DNA of 64,000 bases from positions 1 through 64,000 of the forward strand of contig QKDO01000096.1 of assembly GCA_003252075.1 (NCBI GenBank), given 5' to 3'. Within the stretch, counting starts at the first letter, position 1; every line of letters begins with the position of its first letter. The notes under the pieces were generated by a model that saw nothing but the letters and a program-made list of their open reading frames with translations, did not search any database and was not told the DNA's origin. Source of the stretch: Nitrospirota bacterium (lineage in GTDB: Bacteria > Nitrospirota > Thermodesulfovibrionia > Thermodesulfovibrionales > UBA6898). A program made the position numbers and the translations under genes. This document shows positions 1 through 64,000 of the stretch, piece after piece.

Positions 1-2
1 CA

Positions 3-161
3 ACAGACGACAATCGGAAAAGCTTGGCATGGGCTCTCAGCGTGGGCTATCCGATCACGAGCCGGTTGGGTGTCAAAGTAGGTTATCTGGGTACTCGCAC
101 GCAAAGGTCAATGGGCCAGGATAGTAACAGTATCGCTTTTGGCTTCACATTCTTTTGGTAA
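3..161 (+). CDS. C-terminal fragment of an outer-membrane beta-barrel protein (truncated by window start)
   Basis: Open frame from nt 3: TDDNRKSLAWALSVGYPITSRLGVKVGYLGTRTQRSMGQDSNSIAFGFTFFW*; alternating beta pattern ending in a C-terminal aromatic typical of OMPs. Confidence 0.5.
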   Translation, partial: TDDNRKSLAWALSVGYPITSRLGVKVGYLGTRTQRSMGQDSNSIAFGFTFFW

Positions 162-492
162 TTTGCTGGTCTTCATATATAGCAATAAATAAAAGTAACT
201 CGGGTTGTTTCGTCCAGATATCAACTTTTTAGTGGTAACACTCATAGACCTTATTCCTGTCATTGCTCATTGACTTTTTCCTCGGGGGCGCTATGCTCTT
301 TTATAGAGTAGACTTTATTGCCCCAAGATAGGAACTGTTGGATAATGACATGAAGTCAACAGTTATCGATTATTGAAACTGGTGAGGAGTTCAGGAAGTA
401 GCTGATGTTCTGCCCTCTTCCATTTCTATCAAATATCATATTTAACATTCCCGCCCTCAAATTATATCGTGGGTGTTGAGTTCAGGGGTTAT

Positions 493-1497
493 TCAGCAGC
501 GTTGTCGGGAGTTTTTCCAGGGCGACCTTGTCCGCAGCCTTTCTTTTTGTTCATACATTAATTGGTCTGCCTGACGGAGTAGTTTATCGATGGAATTGTT
601 GTCGAACGGGGGAGCGCAATAAGCGATTCCGATGCTAAACGACAACGTGTAATGACGCTCACTTTGAGCGTTCCACGTGTCGAGTTCCCCCTGGAGGCGC
701 AAAGTCAGGGCCTTTGAATCTCTCATGCTCGTTTCCATCATCAGCACGGCAAACTCGTCGCCGCTCATTCGCGCTGTGATATCGGGTTCACGGAAAGTTC
801 TTTTAAGGAGTGCTGCCGCCTGAGTCAAGGCGAAGTCACCTTCCTGATGGCCGCCAGTATCATTGATCTTCTTGAGATTGTCGAGGTCGGCTGAAAGCAG
901 GAGCATCCCGCAACGTAAGCGTTTCGCGGTCTTCAACTGCTGCTCTGCGAGGGTTAGAAAGCCTCTTCGATTGTACAAGCCTGTCAGTTCATCAGTCAAT
1001 GAAAGCGCACGGAGACTTTGCTCCATCCTCTTAATCTCTGAGATGTCCTTCGAAACAATCGTGACTGCTACTGTCTGTCCGCCAGTCTCTTTCACGGGGC
1101 TTAACGTTCTGAGGAAATATTTGCCGTCGCGGTGGCTCTTATGCTCATACTGAAGGGGATCGCCTGTTTTCAATGCCTGATCTATCCTCTTGATGAACTC
1201 TTTGGTCTCTTGCGCAGAATGATATTTCCTGTAAGGTTGGCCGAGGAATTGCTCGCCAAGCAAGCCCAGACGCCGAAGATGCGCCTTGTTCATGAACAGG
1301 TAGCAATATTTGCTATCTACCAAATAGATGGAATCCTCAATATTATTGAGTAAAAATCGATACTTCTCCTCTGGGTCTCGCCCTTCGGGCTCTGTCTGCC
1401 AAATCGCGTTTTCACGTCGTTCCAATTCAGCCACTCGCCGGCGCAGAGTTTCCAATTCAGATAATAGTTGCTCTGTTGTCCTATCGCTGTCTTGCAT
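493..1497 (-). CDS. PAS domain diguanylate cyclase (GGDEF)
   Basis: PAS-like region followed by a GGDEF-type domain (LTDELTGLYNRRGFL ... ADLDNLKKIND ... MSGDEFAVL). Confidence 0.9.
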   Translation of the reverse strand: MQDSDRTTEQLLSELETLRRRVAELERRENAIWQTEPEGRDPEEKYRFLLNNIEDSIYLVDSKYCYLFMNKAHLRRLGLLGEQFLGQPYRKYHSAQETKEFIKRIDQALKTGDPLQYEHKSHRDGKYFLRTLSPVKETGGQTVAVTIVSKDISEIKRMEQSLRALSLTDELTGLYNRRGFLTLAEQQLKTAKRLRCGMLLLSADLDNLKKINDTGGHQEGDFALTQAAALLKRTFREPDITARMSGDEFAVLMMETSMRDSKALTLRLQGELDTWNAQSERHYTLSFSIGIAYCAPPFDNNSIDKLLRQADQLMYEQKERLRTRSPWKNSRQRC

Positions 1498-1855
1498 AAG
1501 GGTTGTTCAAAGGCAAAGGCCATTTTCTGGCCGGGGCGTATCTTGGAAATAGGGATGAATCTTCTTCTTCGCCTCTTCAGTATTTGGTGGCGGATTCCAC
1601 GGAGTCTTTTGATATTCTGCAGGTACTTTCACTTGGCATGCCAAATGCAGTCCTTCCGTTCCTTTGCGCAAATGGTTTATCATGGCATCACGACGATGGC
1701 AATTATGAATCCATAAATCAACATCCACTTTTCCAGTCGTTTATCCGACAGGATTCCGCTCATCATCATTCCTTCTTAACCAAGGCCAAAGCTCACTGGG
1801 AGACGTAGCAGTTTCACGCCGATCCAGTGCAGCGCTTCGTTATATATCATTTTAT

Positions 1856-2146
1856 TTATTCTATTAGTCGTTTCTCTTTACAACAAGCGAATAAATGTCT
1901 ACCTACATCGGTCCATTTATCAGGTGTGAACTGTCCTGGTTCAAATGCTTCACTCATGACCTCAGAGATTGCATTTATTGCATCATTTTCGGTCTTTATT
2001 CATGGTAAACGCGAAATGATCTTACTCATTTCTGAAGCGAAATCATCGTCAGGAGCTCCGCCATTAAGTAACGCGTATAGGTCCCAATCATCGATAACTT
2101 TTTTAACGACGACCTGGGCAAGTTTATAATCTTCTTTTGTTTTCAT
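1856..2146 (-). pseudogene. DUF1871-like small protein interrupted by an in-frame TGA
   Basis: MKTKEDYKLAQVVVKKVIDDWDLYALLNGGAPDDDFASEMSKIISRLP*IKTENDAINAISEVMSEAFEPGQFTPDKWTDVGRHLFACCKEKRLIE*; the same frame continues after the TGA at 2000-2002. Confidence 0.5.
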
Positions 2147-2552
2147 CTTTAATATAACAATTACTATACACTGCTGCTTTATTTTGACCCCATTCGTGGC
2201 ATGATAGCATAGCCTTTTCATCTTGTGAAGAATAAAGTTTGGTTAATCGAGGGATAATATTTTTGGTCAATCGTATTTACTGATATTACGGACTAAAAGC
2301 CGTCATGACAAAACATAGGGAAATAGTTATTGATGATTTACAAGGGTAAGAAACAGTGGCCGTGATGGGCTTTTGAGGGTGCAGTTCAAGGAAGTTCCTT
2401 TGTACGCCCGGCCTTAGTGCTCCCTCTGTGCGGGGGTCGCCTAATGAGGGTAACTATGAATTTATAATTATCAAATTGACAGCTCCATTTTGTAGTGATA
2501 GTTTTAAGAAACAATAAATATCTTTAGATGTGGTCTTCTAAATTCTGAAATT

Positions 2553-3167
2553 ATGTCGAACAAGTCCCATCTAAAGTCCCTGCTCACCAACTTTATCACA
2601 ACTGGGACAAATCCTGAAGAATCTGATGACGTAAATCGAAGGACTTTAATTACAAATGTAATGGTTTGTGTTGCGATATTTTTTTCGATAATCTTTCAAT
2701 TCCAGTACCTTTATTATCGCTGGTATTACCTTCAATACGTTACCTTCTTTATGCTGTTTATCTATGTGGCGGTTTTCATATTCAACTGGAAAGGATTCGG
2801 CCAATTTGCTACAGTTTTTTATTTTCTCGCGCTGATTTTTCAGCTGACCGTCAATTCGAGCGTTTTTCTTAGTGCAGACAGCGGAATCCATTTCTTCCTT
2901 ATGGCGATACCCCCTATGGTCTTGTTATCGATATCAGAGCGAAGCGCCATGTGGAGATTTTTTATGATAATACTTCCTGTCATCGCGTTTTCGTTTGTTG
3001 AATATTTCCCATGGAGATCACCACTTGATGTCCATGCCCCCATGTTTAACCTTAATGTGACGCATATCCTGTCGACAACCGGGACAATATCTGCAGTAAC
3101 TTTTGCAGTCTATATATTCTTCCTTGATTTTAAAAAGACAAAAGAAGATCTGAGTTATTGCCTCTGA
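2553..3167 (+). pseudogene. N-terminal multi-TM part of a class III adenylate/guanylate cyclase, frameshifted from the catalytic part
   Basis: Six or so hydrophobic segments ending in FFLDFKKTKEDL, then a stop; the catalytic domain follows immediately in another frame. Confidence 0.6.
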
Positions 3168-3763
3168 ACATACTGCCCAAGCCTATTGCAGATCGTTTAA
3201 AAGTTTCCCAAGAAAACATAGCAGATGCTTTTCCCCATACTTCCATATTGTTTGCCGACATCGTTGGTTTTACGCAATTGTCAACGAACATGTCGCCGGA
3301 TGAGGTCGTTGCGTTGCTCAACAGATACCTCTCTGCATATGATGATTTAACTGAGAAACATAAAGTCGAAATAATCAAGACCATTGGGGATGCATACATG
3401 GTAGCTGCGGGTATTCCGTCGCAATGCTCTGATCATGCTGACACAATCGTGAATATGGCAATTGACATGCTTGAAGTAACAAATAGGATCAGCAGGGGAT
3501 TAAATCAAGATTTGATGATACGTATTGGCATAAACTCAGGGCGGTCCACAGCTGGAATTATTGGAAAGAAGAAATTCATATATGATCTATGGGGTGATAC
3601 TGTAAACATTGCATCCAGAATGGAATCTCATGGTGAATCTGGGAAAATACAAGTTGCCGAAGGGACATACCAATTACTCAAGGATAAGTATGCATTTGAA
3701 TTTAGAGGAGAGATTGAAGTCAAGGGAAAAGGAGAACTTAAGGCCAATTTTTTAAAACTGTAG
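3158..3763 (+). CDS. Class III nucleotide cyclase catalytic domain (probably the 3' half of a broken gene)
   Basis: LLPLNILPKPIADRLK ... TSILFADIVGFTQLS ... KTIGDAYMVAAGIP ... RIGINSGRSTAGIIGKKKFIYDLWGDTVNIASRMES. Confidence 0.85.
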   Translation: MPLNILPKPIADRLKVSQENIADAFPHTSILFADIVGFTQLSTNMSPDEVVALLNRYLSAYDDLTEKHKVEIIKTIGDAYMVAAGIPSQCSDHADTIVNMAIDMLEVTNRISRGLNQDLMIRIGINSGRSTAGIIGKKKFIYDLWGDTVNIASRMESHGESGKIQVAEGTYQLLKDKYAFEFRGEIEVKGKGELKANFLKL

Positions 3764-3820
3764 GGGCTCGATACATAACAAGTCCTAGAGAACAGCAGAG
3801 AATGAGGGGGGTGAGGTGAA

Positions 3821-4204
3821 ATGAAGACAAAATGGAAAGCATTCGCCGTTGTTGAAAAGGACAAGGAGTATCTTGCTATCGTTTCTTCGCTCAAGTTGAA
3901 GAGCTTTTGGAATAATCTTAAATTCATGAAATTTGGGATGGCCATACAAAAACAGCTGACAAAAACGAAAGGTATCATCGGCTATTCAATGTCTATGGAA
4001 CCATTCAGCAGAAAATATGGAACCCTGTCTGTATGGGCAAGCGAAGAAGATCTCGTAAGATTTACAGAGGAACTGCCTCATCGTTTGGCTATGGATGAGA
4101 TGAAGCAATGCTTAGAAAGCAGGGCGATCTATAAGAGATGGAAAATAAAATCTGCAAAAATTCCGCCGGATTGGAACTCGGCTGTTAAAAGGCTAAAAGA
4201 TTAG
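3821..4204 (+). CDS. Small protein, possibly dimeric alpha/beta-barrel (ABM/DUF3291-like)
   Basis: 127 aa ORF with SD (gggggtgagg) upstream; pattern GIIGYSMSMEPFSRKYGTLSVWASEEDLVRF. Confidence 0.5.
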   Translation: MKTKWKAFAVVEKDKEYLAIVSSLKLKSFWNNLKFMKFGMAIQKQLTKTKGIIGYSMSMEPFSRKYGTLSVWASEEDLVRFTEELPHRLAMDEMKQCLESRAIYKRWKIKSAKIPPDWNSAVKRLKD

Positions 4205-4435
4205 CCGGAAGACTGACTCTCAACACAATTAGTGTTCAGTGCACAGGAAGAAGTTGAGAAATGCGTTGACAGGCGTTGTACATGCAAATCTCGACTATTG
4301 CACCTAGTGTGGCAGTTAAGCCGTTGCGCAGCTCCGGTTCAGCGGCGGCGGTATGCCGTCCGCCGAATCCGGTTGATAGCTGACCGTGTTTCTTCGCCGC
4401 ACTGTCAGAAACCCTCGAAAACGTTTATGCCACGA

Positions 4436-6697
<2,262 letters not shown>

Positions 6698-6842
6698 CTA
6701 TTCTGAAATAACAATCCCCTTTCTGCCTTCATATCGGTTCCTGCTATCGGTTGAGTAAGTGAAGTTTATATCTCCGGACAGGGGTCCCCACTCGAACGTT
6801 CCGTCTCAATGTGAACTCCTCCTAAACGCCCGGAAGAAAGAG

Positions 6843-7289
6843 TTACCGCCTCCTCCTGTCCCTGCAGCCCTTGCAATACCCGTAGTATTCGAACCGCATT
6901 CCCAGAGGCCGGAAGCCGGTCAATTCTTCTATCGCCTCAGAAGAGAAGGGCAGCTCTCGCGTAAAATCCTCGATCTTGCCGCATTCCTTGCAGATCAGAT
7001 TGATGTGATTCGACACATTGACATCATACCGGTTGTCCCTGTCATAAAATTCGAGTTCTCCAATCAACCCCTCTTTCTTAAGCATTTCAAGGGTGTAATA
7101 AACCGTTGATATGCTGACCTTCGGTAATCGTTGCCTCACCAGCCGAAATATATCCATTGCCCCTGGATGCGATCTTTCACTCGCCAGTGTCCTGATAATT
7201 TCAAGTCGTTGCGCTGTCAGTTTATATCGCTTCTGCCGGAGATGAGCAACGATATGCCGTTCAATGTCTTTCGTTCCTGAAGAGTACAT
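6843..7289 (-). CDS. perR: Fur family peroxide-type regulator (PerR-like)
   Basis: Fur fold KLTAQRLEIIRTLASERSHPGAMDIFRLVRQRLPKVSISTVYYTLEML, CKECGKIEDF and CKGC metal site; directly upstream of katG. Confidence 0.85.
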   Translation of the reverse strand: MYSSGTKDIERHIVAHLRQKRYKLTAQRLEIIRTLASERSHPGAMDIFRLVRQRLPKVSISTVYYTLEMLKKEGLIGELEFYDRDNRYDVNVSNHINLICKECGKIEDFTRELPFSSEAIEELTGFRPLGMRFEYYGYCKGCRDRRRR

Positions 7290-7318
7290 GATATTCGGAA
7301 TGGTTCCTAATTAGTCTC

Positions 7319-7347
7319 AGTCTATTACCAAACAGGGCAGTTGTCAA
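7319..7347 (-). promoter_or_regulatory. Putative sigma70 promoter of perR
   Basis: TTGACA (7342-7347 rc), 17-nt spacer, TAGACT (7319-7324 rc), upstream of the perR start. Confidence 0.5.
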
Positions 7348-7492
7348 GAGACTTTTTTTCGAAGTATGAGAGCATTATTCAGTGGGAGGTATGCTGTGAC
7401 TTGGCGTATCACCACTCTAAGTCAAAGTCCGCGATGGGCATGTAATTTATGTTTGTTGACGAAGTCGTCATAGCCTTATTTCCCCGGATATA

Positions 7493-7625
7493 ATGCAGCA
7501 GTTGAGCCGCTGCGCAGCGGGTCGGTCTTGAACTCCTGGTTCTCCCGAAGCAAAGCGAGGGGAACCAGGGCTCACGGCTTAACTGCCGCATTCCCTCTGA
7601 GCGAAGCGAAGGGGGAATGACGAGT
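7493..7625. repeat. Copy 1 of a dispersed intergenic repeat with internal hairpins
   Basis: gcagttgagccgctgcgcagcgggtcggtcttgaactcctggttctcccgaagcaaagcgaggggaaccagg; CCTGGTTC/GAACCAGG arms; second hairpin ATTCCC/GGGAAT. Confidence 0.6.
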
Positions 7626-7673
7626 TAAGGGACGCGGTTCGCTGCGTTTCTCTCGACGGCGTAATTATTTGCT

Positions 7674-8135
7674 TTACTTGTCTACACACTTTCCCAAGAC
7701 GATCAGATTGCAGTTAGCGTTCAACGGTTCCTGCCGCATTTCTTCGTATCCGAGCTTCTTGTAAAGATGCAGGTTTCGAGCGCTCTTGTGCCCGGCTGAC
7801 AATTCGTAGCGCTTGACAACGGCTGAATATCTCTTTTCAATTTCATACATTATAGCCGTCCCAATGCCCCTATTTTGGACCTCGGGATCGACTATGAGTT
7901 TCTCTAAGAAAAGGATCTGCTTAGTAATAAAGCAGCGAACACTTGCGATAATCATCCCATTCTCTTCCACCTTGTAAATCGTCTTTTCTTTGAACTCTCT
8001 TTTTAAGTCCTCAATAGTCTGGTTGAGCGATGGCAGAGTAAAATCGTTATAGATCAAGGCCTGGCCATGAAATGCCTTTCTTTGAAGCTCCAGAATATGA
8101 TCTAAATCTTGTTCTGATGCGAGTTCTATATTCAT
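7674..8135 (-). CDS. GNAT family N-acetyltransferase
   Basis: LEKLIVDPEVQNRGIGTAIMYEIEKR ... SARNLHLYKKLGYEE. Confidence 0.85.
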   Translation of the reverse strand: MNIELASEQDLDHILELQRKAFHGQALIYNDFTLPSLNQTIEDLKREFKEKTIYKVEENGMIIASVRCFITKQILFLEKLIVDPEVQNRGIGTAIMYEIEKRYSAVVKRYELSAGHKSARNLHLYKKLGYEEMRQEPLNANCNLIVLGKCVDK

Positions 8136-8162
8136 TAACCGCTACCCGTGTTTAAATAAATA

Positions 8163-8240
8163 ATGCGACAGTTAAGCCGCCGCGTAGAGGGTCGGTCTTG
8201 AACTCCTGGTTCTCTCGCAGCGGAGTGAGGGTTAGGGGCA
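8163..8240. repeat. Copy 2 of the dispersed intergenic repeat
   Basis: cagttaagccgccgcgtagagggtcggtcttgaactcctggttctctcgcagcggagtgagggttagggg. Confidence 0.6.
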
Positions 8241-8274
8241 CTATTTTTTACTTTCTATTTACCACTCACTGCCC

Positions 8275-9450
8275 TTACAGCGCCTTGCCGATCCTCTCAA
8301 TCGCCTCTTTCATGCGGTCAACCGGCACGGTAAGGGCAAAGCGGATATAGCCCTCACCCGGAGCGCCGAAGCCGTTGCCGGGTGTACCGAGTATGCCTGC
8401 CTTGTTCAGCAGGTGGGCAACGAAAGAGGCTGAGCCAAAGCCTTCGGGGACTTTTGTCCAGAGATAGAAGGTCGCCTTCGGCTTCACGACATCCATGCCC
8501 AGCTCTTTCAGCCCTTGGTAAAGCACGTCTCTTCTTTCCTGATAGACATTCCTGATGCCTGCGAGAATCCGATCGTCCGTCTCAAGGGCAGTAATGGACG
8601 CCTCCTGGACAGCCTGGAACACCCCGGAATCGAGGTTCGACTTGATCTTGCCGAGCCCGGCAATGACATCCTGGTTGCCCACGGCGAAGCCGATCCTCCA
8701 TCCGGTCATGTTATAGGTCTTCGACAGGGAATGCATCTCAATGCCGACTTCCTTGGCGCCATCAAGCTCGAGGAAGCTGATCGGTTTTTCGTTGTCAAAG
8801 TAGATCTCGCTATAGGCTGCGTCATGACAGACGATGAAATTGTACGTCGCTGCAAGCTCAATAACCTCCTCATAGAACGATCGTGGGGCGCACGCGGACG
8901 TCGGATTGTTGGGATAATTGATATAGATGAGCTTCGTCCTTTTCAGCACGTCCCATGGGATGGATTTCAGATCAGGCAGGAAATCGTTCTGTTCCAGAAG
9001 GGGCATGATATGGCTCTCCCCTCCGGCAAAGAGCGTACCGACGGGGTAGACCGGATACCCGGGTGACGGTACCAGAACTACGTCCCCCGGCTCGACAAAG
9101 GCCAGAGGAATGTGTCCGATGCCTTCCTTTGAACCGATGAGTGAAAGCACTTCGGTCCCGGGATCGAGGTCAACAGCAAAACGCCTCTTATACCAGGCAG
9201 CCACTGCCTCACGGAAGGAAAACATTCCCTCATAGGAAGGATATCTATGATGCTCGGGTTTCTCTACCGCAGCTTTCATGGCATTGACAATATGCGCCGG
9301 CGTGGGGGTGTCAGGGTCACCGATGCTGAGGTCGATCAGGTCAACACCTTTTGCCGTTGCCTCCTGCTTCATCTTGTCGATCGTGGCAAAAAGATAGGGT
9401 GGAAGATTCTTTACCCGTGATGCAAGCTCAACACTGATCCTTGGTTTCAA
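8275..9450 (-). CDS. dapL: LL-diaminopimelate aminotransferase-like class I/II aminotransferase
   Basis: IDLSIGDPDTPTPAHIVNAM ... YINYPNNPTSACAP ... MHSLSKTYNMTGWRIGFAVGN. Confidence 0.85.
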   Translation of the reverse strand: MKPRISVELASRVKNLPPYLFATIDKMKQEATAKGVDLIDLSIGDPDTPTPAHIVNAMKAAVEKPEHHRYPSYEGMFSFREAVAAWYKRRFAVDLDPGTEVLSLIGSKEGIGHIPLAFVEPGDVVLVPSPGYPVYPVGTLFAGGESHIMPLLEQNDFLPDLKSIPWDVLKRTKLIYINYPNNPTSACAPRSFYEEVIELAATYNFIVCHDAAYSEIYFDNEKPISFLELDGAKEVGIEMHSLSKTYNMTGWRIGFAVGNQDVIAGLGKIKSNLDSGVFQAVQEASITALETDDRILAGIRNVYQERRDVLYQGLKELGMDVVKPKATFYLWTKVPEGFGSASFVAHLLNKAGILGTPGNGFGAPGEGYIRFALTVPVDRMKEAIERIGKAL

Positions 9451-9595
9451 TCTGACCTCCCGAATAATAATATTCTTTTTTGCTAAGGATTATAGCAGAA
9501 ACCGACGAGAAACCGATGAGAAATGAGTTGACAAAACAGAGACCATATATTTTAATGATTTCAGATGCGTCAGGAACAAGGTGTTCTCCGGAACT

Positions 9596-10837
9596 ATGGC
9601 AAAAGATGACTGGCAGGCATATTTCCAGGCTGTCAGGAAGCAGGACTGGCAGTCAGCCAGGGATGTGCTTCTGCAGATAGGCACAACGGAAAAGAACAAC
9701 CCTCAGACATACTTGAAGATCGGCGATATCTGCCAGCGAACAGGCGAAAAGGCAAACGCGATCGCCGCATATGCTCACGCCTCCCAGGTCCTCCGCATGC
9801 AGGGATTTGTCCAGAAGGCACTTGCAACGTATAAGATTGCCCTTCGGCTTGACCCGGACAACCAGAATATCATCAGCCGCGCAGAGATCCTGATGGAGGA
9901 GCTTGAGACAGTCAGGGCAAAACCCCATGCGCTTTCGGCCACCAGCTGGCCGCAGACGCCAGAGGACAGAAAACCATTGCTGCATTCTTCTCCACCTGAA
10001 ACAACCTTTGCTCCTGATTGGCTGGAAACAACGTCCCTTGCTCCGGAAAAACCAGATGCGGAATTCCCGGCTGCCGGGATACCGTCATGGATGGAAACTA
10101 CGTCGCTTGAGCCCGAAAAACCCGCGGGGAGAATACCGACATCGAGGATGGCACCATGGCTGGAAACGACATCGCTGTCTCCTGCACAGCAAGGCGGACC
10201 CGTTTCGGGGGAAACTGCTGAGGACATCACCACCGGACAGCCCGAAACTTTACCACCGCCACCCGCTCCTGCACAGGACGAACTGGAGTCGTGGCTTGAC
10301 TCCGCATTTGAAGCGCTCGATACCAGGATGTTCCTGTCAGATGACCGGCAGACGGCTGGCACTGCAGCAGGAGATGGTGCCTCCACGCAGAAAAACGAGA
10401 CCGGCCATACCGCAGTCAAGAGCTTCGAGGACCTCCTGTTCGCTCAGCAACTGCACGAACCTTTGCGGAGAACCTATGCTGACACCCAGGTCGTGATCAA
10501 AGAAGGTGATTCCGGAGATTCGCTCTACGTCATCCGTTCCGGCAAGGCAAAGGTTGTTGCCCATCTCCTGGGGAAAACGTTCGAACTGGCGGTCCTGGGC
10601 GAGGGGGATCTCTTCGGAGAAGTGGGCTTCCTGACCGGAAGGCCAAGAACGGCATCGGTAATTGCCGAAGGACCGCTTGAGGTGTGCGAGATCACCCGAC
10701 AGGATATCGAAAAGCTGATCGAATCTACTCCTGATATCATGGCAAAGATCGGGGACTTTTATGAGACGAGCGTCCGTGATATCATCAGCCAGATGAAAAA
10801 CCCAGCACCACCGCATGATCTTCCGACTGCAGAATAA
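9596..10837 (+). CDS. TPR-like N-terminus plus linker repeats plus C-terminal cyclic nucleotide-binding domain
   Basis: MAKDDWQAYFQAVRKQDWQSARDVLLQ ... three copies of WLETTSLxPEKP-like motif ... VIKEGDSGDSLYVIRSGKAKV ... LGEGDLFGEVGFLTGRPRTASVIA. Confidence 0.75.
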   Translation: MAKDDWQAYFQAVRKQDWQSARDVLLQIGTTEKNNPQTYLKIGDICQRTGEKANAIAAYAHASQVLRMQGFVQKALATYKIALRLDPDNQNIISRAEILMEELETVRAKPHALSATSWPQTPEDRKPLLHSSPPETTFAPDWLETTSLAPEKPDAEFPAAGIPSWMETTSLEPEKPAGRIPTSRMAPWLETTSLSPAQQGGPVSGETAEDITTGQPETLPPPPAPAQDELESWLDSAFEALDTRMFLSDDRQTAGTAAGDGASTQKNETGHTAVKSFEDLLFAQQLHEPLRRTYADTQVVIKEGDSGDSLYVIRSGKAKVVAHLLGKTFELAVLGEGDLFGEVGFLTGRPRTASVIAEGPLEVCEITRQDIEKLIESTPDIMAKIGDFYETSVRDIISQMKNPAPPHDLPTAE

Positions 10838-10883
10838 CCGTCCCGGAGTTTAATTTACCGCTTTCTTTCTGGTAATATTCCGT

Positions 10884-11786
10884 GTGCTCCTCCAGCAGCT
10901 GATAAACGGTCTCACGCTCGGCAGCGTATACGCGCTCATTGCCCTCGGCTATACCATGGTTTACGGCATCCTCGAACTCATTAATTTTGCCCATGGTGAG
11001 ATTTACATGCTCGGGGCCTATCTCGGCATCATCATACTCGGCTTCCTGACCGCTGCCGGACTCACCGCTTACAGTGTGCCGCTTGCACTTGCCCTTACCC
11101 TTCTGCTCACAGTCATCTTCTCGGCTTCCTACGGGTTCACCGTCGAGAAAATCGCCTACCGGCCCCTCAGGACAGCGCCCAAGCTCAGTCCGCTCATCAG
11201 CGCCATCGGCGTCTCTATCTTCCTCCAGAACTATGTCATGATCACCCAGGGAGCGACGGACAAGGTCTTTCCCTCGCTGGTCGGCAATGCAGGGTTCAGC
11301 ATCCTTTCAACACGCATAACCTTTCTCCAGGCGTCCATTATCGTGGTCTCCGGCATTATCATGGCGCTGCTCCATGCATTCATCAGGAAGACCCGTACCG
11401 GCAAGGCGATGCGGGCCGTAGCGCAGGACAGGTCAATGGCATCTCTGGTGGGGATCAATACGGACACCATCATATCCGTCACCTTCATCATAGGTTCAGG
11501 CCTTGCGGCGGTCGCCGGTCTCATGGTCTCCATGTATTACGGTCTCGTCAATTACTTCATCGGGTATTCTGCAGGCATCAAGGCATTCACGGCTGCCGTA
11601 CTGGGCGGGATCGGGAACATACCGGGGGCAATGTTTGGCGGCATCCTTCTCGGTCTTATCGAAAGCCTCGGCTCAGCCTATATCTCAAGTGAATACAAGG
11701 ACGTGTATGCATTTATCATCCTCATCGTCATCCTCCTGGTCAGACCCTCCGGACTCCTTGGCCGGGACGCGGAGGAAAAGATTTGA
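10884..11786 (+). CDS. livH: Branched-chain amino acid ABC transporter permease LivH
   Basis: LLQQLINGLTLGSVYALIALGYTMVYGILELINFAHGEIYMLGAY. Confidence 0.92.
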   Translation: MLLQQLINGLTLGSVYALIALGYTMVYGILELINFAHGEIYMLGAYLGIIILGFLTAAGLTAYSVPLALALTLLLTVIFSASYGFTVEKIAYRPLRTAPKLSPLISAIGVSIFLQNYVMITQGATDKVFPSLVGNAGFSILSTRITFLQASIIVVSGIIMALLHAFIRKTRTGKAMRAVAQDRSMASLVGINTDTIISVTFIIGSGLAAVAGLMVSMYYGLVNYFIGYSAGIKAFTAAVLGGIGNIPGAMFGGILLGLIESLGSAYISSEYKDVYAFIILIVILLVRPSGLLGRDAEEKI

Positions 11787-12925
11787 TCACGATTCAGGAA
11801 AGCTTCAGCAGGACCCTTCTCCGGTCAGGTATCATCTCCCTCTGGTCTGCGCTCCTCTTTCTTCCCTTCAAGGGCTTGCGGGCATCAGCGCTGCTATTCG
11901 CCCTGCTCTTCCTTTCGGTCTTTCTCCTTACCTTTGCAGGATCATGGGTATCCTCCCAGCTGGCAAAGACTGCCGCGGTCAGGGAACGCATGCGCCGTTC
12001 ATTGCCCGAAGACCGGCGCTACCTTCTTTTGTTCCTTCTTCCTGCCCTTGCCATACCTTTTGCCGCGCAGAATTACCTTATCGACGTGGCGGTGCTGGCC
12101 GGGATCTATATCATACTTGCTCTGGGACTGAACGTTGTTGTCGGCTATACGGGACTGCTGAACCTCGGCTTCGTCGCCTACTACGCCATCGGTGCATACA
12201 GCTTCGCTCTCCTGAATACCAAACTCAGCCTCGGATTCTGGTCTGCGATGCCCTTTGCCGTCATTATCACCACCTTGGCCGGCTTCCTTTTCGCTGTCCC
12301 GGCATTGAGGCTGAAGGGCGATTACCTCGCCCTGGTAACGCTCGGATTTGGCGAGATCGTGAGGATAACGCTGAACAACTGGGACAGCTTTACGAACGGT
12401 CCCAACGGTATCGGCGGCATCACGGCACCGACGCTGGCCGGCATGTCCATCGAAACGCTTTCAGCGTATTATTACCTTGTCCTCTTTTTTGTTCTTGTTT
12501 CCATCGTGGTCATAGGAAGGGTACAGCGGTCGAGCATTGGAAGGGCGTGGATCGCCCTCAGGGAGGACGAGATCGCAGCGTCGGCCATGGGAATCCCGAG
12601 TACGCTCTATAAACTCTATTCGGTTTCCTTCGGCGCGTTCTGGGCTGGCATCGCTGGCTGCCTCTTCGCCGCGAAGATGCGTTTCATCTCACCGGAAAGC
12701 TTTACATTCATGGAGTCTGTGCTCGTCCTCTGCATGGTCATTCTGGGAGGATTGGGGAGCATCGGCGGCGTGATTGTGGGGGCGGTCATCCTTGTCATCC
12801 TTCCGGAGATTCTCAGGGAAGTGCAGATGTACCGCATGCTCGCACTGGGGGCCGGGATCGTGCTCCTCATGATCTTCCGTCCGCAGGGACTTTTTGGGGG
12901 AAAGGTTGTCTCTTCTCGATATTAG
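11783..12925 (+). CDS. livM: Branched-chain amino acid ABC transporter permease LivM
   Basis: ALGLNVVVGYTGLLNLGFVAYYAIGAY ... MVILGGLGSIGGVIVGAVIL. Confidence 0.92.
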   Translation: MITIQESFSRTLLRSGIISLWSALLFLPFKGLRASALLFALLFLSVFLLTFAGSWVSSQLAKTAAVRERMRRSLPEDRRYLLLFLLPALAIPFAAQNYLIDVAVLAGIYIILALGLNVVVGYTGLLNLGFVAYYAIGAYSFALLNTKLSLGFWSAMPFAVIITTLAGFLFAVPALRLKGDYLALVTLGFGEIVRITLNNWDSFTNGPNGIGGITAPTLAGMSIETLSAYYYLVLFFVLVSIVVIGRVQRSSIGRAWIALREDEIAASAMGIPSTLYKLYSVSFGAFWAGIAGCLFAAKMRFISPESFTFMESVLVLCMVILGGLGSIGGVIVGAVILVILPEILREVQMYRMLALGAGIVLLMIFRPQGLFGGKVVSSRY

Positions 12926-13670
12926 AGGGGTTTCCAAGCACTTCGGCGGCATCCGGGCGATCGAAGACATCAGCTTCTCGCTCAGGAGCGGGACCATCAT
13001 GAGCATCATCGGTCCGAATGGCGCCGGTAAAACGACTCTGTTCAACTGTCTTACCGGTTTCATCAAGCCGACCAGGGGAACGATTGTCTTCTCCGGCACC
13101 GACATATCGGGGTTTCCTGCAGACCGGGTAACACGTCTCGGCATATCGCGCACGTTTCAGAATATCCGGCTTTTCAGCAGCATGACGGTCATTGAAAACG
13201 TCATGGTGGCCCAGCATGCCGCCATCCGGTCAGGTCTCTTCAGCATCATCGCCCGAACCGGCCAGTTCAAAGAGAAGGAAAGATCCGTGCGTGAAACTGC
13301 CTATGAATATCTCGCGTTCATCGGCCTTGAGTCAGTTGCGGAAAATCCTGCGGGGAGTCTGCCATATGGAGCCCAGCGCAGGCTGGAGATCGCACGAACC
13401 CTGGCGACGGGGGCATCGCTCATTCTTCTGGATGAGCCGACTGCCGGCATGAACCCGCTTGAGACCGAGGCAATGATGCAGATGATCAAGAACATCCGGG
13501 AAATGGGCAAAACCGTCATCCTCATCGAGCATGACATGAAGTTCGTCATGGGCATATCAGACCGAATCATTGTGCTTGACCACGGCGTAAAGATCGCGGA
13601 GGGCGTACCCGCGGAAATAAGAAACGATCCTCTGGTGATCGAGGCATATCTCGGCAAGGAGACGCACTGA
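12894..13670 (+). CDS. livG: Branched-chain amino acid ABC transporter ATPase LivG
   Basis: Walker A GPNGAGKTTLFNCLTG; IARTLATGASLILLDEPTAGMNPLET. Confidence 0.92.
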   Translation: MGERLSLLDIRGVSKHFGGIRAIEDISFSLRSGTIMSIIGPNGAGKTTLFNCLTGFIKPTRGTIVFSGTDISGFPADRVTRLGISRTFQNIRLFSSMTVIENVMVAQHAAIRSGLFSIIARTGQFKEKERSVRETAYEYLAFIGLESVAENPAGSLPYGAQRRLEIARTLATGASLILLDEPTAGMNPLETEAMMQMIKNIREMGKTVILIEHDMKFVMGISDRIIVLDHGVKIAEGVPAEIRNDPLVIEAYLGKETH

Positions 13671-13674
13671 TCCG

Positions 13675-14373
13675 ATGCTCAGAATCGAGGCGATCCATAC
13701 GTCATACGGACCGATCAGTGCGATCAAAGGCATTGATATGGAGGTCAGGAAAGGTGAGATCGTCTCTCTGATCGGGAGCAACGGAGCAGGAAAGTCGACC
13801 TGCCTTATGACGATATCCGGCATCCTGAAACCATCCAAGGGAAGCATCTTTCTCGGCAAGAGAAATATTGCAGGGCTCTCACCCCACAGCATCGTGTCGC
13901 AGGGTATCTGTCAGGTCCCTGAAGGCAGGAGAATATTCCCGCGACTTACGGTCCTGGAGAACCTCGAGATGGGTGCTTTTCTTCAGCGCAGTGATTTCAC
14001 GTCCACTCTTCACCGGGTATTCAAGCTGTTCCCGATTCTCGAAGAACGGAAGAAGCAGTACGGGGGGACGCTGAGCGGCGGCGAACAGCAGATGCTCGCG
14101 ATAGGCAGGGCACTCATGGCAAATCCCGACATTCTCCTGCTGGATGAGCCATCTCTCGGACTCGCGCCGATCATGGTGAGCAAGATCTTCAGGACCATTC
14201 AGGAGATCAACAGCGAGGGTGTTACGGTCCTCCTTGTGGAGCAGAATGCCCGGGCAGCGCTCAAACTTTCCCACAGAGGATATGTTCTCGAAAACGGCAT
14301 GATCACCCTTTCGGGAAGCGGCAATGACCTCCTTGACAACGAAAAGGTCCGGCAGGCGTATCTCGGAGAGTAG
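13675..14373 (+). CDS. livF: Branched-chain amino acid ABC transporter ATPase LivF
   Basis: GSNGAGKSTCLMTISG; LSGGEQQMLAIGRALMANPDILLLDEPSLGLAPIMV. Confidence 0.92.
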   Translation: MLRIEAIHTSYGPISAIKGIDMEVRKGEIVSLIGSNGAGKSTCLMTISGILKPSKGSIFLGKRNIAGLSPHSIVSQGICQVPEGRRIFPRLTVLENLEMGAFLQRSDFTSTLHRVFKLFPILEERKKQYGGTLSGGEQQMLAIGRALMANPDILLLDEPSLGLAPIMVSKIFRTIQEINSEGVTVLLVEQNARAALKLSHRGYVLENGMITLSGSGNDLLDNEKVRQAYLGE

Positions 14374-14506
14374 TGGACAGGTATAGGCACAGACAGAGAT
14401 ATCAGGCAAAGAAGAAAAACAGCTATGGGTTCAGGATAATTGCCCTTGCCAGCTTGTTTGTCTTCGTTTTTTCCTCTGCCGTTACCTGCTTCTGGTATAA
14501 TGTTGC

Positions 14507-14779
14507 ATGATTTCACGGGCGCATCTTTTCATTGACGGCAGAGTCCAGGGTGTTTTTTATCGGGCTTTCACCAGCGATCAGGCATCAAGACTCGGACTGA
14601 ACGGCTGGGTAAGGAACATGCCGGACGGCCGTGTTGAAGCGGTCTTCGAAGGTCGGACAGAACTGATCGAAGAGGCCATCATTGCCTGCAGAAGGGGCCC
14701 CTCGGGAGCCCATGTCACGACCGTGGACGTCACCTGGGAACCTGCTGCGGGAGAAAACGAATTTGCTGTCCGGTATTGA
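14507..14779 (+). CDS. acyP: Acylphosphatase
   Basis: GRVQGVFYRAFTSDQASRLGLNGWVRNMPDGRVEAVFEG. Confidence 0.95.
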   Translation: MISRAHLFIDGRVQGVFYRAFTSDQASRLGLNGWVRNMPDGRVEAVFEGRTELIEEAIIACRRGPSGAHVTTVDVTWEPAAGENEFAVRY

Positions 14780-15480
14780 CCGGTGCACGCGGAATGATCA
14801 TGGGGAAATCAAAGAAAAAGCTCGGCGAAATGCTCCTTGAAGCCGGTCTCATTGATGAGATGCAGCTGAATTCCGCCCTTGCCTATCAGAAAGAATGGGG
14901 CGGAAGGGTTGGGACCATTTTGATCCGCAAGGGGTATGTGAGGGAAAGCGCCATGATCGCTATTATAGAGAAACAGTTAGGGATCAGCTGCCTGCCCCTC
15001 GAAAGCTTTGTGAAGCCATCACATGAGGTCATCCGCATGGTTACGGAGGACGTTGCCCGGAAGTTTTGCATCTTTCCTGTCAGCTTCGATGGCAGGACAC
15101 TGGTCGTGGCAACCGCTGATCCTACAGACCTGAAAATGCTCGATGACCTGGGGTTTCTGCTGAGCGTGAGGGTAAAGCCCGTGCTTGCCCTTGAATCAGA
15201 TATACTCACGGCAGTCGATCATTTCTATGACCCCCGGAGCAGTTCGGACAGGCTGCAAAGAACAACAGAGGAGAGGCAGGAGAACATGCTGCCTTCCGGG
15301 ATGGCGTTTGAGATTATCCACAGTCACGATCAGCCTTCGATGCTGGACCGTATTGCTCAAGAGGCCTCGGATAGATCTGTTGACAGTTCTGTACTCGGAG
15401 GCCTTATAGACCTGCTTGTCGCAAAGGGCGTCATCACCCGCGAAGAGCTTGCAGACAAGGTTCGGGCAAGAAAACAGTAG
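14776..15480 (+). CDS. Stand-alone GspE/MshE N-terminal domain protein
   Basis: KKLGEMLLEAGLIDEMQLNSALAYQKEWGGRVGTILIRKGYVRESAMIAIIEKQLG; no Walker A/B ATPase domain. Confidence 0.75.
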   Translation: MTGARGMIMGKSKKKLGEMLLEAGLIDEMQLNSALAYQKEWGGRVGTILIRKGYVRESAMIAIIEKQLGISCLPLESFVKPSHEVIRMVTEDVARKFCIFPVSFDGRTLVVATADPTDLKMLDDLGFLLSVRVKPVLALESDILTAVDHFYDPRSSSDRLQRTTEERQENMLPSGMAFEIIHSHDQPSMLDRIAQEASDRSVDSSVLGGLIDLLVAKGVITREELADKVRARKQ

Positions 15481-15536
15481 CGTGGCATACTTCTTTGCAC
15501 CGATAGCGATCCTTTGCTCTTCCGTTATCTTCTGCC

Positions 15537-16505
15537 ATGCAATTGCTTAACAAAATCGAAGAAAAGGTCCTTTCCGGCGGAAAGATATCCGCAAAAGAAG
15601 CAGGCTACCTTTCTTCTCTTCAGGCGCCGTCTGTCATGGACCTCTTCTCTGCGGCGAACAGAATACGCCGCCATTTCCGGGGAAATGCAGTAGACCTCTG
15701 CGCAATCGTGAATGCAAAATCCGGGAAATGCCCTGAGGACTGCGCCTATTGTGCGCAATCATCGCAGAGTGCCGCGACAATAGCCTCCTATGCGCTCCTC
15801 GAAGAAAGCACGGTCATCGAGAAGGCAAGAGCAGCCAAACAAGGAGGAGCAAGACGCTTCTGCATAGTCACCAGCGGCAGGAGGGTCTCGGGACGAGAGC
15901 TTGAGAAGATAGCGCTCATGATCGCATCGGTGCGTTCCATCGGCCTCCTGCCCTGCGCAACGCTTGGACTGCTGAAAAATAGAGATCTGAAAATGCTGAA
16001 AAATTCCGGCCTGCAGCGCTACCATAACAACCTCGAAACCTCGGCGCGGTATTTCCCGAAGGTATGCACGACCCACACGTATCAGGAGAAGATCCAGACC
16101 ATACGTGACGCTCGTGCCGCGGGGCTCGAGATCTGCTCCGGCGGCATTTTCGGGCTCGGAGAGACCTGGAAAGACAGAATCGATATGGCCTTCGCCCTGA
16201 GGGATATGGGACCGGACTCGGTACCGATTAATTTCCTTTCGCCGATTGCAGGGACAAATCTTGAGAAACAAAAGGTCCTCGAACCGCTCGATGCCCTGAA
16301 GATCATCAGCCTCTACCGCTTCATTCTGCCGGACAGGCAGATACGGGTCTGCGGCGGCCGCCTCCAGACCCTCGGTGAGATGAACGCCTTCATATTCCTT
16401 GCCGGCGCAGACGGTCTGCTTGTGGGTAATTACCTGACGACCCTCGGAAGGGGGTATCGGGAAGATCTTGAACTTATCCATTATCTCGGCCTTACGCCCG
16501 CCTGA
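15537..16505 (+). CDS. bioB: Biotin synthase
   Basis: Radical SAM motif CPEDCAYCAQSS; RYHNNLETS; PINFLSPIAGT. Confidence 0.95.
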   Translation: MQLLNKIEEKVLSGGKISAKEAGYLSSLQAPSVMDLFSAANRIRRHFRGNAVDLCAIVNAKSGKCPEDCAYCAQSSQSAATIASYALLEESTVIEKARAAKQGGARRFCIVTSGRRVSGRELEKIALMIASVRSIGLLPCATLGLLKNRDLKMLKNSGLQRYHNNLETSARYFPKVCTTHTYQEKIQTIRDARAAGLEICSGGIFGLGETWKDRIDMAFALRDMGPDSVPINFLSPIAGTNLEKQKVLEPLDALKIISLYRFILPDRQIRVCGGRLQTLGEMNAFIFLAGADGLLVGNYLTTLGRGYREDLELIHYLGLTPA

Positions 16506-16565
16506 TCGCCGGACTTCACCGGAGACGCATTTTTTCATACCCATCGTTATTGTATAATTCCATCC

Positions 16566-17459
16566 ATGTGGAACATCAGGATGAGGGCGTCACGAAAGAA
16601 CGCTTTTCCTATGAGGCAAGGAGCAAGGGGCAAAGGACAGGGGAAAAAAGCTGAAGGGCTGTTGACTCTTGCCTTGCGCCGTGTGTCTTCTTTCCGCGCT
16701 GACGAAGTCCATATTTCAGGCGCTGAGGGCATCTACCCGGAGAAGCTCGTCAGGGCAGTGGTACAGGAATATGTTGACCGTGCGCGGGACCATCCCAAAG
16801 GCAGGCCCGACAGGATAGCTGTCACGATCGAAAAGCTCCACGAAACGCCGAAAAGGATATCAGCACTCCCCGTCATCACCCTGAAATGCAGTTCTCCTGC
16901 GTATGCCCAGTCGCACATACGCAGGCTCCTTGCGACTGCCGGCATCTCATCACGGGCGCTGGATACGGCCTTCTCGATCGTACAGGGTGGAACAACCATG
17001 CGTGGAGCAGCGCTTGTGCATGCGCAGTCAGGCAGGCGCCTGGAGCCTGACCGTTTGCGGGGTATCCGTGCCTCGCGCCTCGGCATCACGCCCGCTGCAG
17101 AAAAGAAGCTGTCGCTGGTGCTGCAGCGCTGCGGTATCGATACGCAGACCGTAAGGGAGGCTCTCGTTCTGGCCTCAAAGGTCGCCAGGCATGAAGACAT
17201 CGTTGCCGAGCTCTGCATATCGGACGATCCTGGCTATACGACCGGCTACGTTGCCTCAAGCAGCACGGGCTACGTCCGGGTTCCGCATATAAAGAAAAGA
17301 AAGAGTACCGCCGGTGGCCGCGTCTTCTTTCTTAACAGTGCTGTTAATGTCCTGTCCGTCATACGGTATCTCGAAAAAACACCGGTTCTTGTCTCCTCGG
17401 TTCATCCCTGTTCAGGGAAGGCATCTGTCAATGAGATCCTCGATCGTTATCATCAGTAA
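16566..17459 (+). CDS. bioW: 6-carboxyhexanoate-CoA ligase (pimeloyl-CoA synthetase) with an extended N-terminal loop
   Basis: IRMRAS ... HISGAEGIY ... LASKVARHEDIVAELCISDDPGYTTGYVAS ... GGRVFFL. Confidence 0.9.
   Translation: MWNIRMRASRKNAFPMRQGARGKGQGKKAEGLLTLALRRVSSFRADEVHISGAEGIYPEKLVRAVVQEYVDRARDHPKGRPDRIAVTIEKLHETPKRISALPVITLKCSSPAYAQSHIRRLLATAGISSRALDTAFSIVQGGTTMRGAALVHAQSGRRLEPDRLRGIRASRLGITPAAEKKLSLVLQRCGIDTQTVREALVLASKVARHEDIVAELCISDDPGYTTGYVASSSTGYVRVPHIKKRKSTAGGRVFFLNSAVNVLSVIRYLEKTPVLVSSVHPCSGKASVNEILDRYHQ
16613..16647 (+). repeat. Degenerate G-rich heptad tandem repeat inside bioW
   Basis: GAGGCAA GGAGCAA GGGGCAA AGGACAG GGGAAAA. Confidence 0.6.
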
Positions 17460-18303
17460 TCCGGCGTCGAGGACCTTTTCCCCTGCAAAGATCGGGCAGG
17501 CAGAACAGCTTCTTCATCAGCACGGCTTCCTGACCGAGATCCAGTTCACAGATCACCGGGACCATGCGCGCGTTCTCGCCCGCGAAGCTGTTCGGAAGAA
17601 GCCTTACTGTATCATTGCTGCAGGGGGTGACGGGACCATCAATGAAGTGGTCAATGGCATGGCTACGTCCGATGTCCCGCTCGGTATACTTCCTCTGGGG
17701 ACAACCAATGTCTTTGCCCGCGAGATCTTGCTGCCTCTCGACATAGAAGGCGCCGTCTGCAGGGTGATCAGCGGCACTCCCCGGGAGATTTCCCTCGGCA
17801 GAATCATAACGCCTTCGCTGAACCGGTACTTCTGCCTTATGGCCGGCATCGGCTTCGACGCGAAAACGGTCCATGATGTCAGCGGGACGCTGAAAAAACT
17901 CTCCGGGGAAGGCGCCTACATCTGGAGCGGCATCAAAAACATGTTGTTCTACTCGCCTGAAGAACTCTCCTTTTCGGTTGATGGCAAAACGATTAGCGGT
18001 TACACAGCCATTGTCGGCAAGGCCCGGAGATACGGCGGTGATTATTTGGCGACGCCGGACGCGGATATCGGTGATCCCGCTCTCCGGCTCTGCCTCCTCA
18101 CGGACCGATCTCGGTATGCCCTGCTGCGCTTCGCATATGGTATTCTCAGGGGCACCCATCTGCGTGATCCGAATGTCGCATACATCCGGGCAACTGACAT
18201 CACGGTTGCGGGACATGCATACATCCAACTGGATGGTGACTATTTCGGAGTGACCCCTTGCCGCATTATGACAGCACCAAACGTCCTCCGCATCATACAG
18301 TAA
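17431..18303 (+). CDS. YegS/DAGK-family lipid kinase
   Basis: IISNPASR ... IIAAGGDGTINEVVNGMATSDVPLGILPLGTTNVFAREI; ATG at 17431 overlaps the bioW end. Confidence 0.9.
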   Translation: MRSSIVIISNPASRTFSPAKIGQAEQLLHQHGFLTEIQFTDHRDHARVLAREAVRKKPYCIIAAGGDGTINEVVNGMATSDVPLGILPLGTTNVFAREILLPLDIEGAVCRVISGTPREISLGRIITPSLNRYFCLMAGIGFDAKTVHDVSGTLKKLSGEGAYIWSGIKNMLFYSPEELSFSVDGKTISGYTAIVGKARRYGGDYLATPDADIGDPALRLCLLTDRSRYALLRFAYGILRGTHLRDPNVAYIRATDITVAGHAYIQLDGDYFGVTPCRIMTAPNVLRIIQ

Positions 18304-18416
18304 ACGCTCGGTCGGCCAGGATCCTTTTTTTGCTCAGGGCAGGCGTTCTCTCTACGAACTTATACAGTTCCAATATGAAACATGAAATTAAGGTTACTTA
18401 AAATTAGAATTAGAGT

Positions 18417-18446
18417 TTGACAGGCATTGAATTATAAGGATATTCT
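18417..18446 (+). promoter_or_regulatory. Putative sigma70 promoter upstream of the heme beta-propeller gene
   Basis: TTGACA (18417-18422), 18-nt spacer, TATTCT (18441-18446). Confidence 0.4.
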
Positions 18447-18569
18447 TAATGACAAGCATTGAGAAGGAGGTGAGAGGAAAGCATTGTCTCTCATGATCTG
18501 AGAGAGCAAGACAGATTTTTTGCATTCGCTTGATATGTTAGAACGAACATTTAACGGGGAGAGAAAAAC

Positions 18570-19694
18570 ATGAGAAAAAGTTTTGCGGTAGTGACAGTAT
18601 TTTTTCTTGCAGTAGCAGGTTTTATCGTGCTGAACAGCGCACCGGGCACGGTATCCGCAGTCGATATGTCAGGTGACACGTGCTTCACAGGCCCCAGCCC
18701 TTCTATTGACGCAAAGGTCGTTCCCTCCAAGAACCTCACCTTTGATGCAACCGCGTACATCGCCGGTCATGGCGGACATATTGCCGTCATCGACATGAAG
18801 ACCATGAAGCCCCCAATGGATATGGAGAAGGGAAGAATAGTCCTAACCGAGGCCGGCTCGGAAATGGAAGGCGTTATTGCCGGCATGAGCTTTGAAGAAG
18901 TGAAGAAGCAGGGCGGAACCCATGGACAGGCCATCGTAAGCGAAAAAGGCAAGAAGGTGCTTGTCGCCGGCACATTGAGCGGAGATGTCTACAAGATCGA
19001 TCTCGTCTCCGGCAAGAAGTCCGGTCCATACAAGGTGGGAAAGAAGTTCTGCGGAACAATCGTAGGTCCTGACGGAAAGGTCTATTTCGAAGACATGGCT
19101 GACGGTCATGTTTATGTATGGGACTCCGAAAAGTTGAAGACCGTTGACAAGATGCCTGTCGGCAAGGCAGTCTGCGGCATCCAGTGGACCAAGGGCGCAA
19201 AGAAGGCCTATATCACGGACATGCCGACCGGCATCGTGTACGTGTACGACTGGAAGACCAAGAAGGAGATCAAGCAGATCTCCAGTCCGGAAATGACCTT
19301 CATCCACCAGGCAAGGATGACCCCTGATGGGAAGTATCTTTTCGTCAGCGCACCGAATGAGTTCGATCCCGGCCTGAAGCCCGGAACGCACAAGTCACAG
19401 ATTATCGTTATCAGCACGGACAAGGACGAGATCGTCAAGAGGATCGTACTCCCGGATAACGTCAGGCCGCATGACTTTGCATTCACGGCAGACGGCAAGT
19501 ATGCGTTCCTCGCCTCCAGAACCTATGGCGACGACAGCACCCTGGTTGTCATGGATCTGAAGAACGCTGAGCTCGTTGAAAGCGTGTCGGCATGCGCAGG
19601 CTGCCACAAGGCAGCCGGCATCGAGGTTAAGGTCGACAAGGGTTCCCCGCTGCTTTGCGGCATCGAAGTCGACTGGCACATGGCCAAGAAATAG
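18570..19694 (+). CDS. Secreted beta-propeller (YVTN/cytochrome d1-like) protein with one C-terminal CxxCH heme motif
   Basis: N-terminal signal peptide; repeated propeller blades (GKKVLVAGTLSGDVYKIDL, GKYLFVSAPNEFD, GKYAFLASRTYGDDSTLVVMDL); CAGCH. Confidence 0.75.
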   Translation: MRKSFAVVTVFFLAVAGFIVLNSAPGTVSAVDMSGDTCFTGPSPSIDAKVVPSKNLTFDATAYIAGHGGHIAVIDMKTMKPPMDMEKGRIVLTEAGSEMEGVIAGMSFEEVKKQGGTHGQAIVSEKGKKVLVAGTLSGDVYKIDLVSGKKSGPYKVGKKFCGTIVGPDGKVYFEDMADGHVYVWDSEKLKTVDKMPVGKAVCGIQWTKGAKKAYITDMPTGIVYVYDWKTKKEIKQISSPEMTFIHQARMTPDGKYLFVSAPNEFDPGLKPGTHKSQIIVISTDKDEIVKRIVLPDNVRPHDFAFTADGKYAFLASRTYGDDSTLVVMDLKNAELVESVSACAGCHKAAGIEVKVDKGSPLLCGIEVDWHMAKK

Positions 19695-19722
19695 CGACTC
19701 AGATCTAATTATCGGATCCTGC

Positions 19723-19753
19723 AGGGCCGGGGAATCATTCCCGGCCCTTTTTT
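19723..19753 (+). terminator. Rho-independent terminator
   Basis: AGGGCCGGG-GAATCATT-CCCGGCCCT followed by TTTTTC. Confidence 0.85.
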
Positions 19754-19839
19754 CTTCTGCACCGTAAATCAAATGACACCGCCGCAACGACCCGGTAATT
19801 GGACTTTTTCATCCTTCACTTCCTATAATAAGAACAAAG

Positions 19840-21045
19840 ATGAAGAAGATAAAAATATCCTGGCTCGCCCTCAAGAACCTCAAGAGAAAATTTATTCGAA
19901 CCTTCGTGCTGCTGCTGCTCGTTGCAGTGGTCACGGGTACGCTGCTGAGCGCCACGATCTTTATCAGCGGAATGCAGAACGCGCTCAGGATAGGCACCTA
20001 CCGGCTTGGGGCCGATGTGCTTGTGGTGCCCGAAAAGAACGAATCTCAGGCAAAAGCCGCGCTCCTGTCCGGTGAGCCGACGAGTTTTTATATGGACGGC
20101 GATGTCTACGACAAGGTAAAGGACGTCGAGGGGGTGAAAAGGGCATCCACGCAGCTTTTTATCAAGCCGACATCCTTCACCTGCTGCTACAACGTAGAGA
20201 CTTTCCTTGTGGCCTTCGACCCGTCTACCGACTTTACCGTCACCCCGTGGCTTCAGAAGAAGCTGAAAAAACCACTCGCTGACGATGAAGTCATTGCCGG
20301 CAGTGCCATGCCGCTCATGACGGATGACATTATTCCCTTCTTCGGCACGCCATTCAACGTCGCGGGTACCCTGGAGCCTACCGGTATGAAATTTTTCGAT
20401 CAGTCGATCTTCATGACCATGCAGGCGGCATTCGAAATGGCGGAGAAATCAAAAGGGAGATCGGTCCAGCCGCTCGAACTTGAGAAGGGAAAGATCTCCG
20501 CCGTCCTCGTCCAGGTGGAAGACGGTTTTACCCCTGAACGGGTAGCCATCAGAATAGAGCATCAAATAGAGGGGATCAAGGCGATCGCCTCCGATGAGGT
20601 GACCAGCACGGTCAGACGGCAGCTGGCAGGCCTGCTCAAGGGCATCCTGCTGATCAGTGCCATCCTCTGGATCCTTGCACTGCTTATGACCGGATTCTCC
20701 TTCTATATGATAGTTAACGAGCGCCAGCGGGAACTGGGCCTGCTCCGTGCAATGGGAGCGACAAAAACACATGTATTCCGGCTGATCATCACCGAGGCTG
20801 TCATTCTTTCGCTTGCCGGAGGAATTGCCGGTATTGTTGCCGGCGGTGGCCTGCTGTCAGTTTCGAAGGCGGTCATCACCCGGAACCTTAAGCTGCCGTA
20901 TTTGCTGCCGTCGCTGCCGGTGCTTACGGAACTCGCTGCAGGAGCGCTGATCTTCGCTGTGATCACCGGACTTCTTGCATCACTTCTGCCGGCGGTCTTC
21001 GCAAGCAGTATGGAACCGTACGATGCGATCAGAAAGGGGGAATAA
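19840..21045 (+). CDS. FtsX/MacB-like ABC transporter permease
   Basis: N-terminal TM, periplasmic domain, then ERQRELGLLRAMGATKTHVFRLIITEAVILSLAGGIAGIVAG. Confidence 0.9.
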   Translation: MKKIKISWLALKNLKRKFIRTFVLLLLVAVVTGTLLSATIFISGMQNALRIGTYRLGADVLVVPEKNESQAKAALLSGEPTSFYMDGDVYDKVKDVEGVKRASTQLFIKPTSFTCCYNVETFLVAFDPSTDFTVTPWLQKKLKKPLADDEVIAGSAMPLMTDDIIPFFGTPFNVAGTLEPTGMKFFDQSIFMTMQAAFEMAEKSKGRSVQPLELEKGKISAVLVQVEDGFTPERVAIRIEHQIEGIKAIASDEVTSTVRRQLAGLLKGILLISAILWILALLMTGFSFYMIVNERQRELGLLRAMGATKTHVFRLIITEAVILSLAGGIAGIVAGGGLLSVSKAVITRNLKLPYLLPSLPVLTELAAGALIFAVITGLLASLLPAVFASSMEPYDAIRKGE

Positions 21046-21046
21046 G

Positions 21047-21682
21047 ATGCCGTCGATGATACACCGTTCACTTGGTCTGTCCACGCTCATGCTAACCGCT
21101 ATTCTCTGCCTGCTTGCGGCATGCGGCAAGGAAGACCGCACGGAAAAGTCCAGGGGGGACGTAGCTACTAACCAGTACTCCGCAGACACCATTTTCGACG
21201 AGGTCTTCAAAAAGGTCCAGCAGAATCCGAATGATGCCGAGGCGATGTATCACCTGGCCGATCTGTATGACCGGAGTTCTCAATACCCCGAGGCCATTGA
21301 AACGTATCGGAAGGTGGTAAAGCTCAAACCGGACATGGGATATGCGTGGTTCAAGATGGCGACTGCCTATGATCGCATGAACCGCCCCGAGGAGGCGATC
21401 GAGACGTTCAAGACCGCTGCAAAGTACCTGCCGAACCATGCGGTGCTCTACAACAACATGGGCATCGCCTACGGCAAGCTCGGGAAATACAACGATGAGA
21501 TCTCTTCCCTGAAGAAAGCTCTCAGCATACGGCCGAATTATTCAGCCGCGCGCTACAACCTCGGCAGGACCTACCTCAAACAGAAGAACAAGGCCGCAGC
21601 CATGAAGGAGTATGAGGAACTCATGAAGTTCGATGAAGGAACTGCCGAAGCCCTGCGCAAAGAGATCGCCGCGGCGACGTGA
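21047..21682 (+). CDS. TPR lipoprotein
   Basis: Lipobox LLAAC; TPR units AEAMYHLADLYDRSSQYPEAIETYRKVVKLKPD etc. Confidence 0.85.
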   Translation: MPSMIHRSLGLSTLMLTAILCLLAACGKEDRTEKSRGDVATNQYSADTIFDEVFKKVQQNPNDAEAMYHLADLYDRSSQYPEAIETYRKVVKLKPDMGYAWFKMATAYDRMNRPEEAIETFKTAAKYLPNHAVLYNNMGIAYGKLGKYNDEISSLKKALSIRPNYSAARYNLGRTYLKQKNKAAAMKEYEELMKFDEGTAEALRKEIAAAT

Positions 21683-22374
21683 CAGCGTATGATATCGGAG
21701 GGTATGTGATAGAAGTTTCAGACATTGTAAAGAGCTATTCGATCGGCGGTCAGGCATTGAAAGCTGTCGATCATGCTTCCTTCACGGTACAGCAGGGTGA
21801 GATCATTTCGGTCATCGGCCATTCGGGCAGCGGCAAGACGACTCTCCTGAGCCTTGTGGGCGGGCTGACCAAGCCGGATTCCGGCAAGGTTATTGTCGAC
21901 GGAACGGATATCTGGTCGCTCGACGACAACAGCCGGTCTCATTTCAGGAACCGGAATATGAGCTTTATCTACCAGTTCTCAAGTCTTATCCCTACGCTTA
22001 CCTCGCTGGAGAATATCCTTCTTCCGACCGCATTCGGTGATTTCCCCGGGGACGTGAGGGCATACGCAGAAGAACTTATCGAACGTGTCGGTCTGAAGGA
22101 AAAGACCAATGCGTATCCTTCACACCTTTCCGGAGGGCAGCAGCGAAGAATAGCGATCGCACGCGCCTTTATCAACAGACCTTCCGTGGTGCTTGCTGAC
22201 GAGCCGACCGGCGACCTCGATGAGGAGACAGAACAGGACATTATCCGGCTGTTCAGTGAGATGAACGGCGCGTTAAAGACCACCTTTATCATCGTCACCC
22301 ACAACAAGGAGATAGCGGGCCAGGCAGCCAGGCAGCTCAGGATGAGCAACGGCATTCTGACCGGTGCCGCTTAG
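21679..22374 (+). CDS. LolD/MacB-type ABC transporter ATPase
   Basis: GHSGSGKTTLLSLVGGL; LSGGQQRRIAIARAFINRPSVVLADEPTGDLDEET. Confidence 0.93.
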   Translation: MTAYDIGGYVIEVSDIVKSYSIGGQALKAVDHASFTVQQGEIISVIGHSGSGKTTLLSLVGGLTKPDSGKVIVDGTDIWSLDDNSRSHFRNRNMSFIYQFSSLIPTLTSLENILLPTAFGDFPGDVRAYAEELIERVGLKEKTNAYPSHLSGGQQRRIAIARAFINRPSVVLADEPTGDLDEETEQDIIRLFSEMNGALKTTFIIVTHNKEIAGQAARQLRMSNGILTGAA

Positions 22375-22385
22375 TATCATCTCCC

Positions 22386-23495
22386 CTATTCATCGATGAT
22401 GATGCCGCCGCCGATCACGGTATCACCATCATAGAAAACCGCGCTCTGGCCGGGTGCCGGGGCCCACTGCGGCGCATCGAAGATGACGGCAACCCGTCCA
22501 CCGTCCAGCTCTATCACTGCTGGTCTGGCCTCCATCATCGAACGAACCTTCACACCGGCGCGCCGTGAGCTCGTCTCAGGGTTGTACAGCCAGTTCAGAT
22601 CGCCGACCCTGATACGCCGTCGCATGGCAGATTCCCTGCTCCCCACATGGACAGCGTTCCGCTGCCTGTCGATCCTCGCAACAAAGCGGGGTTCGAGAGA
22701 TGCAATGCCCAACCCTTTTCGCTGGCCCAGCGTATACCGGTAGATACCATCGTGCGTTCCGATCCTTTGGCCGTCCGGACCGATGATTGGTCCCGGTCTC
22801 CTTATATCGGGAGCGAGTATCTCGAGAAACCTGCAGTAATCATTGTCTTCGATAAAACAGATCTCCTGACTCTCCGGCCTGTCAGCCGCAGGAAACCCGC
22901 GTGAACGTGCGACCTCCCGCACCTGATCTTTCGTGTACTCGCCAAGGGGCAGCAGGAGCCGCTCTAATTGCCCCTTATCGAGCACGTACAGGACATATGA
23001 CTGGTCCTTCCTCTGATCGACGCTTTTCTGCAGCAGGATCTCTGCATTCAGCCCGTCTTTTCCGGCCATTTTCGTCACGCTCCCTGTTCCCTGTCCCCTG
23101 ACCCTCACTATCTTCGCGTAGTGACCCGTAGCTATATACTCGGCTCCCGCTTCATCAGCGGCCTTCAATAACTCGGGGAACTTGATCTGTTTATTGCAGA
23201 GAATGCAGGGATTCGGCGTCATCCCCATTCTATAGGCTTCAGCAAAAGGGTCTATCACCTTTTCATAAAATGCTCCGCGTACATCTATGGTCCGCAGCGG
23301 TATGCCAAGCACCTCAGCGGTCCGCTCAGCGCTGTCCCTCGCCTCGAACGAACAGCAGGCTGAAGCTTGCGTCTTCAATCGCGCCTCCCACAGAACGAAG
23401 CTGACCCCTTCAACCTCATAGCCCTGCTGCTTGAGCAGATAAGCCGTGACTGTTGAATCAACACCACCGCTCATGCCGACCATCACCTTTGTCAT
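22386..23495 (-). CDS. mnmA: tRNA-specific 2-thiouridylase MnmA with a loop insertion
   Basis: MVGMSGGVDSTVTAYLLKQQGYEVEG ... MTPNPCILCNKQIKF ... ATGHYAKI ... DQRKDQSYVLY ... SQEICFI. Confidence 0.95.
   Translation of the reverse strand: MTKVMVGMSGGVDSTVTAYLLKQQGYEVEGVSFVLWEARLKTQASACCSFEARDSAERTAEVLGIPLRTIDVRGAFYEKVIDPFAEAYRMGMTPNPCILCNKQIKFPELLKAADEAGAEYIATGHYAKIVRVRGQGTGSVTKMAGKDGLNAEILLQKSVDQRKDQSYVLYVLDKGQLERLLLPLGEYTKDQVREVARSRGFPAADRPESQEICFIEDNDYCRFLEILAPDIRRPGPIIGPDGQRIGTHDGIYRYTLGQRKGLGIASLEPRFVARIDRQRNAVHVGSRESAMRRRIRVGDLNWLYNPETSSRRAGVKVRSMMEARPAVIELDGGRVAVIFDAPQWAPAPGQSAVFYDGDTVIGGGIIIDE
23081..23108 (-). repeat. Degenerate G-rich heptad tandem repeat inside mnmA
   Basis: Plus strand TCCCTGT TCCCTGT CCCCTGA CCCTCAC; minus reads GTGAGGGTCAGGGGACAGGGAACAGGGA. 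Confidence 0.6.
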
Positions 23496-23607
23496 GTATG
23501 TACTCTACCATAGGGCATTTGTGCTGATACAGATTGCCATAAGAAATAATCCCCGTTTTAGCGGAGTTGTTGTTGAAAACGGGAGCGGGATGCTTTATCC
23601 TAGCTGT

Positions 23608-24804
23608 ATGAAACAGGCACCGGTAATAATGATACCAAAAGGGTTTTTCTTTGCTGTTGCTGAGGCGGCAATCAAGAAGCCGGGGAGAAAAGACCTCGCA
23701 CTGATCTTCTCAGAGGCAGAAGCATCCATTGCCGGCACCTTCACAACCAATGCGGTGAAAGCCGCACCGGTTCAGCTCTGCATGACGAAAATACGCACCG
23801 GCAAAGGACAGGCGATTGTAGTTAACAGCGGCAATGCCAATGCCTGCACTGGCAGGCAGGGCATGAAAGACGCGCGGGATATGATCACCACAGCAGCACG
23901 CCAGATCGGCATTCAGCCGTCCCTCGCTTATATCTGTTCGACCGGAGTTATTGGAACACCTCTGCCCATGCAAAGGATCATCCCGGCCATCGGTTCGCTG
24001 ACGGGCAGCCTCGGCACAGCGTCTTTTGACGACGTGGCACATGCCATCATGACTACCGATACCTTCCCGAAGATCGCGTCGCGGGCGGTCAAGATCGCGG
24101 GCAGGCAGGGTGTAATCGCGGGAATATGTAAGGGAGCCGGCATGATCGCCCCGAACATGGCGACCATGCTCTGTTTCCTGATCACGGACATTGCGATCGA
24201 AAAGAAGACCCTTCAGGCAGCGCTGAAAAACTCCGTCCGGAAGTCCTTTAACAGAATAACCATTGACGGCGATATGTCGACGAACGACACCGCCATGATC
24301 ATGGCAAACGGGTTATTGGGAAACAGGACGTTGCAGCTGACATCGAGGGATTTCCCCGCATTCGGTAACGCGCTCGACAATCTTACGTCTGAGCTTTCCA
24401 GACTTATCGTCAGAGATGGGGAAGGTGCCACAAAACTGGTGGAGGTTGTTGTCAAAAATGCTAAAAGCGGTGCCGATGCGGAAAAAGCTGCTTTTGCAAT
24501 CGCAAATTCCAGTCTGGTAAAGACCGCGATATTCGGCAATGACGCGAACTGGGGAAGGATCATGGCTGCGGCAGGTTACGCAGGGGCACACTTCAACCCT
24601 GATAAAGCGGACATCTTCTTCAATAACATCCAGGTCGTGAAGAACGGCATCGCGACCAATAAGGACCGGGAAGCGACCAGGGAGATGACAAAGAAAGAAC
24701 TGACGATAACTCTCGATCTTCACGCGGGCAGGGCATCCGCTCATGTCCTTACCTGCGATCTGACCGAAGATTACATCCGCATCAATGCGGAGTACCGGAC
24801 GTGA
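23608..24804 (+). CDS. argJ: Bifunctional ornithine acetyltransferase / N-acetylglutamate synthase
   Basis: TFTTNAVKAAPVQ ... VNSGNANACTG ... KGAGMIAPNMATMLCF ... GDMSTNDTAMIMANG; start reassigned to ATG 23608. Confidence 0.95.
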   Translation: MKQAPVIMIPKGFFFAVAEAAIKKPGRKDLALIFSEAEASIAGTFTTNAVKAAPVQLCMTKIRTGKGQAIVVNSGNANACTGRQGMKDARDMITTAARQIGIQPSLAYICSTGVIGTPLPMQRIIPAIGSLTGSLGTASFDDVAHAIMTTDTFPKIASRAVKIAGRQGVIAGICKGAGMIAPNMATMLCFLITDIAIEKKTLQAALKNSVRKSFNRITIDGDMSTNDTAMIMANGLLGNRTLQLTSRDFPAFGNALDNLTSELSRLIVRDGEGATKLVEVVVKNAKSGADAEKAAFAIANSSLVKTAIFGNDANWGRIMAAAGYAGAHFNPDKADIFFNNIQVVKNGIATNKDREATREMTKKELTITLDLHAGRASAHVLTCDLTEDYIRINAEYRT

Positions 24805-24915
24805 CAAGTTCTCTCAGCGTGAGGAGGTCAAGAAAGGCCTTGGCAAGCAGTTTATCGCGGTACGCTGTCTGCAAAGGGTCTTTGCCGCCGGTAGGGGCCG
24901 GAGAGTCCGAAGGTA

Positions 24916-25245
24916 ATGTTTGATCAAAGAAGAACAGAGCGGCAGGAATATGCAGGGGAAAAGGTGGAATTTTCCCTGGACCCTTTTTTGAAAAGCGGAA
25001 TATATGAGGCTGCCCTCGTAAATCTTAGTGAAGATGGCATGTGTTTTCTGTCATCGACGCCCCTCACCGTGGGACAACAGATAACGCTTAATGGTTTTAT
25101 GTCCATCACCACTCAAACTGCGGTGGTAATGTGGACTGAACAATGCGATGAGGCCAATCCCTTCGTTCCGCCCAACAATGTTTCATACAAGATAGGGGTG
25201 CGGTTTATGGGAAGCAAAGAAGCCGCATGGGAAGAACGTCAGTGA
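24916..25245 (+). CDS. PilZ domain protein
   Basis: RRTERQEYAGEKVEFS ... AALVNLSEDGMCFLSSTPLTVGQQI. Confidence 0.75.
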   Translation: MFDQRRTERQEYAGEKVEFSLDPFLKSGIYEAALVNLSEDGMCFLSSTPLTVGQQITLNGFMSITTQTAVVMWTEQCDEANPFVPPNNVSYKIGVRFMGSKEAAWEERQ

Positions 25246-25279
25246 TACGCTTATAACCTATCCCCGATCATGATTCGGG

Positions 25280-25375
25280 TCATCTGAAACACGCCGCATA
25301 CGTTCGTCGCGTAACATACGGCACCGCACAGTTCGAGACAGCGGAACCGCTGCAGGTAGTGTGGGCCGTCATCAT
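25280..25375 (-). CDS. Possible 31-aa small protein with strong SD
   Basis: AGGAGGG, 6-nt spacer, ATG; MMTAHTTCSGSAVSNCAVPYVTRRTYAACFR. Confidence 0.25.
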   Translation of the reverse strand: MMTAHTTCSGSAVSNCAVPYVTRRTYAACFR

Positions 25376-25522
25376 TATTACCCCTCCTGAAAACAGCACG
25401 TTACGGCAACGGATAGCGCCCTGCTTTTTTTTCAGGACAGAGATATTACCGTTCCCGTACCTGCCCATTCGTTAAAAGGGATATCCGACAGGCAGGACGA
25501 TGCAACCGGCACGATACAAGCC

Positions 25523-26290
25523 TCAGGGAATCTGAAATGCATCGAGGATCGAAAAGACTGTGCGGACTGCAGGCGAGTCCCCGGGCAGGTCCACGATAGC
25601 TTTGCCGGCAAGGTCGTTCTCGAATACGGCCCTGTCCTGCGGTACCAGTCCCGCCACCTCCAGTCCAAGGCTCTCAGCAAAGGACTTCAGTTCCGTCCCT
25701 TCTTCTCCCGCAACACGGTTGATGATAAGCGCATACTTTGCTATGTCAAGGTTCAGTTCCGTGACCAGATCGGCTATCCTGCGGGCTGTCCTGATTCCGC
25801 GAACAGTAGGGTCGCTGACAATCAGGAGCAGATCGACCGTGTGGGTCGTCCTCCTGCTCAGATGCTCCATGCCGGCCTCGTTGTCGATCACAACATAGGG
25901 ATAGGTCTCCGACAGTTTGTCCGTATACTTCCTGATGATGTTATTTGCGGCACAGTAGCAGCCAGGTCCCTCGGGCCGCCCCATGACCATAAGATCAAAA
26001 CCTTTTGCCTCTATGACAGACTGCTGGACCTGGTAGTCGAAGAGCTGCTCCATGGACATGCCGCCGGGGCGCTCACCTCCGCCGCGTATCGCTTCCAGCG
26101 ATTCTTCACGCAGGTGGCCAATGGTCGCGTGTACCGGCACCCCCAGCGCTTCATTCAGACATGCATTGCTGTCTGCGTCGACCGCCAGTACCGGTTTTTT
26201 TTTCTTCTCCATGATATACCGCACTGATAGTCCGGCGATGCTCGTTTTGCCGGTTCCGCCCTTTCCTGCAAGTGCTATCACGTATGCCAT
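25523..26290 (-). CDS. cooC: CooC-like P-loop ATPase (CO dehydrogenase maturation family)
   Basis: ALAGKGGTGKTSIAGL ... VLAVDADSNACLNEALGV ... YVVIDNEAGMEHLSRRTT. Confidence 0.85.
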   Translation of the reverse strand: MAYVIALAGKGGTGKTSIAGLSVRYIMEKKKKPVLAVDADSNACLNEALGVPVHATIGHLREESLEAIRGGGERPGGMSMEQLFDYQVQQSVIEAKGFDLMVMGRPEGPGCYCAANNIIRKYTDKLSETYPYVVIDNEAGMEHLSRRTTHTVDLLLIVSDPTVRGIRTARRIADLVTELNLDIAKYALIINRVAGEEGTELKSFAESLGLEVAGLVPQDRAVFENDLAGKAIVDLPGDSPAVRTVFSILDAFQIP

Positions 26291-26390
26291 GTATCTTTAC
26301 CTCTCTTCATTATTTTTCACCTTGCATGAAAATAGTGATATGAACAAAGCCCGTAGTTTTGTGGAAACCACACCGTGTGAGATCTTTGGT

Positions 26391-27116
26391 TCAAAGTTTC
26401 TTGAATCTTTCCCTCACTTCAACAGCCTTGCCGCAGGTATATTCTCCCTCGGGACAGGGTCCGCTCACGCACCCGGGTCCGCTTCCTGCAAACACTGTCG
26501 GCGCGATACGGTTCACCAGTTTGAGCATTTCTACGGCCATCTGCCGTATTTCCCACTGCGCCCTGTTGCAACACCGCTGCCTGAAGAAATGGAGCAGTTC
26601 CCGGGCATTCATGGTAATCATGATCTTGGTCTCGGCTGCATTCGGGAGAACGAAACGGGCGTCCTGGTTGGCTGCCTCGCCTTTTATACCCTTTTTGCCC
26701 AGTTTCTTCACAATATGGTTATATGCCTTCTGCGCCTTTTGCATGAAATCCGCAAAATAGCGCTCGAGTTCAGCATCACCCTGTATCGCCTGTGGAATGA
26801 CATAATCGAACCCGTCCGCTTCGCTCACATACCGTTGTGACTGCTGGGAATAACTTGCGAGACGATGACGGACGAGCTGGTGGGAACACGCCCGTGATAT
26901 ACCTTCTACTGCAAAGGTGAACGCGGCATGTTCTATGGGACTCATATGGCCCATCTTCATGAGCTTTTCCACGAATCCTTTCTGGTCCTTTGCTGCAATC
27001 TTCTGCATAAGCGAATCAATGTCAGAAGGGCTGTAACAGAGCTTCGCAGCCATGGCAATGGCAGCCTCAGGATTCGGGGTATGGGCAAGCAGGACCACGT
27101 TGAGATTGGTTTGCAC
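26391..27116 (-). CDS. thyX: FAD-dependent thymidylate synthase
   Basis: CSHQLVRHRLASYSQQSQRYV (ThyX RHR motif context). Confidence 0.95.
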   Translation of the reverse strand: MQTNLNVVLLAHTPNPEAAIAMAAKLCYSPSDIDSLMQKIAAKDQKGFVEKLMKMGHMSPIEHAAFTFAVEGISRACSHQLVRHRLASYSQQSQRYVSEADGFDYVIPQAIQGDAELERYFADFMQKAQKAYNHIVKKLGKKGIKGEAANQDARFVLPNAAETKIMITMNARELLHFFRQRCCNRAQWEIRQMAVEMLKLVNRIAPTVFAGSGPGCVSGPCPEGEYTCGKAVEVRERFKKL

Positions 27117-27271
27117 GGTCTTCTCCTCGCTACGTCTTTATTCATATATTAGATATCTTCATTTGTTTAGTCAATTTGTGGTTGATTGCATATAGGGTTT
27201 ACGATAAGGCTCGTTACCGAGAGATTGTGCTGTTTAATCCACTAATGATGTATAATATCACCAGCTAACGC

Positions 27272-28597
27272 ATGATACCTGAACTATTATTCATCTTCAT
27301 CTTCCTGGTGCTGAACGGTTTTTTTGCTGCATCAGAAATTGCTGTCGTGACCTCCCGCAAATCCTATATCAAGAAGCTGGCCGAAAAAAATAATCCGAGT
27401 GCAAAAAAACTGCTCAAGCTGCAGTCCGAGCCCGACAGATTTCTTGCAACAGTCCAGATTGGAGTGACGGTTGCCGGTGCCCTTGCATCAGCGATTGGCG
27501 GTGCAGCTTCGGTAACGACGATCGAACCTCTCATTGCAGGCATTCCCGTACCCGTTATTTCCCATGCAGCGGGAGCCATATCCATAGGGATTGTCGTTGT
27601 TGTCATTTCTTATCTCTCCCTGATTCTGGGAGAGCTTGTCCCTAAATCTATTGCCTTGCGGAATCCCGAGAAAGTTGGCCTTTTTGTGGCCCGCCCGATC
27701 GCATTCATTTCTAAGCTTTCATCCTTTTTCGTCAATATCCTGACATCCAGCAGCAACATCTTTCTCAAGCCGTTTGGTGGCAAAGCATTTTCCCAACGAT
27801 CATTTATTACGGAAGAGGAGATAAAGCTCCTCATCGAGGAAGGGACCGACAGAGGTATTTTCGAAGCTACGGAACACGAGCTCATCCATAGTGTCTTCAA
27901 TTTCACCGACATTTCGGTAAAAGGCGTGATGGTGCCGGCAGCGAAGATGGTTGCATTCAGTATCAATGAATCGCCGGACAATATCATCAGAAAGATCTCC
28001 ACCGAAAACTTCTCGCGCTATCCGGTCTATGAAAAGGACATCTCTGATATCAAGGGGGTTCTCTTCAACAAGGATGTTTTCAATGAAATGGCCAATAACA
28101 GGCCTATATCTACTCCCAAGATCCTGCACCCGGCTCTCTTTGTTCCGGAAACGATGAAGATCAGTGCGCTCATGAAGGAGATGCAGAAGAAACGTCAGCA
28201 TATGGCAATGGCCGTTGACGAGTACGGCGCTGTTACCGGTCTCGTCACCATCGAGGACCTGATTGAAGAAATTGTCGGAGAGATTCAGGATGAGTACGAC
28301 ACGGAAACCCCAGTGCAGCAGCTCAGTGATGGTTCGCTGCTTATCGAAGCCTCGCTTGCCATTCGTGACCTTAATGAAGACCATGGTTTTGACATACCGG
28401 AGTCGAACGAATACGATACGATCGGCGGATTTCTTATTTCGAATCTCCAGAGGATCCCCACGGTTGGCGACAGTTTTCAGTCGGATTCAACGAAATTCAC
28501 GATCGTCAACATGAAAGGCAGGCGGATCATCAAAATTAAGGCGGATCAGGTTCCCGTCTCCTCTGTGGAAGGTGATGCGTCAGCCCCCGAAGCTTAA
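27272..28597 (+). CDS. CNNM/CorC (HlyC) family protein with CBS domains
   Basis: DUF21-type N-terminus (NGFFAASEIAVVTSRKSYIKKLAEK), CBS pair (VKGVMVPAAKMVAF ... MAMAVDEYGAVTGLVTIEDLIEEIVGEI), CorC_HlyC C-terminus. Confidence 0.93.
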   Translation: MIPELLFIFIFLVLNGFFAASEIAVVTSRKSYIKKLAEKNNPSAKKLLKLQSEPDRFLATVQIGVTVAGALASAIGGAASVTTIEPLIAGIPVPVISHAAGAISIGIVVVVISYLSLILGELVPKSIALRNPEKVGLFVARPIAFISKLSSFFVNILTSSSNIFLKPFGGKAFSQRSFITEEEIKLLIEEGTDRGIFEATEHELIHSVFNFTDISVKGVMVPAAKMVAFSINESPDNIIRKISTENFSRYPVYEKDISDIKGVLFNKDVFNEMANNRPISTPKILHPALFVPETMKISALMKEMQKKRQHMAMAVDEYGAVTGLVTIEDLIEEIVGEIQDEYDTETPVQQLSDGSLLIEASLAIRDLNEDHGFDIPESNEYDTIGGFLISNLQRIPTVGDSFQSDSTKFTIVNMKGRRIIKIKADQVPVSSVEGDASAPEA

Positions 28598-30189
28598 GCG
28601 CCGATAATATCTCTCATCAGTTTGACCACCTGCTTGGGCGTATAGGGTTTCCTGATAATTGCCGTCATCTGTGCAAGAGTTTGTTCATCAACACCTGCAA
28701 GGCTGTACCCGGTCACCAGAATGAACCGTGCATGCTGATTGATTTTTCTGATCTCATGAAAAAGTTCTATGCCGCCCGTGTGCGGCATGGACATATCGGA
28801 TATGACAAAATGGAATCTTTCAGGATCTGTACGGTAAAGCGACAATGCCTCACGGCCATCATGCGCGGGTACAGCCGTGTAGCCCAGTGAGCGCATAAAT
28901 GTCGCAAGCATATCCCGCAGTTCGTCTTCATCTTCGACCACAAGAATGGTCTCTCTACCGCTTATCGACTCGCTCTCCTTTGCCGGGATCGTCTCATAGA
29001 ACGGCGCCTCGTCTGACTCCCGCTGCAGATCACAGGGCGGCAGACAGACGGTAATTCTCGTCCCCTCGCCTTTCTTGCTCGTTACGGCAACTGTTCCGTT
29101 ATGCGCCCTGATAACGGAAGAAACGATCGTCAGGCCGAGCCCTGAAACTTTGCCGGCATCCTGTGAGTTAAGAAAGGGATCAAATATCTTCTCCAGATGA
29201 TGTTCATCCATCCCGGCACCGGTATCGGATATGGTAATACAGCAATGCCTCTCGCGGTTTTCTCCTGCCCGGCAAAGCGGCATTTGGCTATCGCCGGTCA
29301 GTCCCCTTCCCGTCCTGATTGTTATGATGCCGCTTCCGGACATCGCATCCTTTGCATTAAGGATAAGATGCATCATTGCCTGCGCCAGCTGGCCCGGATC
29401 GCACCGTATCTGAAGCACATCAGGGGAAAGATCCAACCTGATCTCTATGGTCTTCTCCACGATCCTTCTGAAAAAATGATTGATGTCCGTGATGAAATCG
29501 TTCAGGTCGACAACCTTGAAATCCGTTGTCATCTGCCTTCTGAATGCAAGCAGGTGCATGACCAGGTCTGCCCCCCTCTGGCCAATGGAAAGGATCGATT
29601 CCAGTCTGCGTCGCATCTCAGGTTCCAGGGGAGTGTCAGAGAGACATATCTCGGCATATCCCATGATTCCGGTCAGGATATTATTAACGTCGTGGGCAAC
29701 ACCTCCCAACAGCCTCCCGATAGCCTCCATGTACTTGTTCCCAAAAAGCAGCTGCTGGCGGCAGATTTCCTCAGCTTCTGTCCGTTCTTTTACCTTGCGG
29801 TCTTCCCATAGTTCCAGAGCCTGCTTCACGTGTGCTGCCAGTTCTGAGATATTATTCCTGAGAACGTAATCAACTGCCCCCTTTCTCAGGCTGTCAACTG
29901 CGGCAGACTCGCTGCCCTCGTCTGCGATGATGATAACGGGGGCATCGACGCCCCTGGACCTGGCGATGCCGATAGCCTCGATACCCGTAATATCCGTCAG
30001 GGCAGAGTCAGTCAAGATGATGTCAGGGCAGAACAGGGAGAGCTGTTCAATGAACTCCTGTCTGTTGCGCGCAACATCACATTCCATCGAGAGTCGAGCA
30101 TTGCGTAGTGCAGCGATCTCGAGTTCCACATCCTCAGGGTTATCCCCCAGAAGAAGCATCCTGACGTTCTGTCGATCTAAGTTCTTCAT
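28594..30189 (-). CDS. Hybrid sensor histidine kinase (receiver-HisKA-HATPase-receiver)
   Basis: DIILTDSALTDITG; GGVAHDVNNILTGIMGYAEI; SDTGAGMDEHHLEKIFDPF; VVEDEDELRDMLATFMRSLGYTA. Confidence 0.9.
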   Translation of the reverse strand: MKNLDRQNVRMLLLGDNPEDVELEIAALRNARLSMECDVARNRQEFIEQLSLFCPDIILTDSALTDITGIEAIGIARSRGVDAPVIIIADEGSESAAVDSLRKGAVDYVLRNNISELAAHVKQALELWEDRKVKERTEAEEICRQQLLFGNKYMEAIGRLLGGVAHDVNNILTGIMGYAEICLSDTPLEPEMRRRLESILSIGQRGADLVMHLLAFRRQMTTDFKVVDLNDFITDINHFFRRIVEKTIEIRLDLSPDVLQIRCDPGQLAQAMMHLILNAKDAMSGSGIITIRTGRGLTGDSQMPLCRAGENRERHCCITISDTGAGMDEHHLEKIFDPFLNSQDAGKVSGLGLTIVSSVIRAHNGTVAVTSKKGEGTRITVCLPPCDLQRESDEAPFYETIPAKESESISGRETILVVEDEDELRDMLATFMRSLGYTAVPAHDGREALSLYRTDPERFHFVISDMSMPHTGGIELFHEIRKINQHARFILVTGYSLAGVDEQTLAQMTAIIRKPYTPKQVVKLMRDIIGA

Positions 30190-30437
30190 GACCACTCTTT
30201 TAACGCCTGTCAAGAACCAGCAGACGGTCAGCAACCATCCGCTTCACAATAGCGAAAACGCGGTTGTCATTTACGGTCGGATAGCGGCAGGCACGTGTGA
30301 TCATCTTCCCCCGGTATGAGAGTGAACCACCGTGGTCTTCTGTGCCCTTCCCGAAAATCATGCGCCTGGATTGCAATACGTTTACCTTTCTTGAGTATCC
30401 GCGCGAATGTATCACTACGCCACTCGCAGTATACTGA

Positions 30438-31238
30438 TTATTTAAAGCTCTGCTCCTCGGAAGGGAAAACACCCTCTTCCACCTCCTTCTTGTATTCCCG
30501 GACAGCCCCGACAGCATCGTCTCTCAGCTTTGCATAGCGCTTAATAAACTTGGGCACAAACCGTTCAAACAGGCCCAGGAGGTCATGCATCACCAGGACC
30601 TGACCATCGCAATACGGACCGGCACCGATCCCGATGGTCGGGATCGAAAGCGTCTTCGTTATCTCCCGCGCAAGAGTCATGGGAATCCCCTCAAGCACCA
30701 CGGAAAATGCACCGGCGTCCTCTACGATTTTAGCCTCTTCGATCAATTTTCGTGCCGCCGTTTTGGTCTTTCCCTGCACCTTATATCCACCCATCCTGTG
30801 GATAGACTGGGGGGTCAGACCGATATGCGCCATGACCGGGATGTCAGACCTTGTCAGCGCAGTGATCTTATCTGCTATCTCGGCACCGCCTTCGATCTTT
30901 ATCGCAGCAGCGCCGCCTTCCTTCAGGAATCTGCCGGCGTTCCTCAGGCAATCTTCGGAGCTTGTCTGATAGGACATGAACGGCATATCCCCGATGACCA
31001 TAGCATTTTTCACTGCGCGCGCCACCATCTTTGTATGATACATCATCTCGTCCATGGTAACCGCAAGCGTATTTTCCAGCCCCTGGACAACCACACCGAG
31101 AGAGTCTCCCACCAGGACTGCATCGACACCTGCTTCATCAATGATCTGGGCAAAAGGGTAGTCATAAGCGGTAAGCATGGAAATCTTCTTGCCCTCTGCC
31201 TTCTTCCTCAGAAGATCCTGTATCGTTGTCTTTGCCAT
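30438..31238 (-). CDS. panB: 3-methyl-2-oxobutanoate hydroxymethyltransferase
   Basis: [28 protein letters not shown] ... [19 protein letters not shown]. Confidence 0.96.
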
Positions 31239-31307
31239 GCCGTTCTCCTTGAAATGCAGCGTTTGGATATAATAGCCCTTACGCATGAAGGCTTACAAGT
31301 CCAGAGC

Positions 31308-31979
31308 ATGCAGCGAACCATTGCTCAATCGGTCAATGAGATTGTATACTTAGCTATGGGAGATACCGCGAGTTTTCAGCCGCTTACCCGGGAGGACAGG
31401 ATTACCGTGATACTGTACCGGGCAGGAATCGTTCTCTCTACGGTGTTCATGGCAATGGCATCACTCCTTGCTCTCGCCGGCACGCGTTCATCGGAACTAC
31501 CTGAATTACCGCTCATACATTCAGGCCTGGCGGCCGATATCCTTATTCTGCTGCTCTACATGAGCATAGGGTTGAGCGTCTTTTTCATTCATTTGTATGT
31601 CGGCAAGTTTCACCGTCTGCTCAAAAATATCTATTATGTTGCGGTTGTCTGTCTTGTATTGCTGTTCCTTATGGGTAAGGGAAGCCCGGCTTCAGCCTTC
31701 TTCAGGGAGCCTCTCGGCGCGCTGTTGCTGATACCGCTTGCCTGCTGCCTCGGCTTCATCACAGCCAAGGAAGCTTTCTGTTTCCGGCTGTTTGAAGGAT
31801 ACCTCCTCGGCATGATCATGCCGGCATATCTCTTCCTGTATGGTATGGGGCTGTTCGATACAAGGCAGGCTGCATATGGTCTTGTCTTCATTTCGCTCAT
31901 GCTCGTGTTCTTTATGCTGAGGAAGGCCTTTATGCCGCTCCATTATGACATCGGGGACAAGTCGGCCTATCAACCGTAG
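31308..31979 (+). CDS. DUF2301-like integral membrane protein
   Basis: Multi-TM; FHRLLKNIYYVAVVCLVLLFLMGKG ... CCLGFITAKEAFCFRLFEGYLLG; the upstream part of the longer ORF is antisense to panB. Confidence 0.6.
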   Translation: MQRTIAQSVNEIVYLAMGDTASFQPLTREDRITVILYRAGIVLSTVFMAMASLLALAGTRSSELPELPLIHSGLAADILILLLYMSIGLSVFFIHLYVGKFHRLLKNIYYVAVVCLVLLFLMGKGSPASAFFREPLGALLLIPLACCLGFITAKEAFCFRLFEGYLLGMIMPAYLFLYGMGLFDTRQAAYGLVFISLMLVFFMLRKAFMPLHYDIGDKSAYQP

Positions 31980-32066
31980 CGGCAAAACAGTACTGATCCG
32001 ATGGTTTATGTTATTTCTCCGGATGGGAAAGCCCCGGAAAGAACTCTGAGGATATACCGCCCCTGC

Positions 32067-32486
32067 TCAACTGAAATATCTATTCGCCATGTCTTCAAGC
32101 ACCGGAATGGGGATAAGGTATTGTTGCCCTTGGACCTTCCCTTCGATTCTGATGGGATAACAGCTCCCGAAACCCTTTTCTATCTCTGAAACGGGGAAAC
32201 GTTCGTCGCATGCCCTGCAGATTACAGAACCGCTGTCGAACCTGAAGCCACGCTTTTTGGGGTGGCATTTCATACAGGCATCGAGAAAAGAAAGAACCCG
32301 GCCGTCTATCTTTATGATAAAGAATCTGACGGTACGCCCCAGAGAGTTATAGGAGTAGAACTGCGGTACGCTTTCCTGCAGTGCGGCAATATCAACAGAC
32401 ACGACCGCCCCTTTCCGAACGGGTTCCGGATAGAGCGGCTGTTGCGCACAGGCCGCAATGCAAAAGAAAAAAAGCACGACGAGCAC
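32067..32486 (-). CDS. DUF2318-type secreted metal/Fe-S-related protein
   Basis: Signal/lipobox CIAACAQ; DGRVLSFLDACMKCHPKKRGFRFDSGSVICRACDERFPV. Confidence 0.75.
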   Translation of the reverse strand: MLVVLFFFCIAACAQQPLYPEPVRKGAVVSVDIAALQESVPQFYSYNSLGRTVRFFIIKIDGRVLSFLDACMKCHPKKRGFRFDSGSVICRACDERFPVSEIEKGFGSCYPIRIEGKVQGQQYLIPIPVLEDMANRYFS

Positions 32487-32517
32487 TCCTGCACACGATT
32501 TGAAATCGTGTGCAGGA
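32487..32517 (-). promoter_or_regulatory. 15-bp perfect inverted repeat overlapping the SD of the DUF2318 gene
   Basis: TCCTGCACACGATTT-G-AAATCGTGTGCAGGA; minus-strand 3' arm contains AGGA(G) just before the GTG starts. Confidence 0.6.
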
Positions 32518-32547
32518 AATGCACCCCTGGGTTTTTCTGCTATAAAC

Positions 32548-33078
32548 CTAGTGTTTATGCCCTTGTTCTCCCGACTGTTTCATCCTGTTCATTTTTCGCT
32601 TGTCCCTGATCATCCTCGTATCACCATACATATCCTCGTAGGCTGCCTTCATCGCTGTCTCAAAGTCGGCAGCCGAGCCACCGTTCTTCTTACTGAATGC
32701 CTCTGCGTCTTCCTTCTTTGCAAATGCCCATTTGCCCCTCTTCGACATGACACCGGGTTTTTCCCCGCCGATGACCCAGGAGGCTTTTTCGGCATCGATA
32801 AGATCCTTCGAATTGAAGTCCCCTACCATAATGCTCTTTGGCATTTTGTCGATGTTGTTCGCCAGGTCCACGGCAGCACAATGAATGCTGCAGACCGCAA
32901 CGGTTGTCCCATCGTCGTATTCTATCAGCATACGGGTGAAATCGAACATGCCCCGGTCCATGCCGCAGTATTTGCACTCCTTATGGAGAGGCACGTCACC
33001 TCTGTTCTGGGAAAAAGCAATCCCGGCAAGCATCAGACTGACCGCTACGACAAGAAAAATAATACTCTTCCTAACCAT
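32548..33078 (-). CDS. NosL family protein
   Basis: CKYCGMDRGMFDFTRMLIEYDDGTTVAVCSIHCAAVDLA; His-containing tail QGHKH. Confidence 0.85.
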   Translation of the reverse strand: MVRKSIIFLVVAVSLMLAGIAFSQNRGDVPLHKECKYCGMDRGMFDFTRMLIEYDDGTTVAVCSIHCAAVDLANNIDKMPKSIMVGDFNSKDLIDAEKASWVIGGEKPGVMSKRGKWAFAKKEDAEAFSKKNGGSAADFETAMKAAYEDMYGDTRMIRDKRKMNRMKQSGEQGHKH

Positions 33079-33127
33079 GTCTGTTCCTCCTCGTATGAAT
33101 GATGATCTATTCCCTCATCAGAGGGCA

Positions 33128-34156
33128 TTAAAAGTTGAACGTGACCCCGGCGAGGATGCGGTATGTCGATACCAGCTGGATACCGTTGACGCGCTCCCAT
33201 ACCGGAAACTGGACCTTCAGGTCTATGGCAGTGGGATTGTTCTGAAACGGTCTCACTTTGATTCCCGGAGAAAGCCATATGCTGTCACCACCGGTATTGT
33301 CCGGGTCGTCCATAAGGCTGGTGAGGTCCGTGTAGTTGCCGTCCCGGTCATCTGCACTGTTGACATGAAGATACGTTGCAGCTGCCGAAATATTGAAAAA
33401 AGAGGTTACCGCGTACCTCCCGATGACGTTTGCGGTAAAGGAATCGCCAAATTCATACCCGTCACGGTTTCTCGTGGTCAACTGATAGGTGAGATCGGTC
33501 TGGAGAAGAAAGGGCGCCATATCCTTGGTATACATGAGAGAAAACAGGGGATCCCATGAACCGGTGCCTGGCTGCATGTGGGCATGAATGAACTTTCCGC
33601 TCGACCCTCTTATCGTTGCAGAACCCGTCGGGGTCTTTACGCCGAGGCCGAACGAAAGGATGTCGGACTTGTTACCCCCGCCCCTCAGGTAGTAGTGATA
33701 CAGTCCCATGACGGTAACATCCCCCAGTTCCTGTATCGGGGTCATCGTATGGTCCATCCATTTCGTGCCCATGCCCATCATGCGCATGCCCATCTCCATA
33801 TCCATGGTATTGCGTACGTAGGGAACGGATATCAGTGCAGTGACTTTGTCGTTGATGTCATAGACGGCATTCAGAGTATATTTTATCATGTGCATATCGA
33901 CAGGGAGCTTCGTATACTTGCCGTCGTTCTTTACATCCTGCAGCGATACCGTTGAACTTCCTTCTTTCAGCTCATCCATCATGCTAAAGCTATAAAGTAG
34001 TTGCAGCGAAAATCTTTTCGCATCCGGCAGGGTGCTGTCAAGCAGGCTTTCCTGAGAACCGCTCGACACCTGACAGCAAAGACCTGCAGCATATGCACGG
34101 ACCGGAGAAACAAGCACCAGGAATGTAACTATCATCACCAAATTTCTTTTCATCAT
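33128..34156 (-). CDS. Outer-membrane beta-barrel (transporter/phenol-degradation MetA-like) with Met-rich loop
   Basis: Signal peptide; beta-barrel pattern; MDMEMGMRMMGMGTKWMDHTM; C-terminal TYRILAGVTFNF. Confidence 0.7.
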   Translation of the reverse strand: MMKRNLVMIVTFLVLVSPVRAYAAGLCCQVSSGSQESLLDSTLPDAKRFSLQLLYSFSMMDELKEGSSTVSLQDVKNDGKYTKLPVDMHMIKYTLNAVYDINDKVTALISVPYVRNTMDMEMGMRMMGMGTKWMDHTMTPIQELGDVTVMGLYHYYLRGGGNKSDILSFGLGVKTPTGSATIRGSSGKFIHAHMQPGTGSWDPLFSLMYTKDMAPFLLQTDLTYQLTTRNRDGYEFGDSFTANVIGRYAVTSFFNISAAATYLHVNSADDRDGNYTDLTSLMDDPDNTGGDSIWLSPGIKVRPFQNNPTAIDLKVQFPVWERVNGIQLVSTYRILAGVTFNF

Positions 34157-34260
34157 ATGGACCCTCTCCTGTTCCAGATTTTTATGGCATGAAAATACCG
34201 CTCTCTATTTTCTGACGGGCAGGAATTGCACCTGCCCGCCGATAATCCCAGGATTATGCG

Positions 34261-35064
34261 CTATACCTTTTTTGCGGCCGGCGGTGTCGGGATATTGGCG
34301 CCGTGGCACTCCGCACAGTTCTGCTGCGCCGTGATGCCCATGTTGCTGGCCGGCTTCCAAGAAGACTTTGCCTTGTAGGAGCCGTCTTTCCAGGCATTCA
34401 GATCCTTGACAAGATTGTGGGCAACGCTGGCAGCCACGCGGGCGCAACGATCCCTCCTCTCAGGGCTGCTGATAGCGTAACCGGACTCCTTCATCCACTT
34501 GCCTACCGACACATGGCAGAGGGGTGAATTGCTCGTGGTCTGCATAATCTTTGCCTTCTGCCTGGGCTCCTTCGGAGTAAATGTGGGAAGCGCCGCTTCA
34601 GAATACCACTGCAGAATATCCGCTCCGATTGCCGCTCCGTTCTCACACTCCGGCCCTGCGATGCGCGGTCCGATGATCGTGTTAGCAACGATGTTCGCAC
34701 CAGCGTTGGAGCCACAAATCGTTCCCCAGCCTGCCATCCCACCCTCAAGGAAAACAAAGGCGTCGCTGGGGAAAGATGTATAGGGTTCACCAACTTTTTC
34801 GCTGAGCTGACTGAATACACTGTTGATAACCGCTGCTCCACAAAATACCCGGTACCACTCAGCATAGGCGATCTCAGCAGTCTTCTCGGGGTCCAGCTTT
34901 TCATAGGGCCAGGGCCACTTTTCAGTGCCTCCCCCCTTGGCCTCTGCTTTAGAAAATACTCCCAATCCACCGGCGGTTAAGGCAGCAATTCCTGCAATGC
35001 CTGCCGCACCTTTAATAAGGCCTCTTCTCGAAAGACGTTCATCAAACAATTTTCCACCTTCCAT
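34261..35064 (-). CDS. Tat-exported split-Soret cytochrome c-like / C_GCAxxG_C_C family protein
   Basis: SRRGLIKGAAGIAGIAALTAGGLG; GGMAGWGTICGSNAGANIVANTI; SPLCHVSVGKWMKESGY; C-terminal CAECH. Confidence 0.7.
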   Translation of the reverse strand: MEGGKLFDERLSRRGLIKGAAGIAGIAALTAGGLGVFSKAEAKGGGTEKWPWPYEKLDPEKTAEIAYAEWYRVFCGAAVINSVFSQLSEKVGEPYTSFPSDAFVFLEGGMAGWGTICGSNAGANIVANTIIGPRIAGPECENGAAIGADILQWYSEAALPTFTPKEPRQKAKIMQTTSNSPLCHVSVGKWMKESGYAISSPERRDRCARVAASVAHNLVKDLNAWKDGSYKAKSSWKPASNMGITAQQNCAECHGANIPTPPAAKKV

Positions 35065-35213
35065 GATCTAACCTCCTCGTCTTGCTTCCCCGTGGTATCT
35101 GCTTCGCATGAAGCAGTGGTATTACTAGCAACAGTAAAAACTGTTATCCAGAAAAAGAGGCGCTGCTTCGGCATTATTTTTCAATAATTTCCGAAGCAGA
35201 GCCGAGTTTAACG

Positions 35214-35236
35214 GGAAGAAAAGCCTGAAAAAGGCT
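35214..35236 (-). terminator. Possible rho-independent terminator (minus strand)
   Basis: AGCCT-TTTTC-AGGCT-TTTTCTTC on the minus strand; preceded by hairpin GATACAGG/CCTGTATC (35242-35262). Confidence 0.4.
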
Positions 35237-35300
35237 CTCCTGATACAGGGGTCACCTGTATCTCAAAAAAGTGATTGCTCGGAGACTTCGGAAAGGAAGA

Positions 35301-35591
35301 TCAGGCTAAGGGAGGGCGGTCTACTTTGATTGCAAATACTGCTGGCTGAAAGAAATGTTTTGCTCTATCCATATATCCAATACATGAGAGTTGCGACAGT
35401 TCACAGAGGCACTCCTGGATGGCGGGACTATCGGCATTCAGGGATACCGCTGCATGCGACGTACTGCAAACATCCAGTGCAGCGATACTCGGCGCATCGC
35501 CGGCAAACGCACCAGCGGCCGACAAGGGTACACATATCGCCACTATGACTGCAGTCAATAGCGCTATGGTAACAGGTTTCATATATGTCAT
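35301..35591 (-). CDS. Small secreted Cys-containing protein of unknown function
   Basis: Signal-like MTYMKPVTIALLTAVIVAICVPLSAAGAFAG, mature part with 4 Cys (DVCSTS ... ECLCELSQLSC). Confidence 0.4.
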   Translation of the reverse strand: MTYMKPVTIALLTAVIVAICVPLSAAGAFAGDAPSIAALDVCSTSHAAVSLNADSPAIQECLCELSQLSCIGYMDRAKHFFQPAVFAIKVDRPPLA

Positions 35592-35719
35592 TTTTGCAAT
35601 TTTACCAACTGATGTCAACCGAAATTTCCTGATCGGAAACCATCGGGGACATGCCGGAAGCACAGCCCGGTCATCCGCACGGGGTTACCACACCCCGGAT
35701 TTTCACACTGCTCTTTCCG

Positions 35720-36700
35720 CTACGCATCGGGAAACGTCGGCCTCGGATAGAGGCCTGCCGCCTTAACGATCGGCTCCATTGCAGTCTCCCATTCGATCGC
35801 CTGAATATGCACACCTTTTACCCCTGGGATCTCAAGGGCCTGCTGAATAAGTTCGACGGTAATCTTGATGCCTTCCTGTTCCTGCAGTTCACGCGCCTTC
35901 TTCTTGTCGTCTCCTGCTGTCGCCTTTGCCTTGTTCATGCGTTCGATAAGCGATTTGGGTACCGTAACGCCGGCAACGGAAGAATCCATATACTTGAGCA
36001 TCATCGCGCTCTTCGGCACAATGATGCCGGCAAGCATGGCGGTCCGCTCAAGGAGCCCAAGGTTCCGCGCCTTTTCCATCTGCGCCTTGAAGAGTTCCAT
36101 GTCGTAGATTCCCTGGGTCTGAATGAAGTCTGCGCCGGCATCCACCTTCTTCTTCAGGTTGTAGGGCCTGAAATCCATCGGATCTCCCATAGGGGTCCAG
36201 GAAGCACCGACAAAGAACTTCGGGGCCACTTCAAGTTTATCGCCACCCTGCTGAAGTCCCTCGTCGCGCATCTTCTTCATGATGCCGACTAGTTGACAGG
36301 TGTCCACGTCATACACGTTCTTTGCCCCGGGATGTCCTTTCAGCTTGCCTGCTGCGCTGAACATCTGGTGGTCGCCCGCAATGCAGAGGCAATTCTTGAT
36401 CCCCAGGGCAGCTGCGCCAAGGAAGTCTGCCTGCATGGCGATCCGGTTGCGGTCCCGGCAGGTCATCTGCATGACCGGTTCAAGGCCCTCGCGCAACGCG
36501 ATGACTGCAGCAGCGATACTCGATATGCGGACAACCGCAGTCTGGCAATCCGTGATATTCGCCGCATCACAGAATCCCTTCAGAATGTTCGCCTTTTTGA
36601 TCACTTCATGGGGGTCAGCACTCATGGGGGGGCCGAGCTCGGCCGTAACCGCCATTTTGCCGCTTGCAATGACTCGTTCCAGGTTGCTGCCGCTCTTCAT
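35720..36700 (-). CDS. metF: Methylenetetrahydrofolate reductase
   Basis: VTAELGPPMSADPHEVIKKA ... ANITDCQTAVVRISSIA ... GADFIQTQGIYDMELFK. Confidence 0.9.
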   Translation of the reverse strand: MKSGSNLERVIASGKMAVTAELGPPMSADPHEVIKKANILKGFCDAANITDCQTAVVRISSIAAAVIALREGLEPVMQMTCRDRNRIAMQADFLGAAALGIKNCLCIAGDHQMFSAAGKLKGHPGAKNVYDVDTCQLVGIMKKMRDEGLQQGGDKLEVAPKFFVGASWTPMGDPMDFRPYNLKKKVDAGADFIQTQGIYDMELFKAQMEKARNLGLLERTAMLAGIIVPKSAMMLKYMDSSVAGVTVPKSLIERMNKAKATAGDDKKKARELQEQEGIKITVELIQQALEIPGVKGVHIQAIEWETAMEPIVKAAGLYPRPTFPDA

Positions 36701-37411
36701 CTATCGTCCCTCCGTTGCTGCATTCTTCTCTTCTTCTTCCTCAAATGCCCGGATATGCTCGACCGATATTCTTCGCGGCCCGCCATGCGTTCCGGTCGAC
36801 CAGTCACGGGGGGGCTGGACCTCAAAGAGCTTTTCCAGTGTACCCAGCTTCTTCATCCGCTCGACAATAAGGAACCATGCGCAATCGGTTTCATTGCTCA
36901 CTTCGCACTTGCCGTTGTTCGTACCGCCGCAGGGGCCGTTCATAAGCGATTTGGAGCAACGAACAATCGGACAGATACCGCCGGTCAGGTGCAGGACACA
37001 GTTGCCGCACCCGCCGCAGAGTTCTACAAAGAAACCTGCTTCAGGAACAGCGCCGTAGAACGTCGTATTGATACCGGGGTATACCGGTATGGCACCGATG
37101 CGATCGGCAAGGAAATTAACACCCACGCCGCAGGCAGTTGACAGCACGAGGTCATAGGTCCTCACCTTCTCCATCAACGGCTCGAAGAACTCCGGTTCGC
37201 AATGCCGCTCGATCGCAGCATTGTCCACCTGCATGTCGACCCCTTCCTGTGCAGCCTTCATCCGCAGCAGGGAGGTGAGGATCTCCGCTTCCTTTCCTCC
37301 GCCCGCATGGCAGATCGCCACACAGGTGTTGCAGCCGAATACCAGTACCTTTTTAAAGCCCTTGACCATCTCCCATATCTCATCAAACGGCTTTTGCTGG
37401 CCTACGATCAT
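36701..37411 (-). CDS. metV: MetV-like methylenetetrahydrofolate reductase C-terminal/zinc-binding subunit
   Basis: VFGCNTCVAICHAGGGKEAEIL ... CGGCGNCVLHLTGGICPIVRCSKSLMNGPCGG. Confidence 0.88.
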   Translation of the reverse strand: MIVGQQKPFDEIWEMVKGFKKVLVFGCNTCVAICHAGGGKEAEILTSLLRMKAAQEGVDMQVDNAAIERHCEPEFFEPLMEKVRTYDLVLSTACGVGVNFLADRIGAIPVYPGINTTFYGAVPEAGFFVELCGGCGNCVLHLTGGICPIVRCSKSLMNGPCGGTNNGKCEVSNETDCAWFLIVERMKKLGTLEKLFEVQPPRDWSTGTHGGPRRISVEHIRAFEEEEEKNAATEGR

Positions 37412-37920
37412 GGTTCGTTCACTCCTTTATCTTCCTTGCGGGTTGCATACCACATGGGCGACGGCCCCATCTGTCGTATCTTCTCCGTAAAATTGGTGCA
37501 GATCTCTGCCCAGCGCGGCCCCATGGCTGCGGACAGATTATACATCTCGATCCTGGCAGGATCAATACCGACCTTTGCTAGGAGCTTCTTTGCATACCGA
37601 ATCCTTCGTGCGGCGAACTTATTACCTTCCAGGTAATGGCATTGGCCGACGAGTCAACCGGCGACGAACACACCGTCGATGCCGCGTTCAAATGCGCGCA
37701 GCACATGGATGTGGTCGAGCTTGCCCGTGCACGGCAGCCTGATGATCTTTACATTCGGGGGATAGGAAAGCCGCATCACGCCTGCAAGGTCAGCTGCAGC
37801 GAAGGCGCAGTAGTGGCAGGCAAAGGCAAGAACATTCGGCTGCCAGCTGTCCGGGATCTCATGGGACTTCTCTATGGTCGAAACCCTTGTCTGCTCTGTT
37901 GCCTCTGCAACATCAGCCAT
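37408..37920 (-). CDS. mvhD: MvhD-like hydrogenase/heterodisulfide reductase iron-sulfur subunit, probable selenoprotein (UGA at 37654-37656)
   Basis: NVLAFACHYCAFAAADLAGVMRLSYPPNVKIIRLPCTGKLDHIHVLRAFERGIDGVFVAG-U-LVGQCHYLEGNKFAARRIRYAKKLLAKVGIDPARIEMYNLSAAMGPRWAEICTNFTEKIRQMGPS...; the readthrough end overlaps the metV ATG by 4 nt (ATGA). Confidence 0.9.
37621..37637 (-). promoter_or_regulatory. Candidate bacterial SECIS hairpin of mvhD
   Basis: Minus-strand ATTACCT-GGA-AGGTAAT; apical loop begins 24 nt after the UGA and starts with G. Confidence 0.7.
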
Positions 37921-37942
37921 CTGTCTTCTCCTCTCTCACACC

Positions 37943-40900
37943 TTAATTGACCACACCGGGCTCGGACTCCACCGCAGCATCGATCATCGCAAGGATCTGG
38001 TCATCTCTGAAATTGTTCACCTGGAATGCCTTGGCAGGACAGATGCCGGCACAGATGCCGCATCCCATGCATTTGACTTCATTATGCGACACCTTCCCGT
38101 CTTCCGCGATATAGGGAGATCCGAACGGGCATACCCTCAAACAGCTCAGGCATGACATGCAGAGCTCGCGCTTGTGTTTTGCAATGATACCCGAAACGGC
38201 AAGCCGCTCATGCGACAGAATGACACCGGCGCGTCCCGAAGCAGCCAGTGCCTGGGCAACGGTTTCGTCGATATTCTTTGGCGCATGGCCAAGCCCTGCG
38301 ACGAACAATCCCTCGCTCGGGAAATCGACGGGGCGGAGCTTGACGTGCGCCTCAAGAAAGTACCCGTCAGGGTTTCTTGTTACCTTGTACATCTCGCCGA
38401 CATGGTCCGTTGTCGGGTGAGGTCTGAGCCCGGTTGAGAGGACAAGCCAGTCTGCATCAAGGGAAAGTTCCTTATTCAGCATATAGTCCCACGTCCTGAC
38501 ACTCACCGTGGGACCCGCCTGCTCCACCCGCGGTTTTCTGTCCACATCATAGCGGACAAAAATCACGCCAAGGTCGCGCGCCTTTTTGTAGTAATCCTCC
38601 CTGAGACCATAGGTCCTGATGTCGCGGTAGACAATGACGACCTCTGCAGCGGGGTTGCTTTCCTTGATAGCTATTGCATTCCGTATGGCATCCTGACAGC
38701 AGATGCGCGAGCAGTACTGGTTCGGTTCTTCCCGCGACCCGACACACTGGATCATTACATACCGTTCTCCTGCCTTCGGAGCCCCGCCGTCAGCCAGGGT
38801 CTTCTCAAGCTGCCGCTGCGTGATAACGTTTGGGCTCTCGCCATAGAGATACTCCGTTGGCTGGTATTCGATACCACCGGTTGCCAGTATGATGGCTCCA
38901 TGTTCGATGATGCTCCCATCCGTCAGGATCGTCTTGAAGTTTCCGACAAATCCATCGGTCTTCTTCACCTCGACACTCCTATGGACCGTAATCTTGGGAT
39001 GCTCGTTGACCGCTCCGATCCTGTCTTTCAGGAACTCCTGGACATCGAGACCTTCAAGCGTACGGTATACCTGTCGTACCAGCCCCCCCAGTTCCTTGTC
39101 CTGCTCGATGACATGGACCGGGAACCCCTGGTCAGCAAGGCAAAGCGCGGCTGTCATGCCGGCGATACCGCCGCCGATGATGAGACAGGCAGGGGTCACG
39201 CCGACGGTCTCGCTCTGGAGCGGTTCCTGAAGCCGTGATTTTGCAACAGACATCTTCACGATGCCGATAGCCTTCTTGGTCGCAACCTCGTTCTGACCCT
39301 TATGACACCATGAGCACTGCTCGCGGATATCGGCAAGGTCAAAGAGATACTTGTTCAGCCCTGCCTCGCGGATCGTCTCCTGGAAGAGCTTTTCATGTGT
39401 TCGCGGTGTGCAGGATGCGATGACAACCCTGTTCAGGTTCTGTTCCTTGATCGTCTGCTTGATCATATCCTGGTTGTCCTGCGCACAGGCATAGATCGTG
39501 TTGGTCACATAGGCTACCCCTGGCTGGTCCTTCACGGCGCTGACCACCTCGTCGATATTGACGGTCGAGGAAATGTTCGTTCCGCAGTGGCAGACAAAGA
39601 CTCCGATCCTCGGGTCCTCTCCCGTCACATCTTTTTCCGGGGGGAGTTCCTTCTTGACGGTCTCCGTTCCGCGCACCTCAGCGAGCATCGCCATGACGCT
39701 GCCTGCGACGCCGCTGCCCTGCATCACGGTTTCAGGGATATCTTTCGGCCCCTGGTAGATGCCGGTGACAAATACTCCTTCGCGGGATGTCCTGACAGGG
39801 GTAAAAGGCGATGTCTTTGCAAAGAGGTACTGATTGGTTTCGATGCCGAAGGTCTTGGCGAACTGCTCCGCGTCACAGTGCGGCTGAAAGCCGATGGAGA
39901 GCACGACCATATCGAACTTCTCGGTTATCAGTCCTCCGTCTTCGGCTGCGTATTTCAGGAGCAGGTCACCCGTGCCCGGTTCCTCGCGGACCGCCGAGAC
40001 CATGGCACGCTGGTACCTGACGGCGTATTCGTTCTTAGCACGCTCTACATACTTGTCAAAGTCCTTGCCAAAGGCACGCATCTCCATATAGAAGATCGTC
40101 GGCTCTATGTTCTTGTCATGCTCCTTCGCAATGATAGACTGTTTCGTCGCGTACATGCAGCAGACCGACGAGCACCAGGGGTTGGCATTATGGTTATCCC
40201 GCGAGCCTACACACTGGATCCATGCCACCTTCTTCGGATGTTTCTGGTCGGAAGGACGCTGGACAACTCCCTTATAGGGGCCGGATGCGGAAAGAATGCG
40301 TTCAAACTGTATGGACGACACGACATTCTGCCAGCGCCCAAGGCCGAGTTCCTGCCGTGCGCGTGCGTCGTACCGGTCGAGGCCGGGGCTCAGGATGATG
40401 GACCCGACATTGAGCTCGATCTCCCTGCCCGTGTCCCCGTAGTTGATTGCCCCTGCCTTGCATGCCTTTTCGCAGAGACGGCAGCGCTTACGGTCCGGGT
40501 CGTTCAGGCAGAGACACTGGCTCGCATCGATCGCACGCGTGTTCGGCACGGCCTGGGGGAAAAGTGAATAAACGGCCTTCCGTGGGCCAAGCTTCTGGTC
40601 GAATTCGCTCAGGACCTTCTTCGGACACTTGAGTTCGCAGTCACCGCAGCCGGTACATTTGTCGGCATCCACATACCGGGGAGCGAGCTTAACTCTGACC
40701 TTGAAATCCCCGGCATCTCCCTCGACCGAGGTCACTTCTGCAAGGGTATGAATATCGATGTTCAGATGACGGCCCGCTTCGACCATTTTGGGCGATATCA
40801 TACACATAGCGCAGTCGCCCGTCGGAAAGGTCTTGTCGAGCATGGCCATGGTCCCGCCAATGGAAGGGTCGCGCTGCACCATATGCACCTTGAACCCGCT

Positions 40901-40993
40901 GTCAGCAAGGTCAAGAGCTGCCTGCATACCGCCGATGCCGCCGCCGACGATCAGAACGGAACCACGCTTCGTTGAATTGGATAGCATGCTCAT
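37943..40993 (-). CDS. hdrA: HdrA-like FAD/Fe-S subunit (1016 aa, two HdrA FAD modules)
   Basis: VLIVGGGIGGMQAALDLADSGFKVHMV ... CTGCGDCELKCPKK ... GVFVCHCGTNISSTVNIDEV ... second CLIIGGGIAGMTAALCLADQGF ... CMSCLSCLRVCPFG ... CMGCGICAGICPAKAF. Confidence 0.95.
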   Translation of the reverse strand: MSMLSNSTKRGSVLIVGGGIGGMQAALDLADSGFKVHMVQRDPSIGGTMAMLDKTFPTGDCAMCMISPKMVEAGRHLNIDIHTLAEVTSVEGDAGDFKVRVKLAPRYVDADKCTGCGDCELKCPKKVLSEFDQKLGPRKAVYSLFPQAVPNTRAIDASQCLCLNDPDRKRCRLCEKACKAGAINYGDTGREIELNVGSIILSPGLDRYDARARQELGLGRWQNVVSSIQFERILSASGPYKGVVQRPSDQKHPKKVAWIQCVGSRDNHNANPWCSSVCCMYATKQSIIAKEHDKNIEPTIFYMEMRAFGKDFDKYVERAKNEYAVRYQRAMVSAVREEPGTGDLLLKYAAEDGGLITEKFDMVVLSIGFQPHCDAEQFAKTFGIETNQYLFAKTSPFTPVRTSREGVFVTGIYQGPKDIPETVMQGSGVAGSVMAMLAEVRGTETVKKELPPEKDVTGEDPRIGVFVCHCGTNISSTVNIDEVVSAVKDQPGVAYVTNTIYACAQDNQDMIKQTIKEQNLNRVVIASCTPRTHEKLFQETIREAGLNKYLFDLADIREQCSWCHKGQNEVATKKAIGIVKMSVAKSRLQEPLQSETVGVTPACLIIGGGIAGMTAALCLADQGFPVHVIEQDKELGGLVRQVYRTLEGLDVQEFLKDRIGAVNEHPKITVHRSVEVKKTDGFVGNFKTILTDGSIIEHGAIILATGGIEYQPTEYLYGESPNVITQRQLEKTLADGGAPKAGERYVMIQCVGSREEPNQYCSRICCQDAIRNAIAIKESNPAAEVVIVYRDIRTYGLREDYYKKARDLGVIFVRYDVDRKPRVEQAGPTVSVRTWDYMLNKELSLDADWLVLSTGLRPHPTTDHVGEMYKVTRNPDGYFLEAHVKLRPVDFPSEGLFVAGLGHAPKNIDETVAQALAASGRAGVILSHERLAVSGIIAKHKRELCMSCLSCLRVCPFGSPYIAEDGKVSHNEVKCMGCGICAGICPAKAFQVNNFRDDQILAMIDAAVESEPGVVN

Positions 40994-41871
40994 ATCAGTT
41001 TCAGCTCCTTTAACAGGCCCATGGCATCCACAAAATGCCGGTCAACCTGCATCTCGACCGCGTCGAAGCCCATGGCAATACCGATAAGTTCAGTTATAAA
41101 ATAGACCGGCAGCCGCTTTCCCAGCCCGTACTTCTGCGCCACCTGTTCCTGGTATGCATCAACGTTGAACTGGCAGAGCGGGCAGGTGGTGACAAAGCAG
41201 TTCGCGCCGCGCGCCTCAGCATCCTTCATGATCCGCGACATCAGCAGCAGCGACTGCTCAGCGTCATTGACCGATGCAGATGCACCGCAGCAGTCTGTCT
41301 TATAGCTCCAGTCAACGGGTTCTGCGCCGAGTGACCTGCAGATGATCTCCATACCCTGAGGGTTTTCCACATCATCGGTCACGGGGACATCACAGGGGAA
41401 ACGGGTGAGCAGGCATCCGTAGTAGCAGGCGGGCTTCAGTCCTTCCAGTTTCTTCCTGGCTTTTTCCGCTATCTCCCCCGATGCGACCCGCGGCTTCAGC
41501 ACCTCGAGGATGTTCGAGACCTTGATATTCCCCTCCACCTTCCTGCCGAGCTCCGCATTGATAGATTCCTTCAGCTTCAGATCGCAGGAGAGTCGCTGCT
41601 GGGATACCAGCGTCCTGCTGTAACAGGACGAACAGGGAATAACAATCTCAGAGAGGCCGGTCGCATCAGCAATCCCGAGGTTTCTTGCCGGCAGCGCTAT
41701 AGCGAGAAAATCGTCTGTCTTGGCCGCTGCCGTGGCACCGCAGCAGTTCCAGTCCGGTATCTCTCTGAGTTCAATCCCAAGGTTCCGGAAGACCATCTTG
41801 CATTGTATGTCATACAACTCCGATGAGGCATGCAGCGAGCATCCGGGATAATAGGCCATTTCCATGGTCAT
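40990..41871 (-). CDS. hdrB: HdrB-like CCG-domain subunit
   Basis: YYPGCSLHASS ... NCCGATAA ... PCSSCYSRT ... DCCGASASVN ... TTCPLCQFNVD. Confidence 0.93.
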   Translation of the reverse strand: MTMEMAYYPGCSLHASSELYDIQCKMVFRNLGIELREIPDWNCCGATAAAKTDDFLAIALPARNLGIADATGLSEIVIPCSSCYSRTLVSQQRLSCDLKLKESINAELGRKVEGNIKVSNILEVLKPRVASGEIAEKARKKLEGLKPACYYGCLLTRFPCDVPVTDDVENPQGMEIICRSLGAEPVDWSYKTDCCGASASVNDAEQSLLLMSRIMKDAEARGANCFVTTCPLCQFNVDAYQEQVAQKYGLGKRLPVYFITELIGIAMGFDAVEMQVDRHFVDAMGLLKELKLI

Positions 41872-42527
41872 GCCCCCTTCCCTGGCTTGGCCTTACGGTA
41901 GAGCGCCTTGACTTCTGCCTTGTTCTTCACCTTGTCCACCTTGAAGTGCATCCGCTTCTTTTTCATCATCGTCATGCCGAGCTTTGCCTGGTTCATCATC
42001 TCATCGATTACCGCACCGACATTCCCCTTTTTCAGCTCCTTGAGAGCGGTCTTTGCTTCATAGATGCCCATTCCCTCGATCTCATTGAAGCGGCCCATAT
42101 GTCCGGTCGCCTTCATAAATGCGTTATGAAAGTCGGCAATCCGGGGCCTGAGAGGTTCGAGATGCTCTTTTTTCGACATCTGTTTGAGCGTTTCCGTGAT
42201 GCGGGCGGTCTGGATGTTGTTAGGGCAGCGTGTACCGCAGGTATAGCAGGCAACGCACTTCCAGACAAGGAGATTGCTGAGTGCTTCACCCCTGTCGCCG
42301 AGAAGGATCATCCGGATAAGCCTGTCCGGGGTTACACCCGTTTCTTCGCCTACCGGGCATCCCGCAGCACATCTCCGGCACTGGTAACAGGCAAGCAGAT
42401 TCTGGCCCGACTTGTCCATGACTTCCCGAAGGAGGGTCTGAGCACCTTTTGCTTCATATTTTAGAGTTTTCACCGACATAATCTGCTCCTTTGACCTGAA
42501 AGAAAACCTACGAAAACCGACAGGCAA
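41868..42527 (-). CDS. hdrC: HdrC-like 4Fe-4S subunit
   Basis: CYQCRRCAAGCPVG ... CVACYTCGTRCPNN. Confidence 0.92.
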   Translation of the reverse strand: MPVGFRRFSFRSKEQIMSVKTLKYEAKGAQTLLREVMDKSGQNLLACYQCRRCAAGCPVGEETGVTPDRLIRMILLGDRGEALSNLLVWKCVACYTCGTRCPNNIQTARITETLKQMSKKEHLEPLRPRIADFHNAFMKATGHMGRFNEIEGMGIYEAKTALKELKKGNVGAVIDEMMNQAKLGMTMMKKKRMHFKVDKVKNKAEVKALYRKAKPGKGA

Positions 42528-42650
42528 TAGTGCTTCTGAGGGTCTGTATTTTATTATAAATGTTGGCTTTCCCTTTTTTCAATGAACGCATTATCCTTTT
42601 GCCAGGTGCTGCATGGCGAGGCGAATCATGCCCCGCCCGCATCATTTCAT

Positions 42651-43556
42651 CTATATGCCTGCAGCAAGTTTTGCAGACTTGACGGTATTCTTCATGAGCA
42701 TCGTGATTGTCATCGGACCCACGCCGCCCGGCACCGGTGTTATGGCCCCGGCGATCTCCTTGGCTGCATCATAGTCGACATCACCCTTCAATATCGGCAC
42801 CATCTTTCCCGTCTTCTCACTCTTCTTCTCCCCCACGCGGTTCACCCCCACATCGATGACGCAGGCGCCCGGCTTGATCCATTCAGGCTTTACCAGACCC
42901 GGCACACCGGCAGCGACAATCAGAATATCAGCGCGCTTACAGTGAGCCTCAAGGTCCTTCGTTCCGGTATGGACAACAGTGACCGTCGCGTTGGCGCCCT
43001 TTCCCTTCTGGAGCATGATGTTTGCAATCGGCTTGCCGACAATATTCGAGCGGCCCACCACAACCACCTCGGCACCGGAGGTATCGAAACCGGCCCGGAC
43101 GATCAGTTCCTGGATACCTGCAGGGGTGCAGGGAAGGAACTTCGCCTCTTTTCCCCCGATCATCAGGCGGCCGACGTTGACCGGATGAAACCCGTCCACA
43201 TCCTTATCAGGATCGATCGCATTCAGAACCTTCTTCTCGTCAATATGCTTCGGCAGCGGGAGCTGTACAAGGATGCCGTGGATTTTCGTGTCCTTATTGT
43301 AGGTTTCGATAAGCTTCAGCAACTTCTCCTCCGCGATGTCCTCCGGCTGATCGTCCTGGATCGAATGGAACCCCAATTCGTGCGCTGTCTTCTGCTTCGC
43401 TGTGACATAGCTGACTGAGGCGGGATTGTGTCCCACCAAAATGGTGACCAGTCCCGGTATTACACCCGTCTTCTCTTTCAGTTCGGAAACTTCCTTCTTG
43501 AGCTCTTCGCGAATCTGTGCAGCCACTTCGGTACCGCTGATGATCTTTGCTGACAT
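42651..43556 (-). CDS. folD: Methylenetetrahydrofolate dehydrogenase / methenyl-THF cyclohydrolase
   Basis: VGHNPASVSYVTAKQKTAHELG ... DVDGFHPVNVGRL ... PCTPAGIQELI ... PVPGGVGPMTITMLMKNT. Confidence 0.96.
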   Translation of the reverse strand: MSAKIISGTEVAAQIREELKKEVSELKEKTGVIPGLVTILVGHNPASVSYVTAKQKTAHELGFHSIQDDQPEDIAEEKLLKLIETYNKDTKIHGILVQLPLPKHIDEKKVLNAIDPDKDVDGFHPVNVGRLMIGGKEAKFLPCTPAGIQELIVRAGFDTSGAEVVVVGRSNIVGKPIANIMLQKGKGANATVTVVHTGTKDLEAHCKRADILIVAAGVPGLVKPEWIKPGACVIDVGVNRVGEKKSEKTGKMVPILKGDVDYDAAKEIAGAITPVPGGVGPMTITMLMKNTVKSAKLAAGI

Positions 43557-43647
43557 GGTATTCCTCCTCTGCAGTCGTATTACGTTATTGTGTCCTGAAA
43601 CTCACATGACGTCACATTCAGACAACCGGAGAAAAATCCGGTTTCAG

Positions 43648-44211
43648 CTAAGCATTCTTCTTGATCAGTTCCAGAAGCTCCTGCCGTGTCGATTCCTTCG
43701 ATCTGAATATTCCTCTCACGGCAGAAGTCACGGTGCGGGCACCCGACTTTCTCAGACCCCGCATCGAAAGACAGAGATGCTCCGCATCGACGACCACCAT
43801 GGCACCCTTGGGCCTGAGCTTTTCCATGATCAGATCGGCGAGCTGGGCGGTGAGGCGTTCCTGCACCGTGGGTCTCTTGGCAAAAATCTCCAGGGCCTTG
43901 GCGAGCTCGCCGATGCCGGCTATCTTCCCTGCGCCGGGGACATAGGCAACATGGGCCTTGCCGATAAACGGGAGAAGATGGTGTTCGCATACGGAATAGA
44001 ACGGGACATCCTTCAGCAGAACCAGTTCTTCATGGCTTTCGCCCTCAATATGCTGGAGGATCTCTTCTGTCGGGGTCTCCAGTCCGGAAAATATGTCCTG
44101 GTACATTTTGGCGACCCTTCCGGGCGTGCCTTTCATGCCCGGCCTGTCCGGATCTTCACCGATGCCTTCAATGATGAGGCGTACGCCTTTTTCGATCTTT
44201 TTGAGGTCCAC
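43648..44211 (-). CDS. folE: GTP cyclohydrolase I
   Basis: [35 protein letters not shown] ... [20 protein letters not shown]. Confidence 0.96.
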
Positions 44212-44343
44212 GGATTATCCCCTGATTTGCCTTAAAAAAAGCACCTGATTTTAGCACGTCAGAAAATAAGAAGTCAAAAGACTTACTTATAAACTTATTT
44301 TATTTACTTATAGATAGGAAACCTTGTCCTTATCAGGCATACA

Positions 44344-45150
44344 ATGATATCTTATTGCATGCAGGCAGGTTTTTTCCAGTTCAATACGGCATTCGGCAGG
44401 AAGCAGGAAAACCTCGAAAAAGTCAGGTCCGCAGCAAGAGATACCTCCCCGGACCTCCTTGTATTACCAGAATTTTTCGCCACCGGGTACCAGTTTATTT
44501 CCCGGGATGAAGTCGCTGATCTCTCAGAGCCTGTCCCGAAGGGCGAAACGACCGAATTCCTTGCAGGGTTATCCCGGGAGAAGGGGATATATATTGTCGC
44601 CGGTCTTCCAGAGCGGGATGGAGACATTTTCTTTAACTCGGCAGTTCTGACCGGACCCGAAGGCTTTCTCGGACGGTACCGCAAAACGCATCTCTATTTT
44701 GAGGAGAACCTCTTCTTCGCTCCCGGCAACACAGGGTTCCGGGTTTGGGATACGAAAATCGGCAGGATCGGCATCATGATCTGCTTCGACTGGTTCTTCC
44801 CTGAGTCGGCGAGGACCCTTGCTCTCAGGGGAGCGGAGGTGATTGCACATCCGTCCAACCTTGTCCTGCCCTACTGTCCCCAGTCCATGCCGGTCCGCTG
44901 TCTCGAAAACAGGGTCTATGCAGTTACGGCAAACCGCACGGGCAGGGAGCAGAGGGGAAATACACAGGCGCTCACGTTCATTGGACAGAGCCAGATAACC
45001 TCACCGCAGGGAGAGATAGTGGTCCGTGCAGGGATCGACGACGAGATGCTGGGGACAGCAGATCTTGACCTGTCGCGGGCGCGAGATAAAAAACTGAACG
45101 ATTTCAATGACCTCATAAAAGACAGGAAGCCTGCCCTCTATGATTCCTGA
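44344..45150 (+). CDS. Nitrilase-superfamily carbon-nitrogen hydrolase
   Basis: LLVLPEFFATGYQF ... YRKTHLYFEE ... IGIMICFDWFFPESARTLALRGAEVIAHPSN. Confidence 0.92.
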   Translation: MISYCMQAGFFQFNTAFGRKQENLEKVRSAARDTSPDLLVLPEFFATGYQFISRDEVADLSEPVPKGETTEFLAGLSREKGIYIVAGLPERDGDIFFNSAVLTGPEGFLGRYRKTHLYFEENLFFAPGNTGFRVWDTKIGRIGIMICFDWFFPESARTLALRGAEVIAHPSNLVLPYCPQSMPVRCLENRVYAVTANRTGREQRGNTQALTFIGQSQITSPQGEIVVRAGIDDEMLGTADLDLSRARDKKLNDFNDLIKDRKPALYDS

Positions 45151-45157
45151 CCTGTTT

Positions 45158-45724
45158 CTATACCCTGCTTTCCATTGTCGCGACAACTTCCAGAACGGCT
45201 TCATGCAAAGCTGAGCTGAGGGCTTTTGCCAGTCCTGCACTGTCCGTTGTCTCGAGCGGCACTTTCTTGCTTGTCGTCATCCGGTAGATCTCTTTGCCTT
45301 CTGCTGTGGAAAGTTCGGCATCAAGCAGAAGCTCACCGAAATGGTCATCAACTCCCTCAAAACGCCTGAGATTGACCGAGAGCACAACAGACCCTTCGGG
45401 CACCGCGTTGGAGACCCGCACCTGCTGAAAATGGGCGATAAGCGCATCCCGGAAAATTTCTTTGACCATATCGACCGGCGACAATTCCCATTTTGCATAC
45501 CCGGATATCTCCAGCTCGTAGGGAGACAGCCGCCAGGCGATATAGGGCTGGGCCAGGTAGCGTGGAGACTGTACCCGAAGCGTGACCATCACCTCTTTCC
45601 GGGAACGCACAGCATAATTCTCCGCAGGCACATGCAGGCTGTATATCCTTGTCTCGGGCATGGTACACGAAGCTACCGCGAACAGGCAGAGCACGGGGCA
45701 TAATCTCCTGAAAACGTTAATCAC
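45158..45724 (-). CDS. ABC transport auxiliary lipoprotein (PqiC/ABC_trans_aux-like)
   Basis: Lipobox LFAVASC; downstream of mlaE/F/D. Confidence 0.75.
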   Translation of the reverse strand: MINVFRRLCPVLCLFAVASCTMPETRIYSLHVPAENYAVRSRKEVMVTLRVQSPRYLAQPYIAWRLSPYELEISGYAKWELSPVDMVKEIFRDALIAHFQQVRVSNAVPEGSVVLSVNLRRFEGVDDHFGELLLDAELSTAEGKEIYRMTTSKKVPLETTDSAGLAKALSSALHEAVLEVVATMESRV

Positions 45725-46592
45725 CCTTTCCCTCCTTGTAGATTACGCTCCAGGGTTTTCGCTTTAAATCGTGGATAAGGTCCTGGAGTTCCTCTGTCGT
45801 GCGCGTCATGGAATTCAGCAGGTCGTCGAGGTTCTGTGACTGCAGGTCAACGGTCCGGTCAACCGTCCTTGCCGACTTCTCGATAGTGCTGATCATAACT
45901 TCAGCCTTTTCCAGGTCCTCACGCGCTTTTTTCAGGACCTGGCTGAACTCAGCCTTATTGTTCCTGACGAGACCCTCAAGTTCATCGAGCACCGCTGAGA
46001 GTTTGTCTGTTGCGGCACGGATATTCAGGGCGATGTTCTCCACGTGGGAAGAGGCCGAAACTATTGCCTTGTTCGTATTGCCCAGGAGCGACTCGACCTG
46101 CTTAATGTTCTGGGGGCTGAACACCTTATCCATATCCCTGATGAGCACATCGAGGGATTGTGAAAGAGCCTCGACCTTTGCCATGATGACCCCGAAATCG
46201 ACGACCTCTTTCGAGGGAATGACATCGCCCACCTTTATCCGCTCATTGACCGTATTGTCCACCGTGAGCAGGAGATAGATATCACCCACAAAACCGACCT
46301 GTGTTATGAGCGCCCTTGTCCCCTTATAGATCGGTTTGCCGCGCTTGATGCCGATCTCTATCACAACGGATTCTCCCGGCAGATGCGGCTCCCGTATGGC
46401 AAGGACCCTGCCTATTCTCACGCCGCCCAGCTTTACCTGGGCGCCCGGCTCGAGACCTGCAGCATTCTTGACCCTGATGCTGTAGTGATCAAACTTTTCG
46501 AAGAACTGTCCGCCGCCGATAAGGACTACCACGAGGGTGAGAAGAACCAGGGATATGACAATAATAAGCCCGGCTTTTATCTCTTCTCTCAC
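45717..46592 (-). CDS. mlaD: MlaD-family (MCE domain) protein
   Basis: VKNAAGLEPGAQVKLGGVRIGRVLAI followed by coiled coil. Confidence 0.88.
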   Translation of the reverse strand: MREEIKAGLIIVISLVLLTLVVVLIGGGQFFEKFDHYSIRVKNAAGLEPGAQVKLGGVRIGRVLAIREPHLPGESVVIEIGIKRGKPIYKGTRALITQVGFVGDIYLLLTVDNTVNERIKVGDVIPSKEVVDFGVIMAKVEALSQSLDVLIRDMDKVFSPQNIKQVESLLGNTNKAIVSASSHVENIALNIRAATDKLSAVLDELEGLVRNNKAEFSQVLKKAREDLEKAEVMISTIEKSARTVDRTVDLQSQNLDDLLNSMTRTTEELQDLIHDLKRKPWSVIYKEGKGD

Positions 46593-46610
46593 GCTCTCCC
46601 TCTCATGCCG

Positions 46611-47405
46611 TCATTCCCCCGCGATAACCCTGAAATAATCATCCGGAGAATATGCCTGCTGTTCCGGTTTCCGCTCCAGGAACATCCTGATTCTGGGATG
46701 GTCTGAAGCCCTCAGTCCGTCGAGCGTTCCGGCGAATAATATCTGACCTTTGTCCAGCATGATAACATAATCGGCAATGGCGAAAACACTGGGCAGTTCA
46801 TGAGTCACGACAATGATCGTCATCCGGAAAACGTTTCGCAGTTTCATGATCAGTTCATCAAGCCCAGCGGCAGTGACCGGATCAAGACCTGCAGAAGGTT
46901 CATCAAAGAAAAGCATCTCGGGGTCGAGGGCAAGTGCCCGCGCAAGGCCGGCGCGCTTCTTCATGCCGCCCGAAAGCTGTGACGGATAAAAGTGATCGAA
47001 ACCGGAGAGACCGACCAGATCGAGTTTCATGCGCACCATGATCTGCAGGGTGGCCTCATTTATCTTGGTATGCTCCCTGATCGGAAGGGCTACATTGTCC
47101 GCTATGGTCATGGAATTCAACAGTGCTGCACCCTGGAACAGGACACCCATCTTTCCCCGCACCCGGTCCATCCCGGGCTCATCCAGGGTGGTAATCTCCC
47201 GGCCGTTGATCCTTATGCTTCCCGCAGAAGGCCTGAGCAGACCGATCAGGTGTTTCAGGAGCGTGCTCTTGCCGCACCCGCTTCCACCGAGGATAACCGT
47301 CGTTTTTCCCCGGGGGATGCTGAACGTGAGGCCCTTCAGCACCTCCCGGTCGCCATACCGTGTCCTGAGCCCGGTAACTTCTATGGCATGTTCCGTGTTC
47401 TGCAT
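46611..47405 (-). CDS. mlaF: MlaF-type ABC ATPase
   Basis: GGSGCGKSTLLKHLIGL; LSGGMKKRAGLARALALDPEMLFFDEPSAGLDP. Confidence 0.92.
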   Translation of the reverse strand: MQNTEHAIEVTGLRTRYGDREVLKGLTFSIPRGKTTVILGGSGCGKSTLLKHLIGLLRPSAGSIRINGREITTLDEPGMDRVRGKMGVLFQGAALLNSMTIADNVALPIREHTKINEATLQIMVRMKLDLVGLSGFDHFYPSQLSGGMKKRAGLARALALDPEMLFFDEPSAGLDPVTAAGLDELIMKLRNVFRMTIIVVTHELPSVFAIADYVIMLDKGQILFAGTLDGLRASDHPRIRMFLERKPEQQAYSPDDYFRVIAGE

Positions 47406-47417
47406 CGCTGTACCCTA

Positions 47418-48182
47418 TCAGGTGAAATAGTAGAAAAGCATGGTAAAAAACAGATCAAAGATGATCACCAGAAAAATCGACGCCACCACGGAGGAAGTCG
47501 TCCGCCTCCCGACCTCCTCAGCTCCGCCCTCGACCTTGAAACCCTGATATGCCCCCACAATGGTTATCACGATACCGAATGCCCATGCCTTGATAAGTCC
47601 GGTGAACACATCCTTCACGAGGAGCGCGTTAATGGTCTGCTGATAATAATTATAGGGATGCATGTCCAGCACCGAGACAGAAAGAAGAAACCCTCCCGAA
47701 ATGCCAATGACGTCGGAAAGCATGGTCAGCGCAGGCACCATGACCATCAGCGCGATCAGCTTGGGACTCACCAGGAACCGTATCGGGTTGATACCCATGG
47801 TAACAAGCGCATCAACCTCCTCTGCCGCCTTCATGGAACCGATCTCAGCAGCAAAGGCGGAACCGCTCCTGCCGGACACGATGATAGCCGTGAGAATTGG
47901 GCTCAGTTCGCGCGTCAGGGAGACACCGACAAGATTGGCCACATAGATCAGCGCACCCACCCGCTTGAGCTGATATGCCGCCTGGAGCGCCAAAATGATC
48001 CCGACGAAAAAGGAGATGACCGCAACAATCGGCACGGAGTTATACCCTGCCTTCACCATTTCGGAGATCATCGCTCGGATGCGAACGGGCTTCCCCCGGA
48101 ACGGTGAGATAAACGTCCAGTAGAACGAATGGTTGATGATACGGGAAGCGTCGGAGATATCTTTTCGCAGGGTAAAGGCCAC
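47418..48182 (-). CDS. mlaE: MlaE-type ABC permease
   Basis: ISFFVGIILALQAAYQLKRVGAL ... LTRELSPILTAIIVSGRSGSAFAAEIGSMKAAEEVDALVTMGINP. Confidence 0.93.
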   Translation of the reverse strand: MAFTLRKDISDASRIINHSFYWTFISPFRGKPVRIRAMISEMVKAGYNSVPIVAVISFFVGIILALQAAYQLKRVGALIYVANLVGVSLTRELSPILTAIIVSGRSGSAFAAEIGSMKAAEEVDALVTMGINPIRFLVSPKLIALMVMVPALTMLSDVIGISGGFLLSVSVLDMHPYNYYQQTINALLVKDVFTGLIKAWAFGIVITIVGAYQGFKVEGGAEEVGRRTTSSVVASIFLVIIFDLFFTMLFYYFT

Positions 48183-48206
48183 TTATACGACCGTTACCGG
48201 CATGGC

Positions 48207-48536
48207 TCAGCAGTTGACCGCTTCATCCAGGGTTCCGCATATCTCGAATACCTTGTCAAGCTTCGAAAATGAGAATATCTCCATGATACCCTGCGGTATC
48301 TCCGAGAACTGAAGCCTGCCGTTATAGGTTCTCATATGCTTCAGGCCTTCCACGAACGTAGCAATGCCTGAACTGTCGATATAGGAGACGTCCCTGAAAT
48401 TCACCACAAGCCTCTGGGGCCGCTCCCTGATAAGGACAAGAAGTCTTTCCCGTAACGCCGGAGATGAATGCATATCGATCTCCCCGGCCAAAGAGACGAC
48501 CTTGTTTCCCTTGTAATCTCCCACGTCAATCTTCAT
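48207..48536 (-). CDS. STAS anti-sigma factor antagonist
   Basis: LAGEIDMHSSPALRERL ... VNFRDVSYIDSSGIATFVEGL. Confidence 0.9.
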   Translation of the reverse strand: MKIDVGDYKGNKVVSLAGEIDMHSSPALRERLLVLIRERPQRLVVNFRDVSYIDSSGIATFVEGLKHMRTYNGRLQFSEIPQGIMEIFSFSKLDKVFEICGTLDEAVNC

Positions 48537-48948
48537 CCCTGCTCCTCAAATGCTTGATCAGCAGCAAGCGGTTGCCGTTCTTTCGCTTCTGATCATACAC
48601 AACCGTATCAAACACCCGCTTGATGAAATGCAGCCCGAGACCTCCGGGCCTGATATCATCGAGATTACGTCCCTGCATCAGTTCGGGCCTCGCCTTTTCC
48701 CCCGTATCCTCTATCGTTATCCGAAGGTCCCTCGCTGTTGCTGCATATTTTACAACAATCCTTTGAGAGGTGTCTCCACGATATGCATGTTTTATAACAT
48801 TCGCGCAGGCCTCATCCACCGCAAGCCTGAGATCTGCCGTTACCTCCTCGGACAATCCGTAAATGCTGCAGAACCGCACGGTGACATCACGTATCAGGCT
48901 GAGATACTGCGGATGGGAACGTACCCTGACTGTTACCGTATCGCTCAT
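48526..48948 (-). CDS. RsbW-like anti-sigma serine kinase
   Basis: LRLAVDEACANVIKHAYRGD ... DTGEKARPELMQGRNLDDIRPGGLGLHFIKRVFD. Confidence 0.88.
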   Translation of the reverse strand: MSDTVTVRVRSHPQYLSLIRDVTVRFCSIYGLSEEVTADLRLAVDEACANVIKHAYRGDTSQRIVVKYAATARDLRITIEDTGEKARPELMQGRNLDDIRPGGLGLHFIKRVFDTVVYDQKRKNGNRLLLIKHLRSRDED

Positions 48949-50225
48949 ACTCCATACCTCATTTCGACGATCGTCAGGTCATCAGCCCTCTCTGCATCTC
49001 CGACAAATTCGCTCACCCGCCCGACCATCAGTTCAGGAAGGCAGTCCTGCTGCCTGTTATGGCCCACAAAGGAAACGACCTCATCAAATCCCAGCCGCAG
49101 GCCATTACAGTCCCTGGCATCAAAAACCCCGTCGGTCATCATGATAAGCCTGTCCCCCGGGGCAAGCATGATTTCTTTTACCGGGAAATCAGTATCACAG
49201 ATCCCGACAGGAGGCCCGGCATCGGGTCTTAAGACCGTTACCCCCTCAGCAGTGATCCAGAGCAACGGAGGATGGCCGGCGACCGCGACTGCCACACTTC
49301 CCGTCTGCTGATCCGCAATAGCATAGATCGCGGTCAGGAACATTCCCCGCGGTGTGTCAGAAAGCTGCTGATTGAGCCGCTGCAAAACCATACCGGGATC
49401 AGCGATTCCGTGAGCCTGGTACCGGAAATCGCCCATGACCTTTGCCATGAAAAGTGCAGCAGAGACCCCCTTCCCCGATATATCTCCTATGAACAGGCCC
49501 GCCTTGCCGGGCAATGGTTCAACAAAATCGTAAAGATCGCCGCCCACATGCTTTGCCGGAATGGTGATACCGGTCAGACGGAACGGTCCCATCTCCTTCA
49601 CCGGGCTGACCGGCAGGAAGCTCTGCTGAATGGTCGCGGCCAGTTCCAGTTCCTGTCTGAGCCGCTGACGCTCAAGCGCATCCTTGTGGTATAGGGCGTT
49701 TTCCATGGCCACGGCGACCTGCCTGCAGAGGGCCAGGAAGATCTCCAGGTCGTGGCCGGAAAAACTGTCTCGTTCTCTCGGGTTCATTATCTCGGCCACG
49801 CCGATCAACCCTTCCCTGCCGACCAGAGGTACGGCAATAATGCTTTTGGTAGTAAAGCCGGTAAGAGCGTCAGCCCGCGTGAAAAAACGGCTGTCATCCG
49901 CCGCGTTCTTCACCAGCACAGGCTCCTGGTGCTCGGCGACCCAGCCTGCTATGCCCTCGCCAAGCTCAAGCGTCACCTGCTGCCTGAGTATCTCTCCGTC
50001 ACGGGCATCGGTGCAGAGAGCCACGTCGAATTCGAGCCTCCCGGTCTTCCGGTTGAAAAGCAGGATAGAGCAGGCATCGGCGCGCATAACATGTTTTGCC
50101 TTCTCCATAACCAGTGCCGTGAGTTCGCCAAGATCGAGGGTGGAAGATATGATCGCAGAAACGTCCATCAGCATCTTCAGGTCGTCGATCTTCTTTTCGA
50201 GTTCGGTCAGGCGGTAGTCAGGCAC
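48945..50225 (-). CDS. GAF domain plus RsbU/SpoIIE PP2C-type phosphatase
   Basis: LEEELEAATIQQSFLP-like ELAATIQQSFLPVSPVKEMGPFRLTGITIPAKHVGGDLYDFV ... GDISGKGVSAALFMAKV. Confidence 0.92.
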   Translation of the reverse strand: MPDYRLTELEKKIDDLKMLMDVSAIISSTLDLGELTALVMEKAKHVMRADACSILLFNRKTGRLEFDVALCTDARDGEILRQQVTLELGEGIAGWVAEHQEPVLVKNAADDSRFFTRADALTGFTTKSIIAVPLVGREGLIGVAEIMNPRERDSFSGHDLEIFLALCRQVAVAMENALYHKDALERQRLRQELELAATIQQSFLPVSPVKEMGPFRLTGITIPAKHVGGDLYDFVEPLPGKAGLFIGDISGKGVSAALFMAKVMGDFRYQAHGIADPGMVLQRLNQQLSDTPRGMFLTAIYAIADQQTGSVAVAVAGHPPLLWITAEGVTVLRPDAGPPVGICDTDFPVKEIMLAPGDRLIMMTDGVFDARDCNGLRLGFDEVVSFVGHNRQQDCLPELMVGRVSEFVGDAERADDLTIVEMRYGV

Positions 50226-50354
50226 GATTCTCTTCAGCGCTCCCCATGTATGCTAATTGAATACCAGATTTATGCCCGGTTTTCAAGGAAAATACGAAAC
50301 TTAACTATTGTCATTGGCTGCACTGAGGAGGTAAAATCCCTGTAACAGAGGGAT

Positions 50355-50843
50355 ATGAAAAAACTTTTCCGGTGGGCATTTGACAGGAATAAAGATGACC
50401 GGCTTTCCATTCTCCGCCAGGTCGGTCTTTGTAAAGGACTGAGCAGGAACGTCCTGATGAAGCTCCTGGTGGACCTTGTCGAAAAGGAATACCAGCAGGG
50501 GGACCTTATATTCGCGGAAGGGGACACGGGGAAAGCCCTGTATATCATCCTGAACGGTTCGGTCTCGATCGTAAAGCGCTGCGGAAATGAGGACAAGGTC
50601 CTTGCCACCCTTTCCGCAGGCTCCTTTTTCGGCGAACTCGCCCTCATCGACCAGGTGCCCCGCTTCGCCTCAGCAACTGCCATGGAAAAAACAACCCTGC
50701 TGATCATGTATAAGTCCTATTTCGACGACCTCATAAAGGCGAACAATGCCATGTCGTCCCGCCTGTTGCTGAACATTGTTGAGCTTCTCACCGCATACGT
50801 CAGAAAGAACCATGCGGCATACCGCTGCGACCGGGATGAATGA
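50355..50843 (+). CDS. Cyclic nucleotide-binding domain protein
   Basis: GDLIFAEGDTGKALYIILNGSVSIV ... LSAGSFFGELALIDQVPRFASATAM. Confidence 0.88.
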   Translation: MKKLFRWAFDRNKDDRLSILRQVGLCKGLSRNVLMKLLVDLVEKEYQQGDLIFAEGDTGKALYIILNGSVSIVKRCGNEDKVLATLSAGSFFGELALIDQVPRFASATAMEKTTLLIMYKSYFDDLIKANNAMSSRLLLNIVELLTAYVRKNHAAYRCDRDE

Positions 50844-51943
50844 AAAAATCTGAAGAAGATCTTTTAACGGAACTCAGCAAAGTTCACCACCAGATGCCCC
50901 GTTGGGTCCTGGTGCTGATTGCATCCATGGCACTGGTTGTCTTCGCGTCCCATACCGCGGGACTTCTCGTCCTCCTGCTGATATCCGGGATCTTCGCCTA
51001 TCTCTTCTCGTCGCTCATCAACAGGATCGAGTATTTCGGCATCAAAAGAACTGTTGCCGTTGCCGCCCTTTATGGCGTGGCGCTGCTGTTATTCACGGCT
51101 GCCGAATTCCTGATCCTTCCCTGCCTGAAAAACGAGACAGCCCATCTCTCAGCACAACTGCCGGATATCACACGGCAGGCTGAAGCTGCATTCAGCGGAC
51201 TGAAAGGCTATCCGTTTACCGAAGAGCTTATCGACCGGATCCTTGAAGGCATCGCGAGACCCGGCCATATGCTCAGCACGACCCTGAACAGTTCCGAGGT
51301 GTTCAGCCAGGCCGCATCCCTTACCTTTGCCATGATCCTCATCCCGTTCTTTGTCTTCTTTATCCTGAGGGACTGGCCCGCCATGTTGAAAGCTTTCCTG
51401 CGGCGCCTTCCTGCTGCATATGTCGAAACAGCAATCGCGGCCCTGGCCGAGATCAATATCCTGGCCGGGAGATACCTTCGTGGTCTGGCCATAGACTGCT
51501 TTTCCATCGCCTGCATCGCATCCTTTGGTCTCTGGGCCCTCGGCGTCGGCTATCCTTTTACGCTGGGCATCATGACCGGCGCGGCCAACGTCATCCCTTA
51601 CCTCGGCCCTATCGTCTCCTGCGCTGCTGCCTCCCTTATTGCCTTCATCCAGTTCAAGAGCGCAGGAGCAGTCATCAATGTGCTTATGCTCTATACCGCG
51701 ATCAGGCTCATCGACGATTTTGTTGTCCAGCCGCTTACCATAGGCAGAAGCGTCAGGCTCCATCCCATGCTGCTGATCATCAGCATCATTGCAGGACAGA
51801 GGCTCTTCGGGATCATGGGGATGGTCCTGGCTGTTCCTACAGTGACCATACTCCAGAAGGTCGTGCAGATCCTTCTCGATCACCGGCAGCGCATGCGCAC
51901 ACGTACTGCTGCAGCAACACACATTCAGAAGATAATCGTTTAA
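50840..51943 (+). CDS. AI-2E/PerM family transporter
   Basis: FFVFFILRDWPAMLKAFLRRLP ... GVGYPFTLGIMTGAANVIPYLGPIV ... VVQPLTIGRSVRLHPMLLIISIIAGQRLFGIMGMVLAVP. Confidence 0.9.
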   Translation: MKKSEEDLLTELSKVHHQMPRWVLVLIASMALVVFASHTAGLLVLLLISGIFAYLFSSLINRIEYFGIKRTVAVAALYGVALLLFTAAEFLILPCLKNETAHLSAQLPDITRQAEAAFSGLKGYPFTEELIDRILEGIARPGHMLSTTLNSSEVFSQAASLTFAMILIPFFVFFILRDWPAMLKAFLRRLPAAYVETAIAALAEINILAGRYLRGLAIDCFSIACIASFGLWALGVGYPFTLGIMTGAANVIPYLGPIVSCAAASLIAFIQFKSAGAVINVLMLYTAIRLIDDFVVQPLTIGRSVRLHPMLLIISIIAGQRLFGIMGMVLAVPTVTILQKVVQILLDHRQRMRTRTAAATHIQKIIV

Positions 51944-51983
51944 TATAGATATCATGATCGCGGGGAATGAACGTTAGAGATTT

Positions 51984-52985
51984 ATGCATGAACTGAAGAA
52001 GAAGATCATCCTTGCTGCCGCGCTCCTTGTGCTCGTCATCTCATTCGGCACTGCGGGCTATATGGTTATCGAGGACTGGACGTTCATCGACTCCCTGTAC
52101 ATGACGATCATTACGCTGGCCAGTGTCGGGTACAAGGAGGTCCATGTCCTTTCCCGTTCCGGCATGGTATTTACCATCGTCCTTATCATAGGCGGCGTGG
52201 GCACAGTCCTATATGCGCTCAATGCAGGCGCAAAGATACTGCTTGAAGGTGAACTGCGACAAGTATTCTGGAGGAGAAGATTGGAAAAGAAGATCAGGGA
52301 ACTGAAGGATCATTATATCGTCTGCGGCTACGGCAGGATGGGGAAGATCATCTGCAGGGAACTGTACGAAAAGCATATGAAGTTCGTGGTCGTTGAAAAA
52401 ATGCCTGAGGTGATCACGAATGGCGAAGACCTCCTTATCTTTCCGGGAGACGCCACAAAGGATGAAGTGCTGAGAGAACTCGGCATCGAGAGGGCAAAAG
52501 GCCTGATTTCGGTGCTTCCGACTGATGCAGAAAATCTTTTTGTCGTCCTCAGTGCACGGGTACTGAACCCGAAACTTACCATTGTTGCCAGGGCAGGTGA
52601 AGAGGGTTCTGAACAGAAACTGCTGCGTGCCGGTGCAGATAAGGTGGTATCGCCCTATCAGATCGGAGGGCTCAGGATAGCGCATACCGTCCTCAAACCT
52701 GCTGTTGTGGATTTCATCGAATTCGCGACCAAAAGCGGCAACATAGACCTCCAGATGGAAGAGGTCAGCATCGGAGAACATTCACGGCTCGTGGGCAAGA
52801 CGCTCGATGAATCAGGCATAGGAAGAGAGCTCGGCATCATCATTGTCGCCATCAGAAAGCCGAACGGCGAGATGATGTTCAATCCGACGTTCCGGAGCGC
52901 GATCACGGGAGGCGATATGCTCATCGCCCTCGGGGAAATTTCTAAACTGAAGGTGCTTGAAGATCTGGCAGCACAAAGATCCTAG
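51984..52985 (+). CDS. Ion-channel/TrkA-N (RCK) potassium channel
   Basis: [27 protein letters not shown] (pore helix) then [17 protein letters not shown]. Confidence 0.9.
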
Positions 52986-53002
52986 TCAGTATATCGGAGG
53001 AG

Positions 53003-53593
53003 ATGATGATGAAAAGAATGTTCTTACTGCTGTTTGCCGTTATGCTTTCAGGTCTGACAGGATGCGGATATAACGTCATGCAGGCAAACGAGGAGGCGGT
53101 CAAGGCTGCATGGGGTGATGTGGAGTCAGCCTACCAGCGCAGAAACGACCTGATCCCGAATCTTGTTGAGGTCGTCAAGGGGTATGCAAAGCATGAAAAA
53201 GAGACCCTGCAGGCAGTTGTTGAAGCCAGGGCAAAAGTCGGCAGCATCCAGATGTCCAAAGCCCTGCTTGACGATCCCCGGGCGTTCTCGCAGTTCCAGG
53301 AGGCACAGGGCTCTATGAGCAGCGCCCTCTCCCGTCTCATGGTGGTAGTGGAGCAATACCCGGACCTCAAGGCAAACCAGAACTTCCTGGACCTGCAGCA
53401 CCAGCTTGAAGGAACCGAGAACCGGATCAATGTTGCCCGTTCGCGGTACAACAAGACTGTCGAGACATTTAACACGTCGATCCGGATATTCCCGAACAGC
53501 GTAACGAATTCCCTGCTCCTGCATTTGAAACTGAAGGAGCCCTTTAAGGCAGAGGCAGGCGCGGAAAAAGCGCCGAAGGTGCAGTTCCCGTAA
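53003..53593 (+). CDS. lemA: LemA family lipoprotein
   Basis: [50 protein letters not shown] ... [10 protein letters not shown]. Confidence 0.95.
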
Positions 53594-54502
53594 GTGAACG
53601 CCTCCTCGCCGGCACGCGTGAAAGCGGAGGCATGGTCATTCGTCAGGACATGCCTCCGCTACCTTGTTGGTTTTGTTTTTCTTTTCGTTGTGCATGTCTC
53701 TGCGCTGGACGTGCCCAAACTTCAGGGCTACGTGAACGACTACGCAGACATGATCTCCGTACCGACACGAGCAACGCTCGAAAATGAACTCCGCGCCTTC
53801 GAGCAGTCTGACTCCACCCAGATCGTGATCCTTACCATACCCTCCCTGCAGGGCGAGGCTCTTGAGGATTACAGCGTCACGGTAGCTGATGCATGGAAGA
53901 TCGGACAGAAGGACAAAGACAACGGCATCATCTTCCTTGTGGTGAGAGATGATCGGAAAATGCGCATCGAGGTGGGAAGAGGACTCGAAGGTAGCATTAC
54001 TGATCTCCTGGCCGGCAGGATCATTGACCTTGCGGTCAAACCCCGCTTCAAAAGGGGTGATTTTGACGGCGGGTTCATCGCCGGCATCCATTCGCTCATC
54101 GATGCGTCCCGCGGCGAGTTCGCGGCTGAGGAAAGAGGCAGCAGCCGTGACCGGCGGGGATCGTCCTCGTTCATGACGTTTCTGATCTTCGGTTTCGTCG
54201 CACTTCTTATGATCGGGAGCGTATCCCGCATCCTGTCCGCAGCAGCAGGCGCTGTCGGGCTGCCGGCGCTGATCTCCATAGCCCTCGTGCCGCTCGGCCT
54301 CTCCGCAGCGCTCATCCTTGGTGTAATCGGTCTGGTCGCCGGGCTTGTCATTCCCTCGCTCTTCTCAGCCGGCGGGAGGGGTTACCACCGCGGCGGATTT
54401 TACGGGGGCGGCTTCGGGGGCGGAGGTTTCGGCGGGGGCGGCGGCGATTTCGGCGGAGGAGGAGGCGGCTTCGGGGGCGGCGGGGCGTCAGGAAACTGGT
54501 GA
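53594..54502 (+). CDS. TPM domain protein with Gly-rich C-terminus (YgcG-like)
   Basis: GYVNDYADMISVPTRATLENELRAFEQSDSTQIVILTIPSLQGEALEDYSVTVADAWKIGQKDKDNGIIFLV; tail GGGFGGGGFGGGGGDFGGG. Confidence 0.92.
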   Translation: MNASSPARVKAEAWSFVRTCLRYLVGFVFLFVVHVSALDVPKLQGYVNDYADMISVPTRATLENELRAFEQSDSTQIVILTIPSLQGEALEDYSVTVADAWKIGQKDKDNGIIFLVVRDDRKMRIEVGRGLEGSITDLLAGRIIDLAVKPRFKRGDFDGGFIAGIHSLIDASRGEFAAEERGSSRDRRGSSSFMTFLIFGFVALLMIGSVSRILSAAAGAVGLPALISIALVPLGLSAALILGVIGLVAGLVIPSLFSAGGRGYHRGGFYGGGFGGGGFGGGGGDFGGGGGGFGGGGASGNW

Positions 54503-55137
54503 TGGGAAGCCGGGCAAAGACATTTTTTACGGAAGCAGATCAGCAGCGGATCGAAGAGGCTATTCGGACAGCCGAGTGCCGCACCATCGGAGAAGTAGCG
54601 GTCATGGTGGCTGAAGGCAGCGATGATTATGCAGACGCAGAGGTCCTCGCTGCGGTGTTTCTTGCCGGTTTTGTCTCCCTCCTCGTCACGGAGGCCTTCC
54701 TGAACGCCTCTCTCTGGCATTTCATCCTCATCACCCTGCTCCTCTTCGTTCCGGCGAGGCTGCTGGTCAGGAAACTGCCGGCGATGAAACTTTCACTTGT
54801 CAGCATGAAACGGAGAGAAACAGCAGTTCGCCATCGGGCAGTGAGGGCATTTTACGAAAAGGGTCTCGACAGGACGCGGCAGAAGACCGGCGTACTCTTC
54901 TTCCTCTCCCTGCTCGAGCACAGGGTCTGGGTGCTTGCGGATAAGGGAATCAACGAAAAGATCGATCAGAAAACACTGAATGCCTTTGCTCAGAATGTTT
55001 CCCGCGGGATCAGGGACGGACATGCCTGTGACGCACTCTGCCGGGCCATCAGGGATGCGGGGAACATCCTCGCAGAACACTTCCCTATTGCACCGCATGA
55101 CACGAATGAACTCCCTGACAAGGTCATAACGGACTGA
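54499..55137 (+). CDS. TPM domain protein
   Basis: FTEADQQRIEEAIRTAECRTIGEVAVMVAEGSDDY ... FLSLLEHRVWVLADKGIN. Confidence 0.85.
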   Translation: MMGSRAKTFFTEADQQRIEEAIRTAECRTIGEVAVMVAEGSDDYADAEVLAAVFLAGFVSLLVTEAFLNASLWHFILITLLLFVPARLLVRKLPAMKLSLVSMKRRETAVRHRAVRAFYEKGLDRTRQKTGVLFFLSLLEHRVWVLADKGINEKIDQKTLNAFAQNVSRGIRDGHACDALCRAIRDAGNILAEHFPIAPHDTNELPDKVITD

Positions 55138-55257
55138 TCCGACTGCTGTCAGCCATCTGTTTTCTTTTGTTTCCGGGAAGCGTTTGACACGCTTCTCGTT
55201 TCATGGTAATAAATTCAGATATGATTTTAAGTCTTTTGACGAAAGGAGGTGAATTCC

Positions 55258-55689
55258 ATGAGAAACGCAAATTTCTTTGTACTTTTTCTGGCGATCACGG
55301 CATTTTTCCTGGGAATGACCGTACAGACAGCAATTACTGCGGAAGAACGGAATGATGTCCTCTATTATTGCGACTGCGGGCCAGATTGTCACTGCAACTC
55401 CGTGAGCACCAAACCGGGCAACTGCAAGTGCAACAAGCCCATGAAATGGGGGCACGTCATCAAGGTCGAGGGAGACGAGGCCATCCTCTGCACCTGCGCC
55501 GAAGGCTGCAAATGCGCTATCGACGCTAATGATCCCACAAAGTGCGGGTGCGGCAACAAGGTGAAGCGGGTCAGCCTGAAAGGTACGGGCGTCTATTTCT
55601 GCAACTGCGGCGGCTCGTGCCAATGCAATACCGTTTCGGACCAACCCGGCAAGTGCAAATGCGGCATGGACCTGAAGAAGGTAGATTAA
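55258..55689 (+). CDS. Secreted Cys-rich (18 Cys) three-module protein, metallothionein-like
   Basis: AAGGAGGT then ATG 55258; signal peptide; three CxCxxxCxC...CxC modules. Confidence 0.75.
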   Translation: MRNANFFVLFLAITAFFLGMTVQTAITAEERNDVLYYCDCGPDCHCNSVSTKPGNCKCNKPMKWGHVIKVEGDEAILCTCAEGCKCAIDANDPTKCGCGNKVKRVSLKGTGVYFCNCGGSCQCNTVSDQPGKCKCGMDLKKVD

Positions 55690-55703
55690 GACAGGATCTC
55701 ATC

Positions 55704-55737
55704 AAAGGCAGAGCTGTACACGGCTCTGCCTTTCTTT
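55704..55737 (+). terminator. Rho-independent terminator
   Basis: AAAGGCAGAGC-TGTACACG-GCTCTGCCTTT-CTTT. Confidence 0.8.
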
Positions 55738-56162
55738 ATGCCTTCCCGAATACCTCAGCTCTGCGCTATTGCACTGATCCCCAAAATGGTAACTATCTGC
55801 TAAACGACTTTGTTTAGCTGTAAAAGAGCAGATTTTTGACAGAGACAGTTACGGTCACAGGGATAGACTGGACAGGAAGGCCGGTATTCTTCTTTCGCCT
55901 ACTAACACATATACTATAAAAGGAGAAAGATCGGCAAGACAGGAGAACGTAGTTCTTCCCGGGTCACCGAACCCTGAGTACCGTCTGTTCCCTGCCTCCG
56001 TGAGCCATACTTGGGATGACGGGGCCATCAGCGAACCCCGGTACTGCGGGAGGATTGGTGGGGAGGTACACCCTTTCCTGTCGGCAAACCAGCCAGGGAC
56101 ACGTCTTCGGCCATAACGAAACAACCGATGTATCGCTGAGGAAAGAAGAGCAGAGGATTTCA

Positions 56163-57390
56163 TCATCGGTTAGAACGCGACGGCTTGGCAGAGAGACGTG
56201 CTACTTCGCCCTGCAATTTCCAGAAATTCTTATCAGGACTTCCTCTCTCATGCTCTGAAGTAAGGCTCAGTGCGGCTCTGTAGTTTTCGCAAGCCTCAAC
56301 ATCCATCCCCCTGCCGGCATACGAATCTCCCAGGGCCATGAACGACTTGAACTGGTAAGGGTTCACTTCGACAGATTTTTTCACGTAGCTAATTCCCTCC
56401 TCCGGCCTGTTCATCTTTGCAAGAGAGTCCCCGAAGTCGTAATAGATCTGGCTTTGATCAACAATTTTCTGAGGCGTCTTTTCTACCCTCTTCAGGTATG
56501 CAAGAGCGTTCCCGGTGTCACCCTGTTCCAGTTCATTCTTTATGGCGGCATAGAGCAGTTCCGCGTCCTCATAATCAATGGGAAAACCAACAGAGCGGTA
56601 ATCCAGCGCCTTGTTTAGGGCGCCCCTACAGTCGTCAGTGTATTTAGGATCAGGAGGTAATTTTCACAACGTGTCAGCGTACATGGAAAGGAGGGCGTTG
56701 AACTCAAAGTGACGGCATATCATCGGTATTTAATGGTGCCCCTTAAGAAATAGCCGTTAGTCCCTCCGTACCGGTGATGTAGCAGGAAAAAAGTCCAGAG
56801 GGTCGAATATGCTTAAATAGGCCTTGAGGTCGTTACTCATACTGCCTGTCATCTTCTTCAAAACAGCATCATAGCTAAGAACTTCGAGGCCCTTGCTGGA
56901 GCCGATAAGCAGAATATCCGCAGGGTTAACGTGCCATACCGTTACCTCGGGAAATACAGAACAAAAAGTCTTAAAAATCATTTTGACTTCTTCAGCGCGC
57001 ATTCTGTAGAGTTGCTCCCACTGACAAGAGGTCCCTCCGGGGTTAAGTTTTGCTGAAGACGCCTCATAAAATTCCTTTGCGAAAAGGTTCCCAATCCCGC
57101 TGATCCAAGGATTCGAAGGCTCAGAGATGATCAGATCGTACTTTTTTTCTGAATAAATACTGACATTGGGGGCCTGGAGGCCCTTGAACATCCGTGGTGG
57201 CAAGAGGGGGAAGAGAATCAGTGTCAAGAAACAGGAGATGCCGATGAAAATCTCGATATAGGAAAAATGCATCAGGCGCAGCTGTTTCCTGCCCGCGAGG
57301 AATGAGACCGAGAGACTGCCGAGGCCGATGCCGTAGCCGTAGAGCCGATCGCCCTGGCCTTCTTACGGCAAAGCTCATAGGTTTCCGGCA
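56163..57390 (-). pseudogene. Remnant of a membrane spermidine synthase-like protein with C-terminal TPRs
   Basis: Fragments KYDLIISEPSNPWISGIGNLFAKEFYEASSAKLNPGGTSCQWEQLY and PEEGISYVKKSVEVNPYQFKSFMALGDSYAGRGMDVEACENYRAAL separated by stops and missing the SAM-binding core. Confidence 0.55.
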
Positions 57391-57420
57391 CATGCGCCCT
57401 CAGTATCGATGATCCATCTG

Positions 57421-58242
57421 CTATACCTTCTTTTCCAACAGATCCGCCAGGCGCTCCAGATGCTTCTTTTCCTCCGCTGCAAGGAGCAGGAAGACCTTCT
57501 TCGCATCACCCTCCAGCCTCTGCTCCATCTTCAGGTAAAGGTCATAGGCATTGGCCTCAAGCGATATTGCAAACTCGAGAATCGTGGTAACGTCCTTTCC
57601 CTTTGCCCAGAGTAGAGCTTCAGCAACCTTTATCCCGCCTTCCATGATGTCATCGCGACCGGAAGGGAGGTCATCTTCCACCACCCTGCCTTCGGTAAAT
57701 CCCCGGTACAGTTCGGCAACGGTCTTTCCATGCGCGACCTCTGCATGTGCAAGACGCTGAAAGAGCTTTTTCGTTTCTTCATCCTGAAGGTGCTCATCCA
57801 TCCGGACATAGAACAGCCGGGAGCCGTCCTCGAGCATCCATGCGAGCCTGGCAAGCTCCTGTGGCTGCGCAGCGTCACCGAAATAGGCCATGCCCGCCTC
57901 CGGAGGACCCGAAGCAACAAGCCCTTCCCACGCCGCAATACCGCCCTGCATAGTGTAGACCTTCTCAAGACCGGCATCTGCCAGGATCGCCGCAGCAGCC
58001 CGGCTGCGCATGCCCGAGCCTCAATACGTTATAGCCGGCTTTGACCGGTCAAGTTCTCCGATGCGTTTATGCAGTTCCCCTATTGGTATCAGCTTGGCTC
58101 CTGCAAGATGACCGCGCTCATATTCCTTTGGCTGCCGCACATCGATCAGGTGGTAGTCATCAGGGTTCTTATCCTTCATGAAAACCCTCGCCTCTTCCGC
58201 AGTCATCGAACGGACGGGCCTGAAATAATCAGCAACTCCCAT
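57421..58242 (-). CDS. Rhodanese-ferritin/rubrerythrin-like fusion, probable selenoprotein (UGA at 58021-58023 at the catalytic Cys)
   Basis: DYHLIDVRQPKEYERGHLAGAKLIPIGELHKRIGELDRSKPAITY-U-GSGMRSRAAAAILADAGLEKVYTMQGGIAAWEG ... RLAHAEVAHGKTVAELYRG ... LEFAISLEANAYDLYLKMEQ ... LLAAEEKKHLERLADLLEKKV. Confidence 0.92.
57995..58007 (-). promoter_or_regulatory. Candidate bacterial SECIS hairpin of the rhodanese fusion
   Basis: Minus-strand GCAGC-CGG-GCTGC, lower stem extended by C/G pairs across a bulged U; apical loop begins 19 nt after the UGA with G at loop position 2. Confidence 0.6.
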
Positions 58243-58312
58243 AGTATTCCCCTCTGCTATTCATACCGCTATTCCGGATCTCCTGCTTGCGACGACTTTG
58301 TGCGGAGCACGA

Positions 58313-60166
58313 TCAGGCAACCTCATTGAGTTGCTCCTCGAACTCCCTGCTGGCAATCTCATATTTCTCGGTCAGCTTCGCAAGTTCATCAAACAGTTCT
58401 TCTATCCTCTGCTGTGCATCGGCCAGCTCCCGTGAGATGCTGACGATGGTGCAACCATCACCCTTTGCAGAGGCATCAAGCAGTGCCTGGTTGCTCTCCT
58501 CCACGTTTTTCTCAAGCTGAACGATAATCCTTTCGATCTCGTCCATCCGGTTCTGGATCGGGTTCAGCACCTTCGCCCTGTTCTCAATGATCTCGGCACG
58601 CATCTTTCTGAGGTCCTTTCTGCTTGTCCCTCTCTCTCCCTTCGCAGCAGGCGTCGGTTTCCCGTTTTCGGTGAGCTCATCCTTCCAGCCCACTCTTTCC
58701 AGAAAGTCCCGATATGATCCCTCGAACACCTTTACGCTATTGTCGTCAAATATGACAAGTCTCTCGGCGATTGCGTGCAGTATCATCTCGCTGTGCGTGA
58801 CGATGACCACTGCGCCGTCAAACGCCTCTATTGCCTCGATGAGCGAATCTATTGAGTCCATGTCAAGATGGTTCGTCGGTTCGTCAAGAAAGAGTAAGTT
58901 TGCAGGACTCACCAGTATCTTGCCGAGCAGGACGCGGCTCTTTTCCCCGCCGGAGAGCACGGATATCTTCTTGAGCGCGTGGTCTCCCTCGAACATCATC
59001 AGGCCGCAGATCTTCCGGGCACTTCCCCTGCTGTGGTCCGGATGGACATCCATGATCTCCTGCTCAACGGTTTTTGCCGGCTGAAGTCTGCCGATGTTCG
59101 TCTGGCCGAAATAGGCTATCTTTGTTGCAGGATGCACCGTGACCGCTCCCCGCAACGGGGTGAGTTCGCCTGCAAGCAGGTTCAGGAGCGTCGTTTTTCC
59201 CTTACCGTTCTTGCCGATGATCGCAATGCGGTCTTTTTTGCCTATGGCAAGGCTGAGCTTTCTGATGAGAAGGTTGGCCGGGTGAAAACCGAAGGAGATC
59301 TTATCTGCCACAAGCAGCTGTTTTCCGGTAAACGCTGCGGCACGAAACGAAAAATCGAGGTTCTTCGCCTCTGTAAGCTTTTCCAGCCGCTCTTTTTTGC
59401 CGAGTGATTTTATGCGCGACTGCACGGCCTTTGCCTTGTTTGCCTGCGCCCGGAAGCGGCTGATGAACTGTTCGACCTCTTTCCGTTTCTTCTCATCGTT
59501 GATCCTCGTCTTCTCATAGACCTCTTCCTCCAGGAGGATCTGGTCATAGAGTTTCTGCGTGGTGCCCGGTATCTTGCGGATCTTGCAGCGATGAATACCC
59601 ATGGTATGGGTAGTTACGCTGTCCATGAAATTGCGGTCATGCGTGATGATGATGAGTTCACCGTTCCAGGTCCTCAGGACCTGGCGAAGCCAGCGTATGG
59701 AAACGATGTCGAGATAGTTGGTGGGCTCGTCAAGCAGCAGGAGGTTCGGCTCTTCCACCAGCACCTTGGCAAGGTTCAGGCGGATCTGGTACCCTCCCGA
59801 AAGGCTCTGCGGCGATCCTTCGAACTCCTCCCCGGAAAAGCCGAGCCCCGACAGGATCTTCTTGACCTTGTACGTTTCATCGATGCCGTCATCCCGGGGT
59901 ATCAGGCTGAGGCAGGCCTCTTTCAGGACCGTCTCCTCGGTGAAGCGTATATGCTGGGAAAGATGGCCTATCCGGTAACCCTGCGGTACCGTGATGGTGC
60001 CGTCATCAGGATGCTCTTCCCCGAGTATCATCCGGAAGAGCGTCGATTTTCCCGAGCCGTTCCTTCCGACGAGCCCCACACGCTCGCCACTGCTGATGGT
60101 GCAGGTAACGCTGTCAAAAAGGACCTGTTTCCCGTATGCCTTGCTAATATTGTTTATCTGTATCAT
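58313..60166 (-). CDS. ABC-F family ATPase
   Basis: Duplicated ATPase: GRNGSGKSTLFRMILG ... LSGGYQIRLNLAKVLVEEPNLLLLDEPTNYLDI ... GKNGKGKTTLLNLLAGEL ... LSGGEKSRVLLGKILVSPANLLFLDEPTNHLDM. Confidence 0.95.
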   Translation of the reverse strand: MIQINNISKAYGKQVLFDSVTCTISSGERVGLVGRNGSGKSTLFRMILGEEHPDDGTITVPQGYRIGHLSQHIRFTEETVLKEACLSLIPRDDGIDETYKVKKILSGLGFSGEEFEGSPQSLSGGYQIRLNLAKVLVEEPNLLLLDEPTNYLDIVSIRWLRQVLRTWNGELIIITHDRNFMDSVTTHTMGIHRCKIRKIPGTTQKLYDQILLEEEVYEKTRINDEKKRKEVEQFISRFRAQANKAKAVQSRIKSLGKKERLEKLTEAKNLDFSFRAAAFTGKQLLVADKISFGFHPANLLIRKLSLAIGKKDRIAIIGKNGKGKTTLLNLLAGELTPLRGAVTVHPATKIAYFGQTNIGRLQPAKTVEQEIMDVHPDHSRGSARKICGLMMFEGDHALKKISVLSGGEKSRVLLGKILVSPANLLFLDEPTNHLDMDSIDSLIEAIEAFDGAVVIVTHSEMILHAIAERLVIFDDNSVKVFEGSYRDFLERVGWKDELTENGKPTPAAKGERGTSRKDLRKMRAEIIENRAKVLNPIQNRMDEIERIIVQLEKNVEESNQALLDASAKGDGCTIVSISRELADAQQRIEELFDELAKLTEKYEIASREFEEQLNEVA

Positions 60167-60202
60167 ACCGTTATGAATTCCGGACCGTATGCTGGCAGCA
60201 GA

Positions 60203-62572
60203 TCAGTGCAACACAGCTATCGTAACACCCGCTCCTCCTTCGGACTGCTCCCCGGCCCTGAATGTGTTCACCAGAGGATGGCCGTCAAGATGCTCCCGTA
60301 CCGCCCTCTGCAGAATGCCGGCGCCAACGCCGTGTATGATCGTGACCTCACGGAAGCCCGCCAGTGCCGCATGGTTGAGAAACGGTTCCAGCAGCGAAAG
60401 GGCTTCGTCAACCCGCATGCCGACAAGGTTAATCCGTGAAGGGACCATTTCATCGGGAGTGGAAAGCTGCCGGTTTTTTTTTGCCTTTTCAGAAACTTCC
60501 CTTCCCCTCTTCATCCTCACATCAGTGAGCGGCACAAGGATCTCCTTAGAGCCTGATACCAGCTTTATCCGGCCGACCTTTTCCATGATCCCGGTAACCG
60601 TAGCGTCATATCCGAGGGACTTTACGTAAACTTTGTCGCCAATCGCGATCTCTTCGATGCGGATGAGTTCACCGTCATCACGATCATAGGCTGCCAGTTT
60701 TTCGGCAACGGCCTTCTGTTTCTGTTCCGCAGCCCTGATTCTTTCCTGCAGTTCTTTTTTCTCGATCTTCTTGATAGCTTCCAGTTCATTACGCATCTGC
60801 CTCCGCATATCCGCAATGATCTCCAGCGAATCTTTGTATGCGCTGGCAAGCATATCTTTCTGCTTTGCTTCCGCCTCATCGATCTTCTGCGCGGCAATCT
60901 GTTCCTTTGCCCTGAGCCGTTCCTCCCTGAGTGCCAGGTCATGGAGGAGCTGCTCATATTCGGTTCTCTTCTGGTTAAGGTCTTCCATCAGCGCATCAAG
61001 CTCGATCTTGCCCCCGCCGAGCATTTCCCGTGCAACGATTATGACCCCTTCCGGAAGGCCATATTTTTTTGCTATCTCAAGCGCGTGGGACTGGCCCGGC
61101 TCGCCGGTCCTGAGACGGTACAGGGGGGTAAGCGTCCTTTTGTCAAACTCCATGGAAGCATTCAGCATGCCCGGCGTCCTGTGCACGAAACCCTTGATGC
61201 CCATGAGATGCGTCGTAGCAAACACGAGACAGCCGCTTGCCTGCAGCTCTTTCAGCACGGCGCAGGCCAGTGCCGTGCCCTCATCCGGGTCCGTTCCTGT
61301 ACCCAGTTCATCGATAAGTACCAGTGTCCGGTCATCGGCGACGTTAAGGATCTGCGCTACGTTCTGCACATGTGCTGAGAAGGTAGAGAGATTGTTCTCG
61401 ATGGACTGCTCATCCCCCATATCGACCAGCAGGGAGCTTACGAGGGGAAAAACTGAAGAGGCCCCGGCGGGGACGGGCATACCGGACAGCGCCATGCAGA
61501 GCAGCAGGCCAACGGTCTTTATAGAGATCGTCTTGCCGCCCGCGTTCGATCCGGTTATCACCATGATGGTATCTTCATTGCCCAGCTGCAGATCGAGGGG
61601 CACGACCCCACCCTCACGGTCCGTCTTCTGGTAGGAGAGCGTCAGCAGCGGATGACGGGCCCCGGCGATCCTGATCAGCCGCGTTACACTGATCTCGGGC
61701 ACGTGCATCTGCAGTTCCTCGGCAAACCGAGCTATGCAGTTCAGTACGTCAAGGTGAACAATGATGCCGAACTCGGCAGCGATCGCGTCTGCATGTTCCC
61801 TGACCACTGCCGAAATGGCACGAAGGATGCGCAGCTCTTCAGCCTTTTCTTCCGCCGCAAGGTTCTCAAGTTCATTGGAGAGGTGGATGATCGCCAGCGG
61901 TTCAATGAATGCCGTCTCGCCGGATTTTGATATGTCATGGACCACGCCGGCAACCTGCCCCTTCGAGTCCATGCGAACGGGTATCACCCATCTGCCTGCC
62001 CGCTTCGTAATGAAATCGTCCTGAAGGAAAACAGACACGGCAGGTTCCCTCGTCATCTCTTCGAGTTTTTTCTGTATTCCCGCTTCGAGCTTTCTCAGTT
62101 CCCTGCGGATGCTTGCCAGGGCAGGTGATGCCGTATCCCGGATATTCCCTTCCCGGTCGACCGATCTCCTGATGGTCTTGAGCAGGTCGGGATGGCCCGT
62201 CAGCTGCATGGTCATCCGGTGGAGAGCTGCGAGTCCTTCTGCCTGTGACACCTGAGACAATAGTGCGAAGGCCATGTCGAGCAGGGGAATGAAGGCAGCG
62301 AGTTCCACGGCTTCGAGTACGGCACCGGAAGGCCTTACCCGGGCAAGGAGAGGGGCAATGTCCTGAAATTCCTCAAAGGGGAGAGATGACCCCCGCTGCA
62401 GGATCCTGCGGATATCTTCTATCAGGGAAGACCGGTCACGGATAGCGTCGGCTTCCGAAAGCGGAGAGATATCCCTGACCCTCGTTCTTGAGATATCGCT
62501 GTGCGCAGCATCGGCTATGATGCCGAGAAGGCGGTCGAATTCAAGCAGTTGAAGGGTATTACGGGAGATCAT
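60203..62572 (-). CDS. mutS2: Endonuclease MutS2
   Basis: VITGSNAGGKTISIKTVGLL ... LIDELGTGTDPDEGTALACAVL; C-terminal Smr domain NLVGMRVDEALSLLEPFLNHAALAGFREVTIIHGVGAGILQRAVREHL. Confidence 0.96.
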   Translation of the reverse strand: MISRNTLQLLEFDRLLGIIADAAHSDISRTRVRDISPLSEADAIRDRSSLIEDIRRILQRGSSLPFEEFQDIAPLLARVRPSGAVLEAVELAAFIPLLDMAFALLSQVSQAEGLAALHRMTMQLTGHPDLLKTIRRSVDREGNIRDTASPALASIRRELRKLEAGIQKKLEEMTREPAVSVFLQDDFITKRAGRWVIPVRMDSKGQVAGVVHDISKSGETAFIEPLAIIHLSNELENLAAEEKAEELRILRAISAVVREHADAIAAEFGIIVHLDVLNCIARFAEELQMHVPEISVTRLIRIAGARHPLLTLSYQKTDREGGVVPLDLQLGNEDTIMVITGSNAGGKTISIKTVGLLLCMALSGMPVPAGASSVFPLVSSLLVDMGDEQSIENNLSTFSAHVQNVAQILNVADDRTLVLIDELGTGTDPDEGTALACAVLKELQASGCLVFATTHLMGIKGFVHRTPGMLNASMEFDKRTLTPLYRLRTGEPGQSHALEIAKKYGLPEGVIIVAREMLGGGKIELDALMEDLNQKRTEYEQLLHDLALREERLRAKEQIAAQKIDEAEAKQKDMLASAYKDSLEIIADMRRQMRNELEAIKKIEKKELQERIRAAEQKQKAVAEKLAAYDRDDGELIRIEEIAIGDKVYVKSLGYDATVTGIMEKVGRIKLVSGSKEILVPLTDVRMKRGREVSEKAKKNRQLSTPDEMVPSRINLVGMRVDEALSLLEPFLNHAALAGFREVTIIHGVGAGILQRAVREHLDGHPLVNTFRAGEQSEGGAGVTIAVLH

Positions 62573-62611
62573 TGAACACTATTTTACCCTAACCGCCCGA
62601 TAAACCGTGCA

Positions 62612-63226
62612 TCAGTAAAGGCTGCGTACAGGATTATGTTTTTTGTTATAGATCATGTTGCTGTTTTGCTCCAGCATGTCCCCGATCTGCTTCAGCTCAA
62701 GGTCCGTCAGACTCTTTTCGGCCTTCATCTTCGCATATTCTCCCTTTATCCAGGTCAGATTGCCCTGTATGATTTCAGCCTCCCTGAGGGTCAGCTCGCC
62801 GGTCGCTATTCCCCGGTCTATCCGCTGCTGCTGGTTGCTGATCCTGTCCTGAATGCTGATCACCTGGGGGGGCTGATAAGGGGAAGAGAAGAGCCGCTTG
62901 ACCGGGTTGTCTTTTTTTTCCGTGATCATCTTGCTGTTCTGGTCGAGATACTGTTCGATCCGGTTCCATTCCTCGCCCGAGATCCTTCCGTCGTATTTTG
63001 CACGGGCATATTCCTGCTTGATCCAGTTCAGGTTCTCCTGCACAATCTCGGCCTCCGGTCGGGCAAGTTCCCCGAGCGAGATATCCTCATCGATCCTTCG
63101 CTGTTGATTATCGATCCTGCTTTGCAGATCGATCCCTTCATAAAATGGCCGCTTTGCCGGTTCCAGACATGCCACGAGTGAGATCAGCAGGATCACCTGG
63201 ACCGCCGCGACCAGATATCTCTTCAT
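62612..63226 (-). CDS. Lipoprotein of unknown function with two tandem ~70-aa repeats
   Basis: LISLVAC lipobox; SRIDNQQRRIDEDISLGELARPEAEIVQENLNWIKQEYA versus DRISNQQQRIDRGIATGELTLREAEIIQGNLTWIKGEYA. Confidence 0.8.
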   Translation of the reverse strand: MKRYLVAAVQVILLISLVACLEPAKRPFYEGIDLQSRIDNQQRRIDEDISLGELARPEAEIVQENLNWIKQEYARAKYDGRISGEEWNRIEQYLDQNSKMITEKKDNPVKRLFSSPYQPPQVISIQDRISNQQQRIDRGIATGELTLREAEIIQGNLTWIKGEYAKMKAEKSLTDLELKQIGDMLEQNSNMIYNKKHNPVRSLY

Positions 63227-63374
63227 TACGTGCCTCCTTTTTTCACTGCCGGGCTGAATCATCTCTTCTCCTTTTCCGACCCTGCGATGATTGTAGGGAG
63301 AGATCCTTTTGTTGTCAAGAAAATGTGGCATGGTACTTTTAGCAGTTTTTTTATTATACTATGACATACGTATT

Positions 63375-64000
63375 ATGCGATTCAGGTATCTGTTTCTTAT
63401 ATATTGCGTCCTCGCGATGACACCGGCATTTGCGGATGATCAGGAGTCTGGCCTGACCTTCCCTTCTCAGTACCGGTACAGAATCATTGAACCTGTGAGG
63501 AGTTCGGGTCAGGCCGGAAGTTCCGGCGTTGAGAGAATCCGCGTACCGGAAGGTGATTTTTTAATCGGGCAGCCTCAAGATGCGCCAAAGAAAGAAAAAA
63601 CCTCTCCGGAAGAGAACGTTTCAGAGCCCTCTGTCACCGCAAAACATTCCGTCCCTCATACCTTGGACCATAGGCCCGACATTGTCGATATGGTAGTGGT
63701 CCCCGAAGGCGAAGCGATCATCGGACTTCCTGAAGGCATGCCGGGAAGCGATAAGAACCCCCTCAGGAGGATTGCCTTCAAAACTTTTCTGATAGATAAA
63801 TACGAGGTCACGAATACTCAGTACAAGAAATGCGTAGCAGCCGGGGGATGTACCATACCTTCTCTCATTATTGACTACCCCCCGGCTCTCCATGAGGAAG
63901 GAAAGGACTGGTATCAGGACAGCGCGAAAGATGATTTTCCGGTAGTCGGCCTTACCTGGAAACAGGCAGGTGAATATTGCAGATGGGCGGGCAAGCGGCT
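63375..64000 (+). CDS. Secreted SUMF1/FGE-sulfatase domain protein (truncated at window end)
   Basis: Signal MRFRYLFLIYCVLAMTPAFA; VVVPEGEAIIGLPEGMPGSDKNPLRRIAFKTFLIDKYEVTNTQYKKCVAAGGC ... FPVVGLTWKQAGEYCRWAGKRL. Confidence 0.85.
   Translation, partial: MRFRYLFLIYCVLAMTPAFADDQESGLTFPSQYRYRIIEPVRSSGQAGSSGVERIRVPEGDFLIGQPQDAPKKEKTSPEENVSEPSVTAKHSVPHTLDHRPDIVDMVVVPEGEAIIGLPEGMPGSDKNPLRRIAFKTFLIDKYEVTNTQYKKCVAAGGCTIPSLIIDYPPALHEEGKDWYQDSAKDDFPVVGLTWKQAGEYCRWAGKR

Follow-up and report, generated by a model that had tools for sequence, protein, structure and literature searches.

A three-module, 18-cysteine protein of exported type in a Nitrospirota bacterium, a candidate metal-thiolate protein of the envelope

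Among the genes carried by the 64,000-nucleotide stretch of Nitrospirota DNA analysed here (the window) is one which specifies a 143 amino acid protein (Table 1; stop included in the coordinates) with 18 cysteines, every one of them inside three modules of six. The question raised by this locus is whether such a protein holds metal ions in the cell envelope and, if so, which, or whether its cysteines are joined in disulfides. The initial annotation had described a secreted, putative metallothionein-like metal-thiolate protein, expressed from a gene without operon partners, with a near-perfect Shine-Dalgarno sequence and its own strong terminator. The gene signals, the isolated position, the export-type N-terminus and the cysteine count were all borne out, while the family assignment and the metal-binding role call for qualification.

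The gene, its flanking signals and its N-terminus

The ribosome-binding site is near-ideal, with 8 nt separating GGAGG from the ATG at 55258. An alternative in-frame GTG at 55249 falls within the spacer of this site, which makes the ATG the likelier start. The terminator that follows the gene was absent from the list of a simple terminator scanner, probably because the stem takes up part of the T run. Upstream are LemA, TPM and TPM genes, the last of which ends at 55137, 120 nt before the three-module gene; since they share its orientation, read-through is possible. The hairpin in between may serve to terminate the preceding TPM gene. It overlaps a candidate promoter which was not called by the promoter scanner, and which is largely kept in homologous locus L046, partly in L047 and not in L048. 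A search of Rfam near the gene gave no match.

Table 1. Coordinates of the features of the three-module locus (positions in the window)
Feature	Position	Strand	Basis and remarks
Three-module Cys protein gene, exported type	55258-55689	+	ORF and translation; homologues in 21-row alignment A1
Possible promoter, TTGACA-17-TAATAA, TG before -10	55184-55212	+	Sequence; inferred
Upstream hairpin	55174-55198	+	Fold -14.8 kcal/mol, z -3.05
Ribosome-binding site AAAGGAGGTGA and spacer	55240-55257	+	Sequence; GAAAGG-GGTGAA kept in relatives
Predicted signal peptide, residues 1-28	55258-55341	+	Sequence inspection; fast-evolving; lipobox in some homologues
Module 1, CDCGPDCHCNSVSTKPGNCKC, residues 38-58	55369-55431	+	Six invariant Cys
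Linker, predicted beta hairpin KWGHVIKVEGDEAIL	55432-55488	+	AlphaFold strands; conservation, His66 nearly invariant
Module 2, CTCAEGCKCAIDANDPTKCGC, residues 78-98	55489-55551	+	Alignment with homologues and sister family
Module 3, CNCGGSCQCNTVSDQPGKCKC, residues 115-135	55600-55662	+	Followed by GMDLKKV; likeness to the C-terminal half of HMBD
Rho-independent terminator	55704-55733	+	13-bp stem, fold -21.8 kcal/mol, z -4.7

By inspection, the N-terminus has a basic start, then a hydrophobic core and a cleavage-like site, TAITA/EER, near residue 28. In the comparison with L047 the mature part shows strong purifying selection, at a dN/dS of 0.058 versus about 0.5 for the signal peptide; the product is therefore genuine and constrained, with an N-terminus that evolves in the manner of a signal peptide. 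The N-termini of homologues L050, L052 and L008 are lipobox-like, which supports an envelope location; these proteins would be envelope-anchored.

Cysteine modules, predicted scaffold and likeness to described families

The mature chain of 115 residues is 15.7% cysteine, with nine CxC pairs, and contains CxCx3CxC-x9-CxC three times. The spacer had been given as 9-10 residues; the motif itself was correct and the spacer is 9 in all three copies. When the mature sequence was shuffled 200,000 times with its composition preserved, this exact pattern appeared once in 121 of the shuffles, twice in 1 and three times in none. Modules 1 and 3 are clear, close repeats (hhalign E 4.5e-21), module 2 being more distant from the other two (E 1e-10 to 3e-12).

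AlphaFold, run on 10 sequences, predicted a mature protein of strands and loops only (pLDDT 86, pTM 0.77), with no helix except in the signal peptide. No significant structural match to the model was found in the PDB or in a viral fold library, nor did the PDB give a significant match by sequence. Weak fold matches leaned towards SH3-like small barrels (Tudor, KOW, SH3) with E above 0.5 and were set aside.

A fairly confident beta/loop fold of this kind could be held by disulfides, and the main rival explanation is an exported protein, structural or binding, whose cysteines form nine disulfides and hold no metal. The export-type N-terminus and an even number of cysteines, six per module, are in keeping with it, as are matches to the DsbA family and to VKOR in the genome; these mean that envelope thiols could be oxidised, and they count against a copper buffer. 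The CxC/CxCx3CxC spacing, however, is typical of metal-thiolate ligands, and together with the features of module 3 and of the relatives described below it leads us to regard disulfide pairing as unlikely.

Profile searches had been suggested as a check on the module. They assigned it to no named family: neither Pfam nor NCBIfam gave a match above threshold, and the matches to metal-binding families all stayed below cut-off, which again counts against a copper buffer. HMBD (PF19335) is the heavy metal binding domain of copper-exporting ATPases and CusB-type proteins. It matches the end of module 3 with 16.3 bits (E 0.0097), below its curated cut-off of 23.6 bits, and weakly matches 5 of the 21 homologues. 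Compared profile against profile, module 3 scored 21.5 with HMBD, whereas 200 shuffles of the columns with the cysteines fixed reached at most 12.7; the likeness therefore appears to exceed cysteine spacing in the C-terminal half of the module, although the protein does not qualify as an HMBD member. The resemblance lies in the Y-x-C start of module 3 and its PGKC-x-CGMDLKKV end, where PGKC-KCGMDL aligns, one residue shorter, with the PG-x-C-x-x-CGM-x-L of HMBD. The CPMHP half is absent, CNCGGSC or CDCGPDC standing in its place, and each module has six cysteines and CxC pairs against three cysteines and CxxC in HMBD. Modules 1 and 2 lack a convincing match, their scores lying inside the range of their own shuffles. 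The likeness of module 3 to a metal-binding domain also argues against disulfide pairing.

With the metallothioneins (SmtA/BmtA, MymT, plant PEC) the protein shares its high cysteine content and CxC motifs, and to that extent the earlier label was apt. Membership was not upheld: the metallothionein profiles were below cut-off or absent, and the protein differs in its signal peptide, its long mature chain and its predicted beta scaffold. Metallothioneins have few or no aromatic residues, whereas the mature part here holds 3 Tyr, 1 Trp and 1 Phe, as well as 2 His. Some homologues show a weak likeness to plant PEC metallothionein (best E 3e-5; 24.7 bits against a cut-off of 31.8). It is one of three points that suit a zinc (or cadmium) thiolate buffer or structural site, the others being that the cysteine pattern fits Zn as well and that His66 could be a ligand. 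The genes near relatives, NosL and SCO1/SenC, point to copper instead, and we consider a zinc protein rather unlikely.

Csp1, an exported Cu(I) store with many cysteines (PMC7558416), offers another comparison, the present protein being likewise cysteine-rich and of exported type. Csp proteins are four-helix bundles, in contrast to the strands and loops modelled here. NosL (PF05573) is also exported, often as a lipoprotein, is related to Cu(I) and is a genetic neighbour of relatives, but shows no sequence similarity to the three-module protein. The best reading of these comparisons is that the protein works like a metallothionein or an exported copper store, yet fits the definition of none of the described families compared.

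Homologues, a two-module sister family and gene neighbourhoods

In 21 homologues of 41-86% identity all 18 cysteines are invariant, as are Tyr36 and several glycines. The sequences come from Nitrospirota and from MAGs labelled Proteobacteria, Deltaproteobacteria and Holophagaceae. The three-module family or its two-module sister was found in 35 of 396 sampled genomes of the window's phylum, and in 11 of 297 genomes of the phylum of the L052 MAG. The protein is thus not unique to the window's genome: one or other of the two families occurs in 20 genera of the phylum, and in other phyla. Plasmid and phage searches gave no match to the protein, and the literature search found no paper describing the family.

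In homologue L019 an extra CxC pair is inserted in module 3, in line with a modular thiolate protein. Homologue L107 (5892-6326, minus strand) lacks a single cysteine of module 1 (CNCGPQCNSSSV), a change which speaks against a set of fixed disulfides. A divergent three-module subfamily (CPSPYLEPGxCxCG) is present in one genus (L040, 5943-6371; L113, 6036-6470; L115, 5993-6427). In every case its gene is preceded by one that is glycosyltransferase-like and a large one that is membrane-protein-like, with a NosL/two-module pair some 15 kb away. A 680-amino-acid open frame in genome G685 (L143) was rejected as a fusion: the three-module protein inside it begins with an ATG and a signal peptide of its own, and the metallo-beta-lactamase-like gene upstream is in another frame.

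The sister family has the same scaffold. In the alignment, module 2 is swapped for a short, cysteine-free KAEKWE-like stretch sitting between two conserved scaffold segments. The window's genome carries a single three-module gene alongside two of the two-module type; a C81 fragment was rejected as a third paralogue, being a contig overlap with C146.

NosL, a Cu(I)-binding protein, has a role in the assembly of N2O reductase (PMC6530538, PMC7558416); it takes a single Cu(I) (PMC7558416). Its gene lies directly beside the two-module gene, within about 0.5 kb and on the same strand, in 10 of 24 cases overall and in 8 of the 15 from Nitrospirota, against a chance expectation of about 0.2% per gene. 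The three-module gene adjoins NosL in only 2 of about 32 tested loci (p about 0.003; 0.0034 computed for 36 trials), and these neighbour statistics are optimistic and overstate independence, because the genomes are related and the sister-family loci in part share a single inherited arrangement. In the phylum of the L052 MAG there are two-module genes without an adjoining NosL (L153, 3719-4096; L154, 1232-1609; L157, 3848-4327; L158, 4021-4395), NosL being therefore a frequent, not a constant, partner of the sister family.

The two three-module loci with NosL, in genomes G116 (L037) and G665 (L160), belong to two phyla and combine the gene with NosL, a small membrane protein, a MacB/FtsX-like permease and an ABC ATPase. 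The permeases are homologous (E 1e-36), and BLAST gave no match between the small membrane proteins. Such company is a further point against a protein held only by disulfides. SCO1/SenC lies about 3.4 kb from the L037 cluster and a thioredoxin-like protein is also near. These two genes, with the cysteine density and exported type of the protein, could suggest an envelope electron carrier or redox sensor (a thiol/disulfide relay) in which metal binding is incidental, but there is no thioredoxin-like CxxC active site or fold, and the repeated CxC clusters do not resemble known relays; we judge this explanation highly improbable.

No conserved operon partner of the three-module gene was found across genera. 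Superfamily-level neighbour matches (regulators, histidine kinases and others) do not look orthologous and were discarded as partners. Most three-module loci, the window included, have no conserved metal-related neighbour, and the neighbour evidence comes from relatives; both points count against a copper buffer. In the window no metal gene adjoins, and the nearest NosL-family gene is 22 kb off.

Proposed function and further observations

A metal-thiolate role, as suggested in the initial annotation, is the best-supported reading of the sequence data, given CxC modules invariant across phyla, the partial likeness to HMBD, NosL and SCO1 near relatives, and the extra CxC pair of L019. That the protein binds metal of some kind through its thiolates, mainly copper or mainly zinc, is quite probable. 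On balance we favour an exported buffer or relay in the envelope, mainly for Cu(I), copper being the probable metal because NosL and SCO1 also handle Cu(I). The protein would be exported and stay in the envelope, presumably soluble in the periplasm here and lipid-anchored in some relatives. Its small beta scaffold would carry the three six-thiolate modules, each of which might bind soft metal ions, most likely Cu(I), as a small cluster. The copper so held may then be passed to, or spared from, chaperones such as NosL; cluster type and direction of transfer are, like the metal, what we infer. More tentatively, and with rather less than even confidence, the two- and three-module forms may together make up an undescribed family, spread over Nitrospirota and other phyla, that stores or relays Cu(I) on thiolates in the periplasm and has NosL and a MacB-like ABC transporter as partners.

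To our knowledge, the described bacterial metallothioneins (such as SmtA and MymT) are few and cytosolic. The exported copper stores known so far (Csp1) consist of helical bundles. If the copper reading is true, a conserved, exported thiolate-module family linked to NosL would be a distinct way to hold envelope copper, and a family left unnamed by current profile libraries, in lineages that are mostly uncultured, would be given a testable function.

Elsewhere in the window, the NosL-family exported protein (32551-33078, minus strand) lies near an FtrD-like Fe-S protein and a C_GCAxxG_C_C redox protein (32070-32486 and 34264-35064, both minus strand), a possible metal/redox cluster. Downstream of the three-module gene, on the other strand, is a gene for a rubrerythrin-domain protein (57421-58011), with a rhodanese-like stretch before it. 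In genome G113, L043 (4041-4754, plus strand) specifies a YtkA-domain protein in which CKCGKDCKCEHC-like units are repeated at the N-terminus; this is another cysteine-repeat envelope protein, and its gene adjoins a two-component system and a two-module gene.
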